Position numbers and translations under genes: made by a program. From positions 1 to 44,385 of the IMG/VR virus record IMGVR_UViG_3300049434_000008: DNA of 44,385 bases, one strand, 5' to 3'. How positions within the stretch are numbered: position 1 is the first letter of the stretch; each line of letters begins with the position of its first letter. The DNA is from a virus. This document shows, one piece after another, positions 1-44,385 of this stretch. The notes beneath the pieces were generated by a model, which saw nothing but the letters and a program-made list of their open reading frames with translations, ran no database searches and was not told the origin of the DNA.

Positions 1-96
1 CCGTCCCCGGTCTGCCGAACTCGTCGGCGCCGTTCGGGCCGTGCGACCACAACGAGCTGTACCTGTCCGGCGAAGCAACGTCGGGCGGCGGAACCC
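1..96. repeat. Terminal direct repeat, left copy
   Basis: These 96 bases are identical to 44290-44385. The endolysin reading frame runs straight through the join, so the repeat is most simply the overlap of a circular assembly. A true short terminal repeat is possible but less likely, since it would lie inside a gene. Unique genome length is about 44,289 bp. Confidence 0.95.
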
Positions 97-434
97 TACT
101 CGGAGGACTCTCCATGACCGACGTCCAGACCATCCTCGACCACATCGACGCGAAGGTGAACGACCTCGCCCAGCTGATCGGCGAGCCGACGCACCTCAAG
201 ACGGATTCGCTGCGCAACCACATGCTTGCCATCGAGACCGCGGTCGGCGCCGTGCCCACCAACACCGAACTCGCTACCGCGCTCGGTGCGCTGCCCGGCC
301 AGGACCCCGCGAAACTGGCCGCGCTCCTCACCCCGGTCATCCAGGCCGCGGTCAACGCCCACCCGGCTGGCGGCCCCGACGCCTTGACGCTCGCGCAGGC
401 GATCGCCTCCCACCTCACCCTCACCGCCCACTGA
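1..434 (+). CDS. Endolysin, C-terminal part (continues from 43791)
   Basis: This is the second half of the GH25 endolysin that begins at 43791; the frame enters at base 3 and stops at 434, giving a 310-residue protein across the circular join. The part here holds the end of the lysozyme fold, a Gly-rich linker ('TSGGGTLLGGLS') and then about 105 mostly helical residues without Cys, a plausible cell-wall binding or oligomerisation module. An in-frame ATG at 114 is preceded by GGAGG at 102-106 with a 7-base spacer, so the C-terminal 106 residues could also be made as a separate polypeptide. The next gene, 13 bases on, is holin-like, as expected in a lysis cassette. The C-terminal module matches no family I can name. 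Confidence 0.88.
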   Translation, partial: VPGLPNSSAPFGPCDHNELYLSGEATSGGGTLLGGLSMTDVQTILDHIDAKVNDLAQLIGEPTHLKTDSLRNHMLAIETAVGAVPTNTELATALGALPGQDPAKLAALLTPVIQAAVNAHPAGGPDALTLAQAIASHLTLTAH

Positions 435-447
435 ACAGGAGCACGTC

Positions 448-657
448 ATGAAACTGAAACTTCCGAAGCTCGCCGAGATCCGCAAGGCACTGGCCGCCGC
501 GTCCGGTGCCGCCGCTGAAGCCGTGTCCCTCGGGCTGCTGTCCGGGCCGGCCGAGAAGTGGACCACAGGTGTTATCGCGGTCCTCACCGCTGCCAGCGTC
601 TACTACGTCAGGAACGCCGACCGTGCCCCGTCCGCTCCCGCGGCTCCCGCTGTCTGA
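448..657 (+). CDS. Holin-like small membrane protein
   Basis: This 69-residue protein has a short charged N-terminus rich in Lys, an Ala-rich amphipathic stretch (residues 14-35), one likely membrane segment around residues 38-56 and a Pro/Ala tail. Size, single hydrophobic segment and position directly after the endolysin fit a holin, which would form the membrane lesion that lets endolysin or collapse of membrane potential trigger lysis. An AGGAG sits 8 bases before the ATG. The function rests on position and topology only; a second holin candidate lies at 42279. Confidence 0.7.
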   Translation: MKLKLPKLAEIRKALAAASGAAAEAVSLGLLSGPAEKWTTGVIAVLTAASVYYVRNADRAPSAPAAPAV

Positions 658-705
658 GCGGAGCCCCACCAGATCTCCCCGCGTCCCCCGGTGCGGGTAG
701 CAGAA

Positions 706-737
706 CGCCCCCGTCCAGCTTCGGCTGGACGGGGGCG
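706..737. terminator. Bidirectional terminator hairpin
   Basis: A perfect 14-bp GC-rich stem (706-719 with 724-737) closed by a TTCG tetraloop. It sits between the rightward lysis genes and the leftward genes ending at 750, so it can end transcription from both sides. The downstream T-run is weak (CTTCTTGTCG on the plus strand). Confidence 0.85.
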
Positions 738-749
738 CTTCTTGTCGTT

Positions 750-1076
750 TCAGGAGGCTGTGCGTTGGGGGACGGGCGGCATTGCGAACGCGACCAGGAC
801 CCCACCGGCAACCAGCAGCACGGCACCGGGGACGACGGTGGCTAGTGCGAAGGTCTTCCGGTCACCGCGGGCCGATTGGCAGCCGCTGGTCAGGTCCGTC
901 ACCCCACCACCTTCGAGGGCCGTGGTGAATTCCTGCTGCGTCGCGGCGCTGTCACTACCGCGGAACGCCGAACCGCATGTGACCCCGCCGCGGCTGATCG
1001 TCCCGAAGCCGAGGAACAAGCCAGCGGCGAGGACCACGAGTCCGGTTAGTGCGACGACGGTACCTGCAAGCTTCAT
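750..1076 (-). CDS. Two-pass membrane protein with external Cys loop
   Basis: The protein has 108 residues from the ATG at 1076, which has a GGAG about 8 bases upstream; longer in-frame starts run into the neighbouring gene. It has a first membrane segment at residues 5-27, a polar loop of about 45 residues with two cysteines ('VTCGSAF' and 'SGCQSA'), and a second membrane segment at about residues 75-95. Both ends would be inside and the loop outside, where the cysteines could pair. It runs opposite to the lytic genes, next to attP, so it may be expressed from the prophage. Superinfection exclusion is a reasonable guess from topology and place, but no family was recognised. Confidence 0.7.
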   Translation of the reverse strand: MKLAGTVVALTGLVVLAAGLFLGFGTISRGGVTCGSAFRGSDSAATQQEFTTALEGGGVTDLTSGCQSARGDRKTFALATVVPGAVLLVAGGVLVAFAMPPVPQRTAS

Positions 1077-1089
1077 GAGAGAGACTCCA

Positions 1090-1326
1090 CTACTTACTCC
1101 AAGGAACCCATCGGTAGCTGTTCCAGTCCCAGGTGAAGTGGGGCGGCTCGTGGCGGGGGAATGGGCACGCCGGTTGCCGACACACTCCGTTACCGCTGAC
1201 CGCGGTCCACGAGATGGCGGGTGTCGCCTTGTGGGGTCCGCTGACCACACGGGCACTGGCGGGGCCCGCGAGGACAACAGCGGTGGCCGCGACGCTGAGC
1301 GTCAATGCGGCTAGCTTCCTGATCAT
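1090..1326 (-). CDS. Small secreted protein with signal peptide
   Basis: This 78-residue protein starts at the ATG at 1326 behind a good AGGAG. Residues 1-27 form a classical Sec signal peptide: 'MIRK', a hydrophobic Ala/Val/Leu core and an 'ASA' cleavage motif. The mature part is about 50 residues, rich in Pro, Trp and His, with one Cys pair ('GVCRQPAC') and a Trp-rich end ('TWDWNSYRWVPWSK'). It lies upstream of the 750-1076 membrane gene on the same strand with a 13-base gap, so the two are probably one transcript. It is a candidate lysogenic-conversion gene; no known family was recognised. Confidence 0.72.
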   Translation of the reverse strand: MIRKLAALTLSVAATAVVLAGPASARVVSGPHKATPAISWTAVSGNGVCRQPACPFPRHEPPHFTWDWNSYRWVPWSK

Positions 1327-1409
1327 GGGGGCTCCTTCGGTGCGGTTTGTCTGTGTAGGTAGAGACGGGTAGGTGTGTCCTGATACGTCGCTGTGCAGAT
1401 GATGGCACA

Positions 1410-1436
1410 TCTAACGGGGGTTTAACCAGGGTTAGA
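1410..1436. promoter_or_regulatory. Possible operator upstream of the minus-strand pair
   Basis: TCTAAC (1410-1415) and GTTAGA (1431-1436) form a perfect inverted repeat around a GTTTAAC core, about 85 bases upstream of the secreted-protein start. It could be a binding site controlling the leftward pair. No convincing -35/-10 pair was found beside it. Confidence 0.3.
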
Positions 1437-1452
1437 CGTCATGTGGTCTGGG

Positions 1453-1471
1453 ATGACTGACATGATGACTG
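1453..1471 (+). promoter_or_regulatory. Integrase arm-type sites, P arm
   Basis: Two direct copies of ATGACTG, at 1453-1459 and 1465-1471, with starts 12 bases apart. The same heptamer occurs twice with the same 12-base spacing on the other side of the tRNA-like core (1652-1670). Paired short repeats on both sides of a core are what the N-terminal domain of lambda/L5-type integrases binds. Assignment is by arrangement only. Confidence 0.6.
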
Positions 1472-1511
1472 TTATTCGTGATCTTGAACCTTCTACAGGC
1501 CCCGGATTTGT

Positions 1512-1560
1512 TGAGCCGCCTTAGGGAATCGAACCCTAGACCTTCTCATTACGAGTGAGA
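1512..1560 (-). other. attP: attP core: 3' half of tRNA-Thr(CGT)
   Basis: Read on the minus strand, 1560 to 1512 folds as the right half of a tRNA. It has a perfect 5-bp anticodon stem around the loop CTCGTAA (anticodon CGT, Thr), a 5-base variable loop, a 5-bp T stem with loop TTCGATT, then the 3' acceptor strand AGGCGGC, discriminator T and CA. The 5' half is absent, so this is not a working tRNA gene. It is the usual signature of a phage attachment site that restores the host tRNA after integration. The integrase gene starts about 400 bases away. Confidence 0.9.
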
Positions 1561-1635
1561 CTGTCAGGCGTTATGATGTCCCTATGCGCGTATGGAGGCC
1601 CCGAATTCTGGGCTATATATGGTGTATCACTGTGG

Positions 1636-1664
1636 TTGACTATGGATGTCAATGACTGTACAAA
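1636..1664 (+). promoter_or_regulatory. Candidate integrase-operon promoter
   Basis: TTGACT (1636-1641), a 17-base spacer and TACAAA (1659-1664) make a reasonable vegetative-sigma promoter pointing at the genes at 1709 and 1958. One arm-type heptamer lies in the spacer (1652-1658) and the next begins at the last base of the -10, so integrase bound at the P' arm would block it. Confidence 0.5.
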
Positions 1665-1670
1665 TGACTG
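1652..1670 (+). promoter_or_regulatory. Integrase arm-type sites, P' arm
   Basis: Two direct copies of ATGACTG at 1652-1658 and 1664-1670, starts 12 bases apart, matching the pair at 1453-1471. The second copy is also the left part of an 11-base palindrome, ATGAC-T-GTCAT (1664-1674). Confidence 0.6.
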
Positions 1671-1708
1671 TCATGACGACCGAGACGCTCGAACCGAGGG
1701 AGTGCAGC

Positions 1709-1957
1709 ATGACCACGTACACCGTGATCTCCGAGGAAGGCGCTGAGCTGTACCGCACCGCCACCTTCGACGATGCGTTCATCTACCGCGCGCAATGGAA
1801 CTGCGCGCACGCCTACTCGGAGCCCGCACCGATCTGCCAGGTGTATGAGAACACGCCCCCGTATGCGCCGCGCCTGATCGACCGTGTGGCGATGATTCGT
1901 GCGCTCAGTGCCGCGATGAAGCCCGAGGACGTCTGGCGACGCGAAGTCGGCGTCTGA
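1709..1957 (+). CDS. Hypothetical protein between attP and integrase
   Basis: This 82-residue soluble protein starts at the ATG at 1709, preceded by GAGGGAG; an in-frame ATG at 1646 would place its first codons inside the arm-type sites. The sequence opens with a probable beta hairpin ('TTYTVISEEGAELYRTATF') followed by helices. Its TGA abuts the GTG of the integrase, so the two are translationally coupled. The location suggests a directionality or integrase-accessory factor, but it has no clear helix-turn-helix and I recognise no family. Confidence 0.6.
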   Translation: MTTYTVISEEGAELYRTATFDDAFIYRAQWNCAHAYSEPAPICQVYENTPPYAPRLIDRVAMIRALSAAMKPEDVWRREVGV

Positions 1958-3217
1958 GTGACGAAAGAGAAGCGTCGGCAGTACGGGACGGGCGCGGTCT
2001 ACCAGCGCAGCAACGGAAGATGGGTCGGCGCCATCGACGCCGGCTACACCGCCCGCGGCACCCGCCGGCAGATCACCGTCTCCTGCTCGAAAGACCTGGG
2101 CGAACCGGAGATCAAACGACTCTTGAAGGCGAAGCTGAAGGAGATCGAGAAGAACGGGCTACCCACCGCTGGCGCGACCGCCCGGACCACCGTCAAAGTC
2201 TGGGCAGAGCAGTGGCTCGAACACCAGTCGACGTCGAAGCGACCGAAGTCGTTCGCCACCGACCGATCCCAGGTCAAGGTGTGGATCATCCCCACCATCG
2301 GCCACAAGCGCCTCGACACCCTCACCCCCGCCGACGTCCGCGCCGTCGCCACCGCTGTCCTGAAAGCCGGGCGCACATCATCCACCGCACTCCGCGCGCA
2401 GGTCGTCCTGACCAAGATGCTGAAAGACGCACTGATCGAAGGCCACCAAGTCCCCCACCGCGTGCTGATGCTCACCGCGCCGGCCGCGTCGAAGTCCGAC
2501 CGTGACGCCGTGGACATGAAAGACGCACTGGCCATGCTGAAGGTCGCCGTGGAGCAACCCGGCGGGTCCAGGTGGGTCGCTGCGTTCCTGCAGGGCATGC
2601 GGCAGGGTGAATGCCTCGGTCTGACGTGGGACGCGGTCAACTTCGACGCTGGGACGGTCGACGTGTCCTGGCAACTGCAAGCGGTCCCCTACCGGCACGG
2701 GTGTATGCGCGACGGCGGCAAGTGGGAGTGCGGGCGGCGGTTCGGCGGCGACTGCCCCGACCGAGCGCTGCGCGTCCCCCACGGCTACGAGTACCGGCAA
2801 CTCGACGGCGCACTATGCCTCGTCCGCCCGAAGACCGAGAAAGGCACACGCCTCATCCCCCTCGTGCCGTGGATGACCGCAGCGCTGACGCAGTGGCGCG
2901 ACATCGCCCCCGCATCGCCGCACGGACTGATCTGGCCCCGCCCCGATGGGCGCCCGCAAACATCCGCCGCAGACAGCAGCGATTGGCAGGCGTTGCAGGA
3001 CACTGCGGACGTGACCGGCCCCGGGCGGAAGTACCTGCTCCACGAAGCCCGGCACACCACCGCGACCCTGCTCCTCGAAAACGGTATCGATCCCGAGGTG
3101 GTGAAGGCCATCCTCGGGCACTCGTCGATCGTCACCAGCCGCGGCTACCAGCACGTCTCCCAGGAGCTTGCGCGCAAGGCTATGGAAGGCATCGCCGGGC
3201 GGCTGCTGCTCAGCTAG
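1958..3217 (+). CDS. int: Tyrosine integrase
   Basis: A 419-residue site-specific recombinase that joins attP to the host tRNA-Thr gene. Residues 1-65 look like the arm-binding domain ('YGTGAVYQRSNGRWVGAI'), 75-165 the SAM-like core-binding domain, and about 185-410 the catalytic domain. Catalytic residues are visible: Arg215 ('GMRQGE'), His362 and Arg365 ('HEARHT'), His388 ('GHSS') and the nucleophile Tyr397 ('SRGYQHVS'). A Cys-containing insertion (about residues 249-286) between box I and box II seems common in actinobacterial phage integrases. It starts with GTG right after the stop of the upstream gene. Its end overlaps the convergent gene at 3210 by 8 bases, so integrase transcription runs against the repressor transcript. 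Confidence 0.95.
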   Translation: MTKEKRRQYGTGAVYQRSNGRWVGAIDAGYTARGTRRQITVSCSKDLGEPEIKRLLKAKLKEIEKNGLPTAGATARTTVKVWAEQWLEHQSTSKRPKSFATDRSQVKVWIIPTIGHKRLDTLTPADVRAVATAVLKAGRTSSTALRAQVVLTKMLKDALIEGHQVPHRVLMLTAPAASKSDRDAVDMKDALAMLKVAVEQPGGSRWVAAFLQGMRQGECLGLTWDAVNFDAGTVDVSWQLQAVPYRHGCMRDGGKWECGRRFGGDCPDRALRVPHGYEYRQLDGALCLVRPKTEKGTRLIPLVPWMTAALTQWRDIAPASPHGLIWPRPDGRPQTSAADSSDWQALQDTADVTGPGRKYLLHEARHTTATLLLENGIDPEVVKAILGHSSIVTSRGYQHVSQELARKAMEGIAGRLLLS

Positions 3218-3566
3218 GAGCGCGCACGAGGTATTCGATCAGGCGCAGGATCGTAGCCTTGGCGTCCTCCGACAGCATCGGCCACAGTTCACGTAACCGA
3301 TCCATCGACGCGTCCTCCCCCGGCTCGACAAGGACCGGTTCTTGACCGTTGATGACACGGTCAACTGACCCGACCTGCCAACCCATCGCTAACTCGACGG
3401 CGTCGATCGTGGCCGGGTCATAGCTGTCTTTTGAGGCGCGTTCGATGTTGCTGATGGTACGTGGCTTCAGCCCGATAACTTCGGCGAACTGCGCCTGTGT
3501 CAGTTGCCTGCGTACCCGGTCGCGGCGGACGGCAGCGCCGAGACGCTGCCATCCCCGACGTGTCAC
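3210..3566 (-). CDS. XRE-family DNA-binding regulator
   Basis: This 118-residue protein has an N-terminal Cro/C1-type helix-turn-helix (about residues 9-65, with 'LTQAQFAEVIGLKPRTISNI') and a helical C-terminal half with no peptidase signature, so it is not a LexA-like self-cleaving repressor. It begins with GTG at 3566. It is separated from the other leftward regulator by a terminator (3666-3691) and has its own upstream inverted repeat (3613-3661), so it is probably a separate unit. It converges on integrase and may set the balance of integrase expression or act as a second immunity factor. Confidence 0.82.
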   Translation of the reverse strand: MTRRGWQRLGAAVRRDRVRRQLTQAQFAEVIGLKPRTISNIERASKDSYDPATIDAVELAMGWQVGSVDRVINGQEPVLVEPGEDASMDRLRELWPMLSEDAKATILRLIEYLVRAPS

Positions 3567-3612
3567 GCCCCGTAGTGAAACCCCTCGTGATCTTGTGAGC
3601 GGTTAGGCGTGC

Positions 3613-3661
3613 CGTGCGTGCAAACCTGCGCACCCCCGATTCGCACCAGTTCGCACGCACG
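3613..3661. promoter_or_regulatory. Inverted-repeat operator upstream of the 3210-3566 regulator
   Basis: Thirteen-base arms at 3613-3625 (CGTGCGTGCAAAC) and 3649-3661 (GTTCGCACGCACG) pair at 12 of 13 positions. Two further half-sites of the TGCG(A/C)A type lie between them. It is located 47-95 bases upstream of the GTG start, where an autoregulatory operator would be expected. Confidence 0.5.
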
Positions 3662-3665
3662 AGCC

Positions 3666-3691
3666 AAAAAGAAGGGCCCCACCGCGGGGCC
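3666..3691 (-). terminator. Intrinsic terminator of the leftward repressor
   Basis: On the minus strand a 6-bp all-GC stem (3686-3691 with 3675-3680, 5-base loop) is followed by CTTCTTTTT. It lies 20 bases past the stop of the 3712-4098 gene and insulates it from the next leftward gene. Confidence 0.75.
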
Positions 3692-3711
3692 GCGAAGATG
3701 TGCCCGCTACC

Positions 3712-4098
3712 TCAGTCCTCTCCGTTCCTCCTGCTGAACCGACGCTGAACCTCTGCCAGGAGGTCTTCGTCGCTCACGTTCTCTAGTGGGTCGATCAGCA
3801 GGTGGTTGAAGTGTGCCCAGAGTTCCGCTTCGGTCATGCCTTCCGGGATCTCGTCACCATGCCCTGCATCTATCAATGCTCGTCTAAGGTCCATGCTCAA
3901 AGCGTTCGCCAGCCTCACTGCGTTAATGGTCCGCGGCCTTGCGGGCTCACCGCCAGGCTCGAAGCCGTCTTCAAGTTGCTTGATCCGTGTGGAGCTCAGT
4001 CCAGAGCGGCGCGCCACTTCACGCTTGCTCATCCCGGCCTTTTTGATGGCTGCAGTGAGGGCCCGCCCGTACGGCCCAGGATCCGCGTTTTCGTTCAT
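3712..4098 (-). CDS. XRE-family repressor, probable immunity repressor
   Basis: The protein has 128 residues from the ATG at 4098; an upstream extension to 4134 has no ribosome site. A helix-turn-helix spans about residues 9-70 ('MSKREVARRSGLSSTRIKQL'), followed by an acidic helical tail. No Ser/Lys protease motif is visible, so induction may depend on the antirepressor at 4755 rather than RecA. It is transcribed away from the Cro-like gene across a 205-base control region with repeated TTTAC elements, which is the classical repressor position. Its mRNA ends at the terminator at 3666-3691. Confidence 0.85.
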   Translation of the reverse strand: MNENADPGPYGRALTAAIKKAGMSKREVARRSGLSSTRIKQLEDGFEPGGEPARPRTINAVRLANALSMDLRRALIDAGHGDEIPEGMTEAELWAHFNHLLIDPLENVSDEDLLAEVQRRFSRRNGED

Positions 4099-4132
4099 GC
4101 AAGTCACCATCCCACAGCGACACGCCGGTATC

Positions 4133-4288
4133 AACTTTACGAAAGTTTACAGTTTGGTATCGGTTCAAGGTCTGCCTACCTGTGCGTAGCCCCCTGATTA
4201 CGGGGAGTGTAAGGAAACAGTAAGCGGTCGGGGAGGCGCTAGTCCAGTAAAAAATACAAACTGCGACTTTCTTTACAGAACTTTACGG
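4133..4288. promoter_or_regulatory. Immunity control region with repeated operators
   Basis: The 205-base gap between the divergent regulators holds a perfect dyad AACTTT-ACG-AAAGTT (4133-4147) followed by TTTACAG. At the other end is a related cluster (4265-4288) with the same nonamer AACTTTACG (4279-4287) and CTTTACAG (4271-4278). One cluster lies beside each start, as in lambda OL/OR-like switches. The rightward gene at 4304 has no Shine-Dalgarno, and TACGGT lies 7 bases before its ATG, so its mRNA may be leaderless. Confidence 0.65.
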
Positions 4289-4303
4289 TCTACGGTTCAC
4301 GGC

Positions 4304-4579
4304 ATGCCTCCTAAATCAAGCAGCGAATCAGCCGCTGCGTCAGGGGAAAGACTGCTCTGGATCCGGAAACAGGACGGTCGTAAGCAGCGGGAAGTTGCCG
4401 CCGCCGTTCCGATCACATCCGGCTACCTATCCCAACTCGAACACGGCACCAAGAAGCCTCCTGCGTGGATCGTTAAGCGTCTAGCAGAGATCTACGGTTG
4501 CCCGCGGTCCCTCATCGACGGGACCGCACCTTTACACAACGAAAAGGGCTCCGCGAAGGGTACGGAGGCCGCAGCATGA
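4304..4579 (+). CDS. Cro-like XRE regulator
   Basis: This 91-residue protein has a single helix-turn-helix domain (about residues 14-70, 'QREVAAAVPITSGYLSQLEH') and a short charged tail. It is the first gene of the rightward early operon, divergent from the repressor, which is the Cro position. There is no recognisable ribosome site; translation may begin on a leaderless message. Its TGA overlaps the ATG of the next gene (ATGA). Confidence 0.83.
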   Translation: MPPKSSSESAAASGERLLWIRKQDGRKQREVAAAVPITSGYLSQLEHGTKKPPAWIVKRLAEIYGCPRSLIDGTAPLHNEKGSAKGTEAAA

Positions 4580-4755
4580 CCTCACCCGTGTCTTACAAAA
4601 TCCCCGGTGCGTCCGTTGCGTCCGGTGTGTCCGCGGACCACCTGAAGAAGGAAATCCGGGCCGGGCGCCTCGCAGCAAAGAAGGTCGGCCGGGACTACCT
4701 CATCACCCACGAAGCACTCGTCACGTGGATAGCTGCACTTCCGGACGCTGACTGA
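4576..4755 (+). CDS. Excisionase-like helix-turn-helix protein
   Basis: A 59-residue protein with the winged-helix pattern of the excisionase/MerR-like HTH_17 family: 'ASGVSADHLKKEIRAGRLAAKKVGRDYLI'. Such proteins bend DNA at att sites (Xis) or act as small regulators. It sits in the early operon, coupled to the Cro-like gene by ATGA and to the antirepressor by TGATG, so it would be made on induction, when excision is needed. The assignment as Xis is inferred from fold and timing. Confidence 0.72.
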   Translation: MTSPVSYKIPGASVASGVSADHLKKEIRAGRLAAKKVGRDYLITHEALVTWIAALPDAD

Positions 4756-5582
4756 TGACCGGCATCGTGCGCACCACGGCGTCGCCGTTCGACGTGATCA
4801 AGCTCGAAGACGCATCGGGTGACTACTGGTCAGCGCGGGACCTGATGCCGCTCCTGGGGTATGAGAAGTGGGAGCGGTTCGAGGATGCGATCGAGCGGGC
4901 CATCTCAGCGGTGAACAACTCGGGGCATGACGCGCCGGACCATATTCGCGGCACCGGGAAAATGGTCAAGATCGGCTCGGGGACTGAGCGGAAGGTCATC
5001 GACTACCGACTGACCCGCTTCGGCGCGTACATGGTCGCGATGAACTCCGACCCCCGTAAGAACGCCGTCGCCAAAGCGCAGACGTACTTCGCGGTGAAGA
5101 CCCGTGAGGCGGAGTCGGCTTTGGTGAACCCGAAGGAAATCACTCGGGCGGACATGGCCCGGATGATCCTCGCCGCCGAAGAAGAACTAGCCGTCGTCAC
5201 AGCGGCGCTGGAATCAGCCACCCCGGCGATCGAATACCACGAACGGTACGTGATCACCGACGACGTTGTGATCGTCAAAGTGTGGGGCGCGCAGTTCGGT
5301 CTCACCGAGCCGGAAGCGTTCGAGCTGCTCCGGTCGAAGAACCTGATCTACCGGGTGCAGATCAGCGAACGATGGTCGGTGACCCGTCAGCGGAAGGTGC
5401 CCGAGTTTGAGCATCGCGCCCGGGCCGGCAAGCAGTCGTTCGCGTGGTTCGACCTACGGCCACAGCACACGGTCGCCCGGCATCACAACGGGCAGGTTCG
5501 GCAAACCCTGTATGTCCGTCAGGCGTACGCCCTGGATTTGGGTCGCGCTGCTGGCCTGGTCCCGCAGATAGTTCCTGCCTGA
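4755..5582 (+). CDS. Phage antirepressor (DinD-like N-terminus, KilAC-like C-terminus)
   Basis: A 275-residue protein. Residues 22-110 match the BRO/DinD-type domain ('YWSARDLMPLLGYEKWERFE'). Residues 135-160 are a helical linker. About residues 165-270 resemble the KilA C-terminal antirepressor domain ('LRSKNLIYRVQ', then 'FDLRPQHTVARHHNGQVRQT'). Proteins of this build bind and disarm phage repressors and trigger prophage induction. It is the third gene of the rightward immunity operon, so its likely partner is the repressor at 3712-4098. Direct DNA binding is also possible. Confidence 0.87.
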   Translation: MTGIVRTTASPFDVIKLEDASGDYWSARDLMPLLGYEKWERFEDAIERAISAVNNSGHDAPDHIRGTGKMVKIGSGTERKVIDYRLTRFGAYMVAMNSDPRKNAVAKAQTYFAVKTREAESALVNPKEITRADMARMILAAEEELAVVTAALESATPAIEYHERYVITDDVVIVKVWGAQFGLTEPEAFELLRSKNLIYRVQISERWSVTRQRKVPEFEHRARAGKQSFAWFDLRPQHTVARHHNGQVRQTLYVRQAYALDLGRAAGLVPQIVPA

Positions 5583-5662
5583 AATTAGCGGAGCCGCCCT
5601 CCCCCGGAAAGGAAACGAGCGGCCCCAACCAACACATCTGTCGCAACAAGAAGGGTACCGCA

Positions 5663-5860
5663 ATGAGTGACTCAAGTACCAAGAGCAGCGGATTCAGCCT
5701 CAGCACTCTGCTGTTCGTCGTCTTCCTCGTCCTGAAACTGACGCACACCATCGACTGGTCCTGGTGGTGGGTTACGGCGCCACTGTGGATCGGGTGGGGC
5801 TTGACGGCCCTGTTCCTGCTCATCGCCGTTCTGATCGTTGCGGCGTTCAGCCGTGGCTGA
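5663..5860 (+). CDS. Two-pass membrane protein
   Basis: This 65-residue protein has a Ser-rich start, then membrane segments at about residues 13-30 and 38-60 separated by a Trp-rich turn ('THTIDWSWWWVTAPLWIGWG'). The 'LVLKLTHTIDWSWWWV' pattern resembles small phage proteins labelled transmembrane Fragile-X-F-like; I recall no proven function. AAGG precedes the ATG by about 9 bases. An 80-base gap separates it from the antirepressor and contains no obvious terminator. Confidence 0.75.
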   Translation: MSDSSTKSSGFSLSTLLFVVFLVLKLTHTIDWSWWWVTAPLWIGWGLTALFLLIAVLIVAAFSRG

Positions 5861-6056
5861 GCTGCGGTTGACGCGGGCGACGATCGACGCCGACGGGTTG
5901 GTGTACCGCTTGGCGCAGATCGCTACCGACAAGGACGCGCCGATGATCACCATCGGTAGAACAGTCCACCGCCTGGCGGATGAGCTGGGTTTGACTGGAG
6001 AGTTCCTGGCCGAGGTCACCCGTCAGTTGGAGATCAACGGACAGGTCGCGTCATGA
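5853..6056 (+). CDS. Hypothetical small helical protein
   Basis: This 67-residue protein starts at GTG 5853, overlapping the upstream gene by 8 bases; a TTG 15 bases earlier is the alternative. It is soluble and predicted helical ('MITIGRTVHRLADELGLTGEFLAEV'), which loosely resembles a small helix-turn-helix. No family was recognised. It overlaps the next gene by ATGA. Confidence 0.55.
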   Translation: MAELRLTRATIDADGLVYRLAQIATDKDAPMITIGRTVHRLADELGLTGEFLAEVTRQLEINGQVAS

Positions 6057-6271
6057 CCGGCCCGCAGCACTACGCCGAAGCGGAAAGGCTCATCGACGGG
6101 CCCGAGCCCGGCATCAGCGATTACGAAGAGATGCGGCGGGACAACCTCTCCGAAGCGTTGATCCACGCGACCCTGGCGCTCGCAGCGGCCACCATCGAAG
6201 CCGCTACTGGATCAGCCCGCCCGGGAAGCCTCACCACCGCTAACCCGTGGACAAAGGCATTCGCGTCATGA
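6053..6271 (+). CDS. Hypothetical protein, 'EAERL' family copy 1
   Basis: This 72-residue protein opens with 'MTGPQHYAEAERLI' and has an Ala-rich helix ('HATLALAAATIEAA'). The gene at 6687 encodes the same start ('MTGPEHYTEAERLL') and the same 'AHATLALAAA' helix, so the two are paralogs separated by one gene. The family looks like a short two-helix bundle seen in actinophage early regions. Function unknown. Confidence 0.7.
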   Translation: MTGPQHYAEAERLIDGPEPGISDYEEMRRDNLSEALIHATLALAAATIEAATGSARPGSLTTANPWTKAFAS

Positions 6272-6329
6272 CCACTTCTTCTGTCGCGGCCACGGGGGCC
6301 ACCGACACCACTCCTATAGGGGACTACCG

Positions 6330-6605
6330 ATGCAACCGATCGACGAAGCAGACATGGACGGCAACCAACGGTTCCTGCAGGCACTCCGGGCAGCAGCGAA
6401 GCAGGAATGCGAATGCGAAGTGCACAGGCGGCACCGGAGGGCAGCAGCCATCAGTGACGAGTTCGGCAAACACGGCCTGCTCGTTGACGACTTCCGTGCG
6501 TACCGGACCGCTGACGACCAGTTGCGGTGTGCGGTCATCTCCCGGCGCGAGGAGTTCGGTTACCGCTCGGACTACTTCGGTGAGCACCGCAACCCCGTTT
6601 CCTGA
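6330..6605 (+). CDS. Hypothetical protein
   Basis: This 91-residue charged, soluble protein starts at ATG 6330 behind AGGGGACTACCG. It has a helical N-terminus with a Cys pair ('KQECECEVHRRHRRAA') and a C-terminal 'FRAYRTADDQLRCAVISRREEFGY'. No family was recognised. It lies between the two 'EAERL' paralogs. The 58 bases before it (6272-6329) hold no other convincing gene. Confidence 0.62.
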   Translation: MQPIDEADMDGNQRFLQALRAAAKQECECEVHRRHRRAAAISDEFGKHGLLVDDFRAYRTADDQLRCAVISRREEFGYRSDYFGEHRNPVS

Positions 6606-6686
6606 TTCACCCTTTTTCGCGGCTCGGTCGGGTGTCCCCACAACCCCGACCGGGTCCGCCACACACCACACCAACCGGAGACCGTA

Positions 6687-6920
6687 ATGACGGGACCAGA
6701 GCACTACACCGAAGCGGAACGTCTCTTGCAGGCATGGGACGAAACGATGAACGAGTCGATGGGCCAGGCGGACTTTGAGATTCAGACCATCGCTGCCGCT
6801 CCGGTGGCGGCAGTGATCGTCGCCGCAGCGCAAGCCCACGCGACGCTCGCGCTAGCCGCTGCGAATGTCCCGCATCCTGCGAGCCATAACGGTGCATGGC
6901 TGTCGGCGGTGTCGTCGTGA
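6687..6920 (+). CDS. Hypothetical protein, 'EAERL' family copy 2
   Basis: This 77-residue paralog of the 6053 product has the same 'MTGPEHYTEAERLL' opening and 'AHATLALAAANV' helix, with a different middle rich in Ala/Val that could lie against a membrane. The stop overlaps the GTG of the next gene. Function unknown. Confidence 0.68.
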   Translation: MTGPEHYTEAERLLQAWDETMNESMGQADFEIQTIAAAPVAAVIVAAAQAHATLALAAANVPHPASHNGAWLSAVSS

Positions 6921-7168
6921 GCGGCCCTACTCCTAGCCAGAATCGCCTACTCGACGACGGAATCCGACGACACAGAGAAGCCAAGGCAACCGCTGACGTG
7001 CAGCGGTGCCGCGAATACAACGAGTACGGCGAACCGCTCGACGACTTCACCGCACGGGACATCGCCGGCATGTTGTGGTGCGTCGCGACACGCCTCTTCT
7101 GGGGCACGGTGGTTTTCGCCCTCATCACGTTCTGGCTCTGCTGGGCAGCAGGGCAGGTACAGACATGA
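6917..7168 (+). CDS. Tail-anchored small membrane protein
   Basis: This 83-residue protein starts at GTG (GTGA overlap with the upstream stop). The first 55 residues are polar and charged. Residues 58-78 form one membrane segment ('LFWGTVVFALITFWLCWAAG') close to the C-terminus. The stop overlaps the ATG of the RNA ligase gene, so it belongs to that operon. Function unknown. Confidence 0.65.
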   Translation: MSGPTPSQNRLLDDGIRRHREAKATADVQRCREYNEYGEPLDDFTARDIAGMLWCVATRLFWGTVVFALITFWLCWAAGQVQT

Positions 7169-8253
7169 CCAACCTGACGGACCTCTTCGACAAGAACCTG
7201 TTCGACGCGATGGTCGACGGCGGTTACGTCCGCGTCCAGCATCACCCGGAGTTCGACCTGCACATCGCTAACTACGCCGAGAAGGCGCAGTTCGAGCACG
7301 TCTGGAACGACGTCACACTGACCTGCCGGGGTTTGATCTTCGATTCATCGGGGGAGATCAAGGCCCGGCCGTACCGGAAGTTCTTCAACTACGGCGACGA
7401 GCAGAACACCGGCCCGCTGGACCTCGACGCGCCCGTAGTGGTCACGGACAAACTTGACGGGTCACTCGGCATCCTGTACCCGACACCGCACGGCGGCTGG
7501 GCTATCTCTACACGCGGGTCGTTCACCAGCGACCAGGCACTGCACGCCACTCAGGTATTGCAGAGTCGGTACCCGGACTTCCAGCCGCTGCCGAACTTCA
7601 CCTACCTCTGGGAGATCGTGTACCCGGAGAACAGGATCGTCGTCGACTACAACGGGTTCGATGACCTGATCCTCCACGGACTCATGCACATTCCAACCGG
7701 GCGGGTCTCTGAAACGTTGGGTGATGACACATGGCTCGGACCGGAAGCTGAGACGTTCGGGTACGAGTCACTCTCCCAAGCCATCGCTGCGGCACCACGG
7801 GCTAACCGTGAAGGGTTGGTTGTCCGGTACACCGACACCGACCTGATGGTGAAGCTGAAGCAAGAGGACTACGTCGCACTGCACCGCATCATCACCGGGT
7901 TGAACGCCCGGACAGTGTGGGAGTGGATCGGCGGCGGCAAGACGGTCGGGGACTTGTGCGCGACCCTGCCTGACGAGTTCCACGGCTGGGTCCTGGACCT
8001 CGTCGCCGAACTGGAAACCGCAGCCGCCCAAATGTTGAAAGGCGCGCAGGAAGCCCACGCGCAGATCCTCGCGTCCTTACCGCTGGTGTACGGGCGCCGG
8101 GACTACGCCGCCCTAGCGTCGAAATCTGCATACCGGCCCTACCTGTTCCTGCTGCTCGACGGCAGGGAGCAGACGTGCCGGGAATCTATCTGGCGCGAGA
8201 TTAAACCATCTGGCGCGCGGTCGATGGTCAACCATTCGGAGACAGTCGCATGA
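7165..8253 (+). CDS. RNA ligase, T4 Rnl1-like
   Basis: A 362-residue ATP-dependent ligase that would seal broken RNA ends (5'-phosphate to 3'-OH). The adenylated lysine is Lys96 in motif I ('DKLDGSLG'). Other nucleotidyltransferase motifs follow: 'STRG' (residues 115-118), 'LWEIVYPENRIVV' (motif III, about 148-160), 'REGLVVRY' (motif IV, about 215-222) and 'MVKLKQ' (motif V, Lys230 and Lys232). The last 120 residues are helical, like the Rnl1 C-terminal domain. It is coupled by ATGA to a polynucleotide kinase-phosphatase; in T4 this pair repairs host tRNA cut by the PrrC anticodon nuclease. A similar anti-defence job is inferred here. A DNA ligase is unlikely because there is no OB-fold tail. 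Confidence 0.9.
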   Translation: MTNLTDLFDKNLFDAMVDGGYVRVQHHPEFDLHIANYAEKAQFEHVWNDVTLTCRGLIFDSSGEIKARPYRKFFNYGDEQNTGPLDLDAPVVVTDKLDGSLGILYPTPHGGWAISTRGSFTSDQALHATQVLQSRYPDFQPLPNFTYLWEIVYPENRIVVDYNGFDDLILHGLMHIPTGRVSETLGDDTWLGPEAETFGYESLSQAIAAAPRANREGLVVRYTDTDLMVKLKQEDYVALHRIITGLNARTVWEWIGGGKTVGDLCATLPDEFHGWVLDLVAELETAAAQMLKGAQEAHAQILASLPLVYGRRDYAALASKSAYRPYLFLLLDGREQTCRESIWREIKPSGARSMVNHSETVA

Positions 8254-9185
8254 GCACCCTGCACCTAACCAGAGGACTCCCAGCGTCGGGTAAGACGACG
8301 TTCGCCAAAGCATGGGTAGCGGAAGACCCGGAACATCGGGTGCGGTTGAACCGGGACGACATCCGGGCCATGGTCCACACCGAGCACGGCGGGTACCTCA
8401 CCGAGCGCGCAACAACGATCGTCCAGCACAACGCCGCGAACGGGCTGCTCCGCAAGGGCTACGACATCATCGTCGATGATACGAACTTCACCGCCAGGTT
8501 CGTCAAGGAATGGCTGAAGCTCGCAGAGCGGCAGGGCGCAACCGTCGAATGGCATGACCAGTTCCTTCAGGTAGGTCTACAGGAATGCATAGACCGGGAC
8601 GAGGTTAGAGCGGTACGCGGTGGGCATTCCGTCGGGCCGAAGGTCATCCAGTCGATGCATGACCGGTACCTTGCGTCGGGCAGGCTCGAGCGGCCAACCG
8701 TGGACGGTTCCGCTGATTCGGCGAAGCCCTACACCGGAACGCCGGGGGCGCGGAAGGCCGTCATCGTCGACATCGACGGCACGCTCGCACTGAACCTGGG
8801 CGGACGGTCTCCCTATGACTGGCAGCGGGTCGGCGAAGACTCCGTCAACCGCCCGGTGGCGGACATGGTCGACATGTTCCAGCAAGCCGGGTACGAGCTG
8901 ATCTTGATGTCCGGGCGGGACGAGATCTGCCGCGAAGCCACCGAGCAGTGGCTGTTCGACAACGGCATCCTCACCGACCGGCTGGGGTGGGAAGTGTTCC
9001 CGCACCTGTTCATGCGGGCACATGAGGACAACCGGAAAGACTCCATCGTCAAACTCGAACTGTTTGACCTGCTGGTCCGGGACCATTTCGACGTCAAGTA
9101 CGTCATCGACGACCGTAACCAAGTCGTAGCGGCGTGGCGGTCGATCGGGCTGACGGTCCTGCAAGTCGCTGACGGTGACTTCTGA
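8250..9185 (+). CDS. Polynucleotide kinase / 3'-phosphatase, T4 Pnkp-like
   Basis: A 311-residue two-domain end-healing enzyme. Residues 1-150 form the 5'-OH kinase: Walker A 'GLPASGKT' (9-16) and 'RLNRDDIRAM' (32-41), matching the T4 Pnkp acceptor-site Asp/Arg signature. Residues 168-311 form a HAD-type phosphatase: 'VDIDGTL' with Asp174 and Asp176, 'LMSGRDE', and a final 'YVIDDRNQVV'. Together these convert 2',3'-cyclic phosphate or 3'-phosphate and 5'-OH ends to ligatable ends. The gene is coupled to the upstream RNA ligase, making a complete heal-and-seal cassette. The following small membrane gene starts on its stop codon. Confidence 0.93.
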   Translation: MSTLHLTRGLPASGKTTFAKAWVAEDPEHRVRLNRDDIRAMVHTEHGGYLTERATTIVQHNAANGLLRKGYDIIVDDTNFTARFVKEWLKLAERQGATVEWHDQFLQVGLQECIDRDEVRAVRGGHSVGPKVIQSMHDRYLASGRLERPTVDGSADSAKPYTGTPGARKAVIVDIDGTLALNLGGRSPYDWQRVGEDSVNRPVADMVDMFQQAGYELILMSGRDEICREATEQWLFDNGILTDRLGWEVFPHLFMRAHEDNRKDSIVKLELFDLLVRDHFDVKYVIDDRNQVVAAWRSIGLTVLQVADGDF

Positions 9186-9283
9186 TGACCGTCTTCCGTC
9201 GTGTGGGGGTTGTGGCTGGCCTCGCCTGCTGGGTGCTGGCTGGGGTAGTAGCCGCCTGGATCAGACAGTGGACACGGACATGA
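9185..9283 (+). CDS. 32-residue single-pass membrane microprotein
   Basis: This short gene is wedged exactly between its neighbours: its ATG shares a base with the stop of the kinase-phosphatase and its TGA overlaps the ATG of the DUF1643 gene. The product is almost entirely one membrane helix (residues 6-26) with basic residues at both ends ('MTVFRR' and 'RQWTRT'). The strict coupling supports real translation. Function unknown. Confidence 0.55.
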   Translation: MTVFRRVGVVAGLACWVLAGVVAAWIRQWTRT

Positions 9284-9741
9284 CGGGCTACCGGTACACG
9301 CTCACCCGCGAATGGGAATCAGACACTCCGGGCTGTGTCCTCTGGGTGATGCTAAACCCGTCAACGGCCGACGAATCGAACGACGACGCGACTATCCGCA
9401 AGGTCACCAAGTTCTCGAAGGCGTGGGGATACGGGTCGCTCGAGGTCGTTAATCTCTTCGCCGCTAGGGCGACCGACCCCGACGAGTTGAAGCGGATCGC
9501 TCATCCGGTCGGGATGGAGAACGACCACCACATCGGGCAGGCACTGCTACGTGCGTCGATCATCGTTGCAGCGTGGGGAGCGTCCTACCCCGCCGTCTTG
9601 TCGATGCGTCCTTACCGGATGCGGAAACTGCTGCTCCAAAGCGGCCTCCCGGTCCACCATCTTGGACTGACGAAGGCTGGCGACCCGCGCCACCCGCTGT
9701 ATGTCAAAGACGCCGAGCCGCTCATTGCGTGGTCGCCGTGA
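9280..9741 (+). CDS. DUF1643 family protein
   Basis: This 153-residue protein starts at ATG 9280. The family pattern is clear: 'YRYTLTREW', 'LWVMLNPSTADESNDDATI', 'LEVVNLFAARATDPDELK', a central 'VAAWG', and a C-terminal 'HHLGLTKAGDPRHPLYV'. DUF1643 proteins are common in phages and bacteria; I know of no established activity, though the conserved N/S/D and H residues suggest an enzyme or nucleotide-related role. It directly follows the RNA-repair genes in one overlapping operon. Confidence 0.88.
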   Translation: MTGYRYTLTREWESDTPGCVLWVMLNPSTADESNDDATIRKVTKFSKAWGYGSLEVVNLFAARATDPDELKRIAHPVGMENDHHIGQALLRASIIVAAWGASYPAVLSMRPYRMRKLLLQSGLPVHHLGLTKAGDPRHPLYVKDAEPLIAWSP

Positions 9742-9866
9742 GGTACCACCTGGCTCGTCTCCGTTGCTGGGCCTACTACCGGAGGGGCGCCGACTTCTGG
9801 GCTGGGCTCCGGACAGGTTGGTTCCGCGACGACCACTTCGATGTATACCCCGAGGACGACTCATGA
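9738..9866 (+). CDS. 42-residue hypothetical protein
   Basis: It starts with GTG overlapping the DUF1643 stop (GTGA) and ends with ATGA overlap into the methyltransferase gene. The product is rich in aromatic and Arg residues ('RRGADFWAGLRTGWFRDDHF'). No family was recognised; coupling on both sides is the main evidence. Confidence 0.5.
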   Translation: MRYHLARLRCWAYYRRGADFWAGLRTGWFRDDHFDVYPEDDS

Positions 9867-10396
9867 GCTTGGTCGGGTTCAGAGCGCAGAACCATCCGCA
9901 GCAGACAAGGTTTCGGGCGGCGGCGAAGGACGAGATCGACGACCGCGCGACGACGCTGGAAGTGTTCGAGCCGCTGAACGAGCGGTTCCGGTTCACCGTC
10001 GATGTTGCTGCAGCGGCTCACAACACGAAGCTGCCACGGTTCTACGACCGTGACGAAGACGGACTGCAGCACGGCTGGGGCAGTGAGCGCGTCTGGTGCA
10101 ACCCCCCGTACTCCGACATTCGCCCTTGGGTTGAGAAAGCATGGGAAGAGTGGGACACGTGGCCGCCCGACGCGCCAGCCACCGCAGACCTGATCGTCAT
10201 GCTCCTTCCCGCGAACCGCACCGAGCAGAAGTGGTGGCAGGAACTCGTAGAGCCACACTTGCGGGCCAAGCGGTCCGACTTCCACTGCGAGTTTCTATCT
10301 GGCCGGATGCGATTCCTTCGCGCTGGACAGACGGAGATCGGACCTAATGAGCGGCCCCCGTTCGGCGTCTGCCTGCTGATCTGGCAAAGGCAGTGA
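9863..10396 (+). CDS. Dam-type phage N6-adenine methyltransferase
   Basis: This 177-residue protein starts at ATG 9863. It matches the phage DNA N-6-adenine-methyltransferase family: 'TLEVFEPLNERFRFTVDVAA', 'NTKLPRFYDRDEDGL', the catalytic 'NPPY' at residues 80-83, 'VMLLPANRTEQKWW' and 'FLSGRMRF'. It would methylate adenine in phage DNA, typically in short sites, as protection from restriction. The position after DUF1643 and before recombination genes fits an early modification gene. Target site unknown. Confidence 0.9.
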   Translation: MSLVGFRAQNHPQQTRFRAAAKDEIDDRATTLEVFEPLNERFRFTVDVAAAAHNTKLPRFYDRDEDGLQHGWGSERVWCNPPYSDIRPWVEKAWEEWDTWPPDAPATADLIVMLLPANRTEQKWWQELVEPHLRAKRSDFHCEFLSGRMRFLRAGQTEIGPNERPPFGVCLLIWQRQ

Positions 10397-10551
10397 CCAT
10401 CTGCGAGTTCGAAGTCCACTGGTGGGACTGCGACCTCGACGAAACCTGCACCAGACCCCTCGGCCACCGAGGACACCACACAGACGGACTTTGGTGGTTC
10501 GACCAGCAAGGCCATCGGGTACCCAGAGACACAGAACAGGACACGACATGA
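10393..10551 (+). CDS. 52-residue Cys/His-rich hypothetical protein
   Basis: It starts with GTG overlapping the methyltransferase stop and ends with ATGA overlap into the annealing-type gene. It contains three Cys and three His ('EFEVHWWDCDLDETC' and 'RPLGHRGHH'), which could hold a zinc ion. Function unknown. Confidence 0.55.
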   Translation: MTICEFEVHWWDCDLDETCTRPLGHRGHHTDGLWWFDQQGHRVPRDTEQDTT

Positions 10552-11219
10552 CCAACCCGTTAGAGGCGCTGCAGAAGCCCTTCCCGAAGACGAAGATCGG
10601 CAAACTCCCGAAGATCACATGCGGAGCCTGCTCGAAGTCGAACACCAAGAACTGCCAGGAACATAAGAAGCGCAGGTGCGTCGACTGCGGCAACTACATC
10701 ACCACCGCCCACCTCCACCTCGATTACGTCGGGCACGCTGAGGTGACCCGCCGGCTGCTCGAGGTTGACCCTCGGTATGAGTGGGAGCCGGTCGCGTTCG
10801 ACGCGAATGGCCTGCCTGCTCTGGACAGTTCGGGTGGGATGTGGATCCGGCTCACCGTCCACGACGCTGACGGCCTCCCCGTCACACGGCTGGGGTACGG
10901 GGACGCGCCGGGGAAAAGCTCGGCGATGAAGGAGCTGATCGGTGACGCGATCCGCAATGCCGGTATGCGGTTCGGGATCGCCCTCGATCTGTGGTCGAAG
11001 GAACGGGACGACTACACGGTTGAGGAGGGCACTCCACCGCCCCCACCGCCGCCTGTGAAGACGTACGCGCAGTACCTGGAAATGATCGTCACTTCCTCCG
11101 ATATGGGGACGTTGGCGAAGGTGGGGACAGAGATGGCCGCCGCGTCCATCCCGGAGGGTGACCGGACGGCTTTGCGGGCTGAGTACACCGCCCGCCTGAA
11201 GGAGCTGAAAGCGTCATGA
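10548..11219 (+). CDS. Probable single-strand annealing protein (Rad52/Erf-like)
   Basis: A 223-residue protein. Residues 25-50 carry four Cys in two pairs ('CGACSKSNTKNC', 'RRCVDCGN'), probably zinc-binding. Residues 55-160 show the pattern of phage Rad52/Erf-like annealing proteins: 'AEVTRRLLEVDPRYEW', a beta strand, 'RLGYGDA', then 'SAMKELIGDAIRNAGMRFGI'. A Pro run and a helical tail follow. It is coupled by ATGA to a YqaJ exonuclease, the usual partner in phage two-component recombination. The exact annealing superfamily cannot be fixed by eye. Confidence 0.75.
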   Translation: MTNPLEALQKPFPKTKIGKLPKITCGACSKSNTKNCQEHKKRRCVDCGNYITTAHLHLDYVGHAEVTRRLLEVDPRYEWEPVAFDANGLPALDSSGGMWIRLTVHDADGLPVTRLGYGDAPGKSSAMKELIGDAIRNAGMRFGIALDLWSKERDDYTVEEGTPPPPPPPVKTYAQYLEMIVTSSDMGTLAKVGTEMAAASIPEGDRTALRAEYTARLKELKAS

Positions 11220-12079
11220 CTGAACTGTCGCCGCTGCGGGTTGGGCGGATCACGGGGTCGCGGGTGTCGAAGATCCTCGGCAAGTCACCGTACGGGGATC
11301 GGGCGTCGGTGCTGCGGGAAATGGTCCGCGAACGCCTCGGTGGGGTTACGGAGTTCACGGGGAACATCGCAACCCAATGGGGTTTGGACCACGAGAACGA
11401 AGCCATCACAGAGTACGAGCGGTACCGGGGTGTGATGGTCACCGAAGGTCAGGAGATCGCGATCCACCCGACCCACGACTACCTCGCGGTCACCCCGGAC
11501 GGGTTGGTTGGAGACGCGGGGATGGTAGAAGTTAAATGCCCCTACCGAGCCGGGTACATCTCCATCGAAGACCGCCCGGACTACTTCGAGCAGATCCAAC
11601 TACAGCTGCATGTGACGGGCCGGGCGTGGTCTGACTTCGTTGTGTGGCGCACCACCGGAATCTCCGTATCCACCGTCCTACGGGATGACGGCTGGCTCAC
11701 CCAGCATCGGGGAGAGTTCGAAGAGTTCATGGTCGAGTACGAGACGATCATCGCCAACCCCGACCTGGCCGCGCCGTTCCTCGACGCGACGGGCCCGGAT
11801 GAGCGGGACGACTTCGACTGGCAGTTGGCCGCCGTCGAATACCTGGAGGCGAACGCGGCCCTGAAACGCGCTGAGACCGCACGGGACACCGCACGGGGCC
11901 GACTCATCGAACTGGCCGGCGACGAGCCCGCACGGGGCGGTGGGGTGCTGCTGCTCCGCACGGAACGTAAGGGCTCGGTCGACTACGCGAAGGCTGTCAA
12001 GGAGAACCTGCCTGGTGTCGACCTCGAGCCTTACCGCAAGGCCGGTTCCGTCGTGGTGTCTGTCCGGGTCGCGTCATGA
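11216..12079 (+). CDS. YqaJ-like viral exonuclease
   Basis: This 287-residue nuclease of the lambda-Exo/YqaJ fold would chew one strand of DNA ends to feed the annealing protein made just upstream. Visible motifs: 'RITGSRVSKILGKSPYGD' (11-28), 'GLDHENEAI', the metal ligands 'VTPDG' with Asp95 and 'VEVKCPY' with Glu105 and Lys107, and 'QIQLQLHVTG'. The C-terminal 80 residues are helical. Start and end are coupled to neighbours (ATGA). Confidence 0.9.
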   Translation: MTELSPLRVGRITGSRVSKILGKSPYGDRASVLREMVRERLGGVTEFTGNIATQWGLDHENEAITEYERYRGVMVTEGQEIAIHPTHDYLAVTPDGLVGDAGMVEVKCPYRAGYISIEDRPDYFEQIQLQLHVTGRAWSDFVVWRTTGISVSTVLRDDGWLTQHRGEFEEFMVEYETIIANPDLAAPFLDATGPDERDDFDWQLAAVEYLEANAALKRAETARDTARGRLIELAGDEPARGGGVLLLRTERKGSVDYAKAVKENLPGVDLEPYRKAGSVVVSVRVAS

Positions 12080-12219
12080 GTCACGTCGAGGTGTTCGTCA
12101 CCGACTACACCCATATCTGGGGTTGGCAGTGCTTGGACTGCGGCGCGACCAACGCTGGATATCGGGCTATGGGTACCGCTGAGCATGACGGCGACCTGCA
12201 TGTTTGCGAGGAGTCGTGA
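12076..12219 (+). CDS. 47-residue zinc-ribbon-like protein
   Basis: A short product with 'WQCLDCGATNAGYRA' (C-x2-C), a later Cys and several His, consistent with a single zinc site. The start overlaps the exonuclease stop, and its TGA overlaps the GTG of the HNH gene. Function unknown. Confidence 0.55.
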   Translation: MSHVEVFVTDYTHIWGWQCLDCGATNAGYRAMGTAEHDGDLHVCEES

Positions 12220-12491
12220 GGGCCGTCAGTAAGAAGCGGGCAGCGGCCAACCGGCTGCGGGTGAAGAACCTCGCGCATGTCCGGGAGTTCCAGACGTGGT
12301 GCTCGAAATGCGGGCAGACGGGTGTCGGTTTGGACGCGCACGAGTTGAAGTCCCGCGCCCAGGGCGGGTCGATCACCGACCTGGAGAACATCGTCCTACT
12401 GTGCCGACCCTGCCACCAGCAGATCACCGAGAACCATCGAGAAGCCGCTGAGCAGGGCTGGGCTGTCAGCAAGAAATGGGGGGCGGCATGA
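12216..12491 (+). CDS. HNH endonuclease
   Basis: This 91-residue protein starts at GTG. It has a basic N-terminus ('KKRAAANRLRVKN'), a first zinc pair ('WCSKCGQ'), the HNH core with 'LDAHELKSRAQGGSITDLEN' and a second zinc pair 'LLCRPCHQQI'. It would nick or cut DNA. Located among recombination genes rather than at the terminase (a different HNH gene is at 25623), it may be a recombination nuclease or a stripped homing-type enzyme. Confidence 0.88.
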   Translation: MRAVSKKRAAANRLRVKNLAHVREFQTWCSKCGQTGVGLDAHELKSRAQGGSITDLENIVLLCRPCHQQITENHREAAEQGWAVSKKWGAA

Positions 12492-12847
12492 AGTACACGC
12501 TGCAACTGAGCATCACCCGCCCGCCGCTGTCGCTGAACGTGCCGATGAACCACTACGCCAAGGCGCGGATCGTCCGAGAGTTGAAGGATGAAGCGCACAC
12601 CCGCTGCCTGGCGCTGAAGATCCCGAAGGGCTGCAAGCAGGCCACTTACACGCTGACTTACCACCCGTCTGATCTGCGAAGTCGGGACACGGACAACCCC
12701 ACCCCGACACTGAAAGCCCTCATCGACGGCGCCACCCGCTACGGGGTGACGGCTGATGACTCGTCGGAGTACGTCACCTCCAGCTGCGTAATCGGCAAGG
12801 TACGGAAGCCGTCCGAAGTGACGTTGACTATCGAGGTTGTCCAGTGA
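12488..12847 (+). CDS. rusA: RusA-like Holliday junction resolvase
   Basis: A 119-residue protein. The RusA signature is present: 'SDLRSRDTDNPTPTLKALID' with Asp67, Asp69, Lys76 and Asp80, followed by 'GVTADDSSEY' with Asp90 and Asp91. RusA dimers cut four-way junctions formed in recombination and replication. It follows annealing, exonuclease and HNH genes and completes the recombination set. Confidence 0.85.
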   Translation: MKYTLQLSITRPPLSLNVPMNHYAKARIVRELKDEAHTRCLALKIPKGCKQATYTLTYHPSDLRSRDTDNPTPTLKALIDGATRYGVTADDSSEYVTSSCVIGKVRKPSEVTLTIEVVQ

Positions 12848-13227
12848 GGGCCCTCCAGATCGTCCACGGATCGGAAGCTGTCTACCGCCGTGGGTGCCGG
12901 TGCGATACGTGCGTGCAATCGTCCCGACGGAGGACGAACGCGTACCGGGCACGCATCCGGGGTGGTGGCGTCCCGCATCTTGAAGGGAAGCCGGTCTCGG
13001 CCGCGACCTTCACGCGGTTCTTCTGCCGCTGCAATGACTGCCGCAGCGCGTACCTGGCGAAGCGGGAAGATGCTCGGCTTGAGCGTCTCGGCAGGAAACT
13101 CCCGCCACGCCCCAGATTGGTCGTGGAGCAGACGATCGCACGGTACGGGGTGCGGGGCGCGATGGACAGGCTGGGTATGTCCTACGACGAACTGAAGCCG
13201 CTGCTGGACGTGATGTCCGGTGACTGA
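12844..13227 (+). CDS. Hypothetical Cys-rich DNA-binding-type protein
   Basis: This 127-residue protein starts at GTG overlapping the RusA stop. The N-terminal half has two Cys clusters ('YRRGCRCDTCVQSSRR' and 'FFCRCNDCRSAY'), each followed by basic residues, and each probably binds zinc. The last 35 residues ('IARYGVRGAMDRLGMSYDEL') look like a helix-turn-helix. The pattern 'HGSEAVYRRGCRCDTC' recurs in actinophage proteins of unknown role. Nucleic-acid binding is inferred. Confidence 0.68.
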   Translation: MRALQIVHGSEAVYRRGCRCDTCVQSSRRRTNAYRARIRGGGVPHLEGKPVSAATFTRFFCRCNDCRSAYLAKREDARLERLGRKLPPRPRLVVEQTIARYGVRGAMDRLGMSYDELKPLLDVMSGD

Positions 13228-13408
13228 CGTGACTTTGATGCAGTACCTGCGTCCGTTCCACGGAGGCCAATCCGCTACCAACCGACTCATCGGTGGCGGG
13301 CATGTGAGCGTCAACGGAACCATCATCTTCATCCCCGACTATCCGCTGTATGACGGGGATCTGATCCAGGTCGGCAAGTCCTGGCGCCGGGTTGTGGGTG
13401 CGGCGTGA
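13220..13408 (+). CDS. S4-like RNA-binding domain protein
   Basis: A 62-residue protein whose middle follows the S4 pattern: 'TNRLIGGGHVSVNGTIIFIP', then 'YPLYDGDLIQVGK'. S4 domains bind structured RNA. It would be a stand-alone domain with no enzyme attached. It starts with GTG, overlapping the previous gene by 8 bases. A role with the RNA-repair genes 4 kb upstream is possible but not shown. Confidence 0.68.
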   Translation: MTDVTLMQYLRPFHGGQSATNRLIGGGHVSVNGTIIFIPDYPLYDGDLIQVGKSWRRVVGAA

Positions 13409-13599
13409 CCGAACATTACGAGGACCTCGGAGGGCAACCCGTGAGGCTCGGGAAGTTCAAAGGCAAACCCGCCTCATGGGGTGGGTGTGTCCACACCGAA
13501 GACCCGTGGGGGCATTACCTCGACCCGGACGGCAAACCCACCGGACGTAGATGCCCCTGCTGCTACGAGCCACCAACAGACGAAACTGAGGGAAAGTGA
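13405..13599 (+). CDS. 64-residue hypothetical protein with C-terminal Cys triplet
   Basis: Starts with GTG overlapping the S4-like gene. It has one Cys mid-protein ('WGGCVHTEDPWGHYLDPDG') and 'RRCPCCYEP' near the end, a probable zinc site. No known family. Confidence 0.55.
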   Translation: MTEHYEDLGGQPVRLGKFKGKPASWGGCVHTEDPWGHYLDPDGKPTGRRCPCCYEPPTDETEGK

Positions 13600-13605
13600 T
13601 GATCA

Positions 13606-13992
13606 ATGGGGCTTCATTGGGTCCGTTTGGACTCGAATATCGCGTCGCACGACAAGATTCTGCGCCTATTGGAGATGAAAGACGGCACCAAAGCGGCGTG
13701 GGCTTACGTCTGCGGGCTAGGGCATTGCGGCGGACACGGATCGGATGGGCTCATAACTTTCCAGTCGCTGCCGTTCATTCACTGCACGAAACGGCACGCG
13801 GAGATGCTGGTCGAGGTCGGACTGTGGCAGCCCGTTCCGCTCGGCTGGCAGGTGCCCAACTGGGCTACAAGGCAGGAATCATCGGGAATTACCGACGCGA
13901 AACGGATCGCGCAGTCCGTCGGTGCTCACAAGGCGAACTGTCAACGGTGGCACGGGATGGACTGCGGATGCTGGAAGGAACACGTCGCTTAA
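13606..13992 (+). CDS. Replication-type phage protein, possibly shortened
   Basis: This 128-residue protein opens 'MGLHWVRLDSNIASHDKILR', a start I recall from actinophage replication or primosome-type proteins. It has a winged-helix-like N-terminal half ('KAAWAYVCGLGHCGG', 'FIHCTKRHAEMLVEVGLW') and a Cys/His-rich end. Known relatives, as I remember them, are longer and continue with Thr/Glu/Asp-rich linkers. Here the frame stops at 13992, but the -1 frame after it reads 'RLTESVKRLGPVTDCPESH' and stays open to 14165. So the gene may be truncated by a frameshift, or an extension may be made by frameshifting. A palindrome covers the stop codon. Confidence 0.68.
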   Translation: MGLHWVRLDSNIASHDKILRLLEMKDGTKAAWAYVCGLGHCGGHGSDGLITFQSLPFIHCTKRHAEMLVEVGLWQPVPLGWQVPNWATRQESSGITDAKRIAQSVGAHKANCQRWHGMDCGCWKEHVA

Positions 13993-14040
13993 CTGAGTCA
14001 GTTAAGCGACTCGGTCCAGTGACTGACTGCCCCGAGTCGC
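13984..14040. repeat. Overlapping perfect palindrome and hairpin
   Basis: A perfect palindrome with 13-base arms and a 1-base centre spans 13984-14010. A second inverted repeat pairs GCGACTCGG (14006-14014) with CCGAGTCGC (14032-14040) around a 17-base loop. Both use GCGAC at 14006-14010, so in RNA or single-stranded DNA the two structures exclude each other. The stop codon of the 13606 gene lies in the first arm. Candidate origin, operator or RNA switch. Confidence 0.7.
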
Positions 14041-14075
14041 ACACAGAAGACACAGAAGACCAACTAACACAGAAG
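14041..14075 (+). repeat. Three ACACAGAAG repeats
   Basis: ACACAGAAG occurs at 14041-14049, 14050-14058 and 14067-14075, directly after the palindromic structures. They resemble origin iterons. In the -1 frame relative to the upstream gene, however, they encode Thr-Glu-Asp/Thr-Gln-Lys-type residues, so they may be coding remains. The rest of the 170-base gap (14076-14161) is less GC-rich and holds two ATTCTTCA-like elements. Confidence 0.6.
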
Positions 14076-14161
14076 AACTTACTAACCGTAGAGATTCTTC
14101 AGCTTCGTAACGCGCACGCCCGCATACAAAATTCTTCACGGGTTTCGTCGGTGGTGACGGC

Positions 14162-15259
14162 ATGACCGGACAACCCCGGGTCGGTTCGTTGTTCAGCGGC
14201 TACGGCGGACTGGACGTGGGCGTCACGTCTGTGGTGGGCGGGTCGGTGGCGTGGCATTGCGAGATCGAAGCGGCACCGAGCAAGATCCTCGCGCATCACT
14301 GGCCCGAGGTGCCGAACCTGGGCGACATCACGCGAGTGGACTGGACATCGGTTGAACCCGTGGACGTGCTGACGGGTGGCAGTCCGTGTCAGGACGTGTC
14401 CGCGGCTGGTCGTAGGGCTGGGATGAAAGCCGGCACCCGTTCCGGGTTGTGGGCGTCAATGGTGGACGCGATCGACGTGCTGCGTCCTCGCCTGGTGGTT
14501 TGGGAGAATGTTCGTGGCGTCACTTCGGCGGAAGCTGATAGCGGTTTGGAACCCTGCACGGGATGTGTGGGAGACGGGGATGACGGGGCTGTTCTGCGAG
14601 CACTCGGACGTGTTCTCGGAGACTTGGCCGACTGCGGGTATGACGCACGCTGGTACGGCCTACGCGCTGCCGACGTCGGCGCCCCTCACGGACGGTTCCG
14701 GGTCTTCGTCGTTGCTACCGACACCCGACGCACAGATGGGCAACGGCGGTCGAGTGCGGTCCCCGGAAGCCTTAGCGCGAGGCGATCATCAGGTGGACCT
14801 GAACAACATCAGCCGGTTACTGCTGCCCACGCCAACGTCGCGGGATCACAAGGGCGCGAACCAACGGCAGGACGAGACCTGCCTGACCGGGGCGCTGCTA
14901 CCGACACCAACCGCGACCCCGTACGGCTCGAATCAATCAGCGAGCTCGGGAGCGGCGGTACGTCCGAGCCTGGACACGCTATTCGCTGGGGACAGTACGA
15001 ATCCGCTATCCGACGATGGGAGCGGGTCCTCGGACGGGTAGCGCCCGCACCGACCGAGCTCGCACCGAAGGGTGGGCAGCGACTCTCACCCGCGTTCGTC
15101 GAGTTCATGATGGGACTCCCCGCCGGCCACGTAACCGCCGTCCCTGGGATCTCACGCAACGAGCAACTCAAGGCCCTCGGTAACGGCGTCGTGCCGCAAC
15201 AAGCCGCGGCTGCTGTGTCGTTCCTGCTGACCGCCCAACTTGAGGAGAAGGCCGCATGA
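14162..15259 (+). CDS. DNA cytosine-5 methyltransferase
   Basis: A 365-residue enzyme. Motif I 'SLFSGYGGLDVG' (AdoMet binding, 9-20), motif IV 'GGSPCQDVS' with catalytic Cys76, motif VI 'WENVRG' with Glu115, motif VIII 'GRFRVFVVA', and motif X 'LGNGVVPQQAA' near the end are all present in order. The stretch 'LSPAFVEFMMGLPAGHVT' before motif X is common in phage C5 enzymes. It would methylate cytosine at an unknown site to resist restriction. An unusually long open frame (14508-15041) runs through its variable target-recognition part in the +1 frame. It is coupled by ATGA to the next gene. Confidence 0.93.
   Translation: MTGQPRVGSLFSGYGGLDVGVTSVVGGSVAWHCEIEAAPSKILAHHWPEVPNLGDITRVDWTSVEPVDVLTGGSPCQDVSAAGRRAGMKAGTRSGLWASMVDAIDVLRPRLVVWENVRGVTSAEADSGLEPCTGCVGDGDDGAVLRALGRVLGDLADCGYDARWYGLRAADVGAPHGRFRVFVVATDTRRTDGQRRSSAVPGSLSARRSSGGPEQHQPVTAAHANVAGSQGREPTAGRDLPDRGAATDTNRDPVRLESISELGSGGTSEPGHAIRWGQYESAIRRWERVLGRVAPAPTELAPKGGQRLSPAFVEFMMGLPAGHVTAVPGISRNEQLKALGNGVVPQQAAAAVSFLLTAQLEEKAA
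14508..15041 (+). CDS. Candidate overprinted gene inside the C5 methyltransferase
   Basis: A 177-codon open frame lies wholly inside the methyltransferase in the +1 frame. Its product is not typical GC-frame noise. It has 'FCEHSDVFSETWPTAGMTHA' and three repeats of 'LLPTP' ('SLLPTPDAQ', 'LLLPTPTSRDHKG', 'LLPTPTATPYG'). I recall phage proteins with this 'ETWP..GMT...LPTPTARD' character. The same three sites read 'ATDTR', 'TAAHAN' and 'ATDTN' in the methyltransferase frame. The start has only a weak ribosome site (GGGAGA too close to ATG). It could be a real overlapping gene or an often misannotated shadow. Confidence 0.35.
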   Translation: MFVASLRRKLIAVWNPARDVWETGMTGLFCEHSDVFSETWPTAGMTHAGTAYALPTSAPLTDGSGSSSLLPTPDAQMGNGGRVRSPEALARGDHQVDLNNISRLLLPTPTSRDHKGANQRQDETCLTGALLPTPTATPYGSNQSASSGAAVRPSLDTLFAGDSTNPLSDDGSGSSDG

Positions 15260-15513
15260 GCGGGGAATGGCGCAAGATCTCGTGCGTCGAGCGAGAAGAC
15301 CTCATCGACGAGAAGGGCCGCAGCTTTAACGGCTTCCACGATGAGTCCGGGATCGGGGTCCTGTCCTCCCTGACCGACCCCGATGGCACCTACGGCTCGC
15401 CCCGTGTCTTCACCGAATGGGGATATGACTACGACCAACCTGTGCTGCGGGATGAGCGATACCCCGGAACGGACCGGCCTTGCGAGCACCACGCTTGGGA
15501 GCCGGCCTCATGA
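15256..15513 (+). CDS. Hypothetical acidic protein
   Basis: This 85-residue soluble, acidic protein contains 'SLTDPDGTYGSPRVFTEWGY' and a C-terminal 'CEHHAWEPAS'. Coupled on both sides by ATGA. No family was recognised. Confidence 0.58.
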   Translation: MSGEWRKISCVEREDLIDEKGRSFNGFHDESGIGVLSSLTDPDGTYGSPRVFTEWGYDYDQPVLRDERYPGTDRPCEHHAWEPAS

Positions 15514-16121
15514 CCCCCTTATCGAAAGGCTCACCGATGACCGGAACAGACGAACAGGTCCGCGAGATCACCTTTTCGGAGGTCCGTCCGGGTGACCGGG
15601 TGTCAGTGGTGACCACGTACGGAGTCAAATTGGAGGGCGAAGTGGACGAGGGCACGGACAGCAGATCGTTGTGGCTTGGCCGCACTGATTGGCGCCACAT
15701 CATCCCCGCCGATCGCATCTCGTCGTTGCGTTTGTTGTCCCCACCAGCACCGAAATGGCAGGCAGGGGACGTGGTGCGACTGACTTTTGATGACTCCGTT
15801 TGGGCGAGGACCGGCTGGAAGAACGACAACGCGCCATGGGTGCGGATCGACAGCGAGGCGAAGGCGTGGCACAGCGACGACTTCATGACGGGGTACGAGT
15901 ACACGCTCCTGGTCCGCGGTGGACAGCCCGTGCTGCCTGCTGTGGTGCCCGTGGACGGGTCAACGGGGGTCGGCGAGGGGCAGAGGACCAGGGAAGCGTC
16001 TAAGACCGACCTGATGCGCGCCTGTGCTTACGCCCACGAGCACCACTTGATGCTGCGTTGCGGGCACTGCGGGTACGAGTCACTCAACTTTCAACGCGGC
16101 GCATCGGAGAATGCCCCGTGA
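15510..16121 (+). CDS. Hypothetical protein with repeated small beta domains
   Basis: The protein has 203 residues from ATG 15510 (ATGA overlap); an ATG at 15537 behind GAAAGG is an equal alternative. The first half has two short beta-rich stretches typical of small barrel folds ('FSEVRPGDRVSVVTTYGVKL' and 'QAGDVVRLTFDDSVWARTG'). The C-terminus carries 'HHLMLRCGHCGYESL', a zinc-ribbon knuckle. Function unknown. Confidence 0.6.
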   Translation: MTPLSKGSPMTGTDEQVREITFSEVRPGDRVSVVTTYGVKLEGEVDEGTDSRSLWLGRTDWRHIIPADRISSLRLLSPPAPKWQAGDVVRLTFDDSVWARTGWKNDNAPWVRIDSEAKAWHSDDFMTGYEYTLLVRGGQPVLPAVVPVDGSTGVGEGQRTREASKTDLMRACAYAHEHHLMLRCGHCGYESLNFQRGASENAP

Positions 16122-16176
16122 ACACAACGGGAAACCCGGTCGGGATGGTAGAATCAAACAAGAATCGGGGGGATTC

Positions 16177-17127
16177 ATGAGCGAGCCGTACTACAGCGAC
16201 GACACGGTGACGCTCTGGCATGGGGATTCGCTGGAAGTGCTCAGCGGCATGGCGGCCCAGTCGGTGGATTGTTGTGTCACGTCGCCGCCGTACTTCGGTC
16301 TCCGTGACTACGGCAGCGACGGGCAGTACGGTCTCGAAGCGTCACCCGCTGAGTACGTCGAAACCATGCGGGCGGTGTTCGCCGAAGTGCGGCGCGTGCT
16401 CGCCGGCGACGGGACACTCTGGCTGAACATCGGAGACTCCTACAGCGGGTCCGCGAAGAACCTGATGGGTATGCCGTGGCGGGTGGCGTTCGCGTTGCAG
16501 GACGACGGCTGGATCCTCCGCAACGCGATCATCTGGCACAAGCCCAACGCGATGCCCGAGTCCGTCACGGATCGGCTATCCACCCGGTACGAGCAGGTTT
16601 TCATGTTCTCCAAGAGCCGTCGCTACTGGTTCGACCTGGACCCCATCAGAGAACCGATCGTCTCCGAGCGGACCGGTGCTCTTTCGTGGGAACGCGACGC
16701 AGCGAAGGAACGCGACCTACCGGGGGCGCGAGTGCAGAAGCGGCCCGGGCGGACGTGGGACCAGAGAAAGGAAAGGGGAGCCCAGCCGCGGCGAGGTATC
16801 GACCCTGCCTCATCGGTAGGTGACAGCGACTTCGTGGCAGCGCCTCAAGGACGCAACCCTGGCGACGTCTGGACCATCGCGACGCAGCCGTTCCGCGAGG
16901 CGCACTTCGCGGTCATGCCAACGGCACTAGCCGAACGCTGCATCCAAGCCGGGTGCAAGCCATCCGGTGTCGTGCTCGACCCGTTCAGTGGCAGCGGCAC
17001 CACGGGGCTAGCGGCCGGGAAGCACGGACACCCGTACGTCGGGATCGACTTGAACTCCGAGTACCTCGACCTGTCCCTGCGGACCCGGCTCGCGCAGGCG
17101 TCCCTTATTGACGGTGAGGCGTCATGA
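16177..17127 (+). CDS. DNA methyltransferase, TSPPY class (N4-C or N6-A)
   Basis: The protein has 316 residues from ATG 16177; an in-frame ATG at 16111 would overlap the upstream gene and has no better site. The catalytic 'TSPPY' is at residues 35-39 and the AdoMet-binding 'DPFSGSGTT' at 268-276. This catalytic-before-binding order defines the beta group, which modifies N4 of cytosine or N6 of adenine. Other marks: 'HGDSLEVL', 'GTLWLNIGDSY', 'IIWHKPNAMPESV'. It is the third methyltransferase of the phage. Target unknown; solitary, with no restriction partner nearby. Confidence 0.92.
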   Translation: MSEPYYSDDTVTLWHGDSLEVLSGMAAQSVDCCVTSPPYFGLRDYGSDGQYGLEASPAEYVETMRAVFAEVRRVLAGDGTLWLNIGDSYSGSAKNLMGMPWRVAFALQDDGWILRNAIIWHKPNAMPESVTDRLSTRYEQVFMFSKSRRYWFDLDPIREPIVSERTGALSWERDAAKERDLPGARVQKRPGRTWDQRKERGAQPRRGIDPASSVGDSDFVAAPQGRNPGDVWTIATQPFREAHFAVMPTALAERCIQAGCKPSGVVLDPFSGSGTTGLAAGKHGHPYVGIDLNSEYLDLSLRTRLAQASLIDGEAS

Positions 17128-17273
17128 CCGGCCGGTGGCATCGGCGGCTACCGATGCATTGTTTCGAGCCGAACAATCCCCATAACTGGCTGGTGTGGCG
17201 CGGACACACCCTGCTGTCGTGGTGGATGCCGTGGCACCCCTGGCAGGACTTCAGCGACTGGATAGGACGATGA
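17124..17273 (+). CDS. 49-residue Trp/His-rich hypothetical protein
   Basis: Its ATG overlaps the methyltransferase stop and its stop overlaps an ATG at 17270. The product is unusually rich in Trp and His ('HNWLVWRGHTLLSWWMPWHP'), with a weakly hydrophobic middle. No family known. Confidence 0.5.
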   Translation: MTGRWHRRLPMHCFEPNNPHNWLVWRGHTLLSWWMPWHPWQDFSDWIGR

Positions 17274-17290
17274 CCCAAACAGGAGACGAA

Positions 17291-17593
17291 ATGAGCGGGG
17301 ACGGCACCGATTCGCTGTGCGAGATCATGCACGACGCGTACGAGGCAGCTGCTGCTGGTTCTGGCTGGGTGACGAACCCGGCGAGCCGCAAGCCATGGGC
17401 CGACGTGCCGGAGGCGAACAAGGCAGCGACGTGGGCAGCGGTTTCTGCGCTAGTCGCCGCCGTCCGGGCTCAGATCGCAGCAGAGATCCTGGCTGACAAG
17501 TTTGCGGAGGTTCGCGTGCCCTCGAATCTCACCTGGAACATGGCGCTGGAATCAGCTGCCTGTGTCGCTCGTGGTGGTCAGCATGGCAAGTGA
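17291..17593 (+). CDS. Hypothetical Ala-rich helical protein
   Basis: The protein has 100 residues from ATG 17291, which has AGGAG five bases upstream; ATG 17270, overlapping the upstream stop, would add seven residues. It is mostly helical and Ala-rich ('AATWAAVSALVAAVRAQIAA'), ending 'ARGGQHGK'. The ending 'GGQHGK' recurs in the 19646 product because both genes overlap a 'MASDD' gene by 11 bases. Confidence 0.58.
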   Translation: MSGDGTDSLCEIMHDAYEAAAAGSGWVTNPASRKPWADVPEANKAATWAAVSALVAAVRAQIAAEILADKFAEVRVPSNLTWNMALESAACVARGGQHGK

Positions 17594-17855
17594 CGACGCG
17601 GTCCAAGCAGCAGCGAAGGCGATCGAGGACCGCATCAGGATGTTCCCGAGCGGGTACCCCCATCTCGGTGGAGTCAGCCTATGGGGTGCGTCCTGCGCGG
17701 AGTTGGCGGTCGTAGCTATTGCCGCTGTCCGTCCTCTGATCGCTGCTGAGGCCCATGCCCTGGTGCTGCGTTTCGCCGGGGTGTACCACGCTGACAGTCC
17801 AGGGGCCATGGCTGACGACATCGCGGCCCGGATTGAACGAGGTGAGGACTTATGA
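17583..17855 (+). CDS. 'MASDD' family protein, copy 1
   Basis: This 90-residue helical protein contains 'AAVRPLIAAEAHALVLRFAG' and 'SPGAMADDIAARIERG'. Its last third is nearly identical in DNA to the gene at 19980 (17721-17839 against 20082-20200, 114 of 119 bases by hand count). It overlaps the upstream gene by 11 bases and the next by ATGA. Function unknown; a small helical scaffold or inhibitor would fit equally. Confidence 0.65.
   Translation: MASDDAVQAAAKAIEDRIRMFPSGYPHLGGVSLWGASCAELAVVAIAAVRPLIAAEAHALVLRFAGVYHADSPGAMADDIAARIERGEDL
17721..17839 (+). repeat. Duplicated coding block A, copy 1
   Basis: It matches 20082-20200 with five substitutions in 119 bases. It encodes the C-terminal part of the 'MASDD' proteins. 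A degraded third trace lies at 21021-21068. Confidence 0.85.
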
Positions 17856-18583
17856 GCAGGCCAACCGAGGACGACTACAACACGACGAGCAGCATCGTGA
17901 AGGCCAGGGCGGCGCACCGCTGCGACGGGTTCAATTGTCGGGGCTGGATCAGCAAGGGCGAGCGCTACCGCCGAATGGTGTGCTTCCCGGGGCACGATGC
18001 GAACGGCGGGACGCAGCCATGGGTTATGAGGCTCTGCGTGACCTGTCGCCCCATCGCCGCCGACAGCTGTAGCGGTAAGGATCGAGAGGGGTGGAGAGCA
18101 GTGAGCGGGGTTGGTGAATTGATTGACGCTGAGGCAGACCGACCCGAGCCGAACGACAGCGTGACAGCAGTGTGCGGGCGGACGTTCGATGACCACGAAA
18201 CGATGCTCAGCCACGCTAACGACTGCGAGGATTGCAACTACGGCGAGACGGACCGACCATTGGAGCGGGACGCTGCACTGGCTGAGGTTGACCGGCTACG
18301 GGCCGACCGGGACGCCTACCGGACGCTCTACTACACCGAACTAGAACGCGCCAACAGTGTGAAAGACGATAAGCCAACGATCGTTGACGTGGTGCGGGTG
18401 CTGCGCGAGACATACGACGACTACGGCGTGGTGCTGTACCTGAAAGCGATGATCAACGGGTTGCGCGGGCCGCAGCCGAGCTTCGAGAAGGTGGCGCCGA
18501 TCATCACCCCCGTCGAGATGATCCGCACCGGCCGTGTCGCCGAGCTTTACAAATTCGTTCAGCGGATCGAGGGCAGGTCGTGA
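17852..18583 (+). CDS. Cys-rich hypothetical protein, possible fusion
   Basis: A 243-residue protein. Residues 20-75 hold an HNH-like or zinc-binding pattern without a full nuclease core ('HRCDGFNCRGWISKGERYRR', 'VCFPGHD', 'LCVTCRPIA'). Residues 95-130 hold a second Cys/His cluster ('VCGRTFDDHETMLSHANDCE'), zinc-finger-like. Residues 135-170 form a coiled-coil-like helix. A 16-base string at 18070-18085 recurs at 21034-21049, and an internal GTG at 18102 behind GGAGAG starts 'VSGVGELI'. This suggests that two formerly separate genes were joined here. Function unknown. Confidence 0.62.
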   Translation: MSRPTEDDYNTTSSIVKARAAHRCDGFNCRGWISKGERYRRMVCFPGHDANGGTQPWVMRLCVTCRPIAADSCSGKDREGWRAVSGVGELIDAEADRPEPNDSVTAVCGRTFDDHETMLSHANDCEDCNYGETDRPLERDAALAEVDRLRADRDAYRTLYYTELERANSVKDDKPTIVDVVRVLRETYDDYGVVLYLKAMINGLRGPQPSFEKVAPIITPVEMIRTGRVAELYKFVQRIEGRS

Positions 18584-18585
18584 GC

Positions 18586-18933
18586 ATGGCAAGTGACGAC
18601 GTGAAGATTAAAGCGATCGGCGACGACGGGTTTCGGCTGATCTACATCGACGGCGCTGGGCACCGTCAAGTCGTGGACCTGTACCTGAGGGAGTCGGAGA
18701 CACGCCCCCATTTTTCCGTACTTGGTTCGGTGATGGTCTTTCTTCGGTCGCTGCTGATGGAGATCGACCGCAGCCGTGAATCTGTCACCGCCGTCCGGGC
18801 TGAGCGTGCTGCTGCGTTGGCCGCGCTCCAACGAGTCACCGACCTGTGCGACGAATACGACACGAGTTGCATCTGGACCCCCGACGTCCGTGCTGCTGTT
18901 GCTGTCCCCACAGGGGGCAACACAAATGAGTGA
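18586..18933 (+). CDS. Hypothetical protein with 'MASDD' start
   Basis: The protein has 115 residues from ATG 18586; GTG 18580, overlapping the upstream stop, adds two residues. Its start shares 'ATGGCAAGTGACGACG' with the genes at 17583 and 19980, but the body differs. It has a beta-rich front ('KIKAIGDDGFRLIYIDGAG') and a long helix ('EIDRSRESVTAVRAERAAAL'). The tail resembles phage proteins that count a 'LCDEYD' helix. It ends 'NTNE' because the stop overlaps the next start. Confidence 0.58.
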   Translation: MASDDVKIKAIGDDGFRLIYIDGAGHRQVVDLYLRESETRPHFSVLGSVMVFLRSLLMEIDRSRESVTAVRAERAAALAALQRVTDLCDEYDTSCIWTPDVRAAVAVPTGGNTNE

Positions 18934-19065
18934 CGACGAGAAGCGGGTCATTCCGTGGTGGAAGCCCGAGCCACTCGCGCCTGACTCTCCGATCCTGGCG
19001 AAGATGCGGCTTGCTCTCGGACTGTCCGAACACCCTCGGTCGGGGCTGTCTCCTAACCCGGAGGA
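18918..19065 (+). repeat. Duplicated coding block B, copy 1
   Basis: It matches 22710-22857 with about five substitutions in 148 bases, offset exactly 3,792. It spans the end of one gene and nearly all of the next small gene. Confidence 0.9.
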
Positions 19066-19078
19066 ACCCGAATCATGA
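18926..19078 (+). CDS. 50-residue 'WWKPEP' protein, copy 1
   Basis: This short protein opens 'MSDDEKRVIPWWKPEPLAPD', followed by one helix ('KMRLALGL'). A second copy at 22718 is almost identical. Two retained copies that differ mostly by substitutions argue that it is a real gene. No family recognised. Confidence 0.62.
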   Translation: MSDDEKRVIPWWKPEPLAPDSPILAKMRLALGLSEHPRSGLSPNPEEPES

Positions 19079-19287
19079 GTGACACCTACCGCACTGACGT
19101 GGTGAAGCCCTTCTGTCCATGTGACACGGGGCTCCCGCAGGACTGCAAACCTGAGACGTGGCAGGGGGCGCACAGCCAGCGGCCTTGCCTGAACTGCGGC
19201 AAAGAGACCTACCAGCATCACGGCTGGACGCGGGGCTGCTACGGACTGGTTGCTGATTCTTCTACTGAACTGGAAGGACCAGAATGA
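19075..19287 (+). CDS. 70-residue Cys-rich protein
   Basis: Contains six Cys in pairs ('FCPCDTGLPQDC', 'PCLNCGKETYQHHGW', 'RGCYG') and nearby His, so it probably binds one or two zinc ions. Coupled on both sides by ATGA. Function unknown. Confidence 0.6.
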   Translation: MSDTYRTDVVKPFCPCDTGLPQDCKPETWQGAHSQRPCLNCGKETYQHHGWTRGCYGLVADSSTELEGPE

Positions 19288-19649
19288 GCGACGTTGAGTT
19301 CCGTTTGCAGTTGAAAGCCGGCGAGGTCGTCACGGATGAGTCGGTCGCTGGCCTGGTAGGGCAACACCACACCTACATGGGCGAACCGCATGAGTGTGTC
19401 GCCGCGCGCGTAGAAGGCGGATGGATTGAGTGGACACTCAGGCCCGCCGCTTCCGCCCTGGTTGGTGGTGAGCAGCCGGTCTGCTCAACTTGCGACGACG
19501 TCGGCGAGATCCGCATGGAAGCCCAGATCAGCGCGCCGGCGTCGGGCGGTTGGATCACATGTCCTGACTGCCGCGACCTGCCGGTGCGCCCGGTCGAGCA
19601 CGACACGGTCAGTGGGGGTCAGCATGGCAACCCGGGGGTGTCGGGATGA
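19284..19649 (+). CDS. Hypothetical protein with C-terminal zinc ribbon
   Basis: A 121-residue protein. The first 60 residues are beta-rich ('EFRLQLKAGEVVTDESVAGL', 'VEGGWIEWTLRP'). A four-Cys ribbon follows ('VCSTCDDVGEI' and 'ITCPDCRDLP'). The end 'GGQHGN' echoes the 'GGQHGK' tails of two other genes here, another trace of shared start modules. Function unknown. Confidence 0.6.
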   Translation: MSDVEFRLQLKAGEVVTDESVAGLVGQHHTYMGEPHECVAARVEGGWIEWTLRPAASALVGGEQPVCSTCDDVGEIRMEAQISAPASGGWITCPDCRDLPVRPVEHDTVSGGQHGNPGVSG

Positions 19650-19990
19650 GCGGCGAGGCGGCAGACATGAGCGGATGGATGGAAACCCCGCACCTGATCG
19701 CAGTGGACGCCAAGGGTTATGTCTGGCGCGCCTACTACGACGACGGGACGTGGTCGATGGCACCGGTTAACCCGGACAACAGCCCGATCCCGGAGCCGGT
19801 CACCTACTACGCGCCGGTTACCCACAAGACGCGGATCGAGCTTGCAACCTCGGGCAATCTCGAAACTACTTGGCGATGGGTCTGCATATGTGGGCAGTCG
19901 GCGCGCTGGGCAACACGGAAGGGTGCCAGCTACGGCGCTGACCAGCATGTCGCCGCCGCTGTGGTTGGTGGTGGTCAGCATGGCAAGTGA
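19646..19990 (+). CDS. Hypothetical protein ending in 'GGQHGK'
   Basis: A 114-residue protein. A beta-rich front ('HLIAVDAKGYVWRAYYDDG', 'WSMAPVNPD') is followed by a Cys pair ('WVCICGQSARWATRKGA'). The last residues 'GGGQHGK' come from DNA that also starts the next gene (11-base overlap), matching the arrangement at 17583-17593. Function unknown. Confidence 0.6.
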   Translation: MSGEAADMSGWMETPHLIAVDAKGYVWRAYYDDGTWSMAPVNPDNSPIPEPVTYYAPVTHKTRIELATSGNLETTWRWVCICGQSARWATRKGASYGADQHVAAAVVGGGQHGK

Positions 19991-20225
19991 CGACGCTCTG
20001 GTTGTGGTGGTGCGGGACATTCTAACGACGCACCCACGTAACCCGTACTTCGCTGACTCTGAAACCCCACGGGCCGTGATCGCCGCTGTCCGTCCTCTGA
20101 TCGCTGCTGAGGCCCATGCTCTGGTGCTGCGTTTCGGTGGGGAGTACCACGCTGACAGTCCAGGGGCCATGGCTGACGACATAGCGGCCCGGATTGAACG
20201 GGGGGTCACCGATGGGAGCGTTTAG
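19980..20225 (+). CDS. 'MASDD' family protein, copy 2
   Basis: This 81-residue paralog of the 17583 product has 'AAVRPLIAAEAHALVLRFGG' and 'SPGAMADDIAARIERG' in common and a different N-terminal third. Its last 20 bases overlap a convergent minus-strand gene ending at 20206. Function unknown. Confidence 0.63.
   Translation: MASDDALVVVVRDILTTHPRNPYFADSETPRAVIAAVRPLIAAEAHALVLRFGGEYHADSPGAMADDIAARIERGVTDGSV
20082..20200 (+). repeat. Duplicated coding block A, copy 2
   Basis: Partner of 17721-17839 (114 of 119 bases identical by hand count), 2,361 bases apart, same orientation. Confidence 0.85.
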
Positions 20226-20382
20226 CGGCGGCGATCAGCTTCTCACGCATCCACTCGCCCACGGTCTGGCCGGCGTTCTCGGCGGCGGTACGGCACAGCG
20301 CGAGCTCGTCGTCAGTGAGGCGGATGTGTACGGCGTTGCTGCGCGGGTTGTCGGATCTCGGCCTGCCGGTCCTGGGGCTCAT
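20206..20382 (-). CDS. Ribbon-helix-helix regulator
   Basis: A 58-residue protein, the only minus-strand gene found between 4.1 and 44.4 kb. A basic arm ('MSPRTGRPRSDNPRSN') precedes a strand 'AVHIRLTDDELALC' and two helices ending 'VGEWMREKLIAAAKR', the MetJ/Arc-type fold that binds DNA as a dimer through the strand. TATAGT lies 7 bases before the A of its ATG with no ribosome site, so the mRNA is probably leaderless. It faces a zinc-ribbon gene across a control region with two AGCGGATAC repeats, which it likely binds itself. An antitoxin role is possible, but no partner toxin is evident. Confidence 0.78.
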   Translation of the reverse strand: MSPRTGRPRSDNPRSNAVHIRLTDDELALCRTAAENAGQTVGEWMREKLIAAAKRSHR

Positions 20383-20388
20383 GCCGTC

Positions 20389-20451
20389 ACTATAGCGGAT
20401 ACAGAAAGATGCGCGGTAGGGGTTGTACCCAAAGACTTAAGCGGATACGAT
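20389..20451. promoter_or_regulatory. Divergent promoters with direct-repeat operators
   Basis: Rightward: TTGTAC (20423-20428), a 17-base spacer, TACGAT (20446-20451), then ATG at 20458, 7 bases past the -10. Leftward: TATAGT on the minus strand (20394-20389), 7 bases before the ATG at 20382. The nonamer AGCGGATAC occurs at 20394-20402 and 20440-20448, touching or overlapping both -10 boxes. Both messages would be leaderless. Confidence 0.65.
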
Positions 20452-20457
20452 AAGTGC

Positions 20458-20769
20458 ATGACAACGACAGCCACCACAGAGACTCGAATCGGCACATGCT
20501 CCCGCTGTGGAACAACGCGCACGATCCTCGGAGCAGCCCGTTACCTGTCCTGCACTGTATGCGCGAACAATCCGTCGCTGCTTGCCGAGCGGGATGCTTT
20601 CCTCTCCGAATACCCAGAGGGCTACTTCCCAATGGGAGTGCTGAACATGGTCAAGGTGAGCGGAAAACTTGGTAAGCGTGAGTGTGACGAGGCGTGCACC
20701 TCGGCGACTGGCCCGGCGTGCACCTGCAAATGCTCAGGCCGTCACCACGGCGCAGCGTGGGTCGCATGA
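20458..20769 (+). CDS. Zinc-ribbon protein controlled with the RHH gene
   Basis: A 103-residue protein. A clear four-Cys ribbon opens it ('IGTCSRCGTTRTI', 'LSCTVCANN'). A helix follows, and the end is a Cys-rich stretch ('CDEACTSATGPACTCKCSGR') with His. It is divergent from the ribbon-helix-helix gene and has a well-formed promoter of its own, unlike most genes in this array. The start is probably leaderless. The function is unknown; nucleic-acid binding is likely. Confidence 0.68.
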   Translation: MTTTATTETRIGTCSRCGTTRTILGAARYLSCTVCANNPSLLAERDAFLSEYPEGYFPMGVLNMVKVSGKLGKRECDEACTSATGPACTCKCSGRHHGAAWVA

Positions 20770-20794
20770 ACGAGTCGGATCGAGAGGGGGCGGT

Positions 20795-21028
20795 ATGACA
20801 CAGACACCGCTCGGCCCGACGATGGGCTGTATCGCCCCGGACTGCGCTGCCGACACGTGGCCCGATGAGGATTGGCTGATCATCGACACCCCCGTCGGCC
20901 CGTTCGAGGTGCTCATGTGCGACGCGCATTACGCGCAGTACACCGCGGGCACGTTCAACCCGACGGGTAACAGTTGGGCCCGCGCGGTCGAGATGGTCAA
21001 CACCCACCCGGTGGTCCACCGTGGCTGA
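20795..21028 (+). CDS. 77-residue hypothetical protein with Cys/His motifs
   Basis: Starts at ATG 20795 behind AGAGGGGG. Contains 'MGCIAPDCAADTW' and 'FEVLMCDAHYAQY', which together could bind zinc. The fold resembles short actinophage proteins of unknown function. Confidence 0.58.
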   Translation: MTQTPLGPTMGCIAPDCAADTWPDEDWLIIDTPVGPFEVLMCDAHYAQYTAGTFNPTGNSWARAVEMVNTHPVVHRG

Positions 21029-21068
21029 CGACATAGCGGTAAGGATCGAACAGGGAGTTACTGAATGA
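21021..21068 (+). pseudogene. Remnant of the 'MASDD' C-terminus
   Basis: A 15-codon frame, GTG to TGA, reads 'VADDIAVRIEQGVTE', clearly related to 'MADDIAARIERGVT' at the end of the 19980 product. It overlaps genes on both sides. It is most likely what is left of a third copy, kept because it supplies translation coupling. Confidence 0.6.
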
Positions 21069-21238
21069 CCGACGAGATCGAAATGCCTTGCGAGTGCAAC
21101 CGCTGCGGCGGCGTATGGGATCTCAACTCGACCTACCCGGACCCGCGTGACCGGAGCGCGGTTGTCTGCCCACCGTGCCGGAGCGACATCCTCCGAGACA
21201 GAGAAGACGACCAGGCAGAGGAGCAGACCAATGGATGA
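21065..21238 (+). CDS. 57-residue zinc-ribbon protein
   Basis: A compact four-to-five-Cys ribbon: 'MPCECNRCGGVWDL' and 'VVCPPCRSDIL', then an acidic tail. It is coupled upstream by overlap with the remnant frame, and the next ATG lies inside its end. Function unknown. Confidence 0.62.
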   Translation: MTDEIEMPCECNRCGGVWDLNSTYPDPRDRSAVVCPPCRSDILRDREDDQAEEQTNG

Positions 21239-21368
21239 GTTCGGTGAAGAGCGGAAGTTCTACGTCTGGCCAACCGATCACGAGGACGGCGAGCCGTACC
21301 CAGATGACTTCTACGAGAAGGTGACTGAGGCGTTACGCGTCGCTGGCTTCGATAGCGAGAGCTGCTGA
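21231..21368 (+). CDS. 45-residue acidic hypothetical protein
   Basis: Starts at ATG 21231 behind GAGGAG. Very acidic ('WPTDHEDGEPYPDDFYEKV') with a short helix. Such DNA-mimic-like charge is notable, but nothing more can be concluded. TGATG overlap with the next gene. Confidence 0.5.
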   Translation: MDEFGEERKFYVWPTDHEDGEPYPDDFYEKVTEALRVAGFDSESC

Positions 21369-21592
21369 TGAGCGGGATGACTAGCGGCGGCTATTCCGAG
21401 CAACCAGCCGAAGAAGCCGAGGATGAGGATTACATGACCGCACTCATGGAAACCGAACCGGAGCAGGGACTCTGCCCGAACTGTGGCGACGCTTATCTGA
21501 TCACTAACGAATGGTCTAACGCATCGCTCTGTTCGCCGCGATGCGTCACGGAGTACCTCCGTTACGTCGATGCGCCTTGGGGTACCCGATGA
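21368..21592 (+). CDS. Acidic protein with zinc knuckle
   Basis: A 74-residue protein with an acidic front ('EQPAEEAEDEDYMTALMETE') and a four-Cys finger 'GLCPNCGDAYLIT' plus 'ASLCSPRCVTEYL'. The finger resembles the short zinc domains found in small DNA-binding proteins. Function unknown. Confidence 0.6.
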   Translation: MSGMTSGGYSEQPAEEAEDEDYMTALMETEPEQGLCPNCGDAYLITNEWSNASLCSPRCVTEYLRYVDAPWGTR

Positions 21593-21645
21593 GCGGCGAG
21601 GTAACGCCAGGGCCGTACAACGGCGAGGAGATGAAGAATGGCTGA
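21589..21645 (+). CDS. 18-residue leader-type peptide
   Basis: A tiny frame coupled at both ends: its ATG overlaps the upstream stop and its TGA overlaps the start of the next gene, whose GGCGAGGAG ribosome site lies inside it. It may serve only to carry ribosomes to the next gene. Confidence 0.3.
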   Translation: MSGEVTPGPYNGEEMKNG

Positions 21646-21883
21646 CCTAGACAAGCCACATGTCGAGATCGTGCATGACGACGATCTAGGGACGATCGCC
21701 CAGATCACCCATCCAGACGGGACCGTCGTCACCGCTGCCGACCTGATGATGAGTACTGCGCTGTGGGGGTCGGCATCCGTCGACGTTGGTGCAGGCGGCG
21801 TGCTGTCCAACTTTCAGGCACCGGCCGTTCGTCGCCTTCCCTTCTGCTGCCCGGCTGTCCCCACAGAGGAGGAAAACCCGTGA
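21638..21883 (+). CDS. Hypothetical protein
   Basis: An 81-residue acidic protein with a beta-rich front ('PHVEIVHDDDLGTIAQITHP') and a Cys-Cys near the end. Strong ribosome site (GAGGAG). No family recognised. The DNA near its end ('GCTGTCCCCACAG') recurs near 18902, another shuffled fragment. Confidence 0.55.
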   Translation: MADLDKPHVEIVHDDDLGTIAQITHPDGTVVTAADLMMSTALWGSASVDVGAGGVLSNFQAPAVRRLPFCCPAVPTEEENP

Positions 21884-22725
21884 GCCTGCCCTACCGTTGG
21901 CGACCCGACGGTGCCCGATGGTCCTCCGAACCGGTCAAAGCTGGTGACATACTCGCCCGCGATCACAAGGCATGGCGCGTCATCGAAGTGAAAGAACGAC
22001 CCGAGGAGTTCTGGACCGACGCCGACCGTAAAGCGATGGCTTCCCGTCGGAACCCGATCAAACCCAGCGCCATCGTCATACGCCCGGTTGAGATCACCCG
22101 CGACGACCCCCGTTCCCGCGACCACGACGTGCACCTCAGGTACGGCGGCGAGATGCAGGGCCGCGAATACCAGTACCTGTTCGTCTACCCCAACAAGCAT
22201 TACCCGGTGTGCGCGGAATGCCACGAGCCGCTGCCGTGCCGGGATCAGATGGCCGAACGGATCTCAACCGCTGCCGGTGTGGACATGGCCCGCTATGAGT
22301 TGGCCGGCGTTTGCCCGGCATGCGGGGAAGTGGTGACCCACCGGCAGAGCAAGCAGACGTGGCCCGACAATGCCGTCATCCCAGCAGGCCCGCCCGTGAC
22401 GTTCCACCTCCGGACGCGATGCAGGCCGTCAGCCGCGAGGTACGAGAAGCAGTGGGTGGCGCTCGACCCGGAACGACGCAGGGCGGTCCTGTCCTGCACA
22501 GGTCACGTGATCAACCACAACGACGGCACCTACCAGTGCACCGAACTGACCGAATGCCCCGGACCCGTCGCGGAGCACACCAGCCACTCCGTGTGCCGCT
22601 GTCCTGACTGCCACGCCCGCGGACCGTTCGACTGCTACCCGTCGCCGAATGCTTTCAACCAAGCACTGTCTACCCCGTCCGTCTCTTCTGGGGTTGCTAC
22701 CGGGGAGGACAACACAAATGAGTGA
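21880..22725 (+). CDS. Large multi-zinc-finger hypothetical protein
   Basis: The protein has 281 residues from GTG 21880, which has an excellent AGAGGAGG site. The first 110 residues are beta-rich with 'VKAGDILARDHKAWRVIEVK'. Cys pairs are scattered through the rest: 'CAECHEPLPC', 'GVCPACGEVV', 'YQCTELTEC' and 'CRCPDCHARG', enough for two or three zinc sites. It resembles a recurring actinophage early protein of unknown job. The end 'EDNTNE' is supplied by duplicated block B. Confidence 0.65.
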   Translation: MSLPYRWRPDGARWSSEPVKAGDILARDHKAWRVIEVKERPEEFWTDADRKAMASRRNPIKPSAIVIRPVEITRDDPRSRDHDVHLRYGGEMQGREYQYLFVYPNKHYPVCAECHEPLPCRDQMAERISTAAGVDMARYELAGVCPACGEVVTHRQSKQTWPDNAVIPAGPPVTFHLRTRCRPSAARYEKQWVALDPERRRAVLSCTGHVINHNDGTYQCTELTECPGPVAEHTSHSVCRCPDCHARGPFDCYPSPNAFNQALSTPSVSSGVATGEDNTNE

Positions 22726-22857
22726 CGACGAGAAGCGGGTCATTCCGTGGTGGAAGCCCGAGCCACTCGCGCCTGACTCTCCGATCCTGGTGAAGATGCG
22801 GCTTGCTCTCGGACTGGCCGAACGCCCTCCGTCGGGGCTGTCTTCTAACCCGGAGGA
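22710..22857 (+). repeat. Duplicated coding block B, copy 2
   Basis: Partner of 18918-19065, about 97% identical by hand count, same orientation. A one-base length difference follows the block and puts the copies in contact with different downstream genes. Confidence 0.9.
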
Positions 22858-22876
22858 CCCGAATGGCGATCGCTGA
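22718..22876 (+). CDS. 52-residue 'WWKPEP' protein, copy 2
   Basis: Nearly identical to the 18926 product for its first 45 residues; the ends differ because of a one-base change near the 3' end. It overlaps the next gene by 14 bases. Function unknown. Confidence 0.6.
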   Translation: MSDDEKRVIPWWKPEPLAPDSPILVKMRLALGLAERPPSGLSSNPEDPNGDR

Positions 22877-23231
22877 CTTCCTGCTCGCAAGGATCGCTGA
22901 GAGGGAAGATTCAGCGCTGCGATGGCACGACGGGGAATGCGACTACCTCGCCGTCAACAGCGCCGCCGACCTAATGATGGGGGCACAGGTACCCGGCGCT
23001 TTCTGTGATTGCGGCGGACCCGGGCGTGTTCTGTCGGATTGCGATGCTCAGCGGAGAATCGTAGAGGCGATTTCGGAGGCAGCGACAGATCTGCGCATGG
23101 TCGAACCCGAACATGGTGACACCCTGCGACGTCTGTCTGACAGCCTCGCAACTGAACGCCAGTGGTATCTCCGTCTGCTCGCCCTGCCGTACTCAGACCA
23201 TCCTGACTTTGACGAGGCGTGGCGTCCGTGA
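22863..23231 (+). CDS. DUF6221-like protein
   Basis: A 122-residue protein. It fits the actinobacterial DUF6221 pattern: an N-terminal helix 'ADFLLARIAEREDSA', 'GPGRVLSDCDAQRRIVEAI' in the middle, and 'LRLLALPYSDHPDFDEAWRP' at the end. The family is frequent in Streptomyces genomes and their phages; I know of no function. Its presence supports an actinobacterial host. Confidence 0.75.
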   Translation: MAIADFLLARIAEREDSALRWHDGECDYLAVNSAADLMMGAQVPGAFCDCGGPGRVLSDCDAQRRIVEAISEAATDLRMVEPEHGDTLRRLSDSLATERQWYLRLLALPYSDHPDFDEAWRP

Positions 23232-23350
23232 CTTATCGCTGTTCTTTCTGTCCTGTCTCTTCTGTGGGTGAACACGTCTACCCGCTGAGGGGTTCTGTTG
23301 TGGTGGTTTTGTTTTGCGAGCGTCACCGACCGAAAGGCAACACCCGATGA
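23228..23350 (+). CDS. 40-residue Cys/His mini-protein
   Basis: GTG start overlapping the DUF6221-like stop. Contains 'YRCSFCPVS' and 'LFCERHRPKG', a probable single zinc knuckle (C-x2-C...C-x2-H). The DNA is noticeably T-rich for this genome ('gttgtggtggttttgttttg'). ATGA overlap with the next gene. Confidence 0.5.
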   Translation: MTYRCSFCPVSSVGEHVYPLRGSVVVVLFCERHRPKGNTR

Positions 23351-23586
23351 GCGCACGCCTGAAGTATTTCGTCGTCTGGTTCCTGGACGAGCTGGATAAC
23401 CTCCTCGACCACGCCCCGACGTGGGAGCGGGTCGACGGGAAACTGAAGCACTTCCGCGGCGGTTGGGGATGCCGCATGGGTCTGGCCGGACGCGGGTTCG
23501 CCCTTGCTGAGCGTTGGGACGTACACCTCCCCGTAGCCACCCGATGCCAGTGGTGCGGCGAGTCGTTCACTGAGGAGACCCGATGA
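23347..23586 (+). CDS. Hypothetical protein
   Basis: A 79-residue protein with an amphipathic helical front ('YFVVWFLDELDNLLDHA') and a C-terminal Cys pair ('RCQWCGESF'). The sequence 'GGWGCRMGLAGRGFALA' may be a turn-rich core. No family recognised. Confidence 0.58.
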   Translation: MSARLKYFVVWFLDELDNLLDHAPTWERVDGKLKHFRGGWGCRMGLAGRGFALAERWDVHLPVATRCQWCGESFTEETR

Positions 23587-24323
23587 GCAAGAGATCCCGC
23601 GGCGACTACCTCGCTGACCTGGCCGACCTCGTCCGGGAACTGACCGAACCCCGCACCCACGAAGAAATGCGGGAAGAAGTCCTACAGAAGGTCGGGAAGA
23701 AACGGACGTGGGTGCGGGAGAAGCACATCACCACCCACCCATCACTGCTCCAGTCGCTGATGAACGCCCTCACCCCCGGTGTCACCGGTGATTCGCTGGG
23801 CGGCGCGGGGTTCGAGTCCCGCCCCGCCGCTGACCTCGAACCGCTGCGGGTGTGGACGCTGATCCGGGACCAGACCGCGTTCTGGTGCGCCCGGCTCCAC
23901 ATCGAACGGAAAACGCTCACCGGTGCCCTCGCCGGCCTCGTCTCCGCCAACCATGATGATCAGCAGCTGGAGCAGATCGTCCGCGACGTCGAAGCGTGGG
24001 TCCGCCAGGCGAAGCAGGCAACAGGGTGGGAAGCTGCGCCGTTCACCCTCGGCGACCGCTGCCCCGACTGCCGCCGCCGCAACTGCCTAACCGTGTCCGG
24101 TGACCTCACCTACGTCCGCTGCAGTTCATGCGAACGGGACTGGCCCACGGAAATGATCGGACTGCTGGGGCAGATGCTGGAGCAGAACCGCACACAGGAA
24201 ACCGTCGGGGTCCGCTGCGCCTCGATGACCGAGTCGGATGCCTGCTACCTCGTCGCTTCGCATAAGGGTGAGCATCGCGGCCCGACCGGACGGTATTGGC
24301 TGGACGTATCCGCAGCGTCCTGA
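23583..24323 (+). CDS. Hypothetical protein with central zinc ribbon
   Basis: A 246-residue protein. Residues 1-150 are helical and charged ('YLADLADLVRELTEPRTH', 'LIRDQTAFWCARLHIERK'). Residues 160-190 form a four-Cys ribbon ('DRCPDCRRRNCL', 'VRCSSCERDWP'). The tail has two more Cys and 'HKGEHRG'. The arrangement is a recurring actinophage type; helical part plus ribbon suggests DNA or RNA binding. It is the last gene of the early operon and is followed by a repeat-rich junction. Confidence 0.65.
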   Translation: MSKRSRGDYLADLADLVRELTEPRTHEEMREEVLQKVGKKRTWVREKHITTHPSLLQSLMNALTPGVTGDSLGGAGFESRPAADLEPLRVWTLIRDQTAFWCARLHIERKTLTGALAGLVSANHDDQQLEQIVRDVEAWVRQAKQATGWEAAPFTLGDRCPDCRRRNCLTVSGDLTYVRCSSCERDWPTEMIGLLGQMLEQNRTQETVGVRCASMTESDACYLVASHKGEHRGPTGRYWLDVSAAS

Positions 24324-24348
24324 CGCGACACGCCGCACGGGGCTGTGC

Positions 24349-24432
24349 TTGCGTTAAGCGAAAAGTTCACGCAAACTGTGCGTGGACAACTTTGTCCGAA
24401 GCGAAGCCACCTACCTAACCGGTCGGTGGCTT
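24349..24432. promoter_or_regulatory. Early/late junction: stacked inverted repeats and terminator
   Basis: Five elements fall within 84 bases. TTGCGT/ACGCAA (24349-24354 with 24369-24374) and CACGCA/TGCGTG (24368-24373 with 24379-24384) are overlapping inverted repeats. GGACAA-CT-TTGTCC (24384-24397) is a palindrome. AAGCCACC/GGTGGCTT (24404-24411 with 24425-24432) is a terminator-like stem followed by TCGTC. A possible rightward promoter is TTGCGT (24349) - 17 bases - CAAACT (24372). Confidence 0.55.
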
Positions 24433-24453
24433 TCGTCATGTTCGGAGGCTTCC

Positions 24454-24585
24454 ATGGCCGACGTCGACCAGCAGGAATTGGCTAACCTACATCTCCGCCT
24501 AGAGCGGGCACGCGCCCTTCACCTGCATGATCTGGCGTTGGACATCCTCCGAGCTATCGCCGAGTTGGAACACCCCGATGCGTGA
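24454..24585 (+). CDS. 43-residue helical protein
   Basis: Starts at ATG 24454 behind CGGAGG. It is almost entirely a charged helix ('ELANLHLRLERARALHLHDL') that could pair as a coiled coil. It is the first gene after the regulatory junction and overlaps the next gene by 8 bases. Confidence 0.58.
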   Translation: MADVDQQELANLHLRLERARALHLHDLALDILRAIAELEHPDA

Positions 24586-24742
24586 CCTGACCGTCATCGA
24601 GGCGGAACTGCGCTGGGCCGCGATGGATCTCCGCAAGGCGTGGGGCGAGACGAACGAAGTCGCGTTGGAAACCATCCGTACCCGCGAAGACCGCCTGATC
24701 GAGGAATGGCAAGCCGCGCGGGTCACGCCGATCACGGCCTGA
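24578..24742 (+). CDS. 54-residue helical protein
   Basis: Starts at ATG 24578 inside the upstream gene's end. Helical and charged ('VIEAELRWAAMDLRKAWGET'). The two short helical proteins could interact, but no family is recognised. Confidence 0.58.
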   Translation: MRDLTVIEAELRWAAMDLRKAWGETNEVALETIRTREDRLIEEWQAARVTPITA

Positions 24743-24765
24743 GACAAGCCAAAGGTGGACAAACC

Positions 24766-25233
24766 ATGCCGGAACTGGGCGCATTCGGTGTGGTGAGAAC
24801 CAACGGCCTCGCAGCGTGGCTGATCCGCTTCGGCACCCACTCCAAGGTGAACCACGCATTCATCTACGTCGGCGACGGGCGGATCATCGAAGCCCAACCC
24901 GGTGGCGCGATCGAATCCGACGCCTCGAAATACCCGGACGCGATCTGGTCCAACCTGTACCTACCGGACGTGAAACGGGTCGAGATCGCAGCGTGGGCGA
25001 AGCAGCAGATCGGCGTCCCCTACGGCTGGCCCGACATCGCAGCGTTGAGCCTCGCCTGCCTCGGCATCAAACCCGGGTTCATCGCACGGCGCATCGAACG
25101 CATGGACCGCCTCATCTGCTCCCAGCTCGCGGACAAGGCTTACATGCTGTCCGACGTCCACCTGTTCCAAGACGGCCGGCTACCCGGACAAGTCACACCC
25201 GGCGACCTCCTCCACCTAATCCAAACCCCCTAA
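24766..25233 (+). CDS. Permuted NlpC/P60-like (YiiX-type) hydrolase
   Basis: A 155-residue protein with the circularly permuted papain-like order, His before Cys: 'SKVNHAFIYVGDGRIIEA' with His30, a conserved Gly/Tyr segment 'IGVPYGW', then 'DRLICSQLADKAY' with Cys118. Members cut peptide or lipid amide bonds; many act on cell-wall peptides. There is no signal peptide, and it lies just before the packaging genes, so it may be virion-carried or act inside the cell. It is distinct from the GH25 endolysin. Confidence 0.75.
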   Translation: MPELGAFGVVRTNGLAAWLIRFGTHSKVNHAFIYVGDGRIIEAQPGGAIESDASKYPDAIWSNLYLPDVKRVEIAAWAKQQIGVPYGWPDIAALSLACLGIKPGFIARRIERMDRLICSQLADKAYMLSDVHLFQDGRLPGQVTPGDLLHLIQTP

Positions 25234-25249
25234 CCCGAAGGACCTCCTC

Positions 25250-25546
25250 ATGGCTAAATGGCACATCCACATGGTTGACGGAACCTCCACTCAGGTTGAG
25301 TGCGAGAGCATCGTCGTCGGGGGTAACCCAGGCAATGTCAGGACCGTCCCGGAGGGGTTCCTCGCAGCGGTCCTAGCGTCGGGCGAGACAGCGATGTTCA
25401 TCCCGCGGGAACAGCTGTTGTACGCCAAGAAGATCGACTCAGGGTCCATAAGTGTGCAGGTGCAGGGCGCGAACGGTGTCCAGGTCGGCAAGCAGATCGC
25501 TGCTGAGTTGGAGAGGTATTACAGCAACGGCGGTCGCAGGCCATGA
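25250..25546 (+). CDS. Hypothetical protein with tape-measure-like C-terminus
   Basis: A 98-residue protein. The first 65 residues form a small beta-rich unit ('KWHIHMVDGTSTQVECESIV', 'MFIPREQLLYAKKI'). The last 30 ('ISVQVQGANGVQVGKQIAAE', then 'LERYYSNGG') resemble the very end of the tape measure protein ('VYITVNAGLGTNGPAVGKQI', then 'AAELERYVGGGG'). The DNA is identical over 24 bases (25490-25513 and 39441-39464). It could bind whatever the tape measure tail binds. The start has AAGGACC upstream. Confidence 0.65.
   Translation: MAKWHIHMVDGTSTQVECESIVVGGNPGNVRTVPEGFLAAVLASGETAMFIPREQLLYAKKIDSGSISVQVQGANGVQVGKQIAAELERYYSNGGRRP
25490..25513 (+). repeat. 24-base match to the tape measure gene
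   Basis: Identical to 39441-39464, in the same reading frame, encoding 'KQIAAELE'. Partial similarity continues on both sides at the protein level. Confidence 0.85.
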
Positions 25547-25617
25547 CCCTTGACCTTTCCACTATCTTGGTGATCCTCGCCATCGTCTGCCTCATCGTGT
25601 GGCTAGCACGCAGGTAG
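25543..25617 (+). CDS. 24-residue membrane microprotein
   Basis: The ATG overlaps the upstream stop (ATGA). The product is one hydrophobic helix (residues 6-22, 'STILVILAIVCLIVWLA') with a basic C-terminal pair. Coupling and a clean membrane segment make it credible despite its size. Function unknown. Confidence 0.5.
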   Translation: MTLDLSTILVILAIVCLIVWLARR

Positions 25618-25622
25618 ATGCC

Positions 25623-26117
25623 ATGCCCAAGGCACGCCTGACCTGCCACCTACCAGGATGCGACACCACCTTCATCCGCTACTGGTCACCCGGCACACCC
25701 ACACCGAAGTACTGCACCGCCGCACACAGCAGCCAAGCCCAGCGCTCTGGCAAACCACCCCGGAAAGCGTTCGCCAACGTCCAGCGCCGCAGCAGCGCAC
25801 GACGTGGGTACGGCGAAGACCACAAGCGGGAACGGGAACGGCGCCTCGAACTCATGCACGACGGTGACGCATGCTGCCGCTGCGCTCGACCCATGTACCA
25901 CACCCAGCCGATCCACCTGGACCACAACGCCACCCGCACCGGCTACCTCGGCCTAGCGCACGCCCGCTGCAACATCGTCGCAGGAGCACGAGCGGGAGCC
26001 AAGGCCAGCCAGTCCACCACGGGCACGAAGCGATGCGCCACATGCGGCCGAGCGTTCCGACCATGGACACCAGGGCAGACCAAATGCAGCCACGCCTGCC
26101 GGAGGCCGACATGCTGA
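25623..26117 (+). CDS. HNH endonuclease near terminase
   Basis: A 164-residue protein. An N-terminal zinc motif ('CHLPGCDTTFIRY'), a basic linker ('RKAFANVQRRSSARRGYG'), the HNH core with 'CCRCARPM', 'IHLDHNATRTGYLGLAHARC' and its Asn, and a C-terminal four-Cys ribbon ('RCATCGRAF', 'KCSHACRRP'). HNH proteins encoded beside terminase genes often assist cos cleavage in packaging, which is the favoured role. It is separate from the HNH protein at 12216. Confidence 0.88.
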   Translation: MPKARLTCHLPGCDTTFIRYWSPGTPTPKYCTAAHSSQAQRSGKPPRKAFANVQRRSSARRGYGEDHKRERERRLELMHDGDACCRCARPMYHTQPIHLDHNATRTGYLGLAHARCNIVAGARAGAKASQSTTGTKRCATCGRAFRPWTPGQTKCSHACRRPTC

Positions 26118-26515
26118 CCGTAGTCACCGGACCGCCATGCTCAGGCAAGTCAACCTACATCCGTGGCCACGCCCATGCAGGCGACATCATCATCGACCTT
26201 GACCGCATAGCCCTGGCCCTCACGACCGAGGACACAGCCCACCACGAGTACAGCCAACACGTCCGCTCAGCAGCACGAGCAGCCAGGAACGCCGCCGTCA
26301 ACTACTCCCTGGCAATCTCGAAAAACCACCCCAGCATCCACGCATGGATCATCGACTGCGCCGCCCAACCCACAGCACGAGCCGGCTACCGCAAGCTCGG
26401 CGCAACCGTCGTGAAGCTCGACCCAGGCATGACGACGTGCCTGGGTCGAGCCGAGGCGGAGAGGCCACCGCAGGTCACACAGCTCATTCGGGCCTGGTAC
26501 GCCGCCCAGCGGTGA
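26111..26515 (+). CDS. P-loop kinase (AAA_33-like)
   Basis: A 134-residue protein. Walker A 'GPPCSGKST' (7-15), then 'DIIIDLDRIALAL', a Walker-B-like 'HAWIIDCAAQP', and an Arg-rich lid ('LGRAEAERPPQVT'). It fits small ATP-dependent kinases of nucleosides, polynucleotides or RNA ends. Unlike the protein at 8250 it has no phosphatase domain. It overlaps the HNH gene by 7 bases, so the two are co-translated. Substrate unknown. Confidence 0.78.
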   Translation: MLTVVTGPPCSGKSTYIRGHAHAGDIIIDLDRIALALTTEDTAHHEYSQHVRSAARAARNAAVNYSLAISKNHPSIHAWIIDCAAQPTARAGYRKLGATVVKLDPGMTTCLGRAEAERPPQVTQLIRAWYAAQR

Positions 26516-26632
26516 GTATGGGCTCAATGTCCGAAGAGGATCGTGGAACCGACCACCTTCCTCACTCGCCAGCCGCACTTTTTCTCCCCCCGATGTCGGC
26601 TAGGGGGGTCGCGCGCGGATAGGAGGTGTGTC
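26516..26632. other. Gap upstream of terminase, candidate cos region
   Basis: No convincing gene lies here. CCCCCC (26586-26591) pairs with GGGGGG (26603-26608) around an 11-base loop, followed by GTCGCGCGCGGAT and the AGGAGG ribosome site of the small terminase. Phage cos sites are often placed just before terminase and beside an HNH gene, so this is the best place to look for physical ends. No direct evidence of cutting. Confidence 0.35.
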
Positions 26633-26953
26633 GTGGGCTACGTACTTGATCAGACCGACAGATCGATTAAGGCCGCGACCGACGACAAGACTCTCGACCC
26701 TGATGTCAGCGCGGGCCCTGTCGCTGCCCTCCGAGAGCTGGCTCGGCGGATCGATGCGGTGAGTGACCCCGCACTTGATGCGGAGGTTCGGGCCGCGCTC
26801 ATGTCGAAGGACAACGTGACGCTTCCGACGTATTTGAAAGCTTGCGCTGAGTTGCGGTTGACGCCGGCGAGCCGGCTTGGGCGGCAAGAGGAAAGGCCGG
26901 AGGCACCCGTTGGCAAGCTCGGCAAACTCCAGTCGATCCCTCGTCCGGCCTAA
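26633..26953 (+). CDS. Terminase small subunit
   Basis: The protein has 106 residues from GTG 26633, with a perfect AGGAGG seven bases upstream. The helical sequence 'PVAALRELARRIDAVSDPAL' and 'NVTLPTYLKACAELRLTP' matches the compact small terminases of actinophages, which recognise the packaging site and load the large subunit. It overlaps the large subunit gene by 44 bases. Confidence 0.8.
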   Translation: MGYVLDQTDRSIKAATDDKTLDPDVSAGPVAALRELARRIDAVSDPALDAEVRAALMSKDNVTLPTYLKACAELRLTPASRLGRQEERPEAPVGKLGKLQSIPRPA

Positions 26954-28496
26954 GCGTTACGGGTCGGAGGTTCCGCGGGTCTTCACACCACCGCTGCGGA
27001 AGTTGACGACGAAGACGTCGCTGGGGTTCGCGGTTATCGAGTTCGCGGAAACGGTTCTCGAGATGGAACTGTTTCCGTGGCAAAAATGGCTGCTGATCCA
27101 CATGCTGGAGTTGCTACCAGACAATTCGATGCGGTTCCGGACCGTGCTGATTCTCGTGGCTCGGCAGAACGGCAAGAGCACCCTTTCCCAGGTACTCGCC
27201 CTGTGGTTCATGTACGTCTACCACGTGGCGCTGGTCTTGGGCACGGCCCAAGACTTGGACGTTGCCGAGGAGATTTGGCAGGGCGCGGTAGATCTGGTCA
27301 AGGAAGTAGACGAGTTCGACCAGCCGATCCGACCTGAACTGTTCGAACTGCTCGAGAAGACCGTCCAGACCAACGGCAAGCGAGCGATGGTCCTCAAGAC
27401 CGGTGAGCGGTACAAGGTCAAGGCGGCAAATCGGCGCGCTGGCCGTGGGCTCTCGGGTGACCTGATCCTGCTCGACGAACTGCGTGAGCATCAGTCGTGG
27501 GAAGCCTGGGGCGCAATCACCAAGACGACCATGGCGAGGGCGCACGCGCTGATTCTGGCGCTGTCCAACGCTGGCGATGCGACGTCGGTGGTCCTCGAGT
27601 ACTTGCGGAAGATGGCCCACGCCGCGATCGGCGACCCGGACGGCATCAACTCTGAGATCGAGGCCAGCGAACTACTGCCGGCTGATGACGACGTGGACAT
27701 CGAAGTCGAAATCGACGACGAAGACACCCTGGCGTTGTTCGAGTGGTCAGCGCCGCCGGGCTGCGACATCAACGACCGTGACGGTTGGGCGATGGCTAAC
27801 CCGTCACTGGGCCACGCGAACGGGATCGCTGAGAAGACGATCGCCTCGGCAGCACGGACGGACCCGGAACCGGTGTTCCGGACGGAGGTTCTGTGCCAGT
27901 GGGTTGAGAACCTCGACCCGTGGCAGGTGATTAGGCAGCAGGCTTGGAACAACATCTGTGACCCTGATGCGGTTCTGGAGGAGAACTCGCCAGTCGTGTA
28001 CGCCGCGGGTATTGATGAGGAGCGCGGCTGGGGATCGATCAGCAGGGCAGGCCATACGGCCGAAGGGCACACGCTCGTGAGCCTGATTGACCGTCGCCCC
28101 GGCACTGGGTGGATGGTCGACGCCCTGTCTGGACTGTCGTCGGGGTCATACTCCGGAGATGTCGTTATAGACGACCACGGGCCTGCCGGGTCTCTGATTA
28201 CCGCCCTGGAAGCTGCCGGTGTTCCCGTCGTCACAACGTCGACTCAGGAGTTCGCGCAAGCGTGCGGGCAGTTCTACGACGGGGTCACGGCGGAAGTGCC
28301 AACCATTCGGCAAGTCGGCCAGCCGGAACTGGCCACCTCGCTCGGCGGTTCCCAATGGCGGCCACTGGGAGACGCCCGGGCGCTCGCCCGGAAGGGGTTA
28401 CGCGTTGACCCCGAACCGATCATCACCTGCGCATTGGCGGCGCGCGGATTAGCGGTGCAGTTCGCTTCATCGTCCGCATCCGCCTACGTCATCTGA
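26910..28496 (+). CDS. Terminase large subunit
   Basis: The protein has 528 residues when begun at TTG 26910, which has GGAGG six bases upstream; a TTG at 26877 would add 11 residues. The N-terminal ATPase has the variant Walker A 'VARQNGKST' (Lys89) and Walker B 'LILLDE' (Asp189, Glu190). The C-terminal RNase H-like nuclease begins near 'VVYAAGIDEERGW', with a later 'VVIDDHGPAG'. It pumps DNA into proheads and cuts it. A TTG start that overlaps the small subunit is unusual and would keep production low. Confidence 0.93.
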   Translation: MASSANSSRSLVRPKRYGSEVPRVFTPPLRKLTTKTSLGFAVIEFAETVLEMELFPWQKWLLIHMLELLPDNSMRFRTVLILVARQNGKSTLSQVLALWFMYVYHVALVLGTAQDLDVAEEIWQGAVDLVKEVDEFDQPIRPELFELLEKTVQTNGKRAMVLKTGERYKVKAANRRAGRGLSGDLILLDELREHQSWEAWGAITKTTMARAHALILALSNAGDATSVVLEYLRKMAHAAIGDPDGINSEIEASELLPADDDVDIEVEIDDEDTLALFEWSAPPGCDINDRDGWAMANPSLGHANGIAEKTIASAARTDPEPVFRTEVLCQWVENLDPWQVIRQQAWNNICDPDAVLEENSPVVYAAGIDEERGWGSISRAGHTAEGHTLVSLIDRRPGTGWMVDALSGLSSGSYSGDVVIDDHGPAGSLITALEAAGVPVVTTSTQEFAQACGQFYDGVTAEVPTIRQVGQPELATSLGGSQWRPLGDARALARKGLRVDPEPIITCALAARGLAVQFASSSASAYVI

Positions 28497-28522
28497 ACCA
28501 ACCCAACTTTCGAGGAGCAGAG

Positions 28523-28750
28523 ATGCGTGTTTCCGTTGCCCTGTTCCTCATCAGCCTCCTAGGAATGGAAGCCGGTGCCGCGCTCGTCGGCTTGTGGTGC
28601 GTCGGCGTCTCCCTGATCGGCTGGTCTGCCGCTCTCGGCGCGTACGCGTTGCTGCGGAACGTACCCGACAAGCATGTCGCCAAGGACGGGTCGGAGGAGC
28701 AGCACTTCATCCGTGAAGTGATCGCTCACAAGGTCGGTACTGCGGCGTGA
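28523..28750 (+). CDS. Small membrane protein between terminase and portal
   Basis: A 75-residue protein with two membrane segments (about residues 3-24 and 28-46) and a polar C-terminal tail ('NVPDKHVAKDGSEEQHFIRE'). GAGGAG ribosome site. Small membrane proteins at this place occur in related phages. Function unknown. Stop overlaps the GTG of the portal gene. Confidence 0.65.
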   Translation: MRVSVALFLISLLGMEAGAALVGLWCVGVSLIGWSAALGAYALLRNVPDKHVAKDGSEEQHFIREVIAHKVGTAA

Positions 28751-30099
28751 GACTTGTCGATAAGTTCGCCCGCCGGTACGGGTCGACTTTCTGGGAGGGC
28801 GAAGCGTCGGGCGCGTCGGTGTTGACGACGTCGTACGGTTCAGCGAATCGCGAAGCGATTCTCCCCAATTTGGCGTCGTATGCGATGGGTGCCTACCGGG
28901 ATAACGGGATCGTGTTCGGTGCGATCCTCGCCCGGCTCATGCTGTTCAGCGAAGCCACGTTCCAGTTCCAAGACAAGAACGACAAGCACCTGTTCGGCAA
29001 GAACGACGCGGGCGGCTTGCCGAAACTGGAAACCCCTTGGCCGAACGGCACTACGGGTGAATTGCTGGCGCGGATGATCCAGGACGTCGACCTAGCCGGT
29101 AACGCCTACATTTGGGACGCTGGCCCCCAACTGGTGCGGCTCCGACCCGATCAGGTGACGATCGTGTCGAAGGAAACCGATGCTGGTGGCGGCCGGAAGT
29201 ACCGGGAAGTGGTCGGCTACTACTGGGACCCGACGTCCCCCCCGAACTCCCCGACCCCGTCCGATGATGCGCAGTACTTCGACGTTGCGGAGATCGCGCA
29301 CTGGTCACCGATCCCCGACCCCTACGCGAACTTCAAGGGCATGTCGTGGATGACGCCGATCATCCGTGAGGTCACGTCGGATACGGCGATGACGGAATAC
29401 AAGCTGAAGTACCTGCAAAACGCGGCGACCCCGAACATGCTGATCAAGTACAAGCAGAAACTGCTGCCGGAAACGATCGACTCGCTGCGGGATCGTATGC
29501 AGGCAAGGTACGGCGGGGTGGACAACGCGTTCAAAACGCTGATCTTGGATCAGGGCGCTGACACGACGATCGTCGGGAACTCGCTCGAGCAGATGAACTT
29601 CACCACCGTCCAAGCCGCGGGCGAGAACCGGATCCTCATCGCCTCCGGTGTGCCTGGGATCGTCGTCGGCTCCAAAGAGGGCCTGATGGCCGCCACCTAT
29701 TCGAACTATCAGCAGGCGATGCGCCGATTCTCGGATATCACGATGCGCCCGCTGTGGCGTTCTGCGTGCGCGTGCCTGTCGTCGATCATCACCGTCCCCC
29801 CGGGGGCGCGGCTGTGGTTCGACGTTTCCGACATCGCGGCGTTGCGCCAGGGGGAGAAGGAAGCGGCGGACACGATGCTGGTCAAGGCCAACGCTGCTGC
29901 CGCGCTCACGAGGTACGGGTATGAGCCGGCTTCGATCATTGTCGCGTTGGAAGCGTCTGACATGACCCAGTTGAAGCACTCGGGAATATCCATCGACATT
30001 TTGAACGCCGTCCCCCGGGCGGCGCCGCATGCCGTGGAACTCGCCAACCCGGACGGCCCCAACAACGCCACGCCTGGCGACACCAATGTCCCGATTTAG
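28747..30099 (+). CDS. Portal protein, HK97 family
   Basis: A 450-residue protein forming the ring through which DNA enters the head. Supporting features: order between terminase and protease, length, and family-like segments 'YRDNGIVFGAILARLMLFSE', 'PDQVTIVSKETD', 'HWSPIPDPYANFKGMSWMTP' and 'GVPGIVVGSKEGLMAATYSN'. A Pro/Asn-rich tail follows. GTG start overlapping the upstream stop. Confidence 0.9.
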   Translation: MRLVDKFARRYGSTFWEGEASGASVLTTSYGSANREAILPNLASYAMGAYRDNGIVFGAILARLMLFSEATFQFQDKNDKHLFGKNDAGGLPKLETPWPNGTTGELLARMIQDVDLAGNAYIWDAGPQLVRLRPDQVTIVSKETDAGGGRKYREVVGYYWDPTSPPNSPTPSDDAQYFDVAEIAHWSPIPDPYANFKGMSWMTPIIREVTSDTAMTEYKLKYLQNAATPNMLIKYKQKLLPETIDSLRDRMQARYGGVDNAFKTLILDQGADTTIVGNSLEQMNFTTVQAAGENRILIASGVPGIVVGSKEGLMAATYSNYQQAMRRFSDITMRPLWRSACACLSSIITVPPGARLWFDVSDIAALRQGEKEAADTMLVKANAAAALTRYGYEPASIIVALEASDMTQLKHSGISIDILNAVPRAAPHAVELANPDGPNNATPGDTNVPI

Positions 30100-30108
30100 G
30101 AGATGGAA

Positions 30109-30975
30109 ATGACCGCTGCGCAGGAAGCCGAACTGGGCATCATGCCGTCGCTGTTCATGCGGTCATTCCCGCTCGAGGACATCCACATCACCCGATCCGG
30201 AGACGGTCGGACTGTCGAGGCGTACGCCGCCGTGTTCGATGTCGAAGCGGAAATTCAGGACTTCGAGGGCCACTACAACGAGGTCATCGACCGGACGTCG
30301 TTCAATCGGGCCATCAGCCACGCCAAGCCCCAAGGGCAGCGTTCGAACTGGAACGTCGGCGTCTTCTACAACCACGGCATGACCATCCACGGCACCCCCT
30401 CGGATCGAGGTTCGATGCCGATCGGGACCCCGGTCGACATTCGCGCGGAGTCCCGGGGACTGTTGACGGTCACCCGGTACAACAACAACCCGTTGGCTGA
30501 GGAAACCCTCGAGGCGATCCGCTCCGGGTCTGTCCGGGCTCAGTCGTTCACCGGCCGCATCGTGCGCTCCACCCCTGCCCTGTCCCGTGCGCAGATGCGT
30601 AACGGTGGACACAGGGCCACATCAGACGGCACGTTGACCACCGTTCGCCGTATGGAACTCGGTCTACGTGAATACGGCCCGACGCCGATGCCCGCCTACC
30701 AGGATGCTGCGATCCTCGGCGTCCGCTCCATTTCAGACTTGCGTGCCCTGCGCGCATTGCTCGCCGCCACTCCCGAACTCGTCGACGAAATCGACGACCT
30801 GACGGACCCGGTTGTCGAGCTTGGCACGGCCCCCAATGAGGCCCCCGCCGCCGACAACCCGCCCACCCCCGACGGTGAGCACTTGAACCGGCACACCCCC
30901 CTGCAGCGCCGCATACAGGCGGCGCTGCGAGCAAGAGGAGTCGTGCTAGATGAAGCTGAACGAAATCGAGGCTGA
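30109..30975 (+). CDS. Prohead maturation protease, HK97 (U35) family
   Basis: The protein has 288 residues from ATG 30109, which has AGGAG at the right distance; ATG 30103 is too close to it. The protease domain covers about residues 18-205 with 'GRTVEAYAAVFD', the catalytic-type His89 in 'FYNHGMTIHGTP' and Ser146 in 'GSVRAQSFTGRI'. The C-terminal 70 residues are Pro/Asp-rich, possibly scaffold-like. It would trim the capsid delta domain after assembly. It overlaps the capsid gene by 26 bases. Confidence 0.88.
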   Translation: MTAAQEAELGIMPSLFMRSFPLEDIHITRSGDGRTVEAYAAVFDVEAEIQDFEGHYNEVIDRTSFNRAISHAKPQGQRSNWNVGVFYNHGMTIHGTPSDRGSMPIGTPVDIRAESRGLLTVTRYNNNPLAEETLEAIRSGSVRAQSFTGRIVRSTPALSRAQMRNGGHRATSDGTLTTVRRMELGLREYGPTPMPAYQDAAILGVRSISDLRALRALLAATPELVDEIDDLTDPVVELGTAPNEAPAADNPPTPDGEHLNRHTPLQRRIQAALRARGVVLDEAERNRG

Positions 30976-32350
30976 GCTTGTCGCCATCAGGGCGCAGCTG
31001 AAGGAACTCGAATCCAACCCGTCCGCTGATGAGGAATCCGACGGCGACGCTGTCGACACCCTCATCGCCCGCCACGATGAACTGGACGCACTCGCCGTCC
31101 CGCTGCGTGAGCGGATGGACAAGCTCGCCGCTATCCGATCCACCGCGAAGATCGCGGTGAACGTGGAGCGCACCACCCCCAACTTCGGCAACGACATCAA
31201 CGTCGCGCCGGAAGATCGCGACCCGTTCGCCGATTTGGACGCGGTCCGTACCGGCATCGTCCCGCGCAGCGAACTGAAGGCACGGGCGTTGAACGCGATC
31301 GAGCGTTCCGCGAAGCTCGGCCAGTTCGGCGGCACCGATGGTGACGACCGGGCAGAGGCCGCCACCCATCAGGTGCAGGATGACTTCCTCGGTGGCATCA
31401 GCCGCCACATCCTGCAGACCGGGTCCGATGAGTATCGGGAGATGTTCGACCGGTACGTCCAGGACCCGCAGGGCATGGCTGCTCGTGCCGCGCTGTCCCT
31501 GACGTCCGCGAACGGCGGCTACCTGTTGCCGTACGTGCTGGACCCGACGATCGTCCTGACGAACAACTCGTCAGCGAACCCGTGGCGTCGAATCTCGAAC
31601 GTGAAGACCACGTCGAGCAACGCGTGGCAGGGTGTCAACTCGGCCGGTGTCACATCCGCATGGCTCGCTGAAGGTACGGCAGCCGCGGACGCAACCCCGA
31701 CCGTGGGTCAGATCCAGATCACCCCGAAGAAGGCTTCAGCCTGGGTGTTCGGTTCCTACGAAGTTTTGGCGGACACGGACTTCGCTCAGCAGCTCCCGTC
31801 GCTGCTGGCTGATTCCCGTGACCGTCTGGAAGAGGCAGCGTTCGCCACCGGCAACGGTACGACCGCCCCGAAGGGTGTTTTGACTGCGGCCACCACTACG
31901 GTGACCACGGCAACCACCCTCGTCTACGCGATCGCGGATGTTTACGCGACGCAGCAGGCGCTTCCCCCGCGGTTCCGGAACTCCGCGTCCGCTGCTTGGG
32001 CCATGAACGTCGCGTACATCAACAAGACCCGGCAGTTCGACACTGCCGGCGGCGCATCGTTCTGGACCAACCTGGGCAAGGGCCAGCCGGAAACCCTGCT
32101 GGGCGCCCCGATCCTGGAGTCGTCCACCATGTTCGGCAGCACTCAGGCTGTCAACTCGCTGCTCGCCGTGTTCGGTGACTTCAGCCAGTACATCATCGTC
32201 GACCGTGTCGGCGTGTCCCTCATTTACGAACCCCTCGTCAAGGACCAGGCGACCGCGTTGCCGACTGGTCAGGGCGGTTGGTTCATGTTCTGGCGGACCG
32301 GCGCTGACGTCGCCACCCCGAACGCGTTCCGGGTCCTGAAGGGCCTGTAA
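30950..32350 (+). CDS. Major capsid protein, HK97 fold
   Basis: A 466-residue protein. Residues 1-65 form a charged coiled-coil delta domain ('NEIEAELVAIRAQLKELE') that should be removed by the protease. The mature shell begins after about residue 150 ('SANGGYLLPYVLDPTIVLTN') and contains 'WLAEGTAAADATPTVGQIQI', 'KKASAWVFGSYEVLADTDFA' and 'FMFWRTGADVATPNAFRVLK', all typical. AGAGGAG ribosome site. It is followed by a strong hairpin. Confidence 0.93.
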   Translation: MKLNEIEAELVAIRAQLKELESNPSADEESDGDAVDTLIARHDELDALAVPLRERMDKLAAIRSTAKIAVNVERTTPNFGNDINVAPEDRDPFADLDAVRTGIVPRSELKARALNAIERSAKLGQFGGTDGDDRAEAATHQVQDDFLGGISRHILQTGSDEYREMFDRYVQDPQGMAARAALSLTSANGGYLLPYVLDPTIVLTNNSSANPWRRISNVKTTSSNAWQGVNSAGVTSAWLAEGTAAADATPTVGQIQITPKKASAWVFGSYEVLADTDFAQQLPSLLADSRDRLEEAAFATGNGTTAPKGVLTAATTTVTTATTLVYAIADVYATQQALPPRFRNSASAAWAMNVAYINKTRQFDTAGGASFWTNLGKGQPETLLGAPILESSTMFGSTQAVNSLLAVFGDFSQYIIVDRVGVSLIYEPLVKDQATALPTGQGGWFMFWRTGADVATPNAFRVLKGL

Positions 32351-32356
32351 CCAACT

Positions 32357-32390
32357 GGTGCAGCCCTGCCCACACGGGTGGGGCTGCACC
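32357..32390. terminator. Hairpin after the capsid gene
   Basis: A perfect 10-bp stem (GGTGCAGCCC 32357-32366 with GGGCTGCACC 32381-32390) with further possible pairs inside the loop. There is no T-run. It lies 7 bases after the capsid stop, so it may be a partial terminator or protect the 3' end of the abundant capsid message. Confidence 0.7.
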
Positions 32391-32425
32391 GGCTCACTGT
32401 TCACGATTTCTCAAGGGAGATACCG

Positions 32426-32620
32426 ATGTCCGTCTATCAGGCCACGCAGTCGTTCCACACGGTTCGTGAGGACGGCGCGGAAGAGTTCGTCCCGAAGGGG
32501 AAAGTTTTCCCCGACACCCACCCGTATGTGCAGCGGGACAAGACCGGGGTGCTGTTCGAGGAACTGAACTTCGAACCCGCCCCCGCCGTGAAGCCCGCCC
32601 CGCCCGCGAAGGCGATCTGA
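32426..32620 (+). CDS. Small head-region protein
   Basis: A 64-residue protein directly after the capsid gene, with 'FVPKGKVFPDTHPYVQRDKT' and a Pro/Lys/Ala-rich tail ('PAPAVKPAPPAK'). AAGGGAG ribosome site. The place suggests a head decoration or head-tail accessory protein. A similar small Pro-tailed protein is encoded before the tail tube (34552). Confidence 0.6.
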   Translation: MSVYQATQSFHTVREDGAEEFVPKGKVFPDTHPYVQRDKTGVLFEELNFEPAPAVKPAPPAKAI

Positions 32621-32622
32621 CC

Positions 32623-32874
32623 GTGTCTGACTACATCCAGTCCGTCCCGGACGTCATGAGCCACGACGCCGGCAACGACGACAAGATCGCGAACGGAGTC
32701 ATCGAGTCGCAGCAGGTAGCCATGGACCGACTGGTTGAACTCCAATCGGACCTGTACGGGACCGGGTCGACCGTCGGTGACGTTGTGCCGATGCCACCCG
32801 CGCAGAATTTCGCCACCGCCGCCTCGGCGGGGGAAATGATCGACCTCAAACCCGAACCGTTCAAAGGACTGTGA
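32623..32874 (+). CDS. Hypothetical structural-region protein
   Basis: An 83-residue protein starting at GTG, two bases past the previous stop. Acidic with a central helix ('NGVIESQQVAMDRLVELQSD') and a helical end. Possible minor head protein by position only. Confidence 0.58.
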   Translation: MSDYIQSVPDVMSHDAGNDDKIANGVIESQQVAMDRLVELQSDLYGTGSTVGDVVPMPPAQNFATAASAGEMIDLKPEPFKGL

Positions 32875-33110
32875 CCGGCATGTCTGGACTTGCTGAACCG
32901 AACGACGTGATCGCGAACCAGCAGCCCGCATCCTCCGTCGACATTCAAGCCCCGCAGCAGGACTTGTCCGGTTTACTCGCTGGGGCGATGGGGGAATCGG
33001 CCGGAAGGCAGGCGTCGTCCGAGTCGATCCTGAACACCCCCGCGGGTTTCGGGGACATGGTGGTCACTTCGGGGACTTCCCCGGACTGGCCCACCGACGT
33101 CCGCCCGTAA
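32871..33110 (+). CDS. Hypothetical structural-region protein
   Basis: A 79-residue protein from GTG 32871 (GTGA overlap) or 76 residues from ATG 32880, which is better spaced from AAAGGA. Low complexity, rich in Ser, Ala, Gly and Gln ('VDIQAPQQDLSGLLAGAMGE'). Likely disordered. Function unknown. Confidence 0.52.
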   Translation: MTGMSGLAEPNDVIANQQPASSVDIQAPQQDLSGLLAGAMGESAGRQASSESILNTPAGFGDMVVTSGTSPDWPTDVRP

Positions 33111-33141
33111 CCCCATCCAAGCAAAGAGGGAGGCCTAGCTG

Positions 33142-33981
33142 ATGCCGCGCTATCCGCTGGGCCAATCGATCCGTCAAAAGACGACCGTTTTCGACGCGTC
33201 GGGGGCACTGATCACCCCGGCGACGTGCACGCTGACGGTGCAGAAACCCGACGCGACACAGATCGTCTACTCAACGCCCACCGTCGACTCGACCGGACAG
33301 TTCCACCAAGACATAGCCATGGCCGACGTGACACAGGTAGGCCACTACCAGGGCGTGTGGGCAACCACCACCCCGTGGACCGTAAACACGACCGAGTTTG
33401 ATGTGTTCGACCCGTTCGAGGTCGCCCTGCTCACGTTGCAGGATGCGAAGCTGGCCGTGAACATCCCCGCATCGAACACGACCGATGACGTCGAGATCAT
33501 CGCCATGATCGCCGGTATCGAATCGGCGATCGAGAAGGCTACCGGCGGCCCGGTCGTGAACCGGCAGGTCGTGGAACGTTGCGAAGCAACCCACGGGATG
33601 ACGGCGATGCTGGTCCGGAAACGTCCCCTCGTGTCCATCCAGTCGATCGTTGACGTTTCCTCGGGTGCGTCCCTGACGTTGACGGACCTCGACATTGACT
33701 CGAACTCGTGCGTGATCCGCAGGAAGCTGCGGCTGCCGTTCCTGTCCTGGGGTCCGTACTACACGGTGACCTACACCGCCGGCTGGGGTACAGCCGTACC
33801 GCCAGCCCTGCAGACCGCCGCGCGGATCATCCTGCAGTACCTGTGGGAGTCCCAGCGGGGCGGCAACGGGCATCCGATCATGGGCGGCGATGAGACGGTC
33901 CAGGTTTACGGGATGCCGTTCGCGATCCCGCAGCGCGCCGCGTTCATGATGGAACCGTTCGTTTCCGAGGCGTACGTGTGA
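33142..33981 (+). CDS. Head-tail connector protein
   Basis: A 279-residue two-part protein. Residues 1-95 are a beta-rich domain ('ALITPATCTLTVQKPDATQI', 'GHYQGVWATTTPW'). Residues 98-279 match the helical gp6-like connector fold: 'FEVALLTLQDAKLAVNIPAS', 'EIIAMIAGIESAIEKATGGP', then 'YYTVTYTAGW' and 'AARIILQYLW'. Such proteins form the ring below the portal. GAGGGAGG upstream. Confidence 0.8.
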   Translation: MPRYPLGQSIRQKTTVFDASGALITPATCTLTVQKPDATQIVYSTPTVDSTGQFHQDIAMADVTQVGHYQGVWATTTPWTVNTTEFDVFDPFEVALLTLQDAKLAVNIPASNTTDDVEIIAMIAGIESAIEKATGGPVVNRQVVERCEATHGMTAMLVRKRPLVSIQSIVDVSSGASLTLTDLDIDSNSCVIRRKLRLPFLSWGPYYTVTYTAGWGTAVPPALQTAARIILQYLWESQRGGNGHPIMGGDETVQVYGMPFAIPQRAAFMMEPFVSEAYV

Positions 33982-34478
33982 CCACCACCGCCGTACCTCA
34001 CGTCATCGACTATCTGGTGGCAGCAGCGACAGCCAGCACCGCACTGGGCGCAGCAACCGTTGACCCGGTGACCGTATACGACGGGCCCGTCGTGCTAGAC
34101 CAGTGGCCGCCGTTGTGCCTGTGGATTGGTGTCCCCGTCGAGTGGGTCCTGCAGATGACCGTCGACAACCCGATCGCCGCTACCTCAACACAGGATTGGG
34201 TTGGGCCGGGGAACCGGTTGCGCGACGAAGACCTTTCCATTAACTGCGTCGCTGAGGCGTGGTACGGCGGGACCGATATCGCGATCGCCCGGAATTCTTG
34301 CGCCTCGATCATGGCCGCTGTTGAAGACATGACCCGTATCAACGCGAATGCGTCCGGGACGGTCCTATTCACCAAACCCGGCGTGACCGGCGCGACGTGG
34401 CATCAGCAGAACACCACTAAGGGCGCCAGGGTTCTCATCTCGTTCGCGTTCACCTGCTTCGCCCGGATCGGCTCCTAA
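33978..34478 (+). CDS. Tail terminator / tail completion-type protein
   Basis: A 166-residue protein starting at GTG (GTGA overlap). 'VIDYLVAAATASTALGAATV', 'VYDGPVV', 'LWIGVPVEW' and a final 'ARVLISFAFTCFARIG' fit the proteins that cap the tail tube and join it to the head in this gene order. Assignment rests on position and general pattern. Confidence 0.65.
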   Translation: MTTTAVPHVIDYLVAAATASTALGAATVDPVTVYDGPVVLDQWPPLCLWIGVPVEWVLQMTVDNPIAATSTQDWVGPGNRLRDEDLSINCVAEAWYGGTDIAIARNSCASIMAAVEDMTRINANASGTVLFTKPGVTGATWHQQNTTKGARVLISFAFTCFARIGS

Positions 34479-34500
34479 CAACCACCAACCCCTTTTTCAG

Positions 34501-34517
34501 CCCCGCGAGTCGTGGGG
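34501..34517. terminator. Short GC hairpin before the tail genes
   Basis: CCCC (34501-34504) pairs with GGGG (34514-34517), with a few further weak pairs, followed by TTTACC. It sits in the 73-base gap between connector genes and tail genes and may act as a weak terminator or processing site. Confidence 0.4.
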
Positions 34518-34551
34518 TTTACCGGTGCTGCCCACACAAGGAGAAACCCCC

Positions 34552-34833
34552 ATGGGAAATGTTACGAACGCAACCGACGAGGAACTGGAAGTGCGTCCCC
34601 TCCGCTGCATCCTGAAGCCGGGGGAGACGGTCGACGTGGACGACGACACCCTGTCCGCGCATCAGTTTGCGTACCCGAACTTCCTGGTCAACGGCCGGAA
34701 GCGTGTCGGGCCGTTCGAGGACGTGTCCGACTACTCGGACCCGAAGTACCTCGACTCTGAGACCCCGGCCGCGCCGGTGAGAAAGCCCATCCCTGCGCCG
34801 GTTGTTCCGGCCGACCCTGAAGTGACGGAGTAA
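34552..34833 (+). CDS. Small protein before the tail tube
   Basis: A 93-residue protein from ATG 34552 behind AAGGAG. A beta-rich core ('RPLRCILKPGETVDVDDDTL', 'NFLVNGRKRVGPFEDVSD') is followed by a Pro-rich tail. Gene order suggests a head-tail or tail accessory protein. It has the same style as the 32426 product. Confidence 0.6.
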   Translation: MGNVTNATDEELEVRPLRCILKPGETVDVDDDTLSAHQFAYPNFLVNGRKRVGPFEDVSDYSDPKYLDSETPAAPVRKPIPAPVVPADPEVTE

Positions 34834-34837
34834 CCCA

Positions 34838-35902
34838 ATGCCATTCGGTAGCGGTTTGAGCGGCCAGTTTATGACTGTGCCCGAAGCAACGGTCGGTACC
34901 GCGGTGACGGTGACGACGGGGTATGAGATTCTGTCGGAGTCGTTCGCGTACAACCCGACGTTCCTTGAGGGGCAGGGGTTGAAGGCTGGGCAGGCCTATC
35001 CCCGCGCCTCGCGGTCGATCACGTCCCGGGTGGATGTGAATGGCGGGATGACGTTGGAGCACGGCGATCGGGGTCATTACGGTCTGCAGTGGAAGCATGC
35101 TCTCGGGTCGGCTATCTCCGCGCCGACTGTGGTGTTGGGTACTGCTCAGAAGCAGATCCACACCCCCGGTATCAAGACTGGCTTGTCGCAGACGGTGCAG
35201 GTTGGCCGGCCGCAGACGAACGGCACCGTCACCCCGTTCACGTACAACGGTGTGAAGACCACTGACTGGTCGTTCACCTGTTCGGACAATGCGATCGCGC
35301 AGTTGGCGTTGACGTGCGACGGGTGGAACGAGTCCACGTCAATCGGCTTGGCGACCGCTGCCTACACGGCGAATGTGCAGAACTTCACGTTCAAGGACGC
35401 GACGAACTTCAAACTCGGCGGCACCGCGACCACTTCCGCGGGTGAGACGACTATCGCTTCGGGTGTTTCCGTGGCGTCGATCGTTCGGGGTATCACCATC
35501 AACGGCACCACCCCCATGCGGGTCGACGGCTACGGCCTGGGTAACGCGGGGATCAAGAAGGAGCAGTTGGAGAACGCTTTCCAGATGATCTCCGGGTCGC
35601 TGGATATGGAGTTCTCGTCCCTGTCGGAGGTGTACGCCTTGTTCAAGGCGGGCACTTACACGGCGTTCCAGTTGGATTTCAGCCACTTCGACCTCGCGGG
35701 GTTGGACGCTAACGCGGTCGCCTCCGGGCCGAACCCGTATCTGCTGAGTTTCATCATCCCTGCGGCGAAGTTCAAGTTGGCGCAGCCGCAACTGGCCGGC
35801 CCGGACATCGTGAAGATGAAGGTCGACTTCACCGCTTACGACGATGGGACGACCAACCCAGTGTTCCAGGTGAAACTCGTTTCCACCGACTCGACCCTGT
35901 AA
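34838..35902 (+). CDS. Major tail tube protein
   Basis: A 354-residue protein. Family-like features: 'GSGLSGQFMTVPEATVGTAV' at the start, 'GYEILSESFAYNP', 'GGMTLEHGDRGHYGLQWKHA' and a C-terminal 'DIVKMKVDFTAYDDGTTNPV'. It would polymerise into the tail tube. The position four bases after the small protein and upstream of chaperone and tape measure genes supports this. Confidence 0.85.
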   Translation: MPFGSGLSGQFMTVPEATVGTAVTVTTGYEILSESFAYNPTFLEGQGLKAGQAYPRASRSITSRVDVNGGMTLEHGDRGHYGLQWKHALGSAISAPTVVLGTAQKQIHTPGIKTGLSQTVQVGRPQTNGTVTPFTYNGVKTTDWSFTCSDNAIAQLALTCDGWNESTSIGLATAAYTANVQNFTFKDATNFKLGGTATTSAGETTIASGVSVASIVRGITINGTTPMRVDGYGLGNAGIKKEQLENAFQMISGSLDMEFSSLSEVYALFKAGTYTAFQLDFSHFDLAGLDANAVASGPNPYLLSFIIPAAKFKLAQPQLAGPDIVKMKVDFTAYDDGTTNPVFQVKLVSTDSTL

Positions 35903-36348
35903 TGGCTAACGGGGGTGGGGCGGTAACGCTCCACGTCCAGTCGAAGGATCTGCAGGCGCTGTTCGCGGCGGCGAAAGCCGCGGAGGGAACGTTGCAGGTC
36001 GAGTTGAGGCGTGGGGTGCGGGAGGCGGCGTTACCTGCTGTGCGGGCCGTACAGGAGGCCGCGTCCTGGTCTCCCCGTATCTCCGCCGCGGTGAAGGCGA
36101 AACCGTTCTTCACCGCCAAACGGGCGGGGGTGACGATCGTCGTCGACGCGTCACGGGCGCCCGAAGCTCGACCGCTCGAGCATGGCGGTGAAGGTGGCAC
36201 ATTCCGCCACCCCGTCTACGGGACGAAGACGTGGGTTGACCAGCCAGCGCAACCGTTTTTCTATGCCTCCATCGAACGGTCTGTGGAGGTTGAGATCGCT
36301 ATGCGCGCCGTCATGGCGCGGGTGGCCTACAAACTGGGGTTTAAGTGA
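35902..36348 (+). CDS. HK97 gp10-like tail/connector protein
   Basis: A 148-residue protein. 'GTLQVELRRGVREAALPAVR', then 'ASWSPRISAAVKAKPFF', 'PLEHGGEGGTFRHPVYG' and 'WVDQPAQPFF' follow the pattern of gp10-like head-tail or minor tail proteins, which usually lie closer to the connector genes; here it comes after the tube. TAATG overlap with the tube gene, GTGA with the next. Confidence 0.7.
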   Translation: MANGGGAVTLHVQSKDLQALFAAAKAAEGTLQVELRRGVREAALPAVRAVQEAASWSPRISAAVKAKPFFTAKRAGVTIVVDASRAPEARPLEHGGEGGTFRHPVYGTKTWVDQPAQPFFYASIERSVEVEIAMRAVMARVAYKLGFK

Positions 36349-36803
36349 AACTGCAAATCGGGGATAAGCAGTATGACTATCAGACGGCGGCGTTCAAAGC
36401 CCCGTTGACCCGGCTTATGGAGTTGAAGACCGCGGGTGGTGTCGGCCCCCGGTCGATCCGCAAAATGATTGTCGACATTTTCGGCGCCGAGTCGGATGAG
36501 GTTCGGGAGGAGATCCAGGACGACGTTGCCACGATGTTGGCGATGCAGTCGCTGGTGTTCCTCTGCTACCGGCTCGACGACGACACCACCATCGGGTTCA
36601 ACGACATCGCCGTCGGATACAGCGACCTCGCTTGGATCGTGGAGGACGGCGACGTTCCTGATGCACCGGACCCTACGACGGCGACGCCTGGAGATCAGAC
36701 GCCGCCATCAGACGAGACCGTGAACGAGCCCAAACCGAACGCGCCAAAGCGACCGCCACGTACGTCGAAGACGTCGAAGAGTCCGTCTACACCCACATCC
36801 TGA
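36345..36803 (+). CDS. Tail assembly chaperone, short form (gpG-like)
   Basis: A 152-residue protein from GTG 36345. The helical core 'FKAPLTRLMELKTAGGVGPR', 'MIVDIFGAESDEVREEIQDD' and 'SLVFLCYRLDD' is typical of the first chaperone before the tape measure gene. The tail past 'DAPDP' is Pro/Thr/Lys-rich and looks like out-of-frame readthrough, as in other phages that shift frame here. It would bind the tape measure during tail assembly. Confidence 0.82.
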   Translation: MKLQIGDKQYDYQTAAFKAPLTRLMELKTAGGVGPRSIRKMIVDIFGAESDEVREEIQDDVATMLAMQSLVFLCYRLDDDTTIGFNDIAVGYSDLAWIVEDGDVPDAPDPTTATPGDQTPPSDETVNEPKPNAPKRPPRTSKTSKSPSTPTS

Positions 36804-36964
36804 CCGTGTCCTGGATGTGGCCCGGGATAACGCCATTCAACGTGTGGGACCTGCCTTACGACATGTGGCAGATGTACGCCACCGCAGCCGCGGAAATCGA
36901 AGAGAAACAAGCTCAGGGGGGTAGAAGTGGCGTCCAAGTCCCTGAGCTTCCTCCTGTTCGGTGA
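36345..36964 (+). CDS. Tail assembly chaperone, frameshifted long form (gpGT-like)
   Basis: The -1 frame is open from 36662 to the TGA at 36962-36964 and reads 'YDGDAWRSDAAIRRDRERAQ', 'SVYTHILTVSWMWPGITPFN' and 'DLPYDMWQMYATAAAEIEEK', which is far more protein-like than the zero frame there. A -1 slip within 36662-36803 would fuse it to the short form; CCC-T at 36671-36674 ('DAPDP' then 'YDGDAW') is a good candidate, and CCAAAG at 36744-36749 is another. The extension ends inside the tape measure gene. Confidence 0.75.
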
Positions 36965-39515
36965 GGACGTCACTGCCTCGAAAGCATTCGCGAAGGTAGC
37001 GAAGTCGGCTGAGGTTGCGGACGGGCAGATCAAGAAGGCATTCGGCGGCGGGTCGCTCCTAGCTATCGGTGCGCTCGCTGGTGGTCTGGGTTTGGCCGTG
37101 AAGGGCGCCGCTGACTATCAGACTGCGATGACCCGCCTGGTTACGGCTGGTGGTGAGTCGGAGAAGAACCTCGCGTTGGTGTCCAAGGGTGTTATGGCGG
37201 TGTCGTCCGCGACTGGCACCGGTTTGCATGCTGCTGGTGACGCGATGTACTACATCGAGTCGGCTGGGTTCCACGGCGCTAAGGGCCTCGCGGTGTTGAA
37301 GGCCGCTGCGCAGGGCGCGAAGGTTGAAGGCGCTGACACGAAAGTCGTCGCTGACGCGCTGACCACGGCGTTAACTGACCTCGGCAAGCACGCGGGGCCT
37401 CCTGCTGTGGTCATGTCCCAGTTGGTGGAAACGGTCGCGCACGGCAAACTGACGATGGACGCTCTGGCGGGGTCGCTGCATTCAGTCCTCCCAAACGCGT
37501 CCGCTATCGGGATCTCCTTCGGGCAGGTCGCCGGTGCGATCGCGACGATGACCGCGCAGGGTATCTCAGCGGATCAGGCTACGCAGAACTTGAACCACGC
37601 CATCCTGTCTCTGGCGAACCCGACCGCTGTTCAGACGAAGGCGATGGCCGCGTTCGGGTTGAACGCGTCGGTCGTTGCGAAGAACCTCGGCAAGCAAGGT
37701 CTCACGGGCACGCTTGAAGAGTTGACAAATACCATCACCAGCCACATGGGGCCGGCTGGTTTGACGATCACCAACTCGTTGAACACGAGCAAGATCGCTG
37801 CGGACAAGGTGTCCGAGGGTTATAAGGCGATGGTTCCCGCGGCGCAGAAGTATTTCGACGCGCTGGTGAGCGGTAAGACCATCTCCCAGAGCACCATCGA
37901 CGGGACTAAGGGTCTCACGTTGGCTCAGGATACCCAGATCAAGCAACTGGTGGTGCTGTACAAGCGGGCGAGTGGGTTCTCTGATCTGCTGAAGTCCGGC
38001 AACCCGGATGCCTTGACCTACGCTGCGGCGTTGTCGAAGATGACGGGTGGCGCTACGGGCTTGCAGGTCGCGCTGCACTTGACCGGCGACAACCTGGAGA
38101 CGTTCAAGAAGAACGTCACGGATGTCAGTAAGACGACGGCTGATGCTGGCGGAAACGTCAAGGACTTCGCGGTTCAGCAGCAGACGCTGAACGGGAAACT
38201 CGCGGACTTGAAGGTGTCGGCTAGCAACATGGCCGTTACGTTCGGGACGCAACTGATTCCGGCGCTCACCAGTGCTGCGGACTTCACGTTGAAGCACAAG
38301 ACCGCCATCGAGGCGCTGGTCGGGTCGCTGCTGGCGATGAAGGTCGGCATGATGGGCGTCAGTTTCACTATGGGTGCCATCGCCACAGCGCAGACCGTGT
38401 GGGCCGCGTCGACCGCGGTCATCACCGCTGGCGTGTCCGGGTTGGAGACCGCGTACGTCGCTGCGATGTACGCCATGGAAGTGGCGACGGGCCCGGTTGG
38501 TATCGCGATCGGTGTTGCTGCTGCCGCTATAGCGATCGGAACGAAGGGCTTCGGTCTGTTCGGCGGTTCCGCGCATGCACAGATTAAGCCTGTGCAGGCG
38601 TTGACGGACGCGATCACCGCTGATGGTGACGCTGTTGGGAAGCTGACCACCGCGCAACTGAACAACACTCTGCAGTCCAAGGGCGCGTACGACGCTGGTA
38701 TCAAACTCGGTTTGAGCCAGCGGACGATCTTGCAGGCTGCGTTGGGTAACGCCGCGGCGCAGAAGGAGGTCCGGGCGGCTACGGATGCTGCGACCAACGC
38801 AGTGAAGAATGCTACGTCGGCTGACCACATTCACCGGTCAGGTATCGGTGATGTTACGAAGGCGCAGAAGGACGCTAAGGCCGCGGCTGATCTGCTGAAC
38901 GGGTCGGTGAACACGCTGACGGGCCAGTTGGGTGCGTCGAAGCATGCCGCGGACAACGTGGCCGCAGCATTGCGGGGGATACCTAAGTCGATCACTCCGC
39001 GTATTGCGCTCCTAAACGCACAGACCGTCGAAGCGCAGATTGACTATCTGACCCGGTCGCGGTCGATCCAAGTTTCGCTGCAGTCGCAGAACTCGAACAC
39101 CAAACTGGCCGCGCAGTTGGCGAACTCTCCGCTCCACCCGGCCACCGGGGGCCTATTGATTGGTCCTGGTTCTGGGACTTCGGACTCGATCCCAGCGATG
39201 GTCTCCAACGGCGAGTATGTCGTGAACGCGGCGGCTACAGCGAAATTCCGGCCATTCCTGGACGCGATCAACGGCAGCGGGGTCCACCGCGCACCGGGAT
39301 ATGCCACGGGTGGCGCGGTAGGCGTTTCGGGTGGGAATCAGTCGAGGTTCGTGACGAACTGGCAGAACGCGTCACGCGGCGGCGGGGATGTGTACATCAC
39401 CGTCAACGCTGGTTTGGGCACCAACGGGCCGGCGGTGGGGAAGCAGATCGCTGCTGAGTTGGAGCGGTACGTCGGCGGCGGCGGCAAAGTCAAGATCGCT
39501 CGGGGCGTGAACTAG
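36927..39515 (+). CDS. Tape measure protein
   Basis: An 862-residue protein, the largest in the genome, setting tail length. It starts at GTG behind GGGGGG. Residues 40-60 are hydrophobic ('GGGSLLAIGALAGGLGLAVK'). The 'TAMTRLVTAGGESEKNL' and 'GISFGQVAGAIATMTAQGIS' segments match the TP901-type tape measure core. A second hydrophobic stretch lies at about residues 465-535. The last 120 residues contain 'GPGSGTSDSIPAMVSNGEYV', usual in this family. The final 'VGKQIAAELERY' is shared with the 25250 product. It overlaps the chaperone long form. Confidence 0.93.
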   Translation: MASKSLSFLLFGEDVTASKAFAKVAKSAEVADGQIKKAFGGGSLLAIGALAGGLGLAVKGAADYQTAMTRLVTAGGESEKNLALVSKGVMAVSSATGTGLHAAGDAMYYIESAGFHGAKGLAVLKAAAQGAKVEGADTKVVADALTTALTDLGKHAGPPAVVMSQLVETVAHGKLTMDALAGSLHSVLPNASAIGISFGQVAGAIATMTAQGISADQATQNLNHAILSLANPTAVQTKAMAAFGLNASVVAKNLGKQGLTGTLEELTNTITSHMGPAGLTITNSLNTSKIAADKVSEGYKAMVPAAQKYFDALVSGKTISQSTIDGTKGLTLAQDTQIKQLVVLYKRASGFSDLLKSGNPDALTYAAALSKMTGGATGLQVALHLTGDNLETFKKNVTDVSKTTADAGGNVKDFAVQQQTLNGKLADLKVSASNMAVTFGTQLIPALTSAADFTLKHKTAIEALVGSLLAMKVGMMGVSFTMGAIATAQTVWAASTAVITAGVSGLETAYVAAMYAMEVATGPVGIAIGVAAAAIAIGTKGFGLFGGSAHAQIKPVQALTDAITADGDAVGKLTTAQLNNTLQSKGAYDAGIKLGLSQRTILQAALGNAAAQKEVRAATDAATNAVKNATSADHIHRSGIGDVTKAQKDAKAAADLLNGSVNTLTGQLGASKHAADNVAAALRGIPKSITPRIALLNAQTVEAQIDYLTRSRSIQVSLQSQNSNTKLAAQLANSPLHPATGGLLIGPGSGTSDSIPAMVSNGEYVVNAAATAKFRPFLDAINGSGVHRAPGYATGGAVGVSGGNQSRFVTNWQNASRGGGDVYITVNAGLGTNGPAVGKQIAAELERYVGGGGKVKIARGVN
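39441..39464 (+). repeat. 24-base match to the 25250 gene
   Basis: Identical to 25490-25513 and in the same frame, near the 3' end of the tape measure gene. Confidence 0.85.
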
Positions 39516-41677
39516 TGGCTACTGGGCTGCCAGCAGGACAGATCCTTGAGATTGAGTCGCTCACCTCGCCTGGTGTGTGGACTGACGTTTCAGCGGATGT
39601 GGATTTCGTGCAGGGCATGCCGATCCAGCGGGGCCGGAACACGGTGTTTTCCCAACCCGCGGTCGGGTCGATGACTGTGCATTTGGATAACACGACGGGG
39701 AAGTTCACGCCGTTGCGGCAGGTACTTGCTGATGGGGTGACGGCGCACCCGTACTACCCGAACCTGATCCCCCGCCGAAGATTGCGGTACACGAACACCC
39801 CCACTGGTGTGCGGTTCCTGGGCTATATCCAGTCGTTCCCCCCGGCGATGGAGAACGGTGTCCGCGGGATCGTCACGATCAGCGCCTACGACCGGCTGAA
39901 ACTGCTGGACAAGGTGCAGTTGCAAACCCCGATCCTGCAAGAAATCCTCACCTCATCGCCGTACAGGGTGTGGCCGTTGACTGACGCCGCACTGTCGTCG
40001 ACGGCGGTGGAGCGGTTCGGGAACAAGCCTCTCATTGTCAAGGGTGGTGGCGCGGCCCCGACATTCGGAGCTGTCGGCCCGCAAGCGGTTGACGGGACAG
40101 CAGTTAGCTTCACCCCCGGATCCGCGTCGAGCGGGCAGTACCTGTCAACGGATGTAAGCGCCGCGAACTCCGCGTACACCACACGGGTCAGTGTTTCCTA
40201 CACGCTGTTGATCAAACGCGTCGGGAACCCCACGTTCGCAGAGGGCATCATCGCGGTGGATTCGGATTACTTCATCTCGAACGTCTACTCTGGCCTCTCG
40301 ATCGACACCACCGGTCACGTCGTCTACGGAGATTGGGTTAGCGCGGCTATCACGTCGTCCGTGACGGTCACGGACGGCAACTTCCATCACATCGCCTTGA
40401 CGTACGCGTCGAACAAGCCCGGATCGGGCGGCACCTACACTCTCTATGTCGACGGCGTGTCGGTGGGCACCACGACCGACGCAAGTAGTTTCGCTTTCCC
40501 TTATCAGGCCGTCAGGATTGGGCAGGCTGCTGTAGGTGGCGGGGTCGCATCGGCCCTTTTCACCGGAACAATCAGTTACCCCGCGATTTACTTGTCTACC
40601 CTCAGTTCGGCGCAGGTCGCATCACAGGCAGCGGCACGGCTCGGTTATGCGGGTGACCCGACCGGTACCCGTATCTCACGGCTGCTCACCGTCGCTGGGC
40701 TGGCCTCGAGCGATTGGAACCTCGACGCCGGGATAGCAACTGTCGGGATCTACCCGCAGGCGGGGAAGAGTGTCCTCGCCGCGTGCCAGGAACTGGTGGA
40801 CGCTGAGGGTGGCGGTGCGGTTTTTTACATCGGCCCGGACGGGAAGGCACGGTTCGCTGACCGGCATTACCGTAAACCCGCCGCTCCGGTGATGACGTTG
40901 GACGCGGTGCAGGATCTGATCCAGTCGCCGTTCCAACCGGACTACGACGACCAGAACCTGTTCAACTCGACCGCCGTCACCCGGGCTGATGCCACCGGCA
41001 CGCTCAGCACCCAGACGTACACGAACACGGCCAGTCAAACCACGTACGGCCTGACGACGGACACGGTCACGTCCTACGCCACCGCCGACGCTGACGCGCT
41101 CGCTCTCGCGCAGTTCCGGGTAGCGGCGAACTCAACCCCCGGCTACCGTCTCCCGCAAGTCGCCGTGGACCTGATGAGCGCACAAAACAATTTGTACGCC
41201 GCGATGGCGAACGTGCAGATCGGGTCACGCATCCGGATCAACAACCTCCCCGCCGTCGCAGCACCCGACGCATCAATGGACTTCGTTGTCGAGGGGTGGA
41301 CGGAAACCCCCGCCACCGACTCGTATGTGGTGCAGTTTGACCTGTCCGCCGCTGACAACCCCCCGTTCGGGATTTGGGACGACACAGCTTACGGCCGGGC
41401 ACAGTCCGCAGGGTCGACACTCACCGCCGCTATCACCGCCGCCGCTACGACCGTGCAGATCACCACCACCACGGGCCCAGCGTTCACGACAGTCTCAGCG
41501 CGGTACCCGCTGAACATCCAGATCGGGCAGGAAGTGATCACCCTCAACACCGCACCCGGCGCCACGTCACCTCAAACGTTCACCGGGGTCACCCGCGGCA
41601 CGAACGGCACTCCTGCCGCTGCGCAGGCCATCAACTCGACCGTGACCCTGTGGCCCGCCGCCACATGGGCATTCTAG
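39515..41677 (+). CDS. Minor tail protein with lectin-like insert
   Basis: A 720-residue protein. Residues 1-130 and about 390-640 look like baseplate hub or distal-tail parts ('GQILEIESLTSPGVWTDVSA', 'GMPIQRGRNTVFSQPAVG', 'FYIGPDGKARFADRHY'). Between them, residues about 140-370 form a LamG/concanavalin-like beta sandwich ('DGTAVSFTPGSASSGQYLST', 'HHIALTYASNKPGSGGTYTL', 'YVDGVSVGTTTDA'), which may bind cell-surface sugar. The last 90 residues carry a small Thr-rich beta domain. The tape measure TAG overlaps its GTG. Confidence 0.82.
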   Translation: MATGLPAGQILEIESLTSPGVWTDVSADVDFVQGMPIQRGRNTVFSQPAVGSMTVHLDNTTGKFTPLRQVLADGVTAHPYYPNLIPRRRLRYTNTPTGVRFLGYIQSFPPAMENGVRGIVTISAYDRLKLLDKVQLQTPILQEILTSSPYRVWPLTDAALSSTAVERFGNKPLIVKGGGAAPTFGAVGPQAVDGTAVSFTPGSASSGQYLSTDVSAANSAYTTRVSVSYTLLIKRVGNPTFAEGIIAVDSDYFISNVYSGLSIDTTGHVVYGDWVSAAITSSVTVTDGNFHHIALTYASNKPGSGGTYTLYVDGVSVGTTTDASSFAFPYQAVRIGQAAVGGGVASALFTGTISYPAIYLSTLSSAQVASQAAARLGYAGDPTGTRISRLLTVAGLASSDWNLDAGIATVGIYPQAGKSVLAACQELVDAEGGGAVFYIGPDGKARFADRHYRKPAAPVMTLDAVQDLIQSPFQPDYDDQNLFNSTAVTRADATGTLSTQTYTNTASQTTYGLTTDTVTSYATADADALALAQFRVAANSTPGYRLPQVAVDLMSAQNNLYAAMANVQIGSRIRINNLPAVAAPDASMDFVVEGWTETPATDSYVVQFDLSAADNPPFGIWDDTAYGRAQSAGSTLTAAITAAATTVQITTTTGPAFTTVSARYPLNIQIGQEVITLNTAPGATSPQTFTGVTRGTNGTPAAAQAINSTVTLWPAATWAF

Positions 41678-41690
41678 GAAGCGGGACCTA

Positions 41691-42212
41691 ATGGTTGCAC
41701 TCCCCACCGTGCCGACCCAACCGGCTGTCGGCGACCTGTCGACCGCGCTGTGGGCGGATCAGGTCGCGCAGTGGGCCGCGTTCCTCGCCGCGCCCCCCCT
41801 GTTCCTCGGACACCAAACGACCACACAGTCACTAACGAGCGCTGCGTGGACAGCGATCTCATTCGACACGATGGACGTCGACACGAAAACAGGTTGGGCC
41901 ACCGGGGCGAACACCCGCTACACCGCGCAATACGCCGGCTACTACGAGATCAAAGGCATCGTCGCTTTCGCGGCGAACGCCACCGGCTATCGCGGTGCGG
42001 CGATCGTCATCAACGGCGCCGCGATCGCGGGCAGCTCCTCGAACCAAACGTTAGGTAACCCTGGCGCGATCGCCGCCTACATCGAAGTGGTGGACGAGGT
42101 TTTCTTGAACGTCAACGACTTTGTGCAGATCCTCGGCGTCCAAGCATCCGGTGGCGCACTGAGCACGGTGACGCTCGGGTCGAAGTTCCGCGCCCGGTGG
42201 GTGTCCTCGTGA
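41691..42212 (+). CDS. Tail protein with C1q/TNF-like jelly-roll domain
   Basis: A 173-residue protein. The first 45 residues are a helical attachment region ('TALWADQVAQWAAFLAAPPL'). Residues 50-173 follow the C1q-like pattern: 'TSAAWTAISFDTMDVDTKTG', 'YTAQYAGYYEIKGIVAFAAN', 'AYIEVVDEVFLNVNDFVQIL' and an aromatic C-terminus. Such domains trimerise and often tip phage tails. Likely a receptor-binding or baseplate-edge protein. Confidence 0.78.
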   Translation: MVALPTVPTQPAVGDLSTALWADQVAQWAAFLAAPPLFLGHQTTTQSLTSAAWTAISFDTMDVDTKTGWATGANTRYTAQYAGYYEIKGIVAFAANATGYRGAAIVINGAAIAGSSSNQTLGNPGAIAAYIEVVDEVFLNVNDFVQILGVQASGGALSTVTLGSKFRARWVSS

Positions 42213-42278
42213 CTGTGGATCCACGCCTGGACATCCGTCCTTCCGGCTGTTGACCCACGATGCAGGAGGGGCAGATGC

Positions 42279-42497
42279 ATGAGCGACCAGACCCCCAACA
42301 TCCTCGCGGGCGGGGCGCTGCTGGTGTCGACCATCACCGGCTGGTTCGCCATCCGTAGCCAAGTCCGCAAAGACCGTGACGCGGCAGCCAAAGTGATCGA
42401 AGAGCGCGTGCGGAAAGAGATCAGGGACGAGAACCGATTGAAGGAACTCGAAGACGAGATCCAGCGCCGCGACAACGAGCAGGAGGGCCACAAGTGA
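42279..42497 (+). CDS. Membrane-anchored coiled-coil protein, second holin candidate
   Basis: A 72-residue protein. One membrane segment at about residues 7-24 ('ILAGGALLVSTITGWFAI'), then a strongly charged helix ('QVRKDRDAAAKVIEERVRKE') to the end. This topology (one pass plus coiled coil) fits small holins or spanin-like/antiholin factors. AGGAGGGG upstream. The 66-base gap before it holds only a 14-codon frame with no visible meaning. Confidence 0.62.
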   Translation: MSDQTPNILAGGALLVSTITGWFAIRSQVRKDRDAAAKVIEERVRKEIRDENRLKELEDEIQRRDNEQEGHK

Positions 42498-43249
42498 CTT
42501 CCCAGTCAGCAGAGACTGAGATTCCGAAGGCTGTATTGCGACCGCGGACCGAGCGGTTGGTGTGGATGCTGTTCGCCCTTGTCGTGGCCATCGCTTTGGT
42601 CGTCGCGTTCCTGTTCGTGAAACTCGGGCAGGCCAACAGCACCGCGCATTCGGCCGATAAGGCGGGCAAGGCGAACGCAGCGGGACTGGCCAGCGCTAAC
42701 TCGAAGCTGATCAAGGCTGGGCAGGCACCAGTACCTACACCGACATCTCCTGGCGCTGTGACGGTCACGGTGACCGCGCCACCGCCCATCGTGGTCGGCC
42801 CGTCGAACCTGCAGGTATCCGCAGCTGTCGCCGTTTACTGCGCGCAGCACAGCGGGTGCGCCAGCGGCCCAACCGCGGCCCAAGTCGCTCAAGCTGTAGC
42901 TACTTACTGCACCAGCAACGGGCAGTGCAAGGGCACAGTCGGGAAACCCGGTGCGACGGGTTCGGCGGGCACGTCCGGTGCGCCGGGCAGGGACGGCCAG
43001 AACGCGACCCCCGATCAGGTCGCCGCCGCTGTCGTGTCGTACTGCTCGACCAAGGACAACTGCCAGGGCCCGGCTGGTGTGTCGGGTGCTGCTGGCGCGG
43101 CAGGTTCGGACGGACGCGACGGTTACCCGCCGCTCGGCTTCACCTTCACGATCAACAGTCCGCCGCTCGGTGACACCAACTACTCCTGCACCCCCGACAC
43201 CACCCCCGCGGCTGGGACGCAACCCCACTACTCCTGCGTGAAGGAATAG
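42494..43249 (+). CDS. Membrane-anchored collagen-like protein
   Basis: A 251-residue protein. Residues 22-45 are a membrane segment ('VWMLFALVVAIALVVAFLFV') preceded by a basic stretch, which should leave the rest outside the membrane. A Pro/Thr/Val linker follows. Three repeats of about 30-60 residues carry 'AVYCAQHSGC', 'ATYCTSNGQC' and 'VSYCSTKDNC'. The second and third are each followed by Gly-x-y runs ('GKPGATGSAGTSGAPGRDGQ' and 'GPAGVSGAAGAAGSDGRDG'). The end has two more Cys. A collagen-like stalk with Cys staples on a membrane anchor is unusual between tail and lysis genes. Coupled to the 42279 gene by overlap. Confidence 0.75.
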   Translation: MTSQSAETEIPKAVLRPRTERLVWMLFALVVAIALVVAFLFVKLGQANSTAHSADKAGKANAAGLASANSKLIKAGQAPVPTPTSPGAVTVTVTAPPPIVVGPSNLQVSAAVAVYCAQHSGCASGPTAAQVAQAVATYCTSNGQCKGTVGKPGATGSAGTSGAPGRDGQNATPDQVAAAVVSYCSTKDNCQGPAGVSGAAGAAGSDGRDGYPPLGFTFTINSPPLGDTNYSCTPDTTPAAGTQPHYSCVKE

Positions 43250-43251
43250 CC

Positions 43252-43794
43252 ATGCTCACGATCACCGACCTGGACGAGTTCATGGTCACCGCGCCACCAG
43301 TCGGCAGCCTCGAGATGGTCCGCAGCTTCTACTCACCGATCGACAAAGTCCACGAGGTACTGAAAGCCATCATCGGATCGGCGCAGCACTCGATCGTGAT
43401 CAGCATGTTCGGCTACGACGACGACGAACTCGCGGCGATGCTCGACACTGCGTTGGGGAACCCCCGCATGTATGTGCAGATCACCCTCGACTCATCCCAG
43501 GCGGGCGGGGTGCATGAGAAGGCGCTGCTGACGAAGTACGCGCACACGATGACTGGCAACTCGGTCGCGATCGGTCGCTCGGAGAAGGGCGCGATCGTGC
43601 ACCGCAAGATGGTCATCGTTGACGGCTTGTGGTGGATCGGCGGGTCGACGAACTGGTCGGTCAGTGGTGAAACGCTGCAGGACAACGAACTGACGGTCGT
43701 CAGGGACGCTCTGCATTGCACGAAAGCGCGAAGCATCCTCGACATCGCCCACGACCACATCCTGTCCGTGATGGCCAAGAAGGCAGCGGCATGA
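43252..43794 (+). CDS. Phospholipase D-like (HKD) protein
   Basis: A 180-residue protein with a single HKD motif: His117, Lys119 and Asp124 in 'IVHRKMVIVDGLWWIGGSTN', with the following Ser132/Asn134. The front 'YSPIDKVHEVLKAIIGSAQH' and 'SIVISMFGYDDDELAAML' is the usual first strand-helix unit. One HKD per chain means it should act as a dimer, like Nuc-type nucleases. No signal peptide. It could be a nuclease or a phosphodiesterase acting on membrane lipid. It starts two bases past the collagen-like gene and overlaps the endolysin start. Confidence 0.85.
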   Translation: MLTITDLDEFMVTAPPVGSLEMVRSFYSPIDKVHEVLKAIIGSAQHSIVISMFGYDDDELAAMLDTALGNPRMYVQITLDSSQAGGVHEKALLTKYAHTMTGNSVAIGRSEKGAIVHRKMVIVDGLWWIGGSTNWSVSGETLQDNELTVVRDALHCTKARSILDIAHDHILSVMAKKAAA

Positions 43795-44385
43795 CCGTCT
43801 CCGTGGATGTCTCCGAGTTCCAGGTGGGGGTGAACGACTCCTACCCGCACCGCTGGTTCAGCTTCCGCGCGTTCGACGGGACGTACACCGACCATAAGCT
43901 CGGGAACAACCTCGCGTGGGCTAAGTCGGCGAAGGCCCGCGGGAAGATCGACGGCTACACCGTCTACTTCGTGTGGCGACCGGGTGTCAACAACATCGCC
44001 CGCCTCGACGAGTTGGGCATACCGCGTGACTGCGTGATCATGATCGACCTCGAATCGTGGGAAGGTCAGATCACCGGGAACCGGTCGGGCGAACTGAATG
44101 CCGTCGCTGACCAGATCGCGACCCGGCAAGGCTCACGAAGCCGCGTCTGGGGGTACGCCAACCGCGGCGACTACGGGTCACTCTGGCCCACCCGCCCCGC
44201 TTGGCTGGGGCTGATCCTCGCCTCCTACGGCGGCTCGAGACCATCCATGCCCAACCTCATCGGCTGGCAGTACACCAACGGCCAATACACCGTCCCCGGT
44301 CTGCCGAACTCGTCGGCGCCGTTCGGGCCGTGCGACCACAACGAGCTGTACCTGTCCGGCGAAGCAACGTCGGGCGGCGGAACCC
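43791..44385 (+). CDS. Endolysin, GH25 lysozyme domain (continues at 1-434)
   Basis: N-terminal 198 residues of the 310-residue endolysin. The GH25 fold is shown by 'SVDVSEFQ' with Asp6, 'YTVYFVWRPG', the catalytic 'MIDLESWEG' with Asp86 and Glu88, 'VWGYANRGDYGSLW' and the closing 'LIGWQYTNGQYTVPGLP'. It cleaves the glycan strand of peptidoglycan. No signal peptide, so release depends on a holin. The gene is cut only by the linear display of a circular genome. ATGA overlap with the phospholipase D-like gene. Confidence 0.92.
   Translation, partial: MTVSVDVSEFQVGVNDSYPHRWFSFRAFDGTYTDHKLGNNLAWAKSAKARGKIDGYTVYFVWRPGVNNIARLDELGIPRDCVIMIDLESWEGQITGNRSGELNAVADQIATRQGSRSRVWGYANRGDYGSLWPTRPAWLGLILASYGGSRPSMPNLIGWQYTNGQYTVPGLPNSSAPFGPCDHNELYLSGEATSGGGT
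44290..44385. repeat. Terminal direct repeat, right copy
   Basis: Identical to 1-96; see the left copy. Removing one copy gives an intact endolysin frame. Confidence 0.95.

Follow-up and report, generated by a model that had tools for sequence, protein, structure and literature searches.

A candidate internal translation start for the C-terminal domain of a GH25 endolysin and its conservation among actinobacterial phages

Results and Discussion

The endolysin gene of the virus studied here, a 44,385-nt stretch of DNA analysed as a whole and referred to as the window, is likely to encode two chains, a 310-aa enzyme and a 106-aa tail, that associate with each other and thereby multiply the wall-binding modules. 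It is highly probable that the internal ribosome site preceding the tail is used in vivo; given its use, association of both chains is quite probable. In-frame internal starts in endolysins are already known; what is new is a broad clade of actinophage endolysins in which, as far as sequences can tell, a start placed before the C-terminal domain appears to be general.

Organization of the endolysin gene

The ends of the contig form a perfect 96-nt direct repeat (positions 1-96, identical to 44290-44385), which indicates that the contig is circular, its ends joining within the endolysin gene. The full gene (933 nt, 310 aa) is 43791-44289 joined to 1-434 and lies on the plus strand, as do the repeat, the elements inside the gene and just before it, and the holin gene named below. 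In the linear record its 5' part, recognised by its ATG start, its frame and the circular join, occupies 43791-44385, and the stretch 1-434 is its 3' half only, comprising the GH25 end, the linker (about 71-113), the C-terminal domain and the stop; frame 3-434 is open up to a TGA at 432-434.

The encoded protein consists of a GH25 domain (about residues 1-187), a Gly-rich linker and a tail (residues 205-310). Between the GH25 end and Met205 of the 310-aa endolysin the linker reads GEATSGGGTLLGGLS, and the codon of Met205 (ATG, 114-116) is preceded at a spacing of 7 by GGAGG (102-106), which sits within Gly-Gly codons of the linker and was taken as an internal Shine-Dalgarno element from its sequence, strength and conservation. 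The embedded in-frame ORF (114-434) is predicted to yield a free C-terminal polypeptide of 106 residues and 10.8 kDa that begins at the helix MTDVQTILDHIDAK, and it is very likely that this second chain is made. That a real gene boundary combined with a sequencing error lies here instead was considered and rejected, as essentially every relative read keeps an open frame across the junction. The initial annotation had given the ATG at 114, the GGAGG, the 7-base spacing and the 106 residues, and all these numbers proved correct when checked. The full-length start has AAGG (43780-43783), a weak Shine-Dalgarno match.

Among annotated proteins the product is closest to lysin A of Mycobacterium and Gordonia phages, with 30-48% identity over the catalytic part in 483 records. 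The gene matches the PHROG endolysin family at 2e-14 and Pfam GH25 below threshold (E 0.029), and a profile built from an alignment of 15 relatives hits two phage GH25 lysozymes of solved structure, 4krt and 4kru, at 1e-8. Catalytic-type residues D86-x-E88 are encoded at about 44046-44054, D86 and E88 being invariant in the 15 relatives. Judged by this homology and the conserved D-x-E, the catalytic domain is a GH25 muramidase, and the layout is that of a single-catalytic-domain endolysin with one C-terminal domain behind the enzyme. Searches with the full protein returned only GH25 matches in plasmids and none in bacterial genomes.

A small membrane protein gene with its own AGGAG site, a probable holin (448-657; phrog membrane protein, 1.8e-7), lies downstream, and a PLD-like gene and tail genes lie upstream, so that the structural genes end in a lysis cassette. 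Arthrobacter phages have a similar large terminase, and the host is presumably an actinobacterium. The PLD-like protein (43252-43794; PF13091, 3.7e-11) has 180 aa and an HKD motif (HRKMVIVDGLWWIGGSTN), and the 3' end of its gene overlaps the endolysin start. A phospholipase or nuclease is unusual in a lysis cassette, and the protein might act on the host membrane. Directly upstream of it is a gene for a collagen-like, probably membrane-anchored protein with Cys-containing repeats (42494-43249). Shortly after the lysis genes, a tyrosine-type integrase-like ORF (1958-3217) suggests that the phage is probably temperate. The small-gene region holds two pairs of direct repeats, 17718-17842 with 20079-20203 (125 nt at 94%) and 18915-19068 with 22707-22860 (154 nt at 95%), the latter containing GGAGG-ATG sites, and 69 nt at the end of the tape-measure-like gene (25465-25533) recur before the terminase region (39416-39484, 75% identity).

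Strength of the internal site within the window

By a simple stacking count the Shine-Dalgarno match of the internal site (-10.9 kcal/mol) is stronger than that of the gene's own start (-6.3 kcal/mol). The initial annotation had the short chain made in excess and in complex with the full enzyme; the stronger internal match hints at the excess, and both features may be expected by analogy with CTP1L, Lys170 and LysP7951. The RNA around the start is slightly more open than in synonymous shuffles (about 5% of shuffles are as open or more) and the Shine-Dalgarno element itself is not, so that RNA accessibility of the start is neutral.

We had expected the number of such motifs in the window to support the start, and it did not: GGAGG-N5-9-ATG occurs 10 times against 7.5 ± 2.9 expected. 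In 13% of trials, synonymous shuffling within the gene produced a site at least as good (p = 0.13), and GGA, the Gly codon needed for the site, makes up 30 of 503 Gly codons here (6%). Since the motif count is near expectation and the shuffle test gives p 0.13, the site is not beyond chance in the window alone, and the decision rests on the relatives. Both figures are what would be seen if a GGA-GGN pair in a Gly linker, followed by Met, mimicked an unused ribosome site by coincidence. Against this reading, which we consider very improbable, stand the position-specific enrichment in two samples of relatives, the restriction of Leu/Met/Val exchanges to start codons, and the formation of the motif by linkers that are not made of Gly, as detailed in the next section.

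Conservation of the candidate internal start

Two samples that share some phages (e.g. the Gordonia cluster) were collected through different ends of the protein. For the first, annotated phages, plasmids and viral contigs supplied 97 GH25 lysin genes, which fell into 48 clusters at 70% identity; such clusters are not fully independent phylogenetically. A tail domain is present in 43 of the 48, the window included. A strong site was defined as an in-frame match of at least AGGAG or GGAGG, a spacing of 4-11 and then ATG, GTG or TTG, within 45 codons from the GH25 end; the energy threshold and the 45-codon span are our own choice and were the same for shuffles and controls. Such a site lies just past the catalytic domain in 28 of the 43 non-redundant actinophage GH25 lysin clusters and is missing in 15, against 9.1 ± 2.3 of 43 and a maximum of 17 in 1000 synonymous shuffles, and against 5 of 134 control windows of the same length taken within GH25. 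The offsets concentrate at 19-27 codons and the spacings at 7, and the position of the internal start coincides with the start of the tail domain in relatives.

The second sample was gathered through one C-terminal-domain family (motif S-D-x-K-D-[IV]-R-[EQ]-Q-L ... G-W-x-Q-L-G), whatever the upstream enzyme, and comprised 28 clusters. This family occurs behind Amidase_2, M15, M23 + GH25, C39 + GH19 and Rv2525c-like glycoside hydrolase heads. In 20 of the 28 clusters a strong site lies at the first helix of the tail (9.8 ± 2.0 after shuffling, maximum 16 in 300 shuffles), and in 25 the site there is at least moderate (17.3 after shuffling, maximum 22). Amidases with the same tail family and the site include those of Coeur, GMA5, Dinger, P1201, Colleen, Neville and Kudefre. 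The initial annotation had named a lack of conservation of the ribosome site in relatives as one finding that would refute its claim of an internal start for the C-terminal domain; the site is conserved above all shuffles in both samples, and the claim stands with strong support.

The motif is encoded by differing linkers (GGLS, GGTT, QEDD, TGGDD, EEDP and KKGGTA), for example GGLS before Met in the window, GGTT before Met in Gordonia phages, QEDDP before Leu in mycobacteriophages, QEDDD before Met in a Prescottella plasmid prophage and KKGGTA before Val in SketchMex, and its GGAG occupies two codon phases (21 and 7). That differing peptides and codon phases build the same site indicates that nucleotides are kept, not residues. 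Gordonia relatives point the same way at the codon level, the rare Gly codon GGA being used in 17 of 17 members that keep Gly at the site. In tails of the mycobacteriophage type, the first position of an [LM]SAL column is Leu or Met, and Val once, Met and Val being encoded by ATG and GTG; the Leu codon there is TTG in 16 of 16 cases, and TTG accounts for 79 of 774 Leu codons (about 10%) in those genes. The restriction to TTG, ATG and GTG suggests that this column behaves as a start codon and not as a residue.

These silent-site signatures also bear on the idea that the catalytic part and the tail were once two genes, and that an old start and its ribosome site persist functionless after their fusion. 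The tail is indeed a mobile module found behind many catalytic domains, as such an origin would have it; a fossil, however, would decay at silent sites, and the site survives changes in linker peptide, codon phase and start codon, while the partner peptidases of split-lysin cassettes carry copies of the same tail without the site. We regard a functionless remnant as scarcely credible.

The site is uncommon behind proline-rich linkers, being present in 2 of 10 such clusters as opposed to 26 of the 33 whose linkers are of other kinds (Fisher p 0.0013), and lysins with LysM or LGFP tails and tailless plasmid GH25 copies (Gordonia JH63, Tsukamurella) are without it. In two-lysin cassettes with the same tail, the GH25 or amidase partner has the site and the peptidase or C39 partner lacks a good one. 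Gordonia phage cassettes (L004 1782-3406, L012, L013, L109 and L112) contain two lysin genes with homologous tails and an internal start in the second gene only, a candidate shared subunit. Gene 23 of Angelique (L004 2495-3406) is annotated as an amidase, yet by homology it belongs to GH25, as does the corresponding gene in relatives, and its label is probably a misannotation.

The only near-identical relative, on a contig (L003), is a GH25 protein 98% identical over residues 1-208, with DNA almost identical around the start; the contig stops 10 nt past the ATG, and a search of that record gave no continuation. Because of this early end and the near-identical DNA it adds little as evidence of conservation. 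Its near-identical GH25 gene has a GTG start and a different sequence directly upstream (2400-2510), which suggests a recent module exchange at the lysin start.

The C-terminal domain

Searches of phages and viral contigs with the 106-aa tail by itself gave no relative, and none of the collections searched contained a homologue of its full length. Over its first residues, MTDVQTILDHIDAK, the tail is similar to MADIQ[KR]ILDHIDRK, which stands at the internal start of three lysins (L149, L151 and L152). The similarity spans about 14-20 residues within the first helix (phmmer E 0.03); past this helix, a profile comparison between the window tail and the common tail family was insignificant. Because the match is short and weak, the window tail may be a diverged member of the family, or another kind of helical module may occupy its place. 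Single-sequence AlphaFold2 gave a low-confidence, all-helical model of five helices at pLDDT 48, and a model of the Gordonia-type tail (pLDDT 70) matched no PDB fold or sequence. Residues 205-310 of the window protein matched no catalytic family and no known wall-binding family, and the related Gordonia tail matched no known wall-binding family by sequence or fold. The tail domain may bind the wall, as the precedents would suggest (PMC4777826, PMC7098653, PMC9430671).

Comparison with known two-chain endolysins

The clostridial phage lysin CTP1L carries a GH25 head. In CTP1L, CS74L and CD27L, much as is proposed here, a ribosome site in the linker and an internal ATG or GTG give a truncated wall-binding domain (PMC4777826); the site is GGAGG or a variant of it, GGAGG being that of most CTP1L-like lysins, and a complex is formed (PMC4777826, Dunne et al. 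2015). Their complex and wall-binding domain have been solved or measured, whereas the tail here is predicted to be helical and matches no known wall-binding family. LysP7951 of Streptococcus thermophilus phage P7951 likewise has a single Glyco_hydro_25 domain and an unrecognised C-terminal domain (PMC9430671, Pinto et al. 2022); its internal Met209 gives residues 209-310 of about 10.8 kDa, compared with Met205 of 310 and 10.8 kDa here. Its host group differs from that of the present phage, and its expression, a 1:5 complex and the need for the short chain, only the complex being lytic (PMC9430671), have been measured, whereas for the present gene a second chain and a complex are predicted. 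Lys170 and LysIME-EF1 of enterococcal phages (PMC7098653) also make a full-length and a C-terminal chain from one gene through an internal start; they have different catalytic domains and measured 1:3 complexes (summarised in PMC9430671). That some endolysins make a second, shorter chain from an internal start and assemble as hetero-oligomers, which the initial annotation had taken as known, is thus established (PMC4777826, PMC7098653, PMC9430671).

Among actinophages, Ms6 LysA (Lysin384/Lysin241; PMC3111421, Catalao et al. 2011) and Pollywog LysA (PMC9430671) share with the present gene an in-frame internal start with a good ribosome site. There, however, the start precedes a catalytic domain and the short chain is itself an enzyme, whereas here it follows the only catalytic domain, and a short chain with a catalytic domain, as in the Ms6 LysA type, is not found. 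A start before a catalytic domain is what the experimental and listed actinophage cases show (Ms6, Corndog, Pollywog and the table of Catalao et al.). The mycobacteriophage Lysin A proteins with C1 or C2 domains (Payne and Hatfull 2012, PMC3314691) resemble the window protein in having GH25 and a suspected wall-binding C-terminal domain, and many relatives of this type carry the internal start; PMC3314691 treats internal starts only near codon 144-147, at the N-terminal junction, not before the C-terminal domain. Pinto et al. predicted internal starts in about half of the endolysins from phages of Gram-positive bacteria and mycobacteria. For a start before the C-terminal domain of an actinophage lysin we found no paper in the open-access literature searched; the supplements of Pinto et al. 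may list some of these genes as predictions.

Proposed model

It is proposed that translation from 43791 would yield the complete 310-aa GH25 muramidase, C-terminal domain included, and that ribosomes starting at ATG 114, through the GGAGG in the Gly linker, would make the 106-aa C-terminal domain alone. The free domain would most likely use its helices to associate with its counterpart in the full enzyme, and the assembled lysin would combine one or few catalytic heads with several wall-binding modules.

Alternatively, the internal start is used and the free chain acts alone, occupying wall sites, tuning lysis timing or protecting uninfected cells. Such a lone binder is conceivable as the tail begins cleanly at Met; the two chains of Ms6 both contribute to the timing of lysis (PMC3111421), and the work of Pinto et al. 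showed no interaction in the case of LysJavan488 (PMC9430671). The known non-interacting or untested cases, however, have the start between two catalytic domains, an arrangement for which no heteromultimers have been described among the cases reviewed by Pinto et al. Every case shown to form a complex combines a single catalytic domain with a start ahead of the wall domain, the only layout for which heteromultimers are described there and the layout found here (PMC9430671). A free chain that acts without a complex therefore seems rather unlikely, and we prefer the model in which both chains associate.

The free tail may even be a general, separately expressed lysis subunit in actinobacterial phages, so that in two-lysin cassettes the product of one gene could join both enzymes into a mixed complex cutting sugar and peptide bonds; we hold this extension to be doubtful.

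Implications

The recurrence of the site across endolysins of many actinobacterial phages suggests that a trick proven elsewhere is probably general here too. For annotation, a rule may be drawn that an embedded start is to be looked for just past the catalytic domain, mainly where a short linker leads into a small helical tail. Descriptions and engineering of endolysins from mycobacteria-related phages usually treat them as single chains. Should most of them depend on a second chain from an internal start, that chain would go missing unnoticed from constructs in which codons are optimised or Met is mutated. Such a loss could, if the model is true, account for the weakness of recombinant enzymes, and the real quaternary structure of a large enzyme group would be open to direct test.

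Follow-up and report, generated by a model that had tools for sequence, protein, structure and literature searches.

Gene content of the locus

The stretch of DNA analysed here (the window) is an IMG/VR virus sequence of 44,385 bases that carries terminase, portal and tape-measure genes. A tyrosine integrase gene at 1958-3217 (PF00589, E 1e-16) supports the initial annotation of this phage as temperate, and a BRO/ANT antirepressor is also encoded in the record. The closest terminases are those of Arthrobacter phages (52%) and the closest portal proteins those of Gordonia phages (38%), so by these similarities the host is likely actinobacterial. Three DNA methyltransferases are encoded, namely a Dam-type enzyme (9863-10396, PF05869), a C5-cytosine methyltransferase (14162-15259, PF00145) and an N6/N4 methyltransferase (16111-17127, PF01555), and their presence in one record suggests protection against restriction.

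The predicted genes of the interval 6896-13599 overlap almost without interruption. The following features of this block are relevant here:

7165..8253, + strand: predicted Rnl1-type ATP-dependent RNA ligase, 362 aa (PF09511, phrog_562, fold, catalytic residues)
8250..8253, + strand: ATGA start/stop overlap between the ligase and Pnkp genes (sequence)
8250..9185, + strand: predicted T4-type polynucleotide kinase-phosphatase (Pnkp), 311 aa, with N-terminal P-loop kinase and C-terminal HAD phosphatase (PF25109, AAA_33, 1ltq)
9185..9283, + strand: hydrophobic open reading frame of 32 residues overlapping the Pnkp stop and the DUF1643 start (sequence; linked by position only)
9280..9741, + strand: DUF1643 protein, 153 aa (PF07799, E 1.3e-40)

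Another open reading frame of the block, at 13220-13408, had been described as a stand-alone S4-like gene. It does resemble the S4 RNA-binding domain (E 9e-4), but its score of 19.3 bits lies below the Pfam cut-off of 22.8 and it is therefore regarded as a weak S4 candidate.

The two enzymes are predicted to be an Rnl1-type RNA ligase and a T4-type Pnkp

The open reading frame at 7165-8253 contains the motifs reported for it earlier, with K96 in KLDGS, E216 in EGLVV and K230 and K232 in MVKLK (the ATG at 7165 encodes residue 1). An alignment of 61 sequences shows no variation at R55, K96 (the nucleophile), E150, E216, K230 and K232, and the nucleotidyltransferase motifs of an Rnl1-type enzyme (KxDG, R, E, EGxV, KxK) are all represented. 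The protein matches PF09511 (RNA_lig_T4_1) with an E value of 4.5e-14 and a score of 53.3 against a Pfam cut-off of 28.3, as well as phrog_562 (E 8e-70), and a search of PDB sequences matched T4 Rnl1 chains alone (E 2e-11 to 1e-10). When its AlphaFold model (mean pLDDT 93.6) was compared with known structures using Foldseek, T4 Rnl1 was the best match (E 3e-15, about 370 columns), followed by the fungal tRNA ligase Trl1, and both matches span nearly the whole ligase, including the C-terminal helical domain that is part of the Rnl1 fold. Identity to T4 Rnl1 is only about 21-24% over the Foldseek alignment, and the overall TM of 0.58-0.60 together with a high rmsd indicates that the domain arrangement differs from that of T4 Rnl1 or flexes. 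With all catalytic residues and the C-terminal helical domain shared with the T4 enzyme, the protein is assigned to the Rnl1 type on sequence and predicted structure.

The second gene (8250-9185) encodes a protein with the motifs GLPASGKT and DIDGT, confirming that it possesses both a GxxxxGKT and a DxDGT site. It matches HAD_PNKP (PF25109, E 5.5e-50), AAA_33 (E 6.6e-20) and phrog_505 (E 2e-89), and its residues 3-311 align with T4 Pnkp (PDB 1ltq, E 5e-39), in which the kinase is likewise N-terminal and the HAD phosphatase C-terminal. G14, K15, D36, R39, R120, D174, D176, R223, K268, D287 and D288 are kept in nearly all of 117 aligned sequences. Both active sites are present in the expected domains, and the protein is predicted to be a full T4-type Pnkp.

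A role of the ligase on nicked DNA or in tail-fibre attachment, instead of on RNA strands, also had to be considered, as phrog_562 bears the label 'RNA ligase and tail fiber protein attachment catalyst'. The T4 protein has tail-fibre attachment as a second activity. However, the partner gene encodes an RNA-type Pnkp, the tail genes lie far from the ligase (tape measure at 36927-39515), and the nearest folds are those of RNA ligases, human DNA ligase 1 appearing among the Foldseek matches only at E about 2e-4. A function of this kind is judged highly improbable.

Ligase and Pnkp form a recurrent pair that does not extend to DUF1643

The initial annotation had the ligase fused to the kinase by ATGA. 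A four-base ATGA overlap is indeed present, but the two genes encode separate proteins and there is no fusion. Start/stop overlaps (ATGA, TGATG and ATGA) join the ligase gene to the Pnkp gene, the latter to the 32-residue open reading frame and this in turn to the DUF1643 gene. As overlaps run through nearly all genes between 6896 and 13599, the ATGA junctions do not delimit a unit, and gene overlap was discarded as a sign of a four-gene unit.

It is the recurrence of the ligase-Pnkp association in other genomes that identifies it as a genuine unit. Among the matches listed, Pnkp is present in 68 of 85 viral (IMG/VR) ligase loci, and in bacterial genomes it occurs in 63 of the best-scoring 80; the locus samples consist of the best-scoring 80 per scan and do not give frequencies across all phages, and some of the ligase loci lacking Pnkp end at a contig boundary. 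In these 165 ligase loci listed, the linked Pnkp is nearly always encoded on the same strand as the ligase and less than 3 kb away. Of 114 measurable pairs, 37 have ligase and Pnkp genes that overlap or abut, and four-base overlaps occur in many phage and bacterial pairs, although many phages hold the two genes slightly separated.

The 32-residue peptide and the DUF1643 protein are encoded downstream of Pnkp as originally described, and both had been proposed as possible parts of the repair system, the peptide as a membrane component. The start/stop overlaps joining all four genes would be consistent with this proposal. However, not one of the 165 ligase loci listed (85 viral and 80 from bacterial genomes) contains DUF1643, no ligase or Pnkp of this family was found in the 81 viral DUF1643 loci listed, and the four genes occur together in no locus of either set. 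The annotated phages BetterKatz, Bipper, Purky, ValentiniPuff and LKA5 encode DUF1643 without a repair pair next to it, the peptide matches no PHROG and yielded no homologue when the related loci were searched, and overlaps of the same kind are shared by nearly all genes of the block. In this tightly packed block the peptide and the DUF1643 protein are encoded next to the repair pair without being components of it, and their acting together with ligase and Pnkp is considered very unlikely indeed.

Among 107 neighbours of DUF1643 genes no recurrent family was detected; DNA methylases of the families C5 (2), MT-A70 (2) and D12 (1) and RNA ligases of PF09414 (2) were encountered, and there may be an occasional link to the latter, which belong to another ligase family. 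The AlphaFold model of the DUF1643 protein has an alpha/beta structure (pLDDT 92) and gave no PDB match at E < 1e-3. R5, S28, D31, D36, N58, W99 and H138 are invariant, which suggests an enzyme. The motifs NPS and HPLY, and later the position of a DUF1643 gene near the gene for the inhibitor SAUGI in a staphylococcal SCC element (PMC10821479), raised the idea of a relative of uracil-DNA glycosylase (UDG). This idea was rejected, as the 50 structure matches listed included no UDG and none at E < 1e-3, and a profile search of PDB sequences yielded nothing convincing.

Predicted function in RNA repair

Sequence, fold and catalytic residues of the ligase-Pnkp pair bear out the earlier view of a heal-and-seal cassette as far as these two genes are concerned, but not its extension to the membrane peptide and DUF1643. 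Ligase and Pnkp very probably constitute a two-gene RNA heal-and-seal module of the T4 type. By analogy with T4, through family identity, Pnkp would take off the 2',3'-cyclic or 3' phosphate left by an endoribonuclease and would phosphorylate the 5'-OH left by the same cut. The ligase would adenylylate itself on K96, transfer AMP to the new 5'-phosphate and join the end activated in this way to the 3'-OH. The likeliest substrate would be a host tRNA that a nuclease, of a defence system or acting as a toxin, had cut in the anticodon loop upon infection or induction; in this way the module would keep translation going.

The proposal of a tRNA substrate draws on the T4 precedent and on tRNA genes near phage ligases. 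Among the matches listed, tRNA genes occur in 44 of 85 viral ligase loci, but in only 1 of 81 DUF1643 loci, which corresponds to 346 tRNA genes in 1,021 kb near viral ligases versus 2 in 906 kb near DUF1643. When only contigs of 40-70 kb were taken from these matches, tRNA genes were present in 9 of 31 ligase loci versus 1 of 36 DUF1643 loci, a drop which indicates that large phages account for part of the association; the association may partly reflect large phages rich in translation genes.

The T4 pair, which mends cut tRNAs, acts against PrrC (PMC12409363), the same RNA-repair role was proposed earlier for mycobacteriophages of Clusters J, E and L (PMC3706429), and a counter to Cas13a has been put forward as a suggestion (PMC11042736). 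Counter-defence is the established explanation for ligase-Pnkp pairs of this kind (PMC3706429, PMC12409363), and by analogy a role in countering tRNA-directed defence appears reasonably probable for the pair described here. No PADLOC defence match was obtained for ligase, Pnkp or DUF1643.

Alternatively, the pair might mend RNA damage arising outside host defence, such as stress-induced or phage-made cuts, or might serve the general maintenance of translation. The same pair is found among unrelated genes in actinomycete, Bacteroidota and cyanobacterial genomes, no recurrent partner, whether nuclease or defence gene, was found at the pairs in bacterial genomes, and ARAGORN detected no tRNA gene in the window. 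The occurrence of pairs in bacterial genomes without a recurrent defence partner argues that the pair is not solely a counter-defence tool of phages. Nevertheless, the T4 precedent and the association of the phage copies with tRNA genes speak for counter-defence, and repair unconnected with host defence is considered rather unlikely for this phage.

Comparison with known repair systems

Unlike their T4 counterparts, the ligase and Pnkp genes of this phage overlap, and neither Stp nor PrrC was identified as a partner of the pair. The Arthrobacter phages Bauer and Seahorse possess the same two genes in the same order, with a four-base overlap according to the annotated coordinates, and their proteins share 47% (ligase) and 43% (Pnkp) identity with those of the phage studied here. 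In both phages the genes are already annotated, as RNA ligase and as polynucleotide kinase or ATPase, but neither DUF1643 nor the 32-residue peptide adjoins the pair and other genes lie downstream. In Seahorse, a second annotated RNA ligase (gp74; locus L019, 1595-2203) is located about 3 kb upstream of the pair.

Other actinophages with Pnk and RNA ligase are the mycobacteriophages of Clusters J, E and L (Omega gp136/gp162). They differ from the present case in that the Pnk and RNA ligase genes of Cluster J are not closely linked, whereas they overlap here, and in that every member of the three clusters carries at least one tRNA gene (PMC3706429). The ligase-Pnkp pair as such is therefore not new, being annotated in Bauer and Seahorse and having had a role proposed in mycobacteriophages (PMC3706429). 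The Pnkp1-Rnl-Hen1 complex is a bacterial counterpart that heals and seals RNA cut by ribotoxins (PMC4411300). It differs from the pair in that no adjoining Hen1 methyltransferase was found in this phage, whose ligase and Pnkp are nearest to the T4 enzymes.

Relatives of the ligase in actinomycete genomes

The nearest relatives of the ligase are encoded in Actinoallomurus (56-57%), Streptomyces beijiangensis (54%) and Actinocorallia (53%). The tree places it in a set of six, three from bacterial genomes and three viral (itself counted), with an SH-aLRT value of 98, and the well-supported branches require at least 12 changes of label between virus and genome. The Actinoallomurus copy lies on a contig of 33 kb, and other loci labelled as genome may be prophages. 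The copies in Actinocorallia, Streptomyces, Dactylosporangium and Longispora are situated among apparently ordinary chromosomal genes, these neighbours having been recognised by eye in the translated sequences; a single PCRF domain was detected. As the nearest relatives include chromosomal pairs of actinomycetes, sequence comparison indicates that ligases of this family were probably transferred on several occasions between phages and cells, in one direction or the other.

A further-reaching reading, offered tentatively and with some doubt, is that Rnl1-Pnkp is a mobile RNA-repair module, repeatedly swapped between actinobacterial chromosomes and phages, in which the chromosomal copies would serve true tRNA repair and would have been the source of the copy in this phage. 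Although the phage finding in itself is ordinary, it provides a further compact heal-and-seal pair with overlapping genes, from an actinophage with a record of 44 kb, and links the family to the chromosomal copies of actinomycetes. Two questions thereby become testable, namely whether T4-style tRNA repair is used by bacteria themselves and whether phages acquired it from them. Two chromosomal pairs, in Dactylosporangium roseum (locus L179, 9992-11957) and Longispora albida (locus L182, 10001-12104), are each located near an apparent prfA gene for release factor 1, and such Micromonosporaceae pairs represent a possible case of cellular RNA repair in the T4 style.
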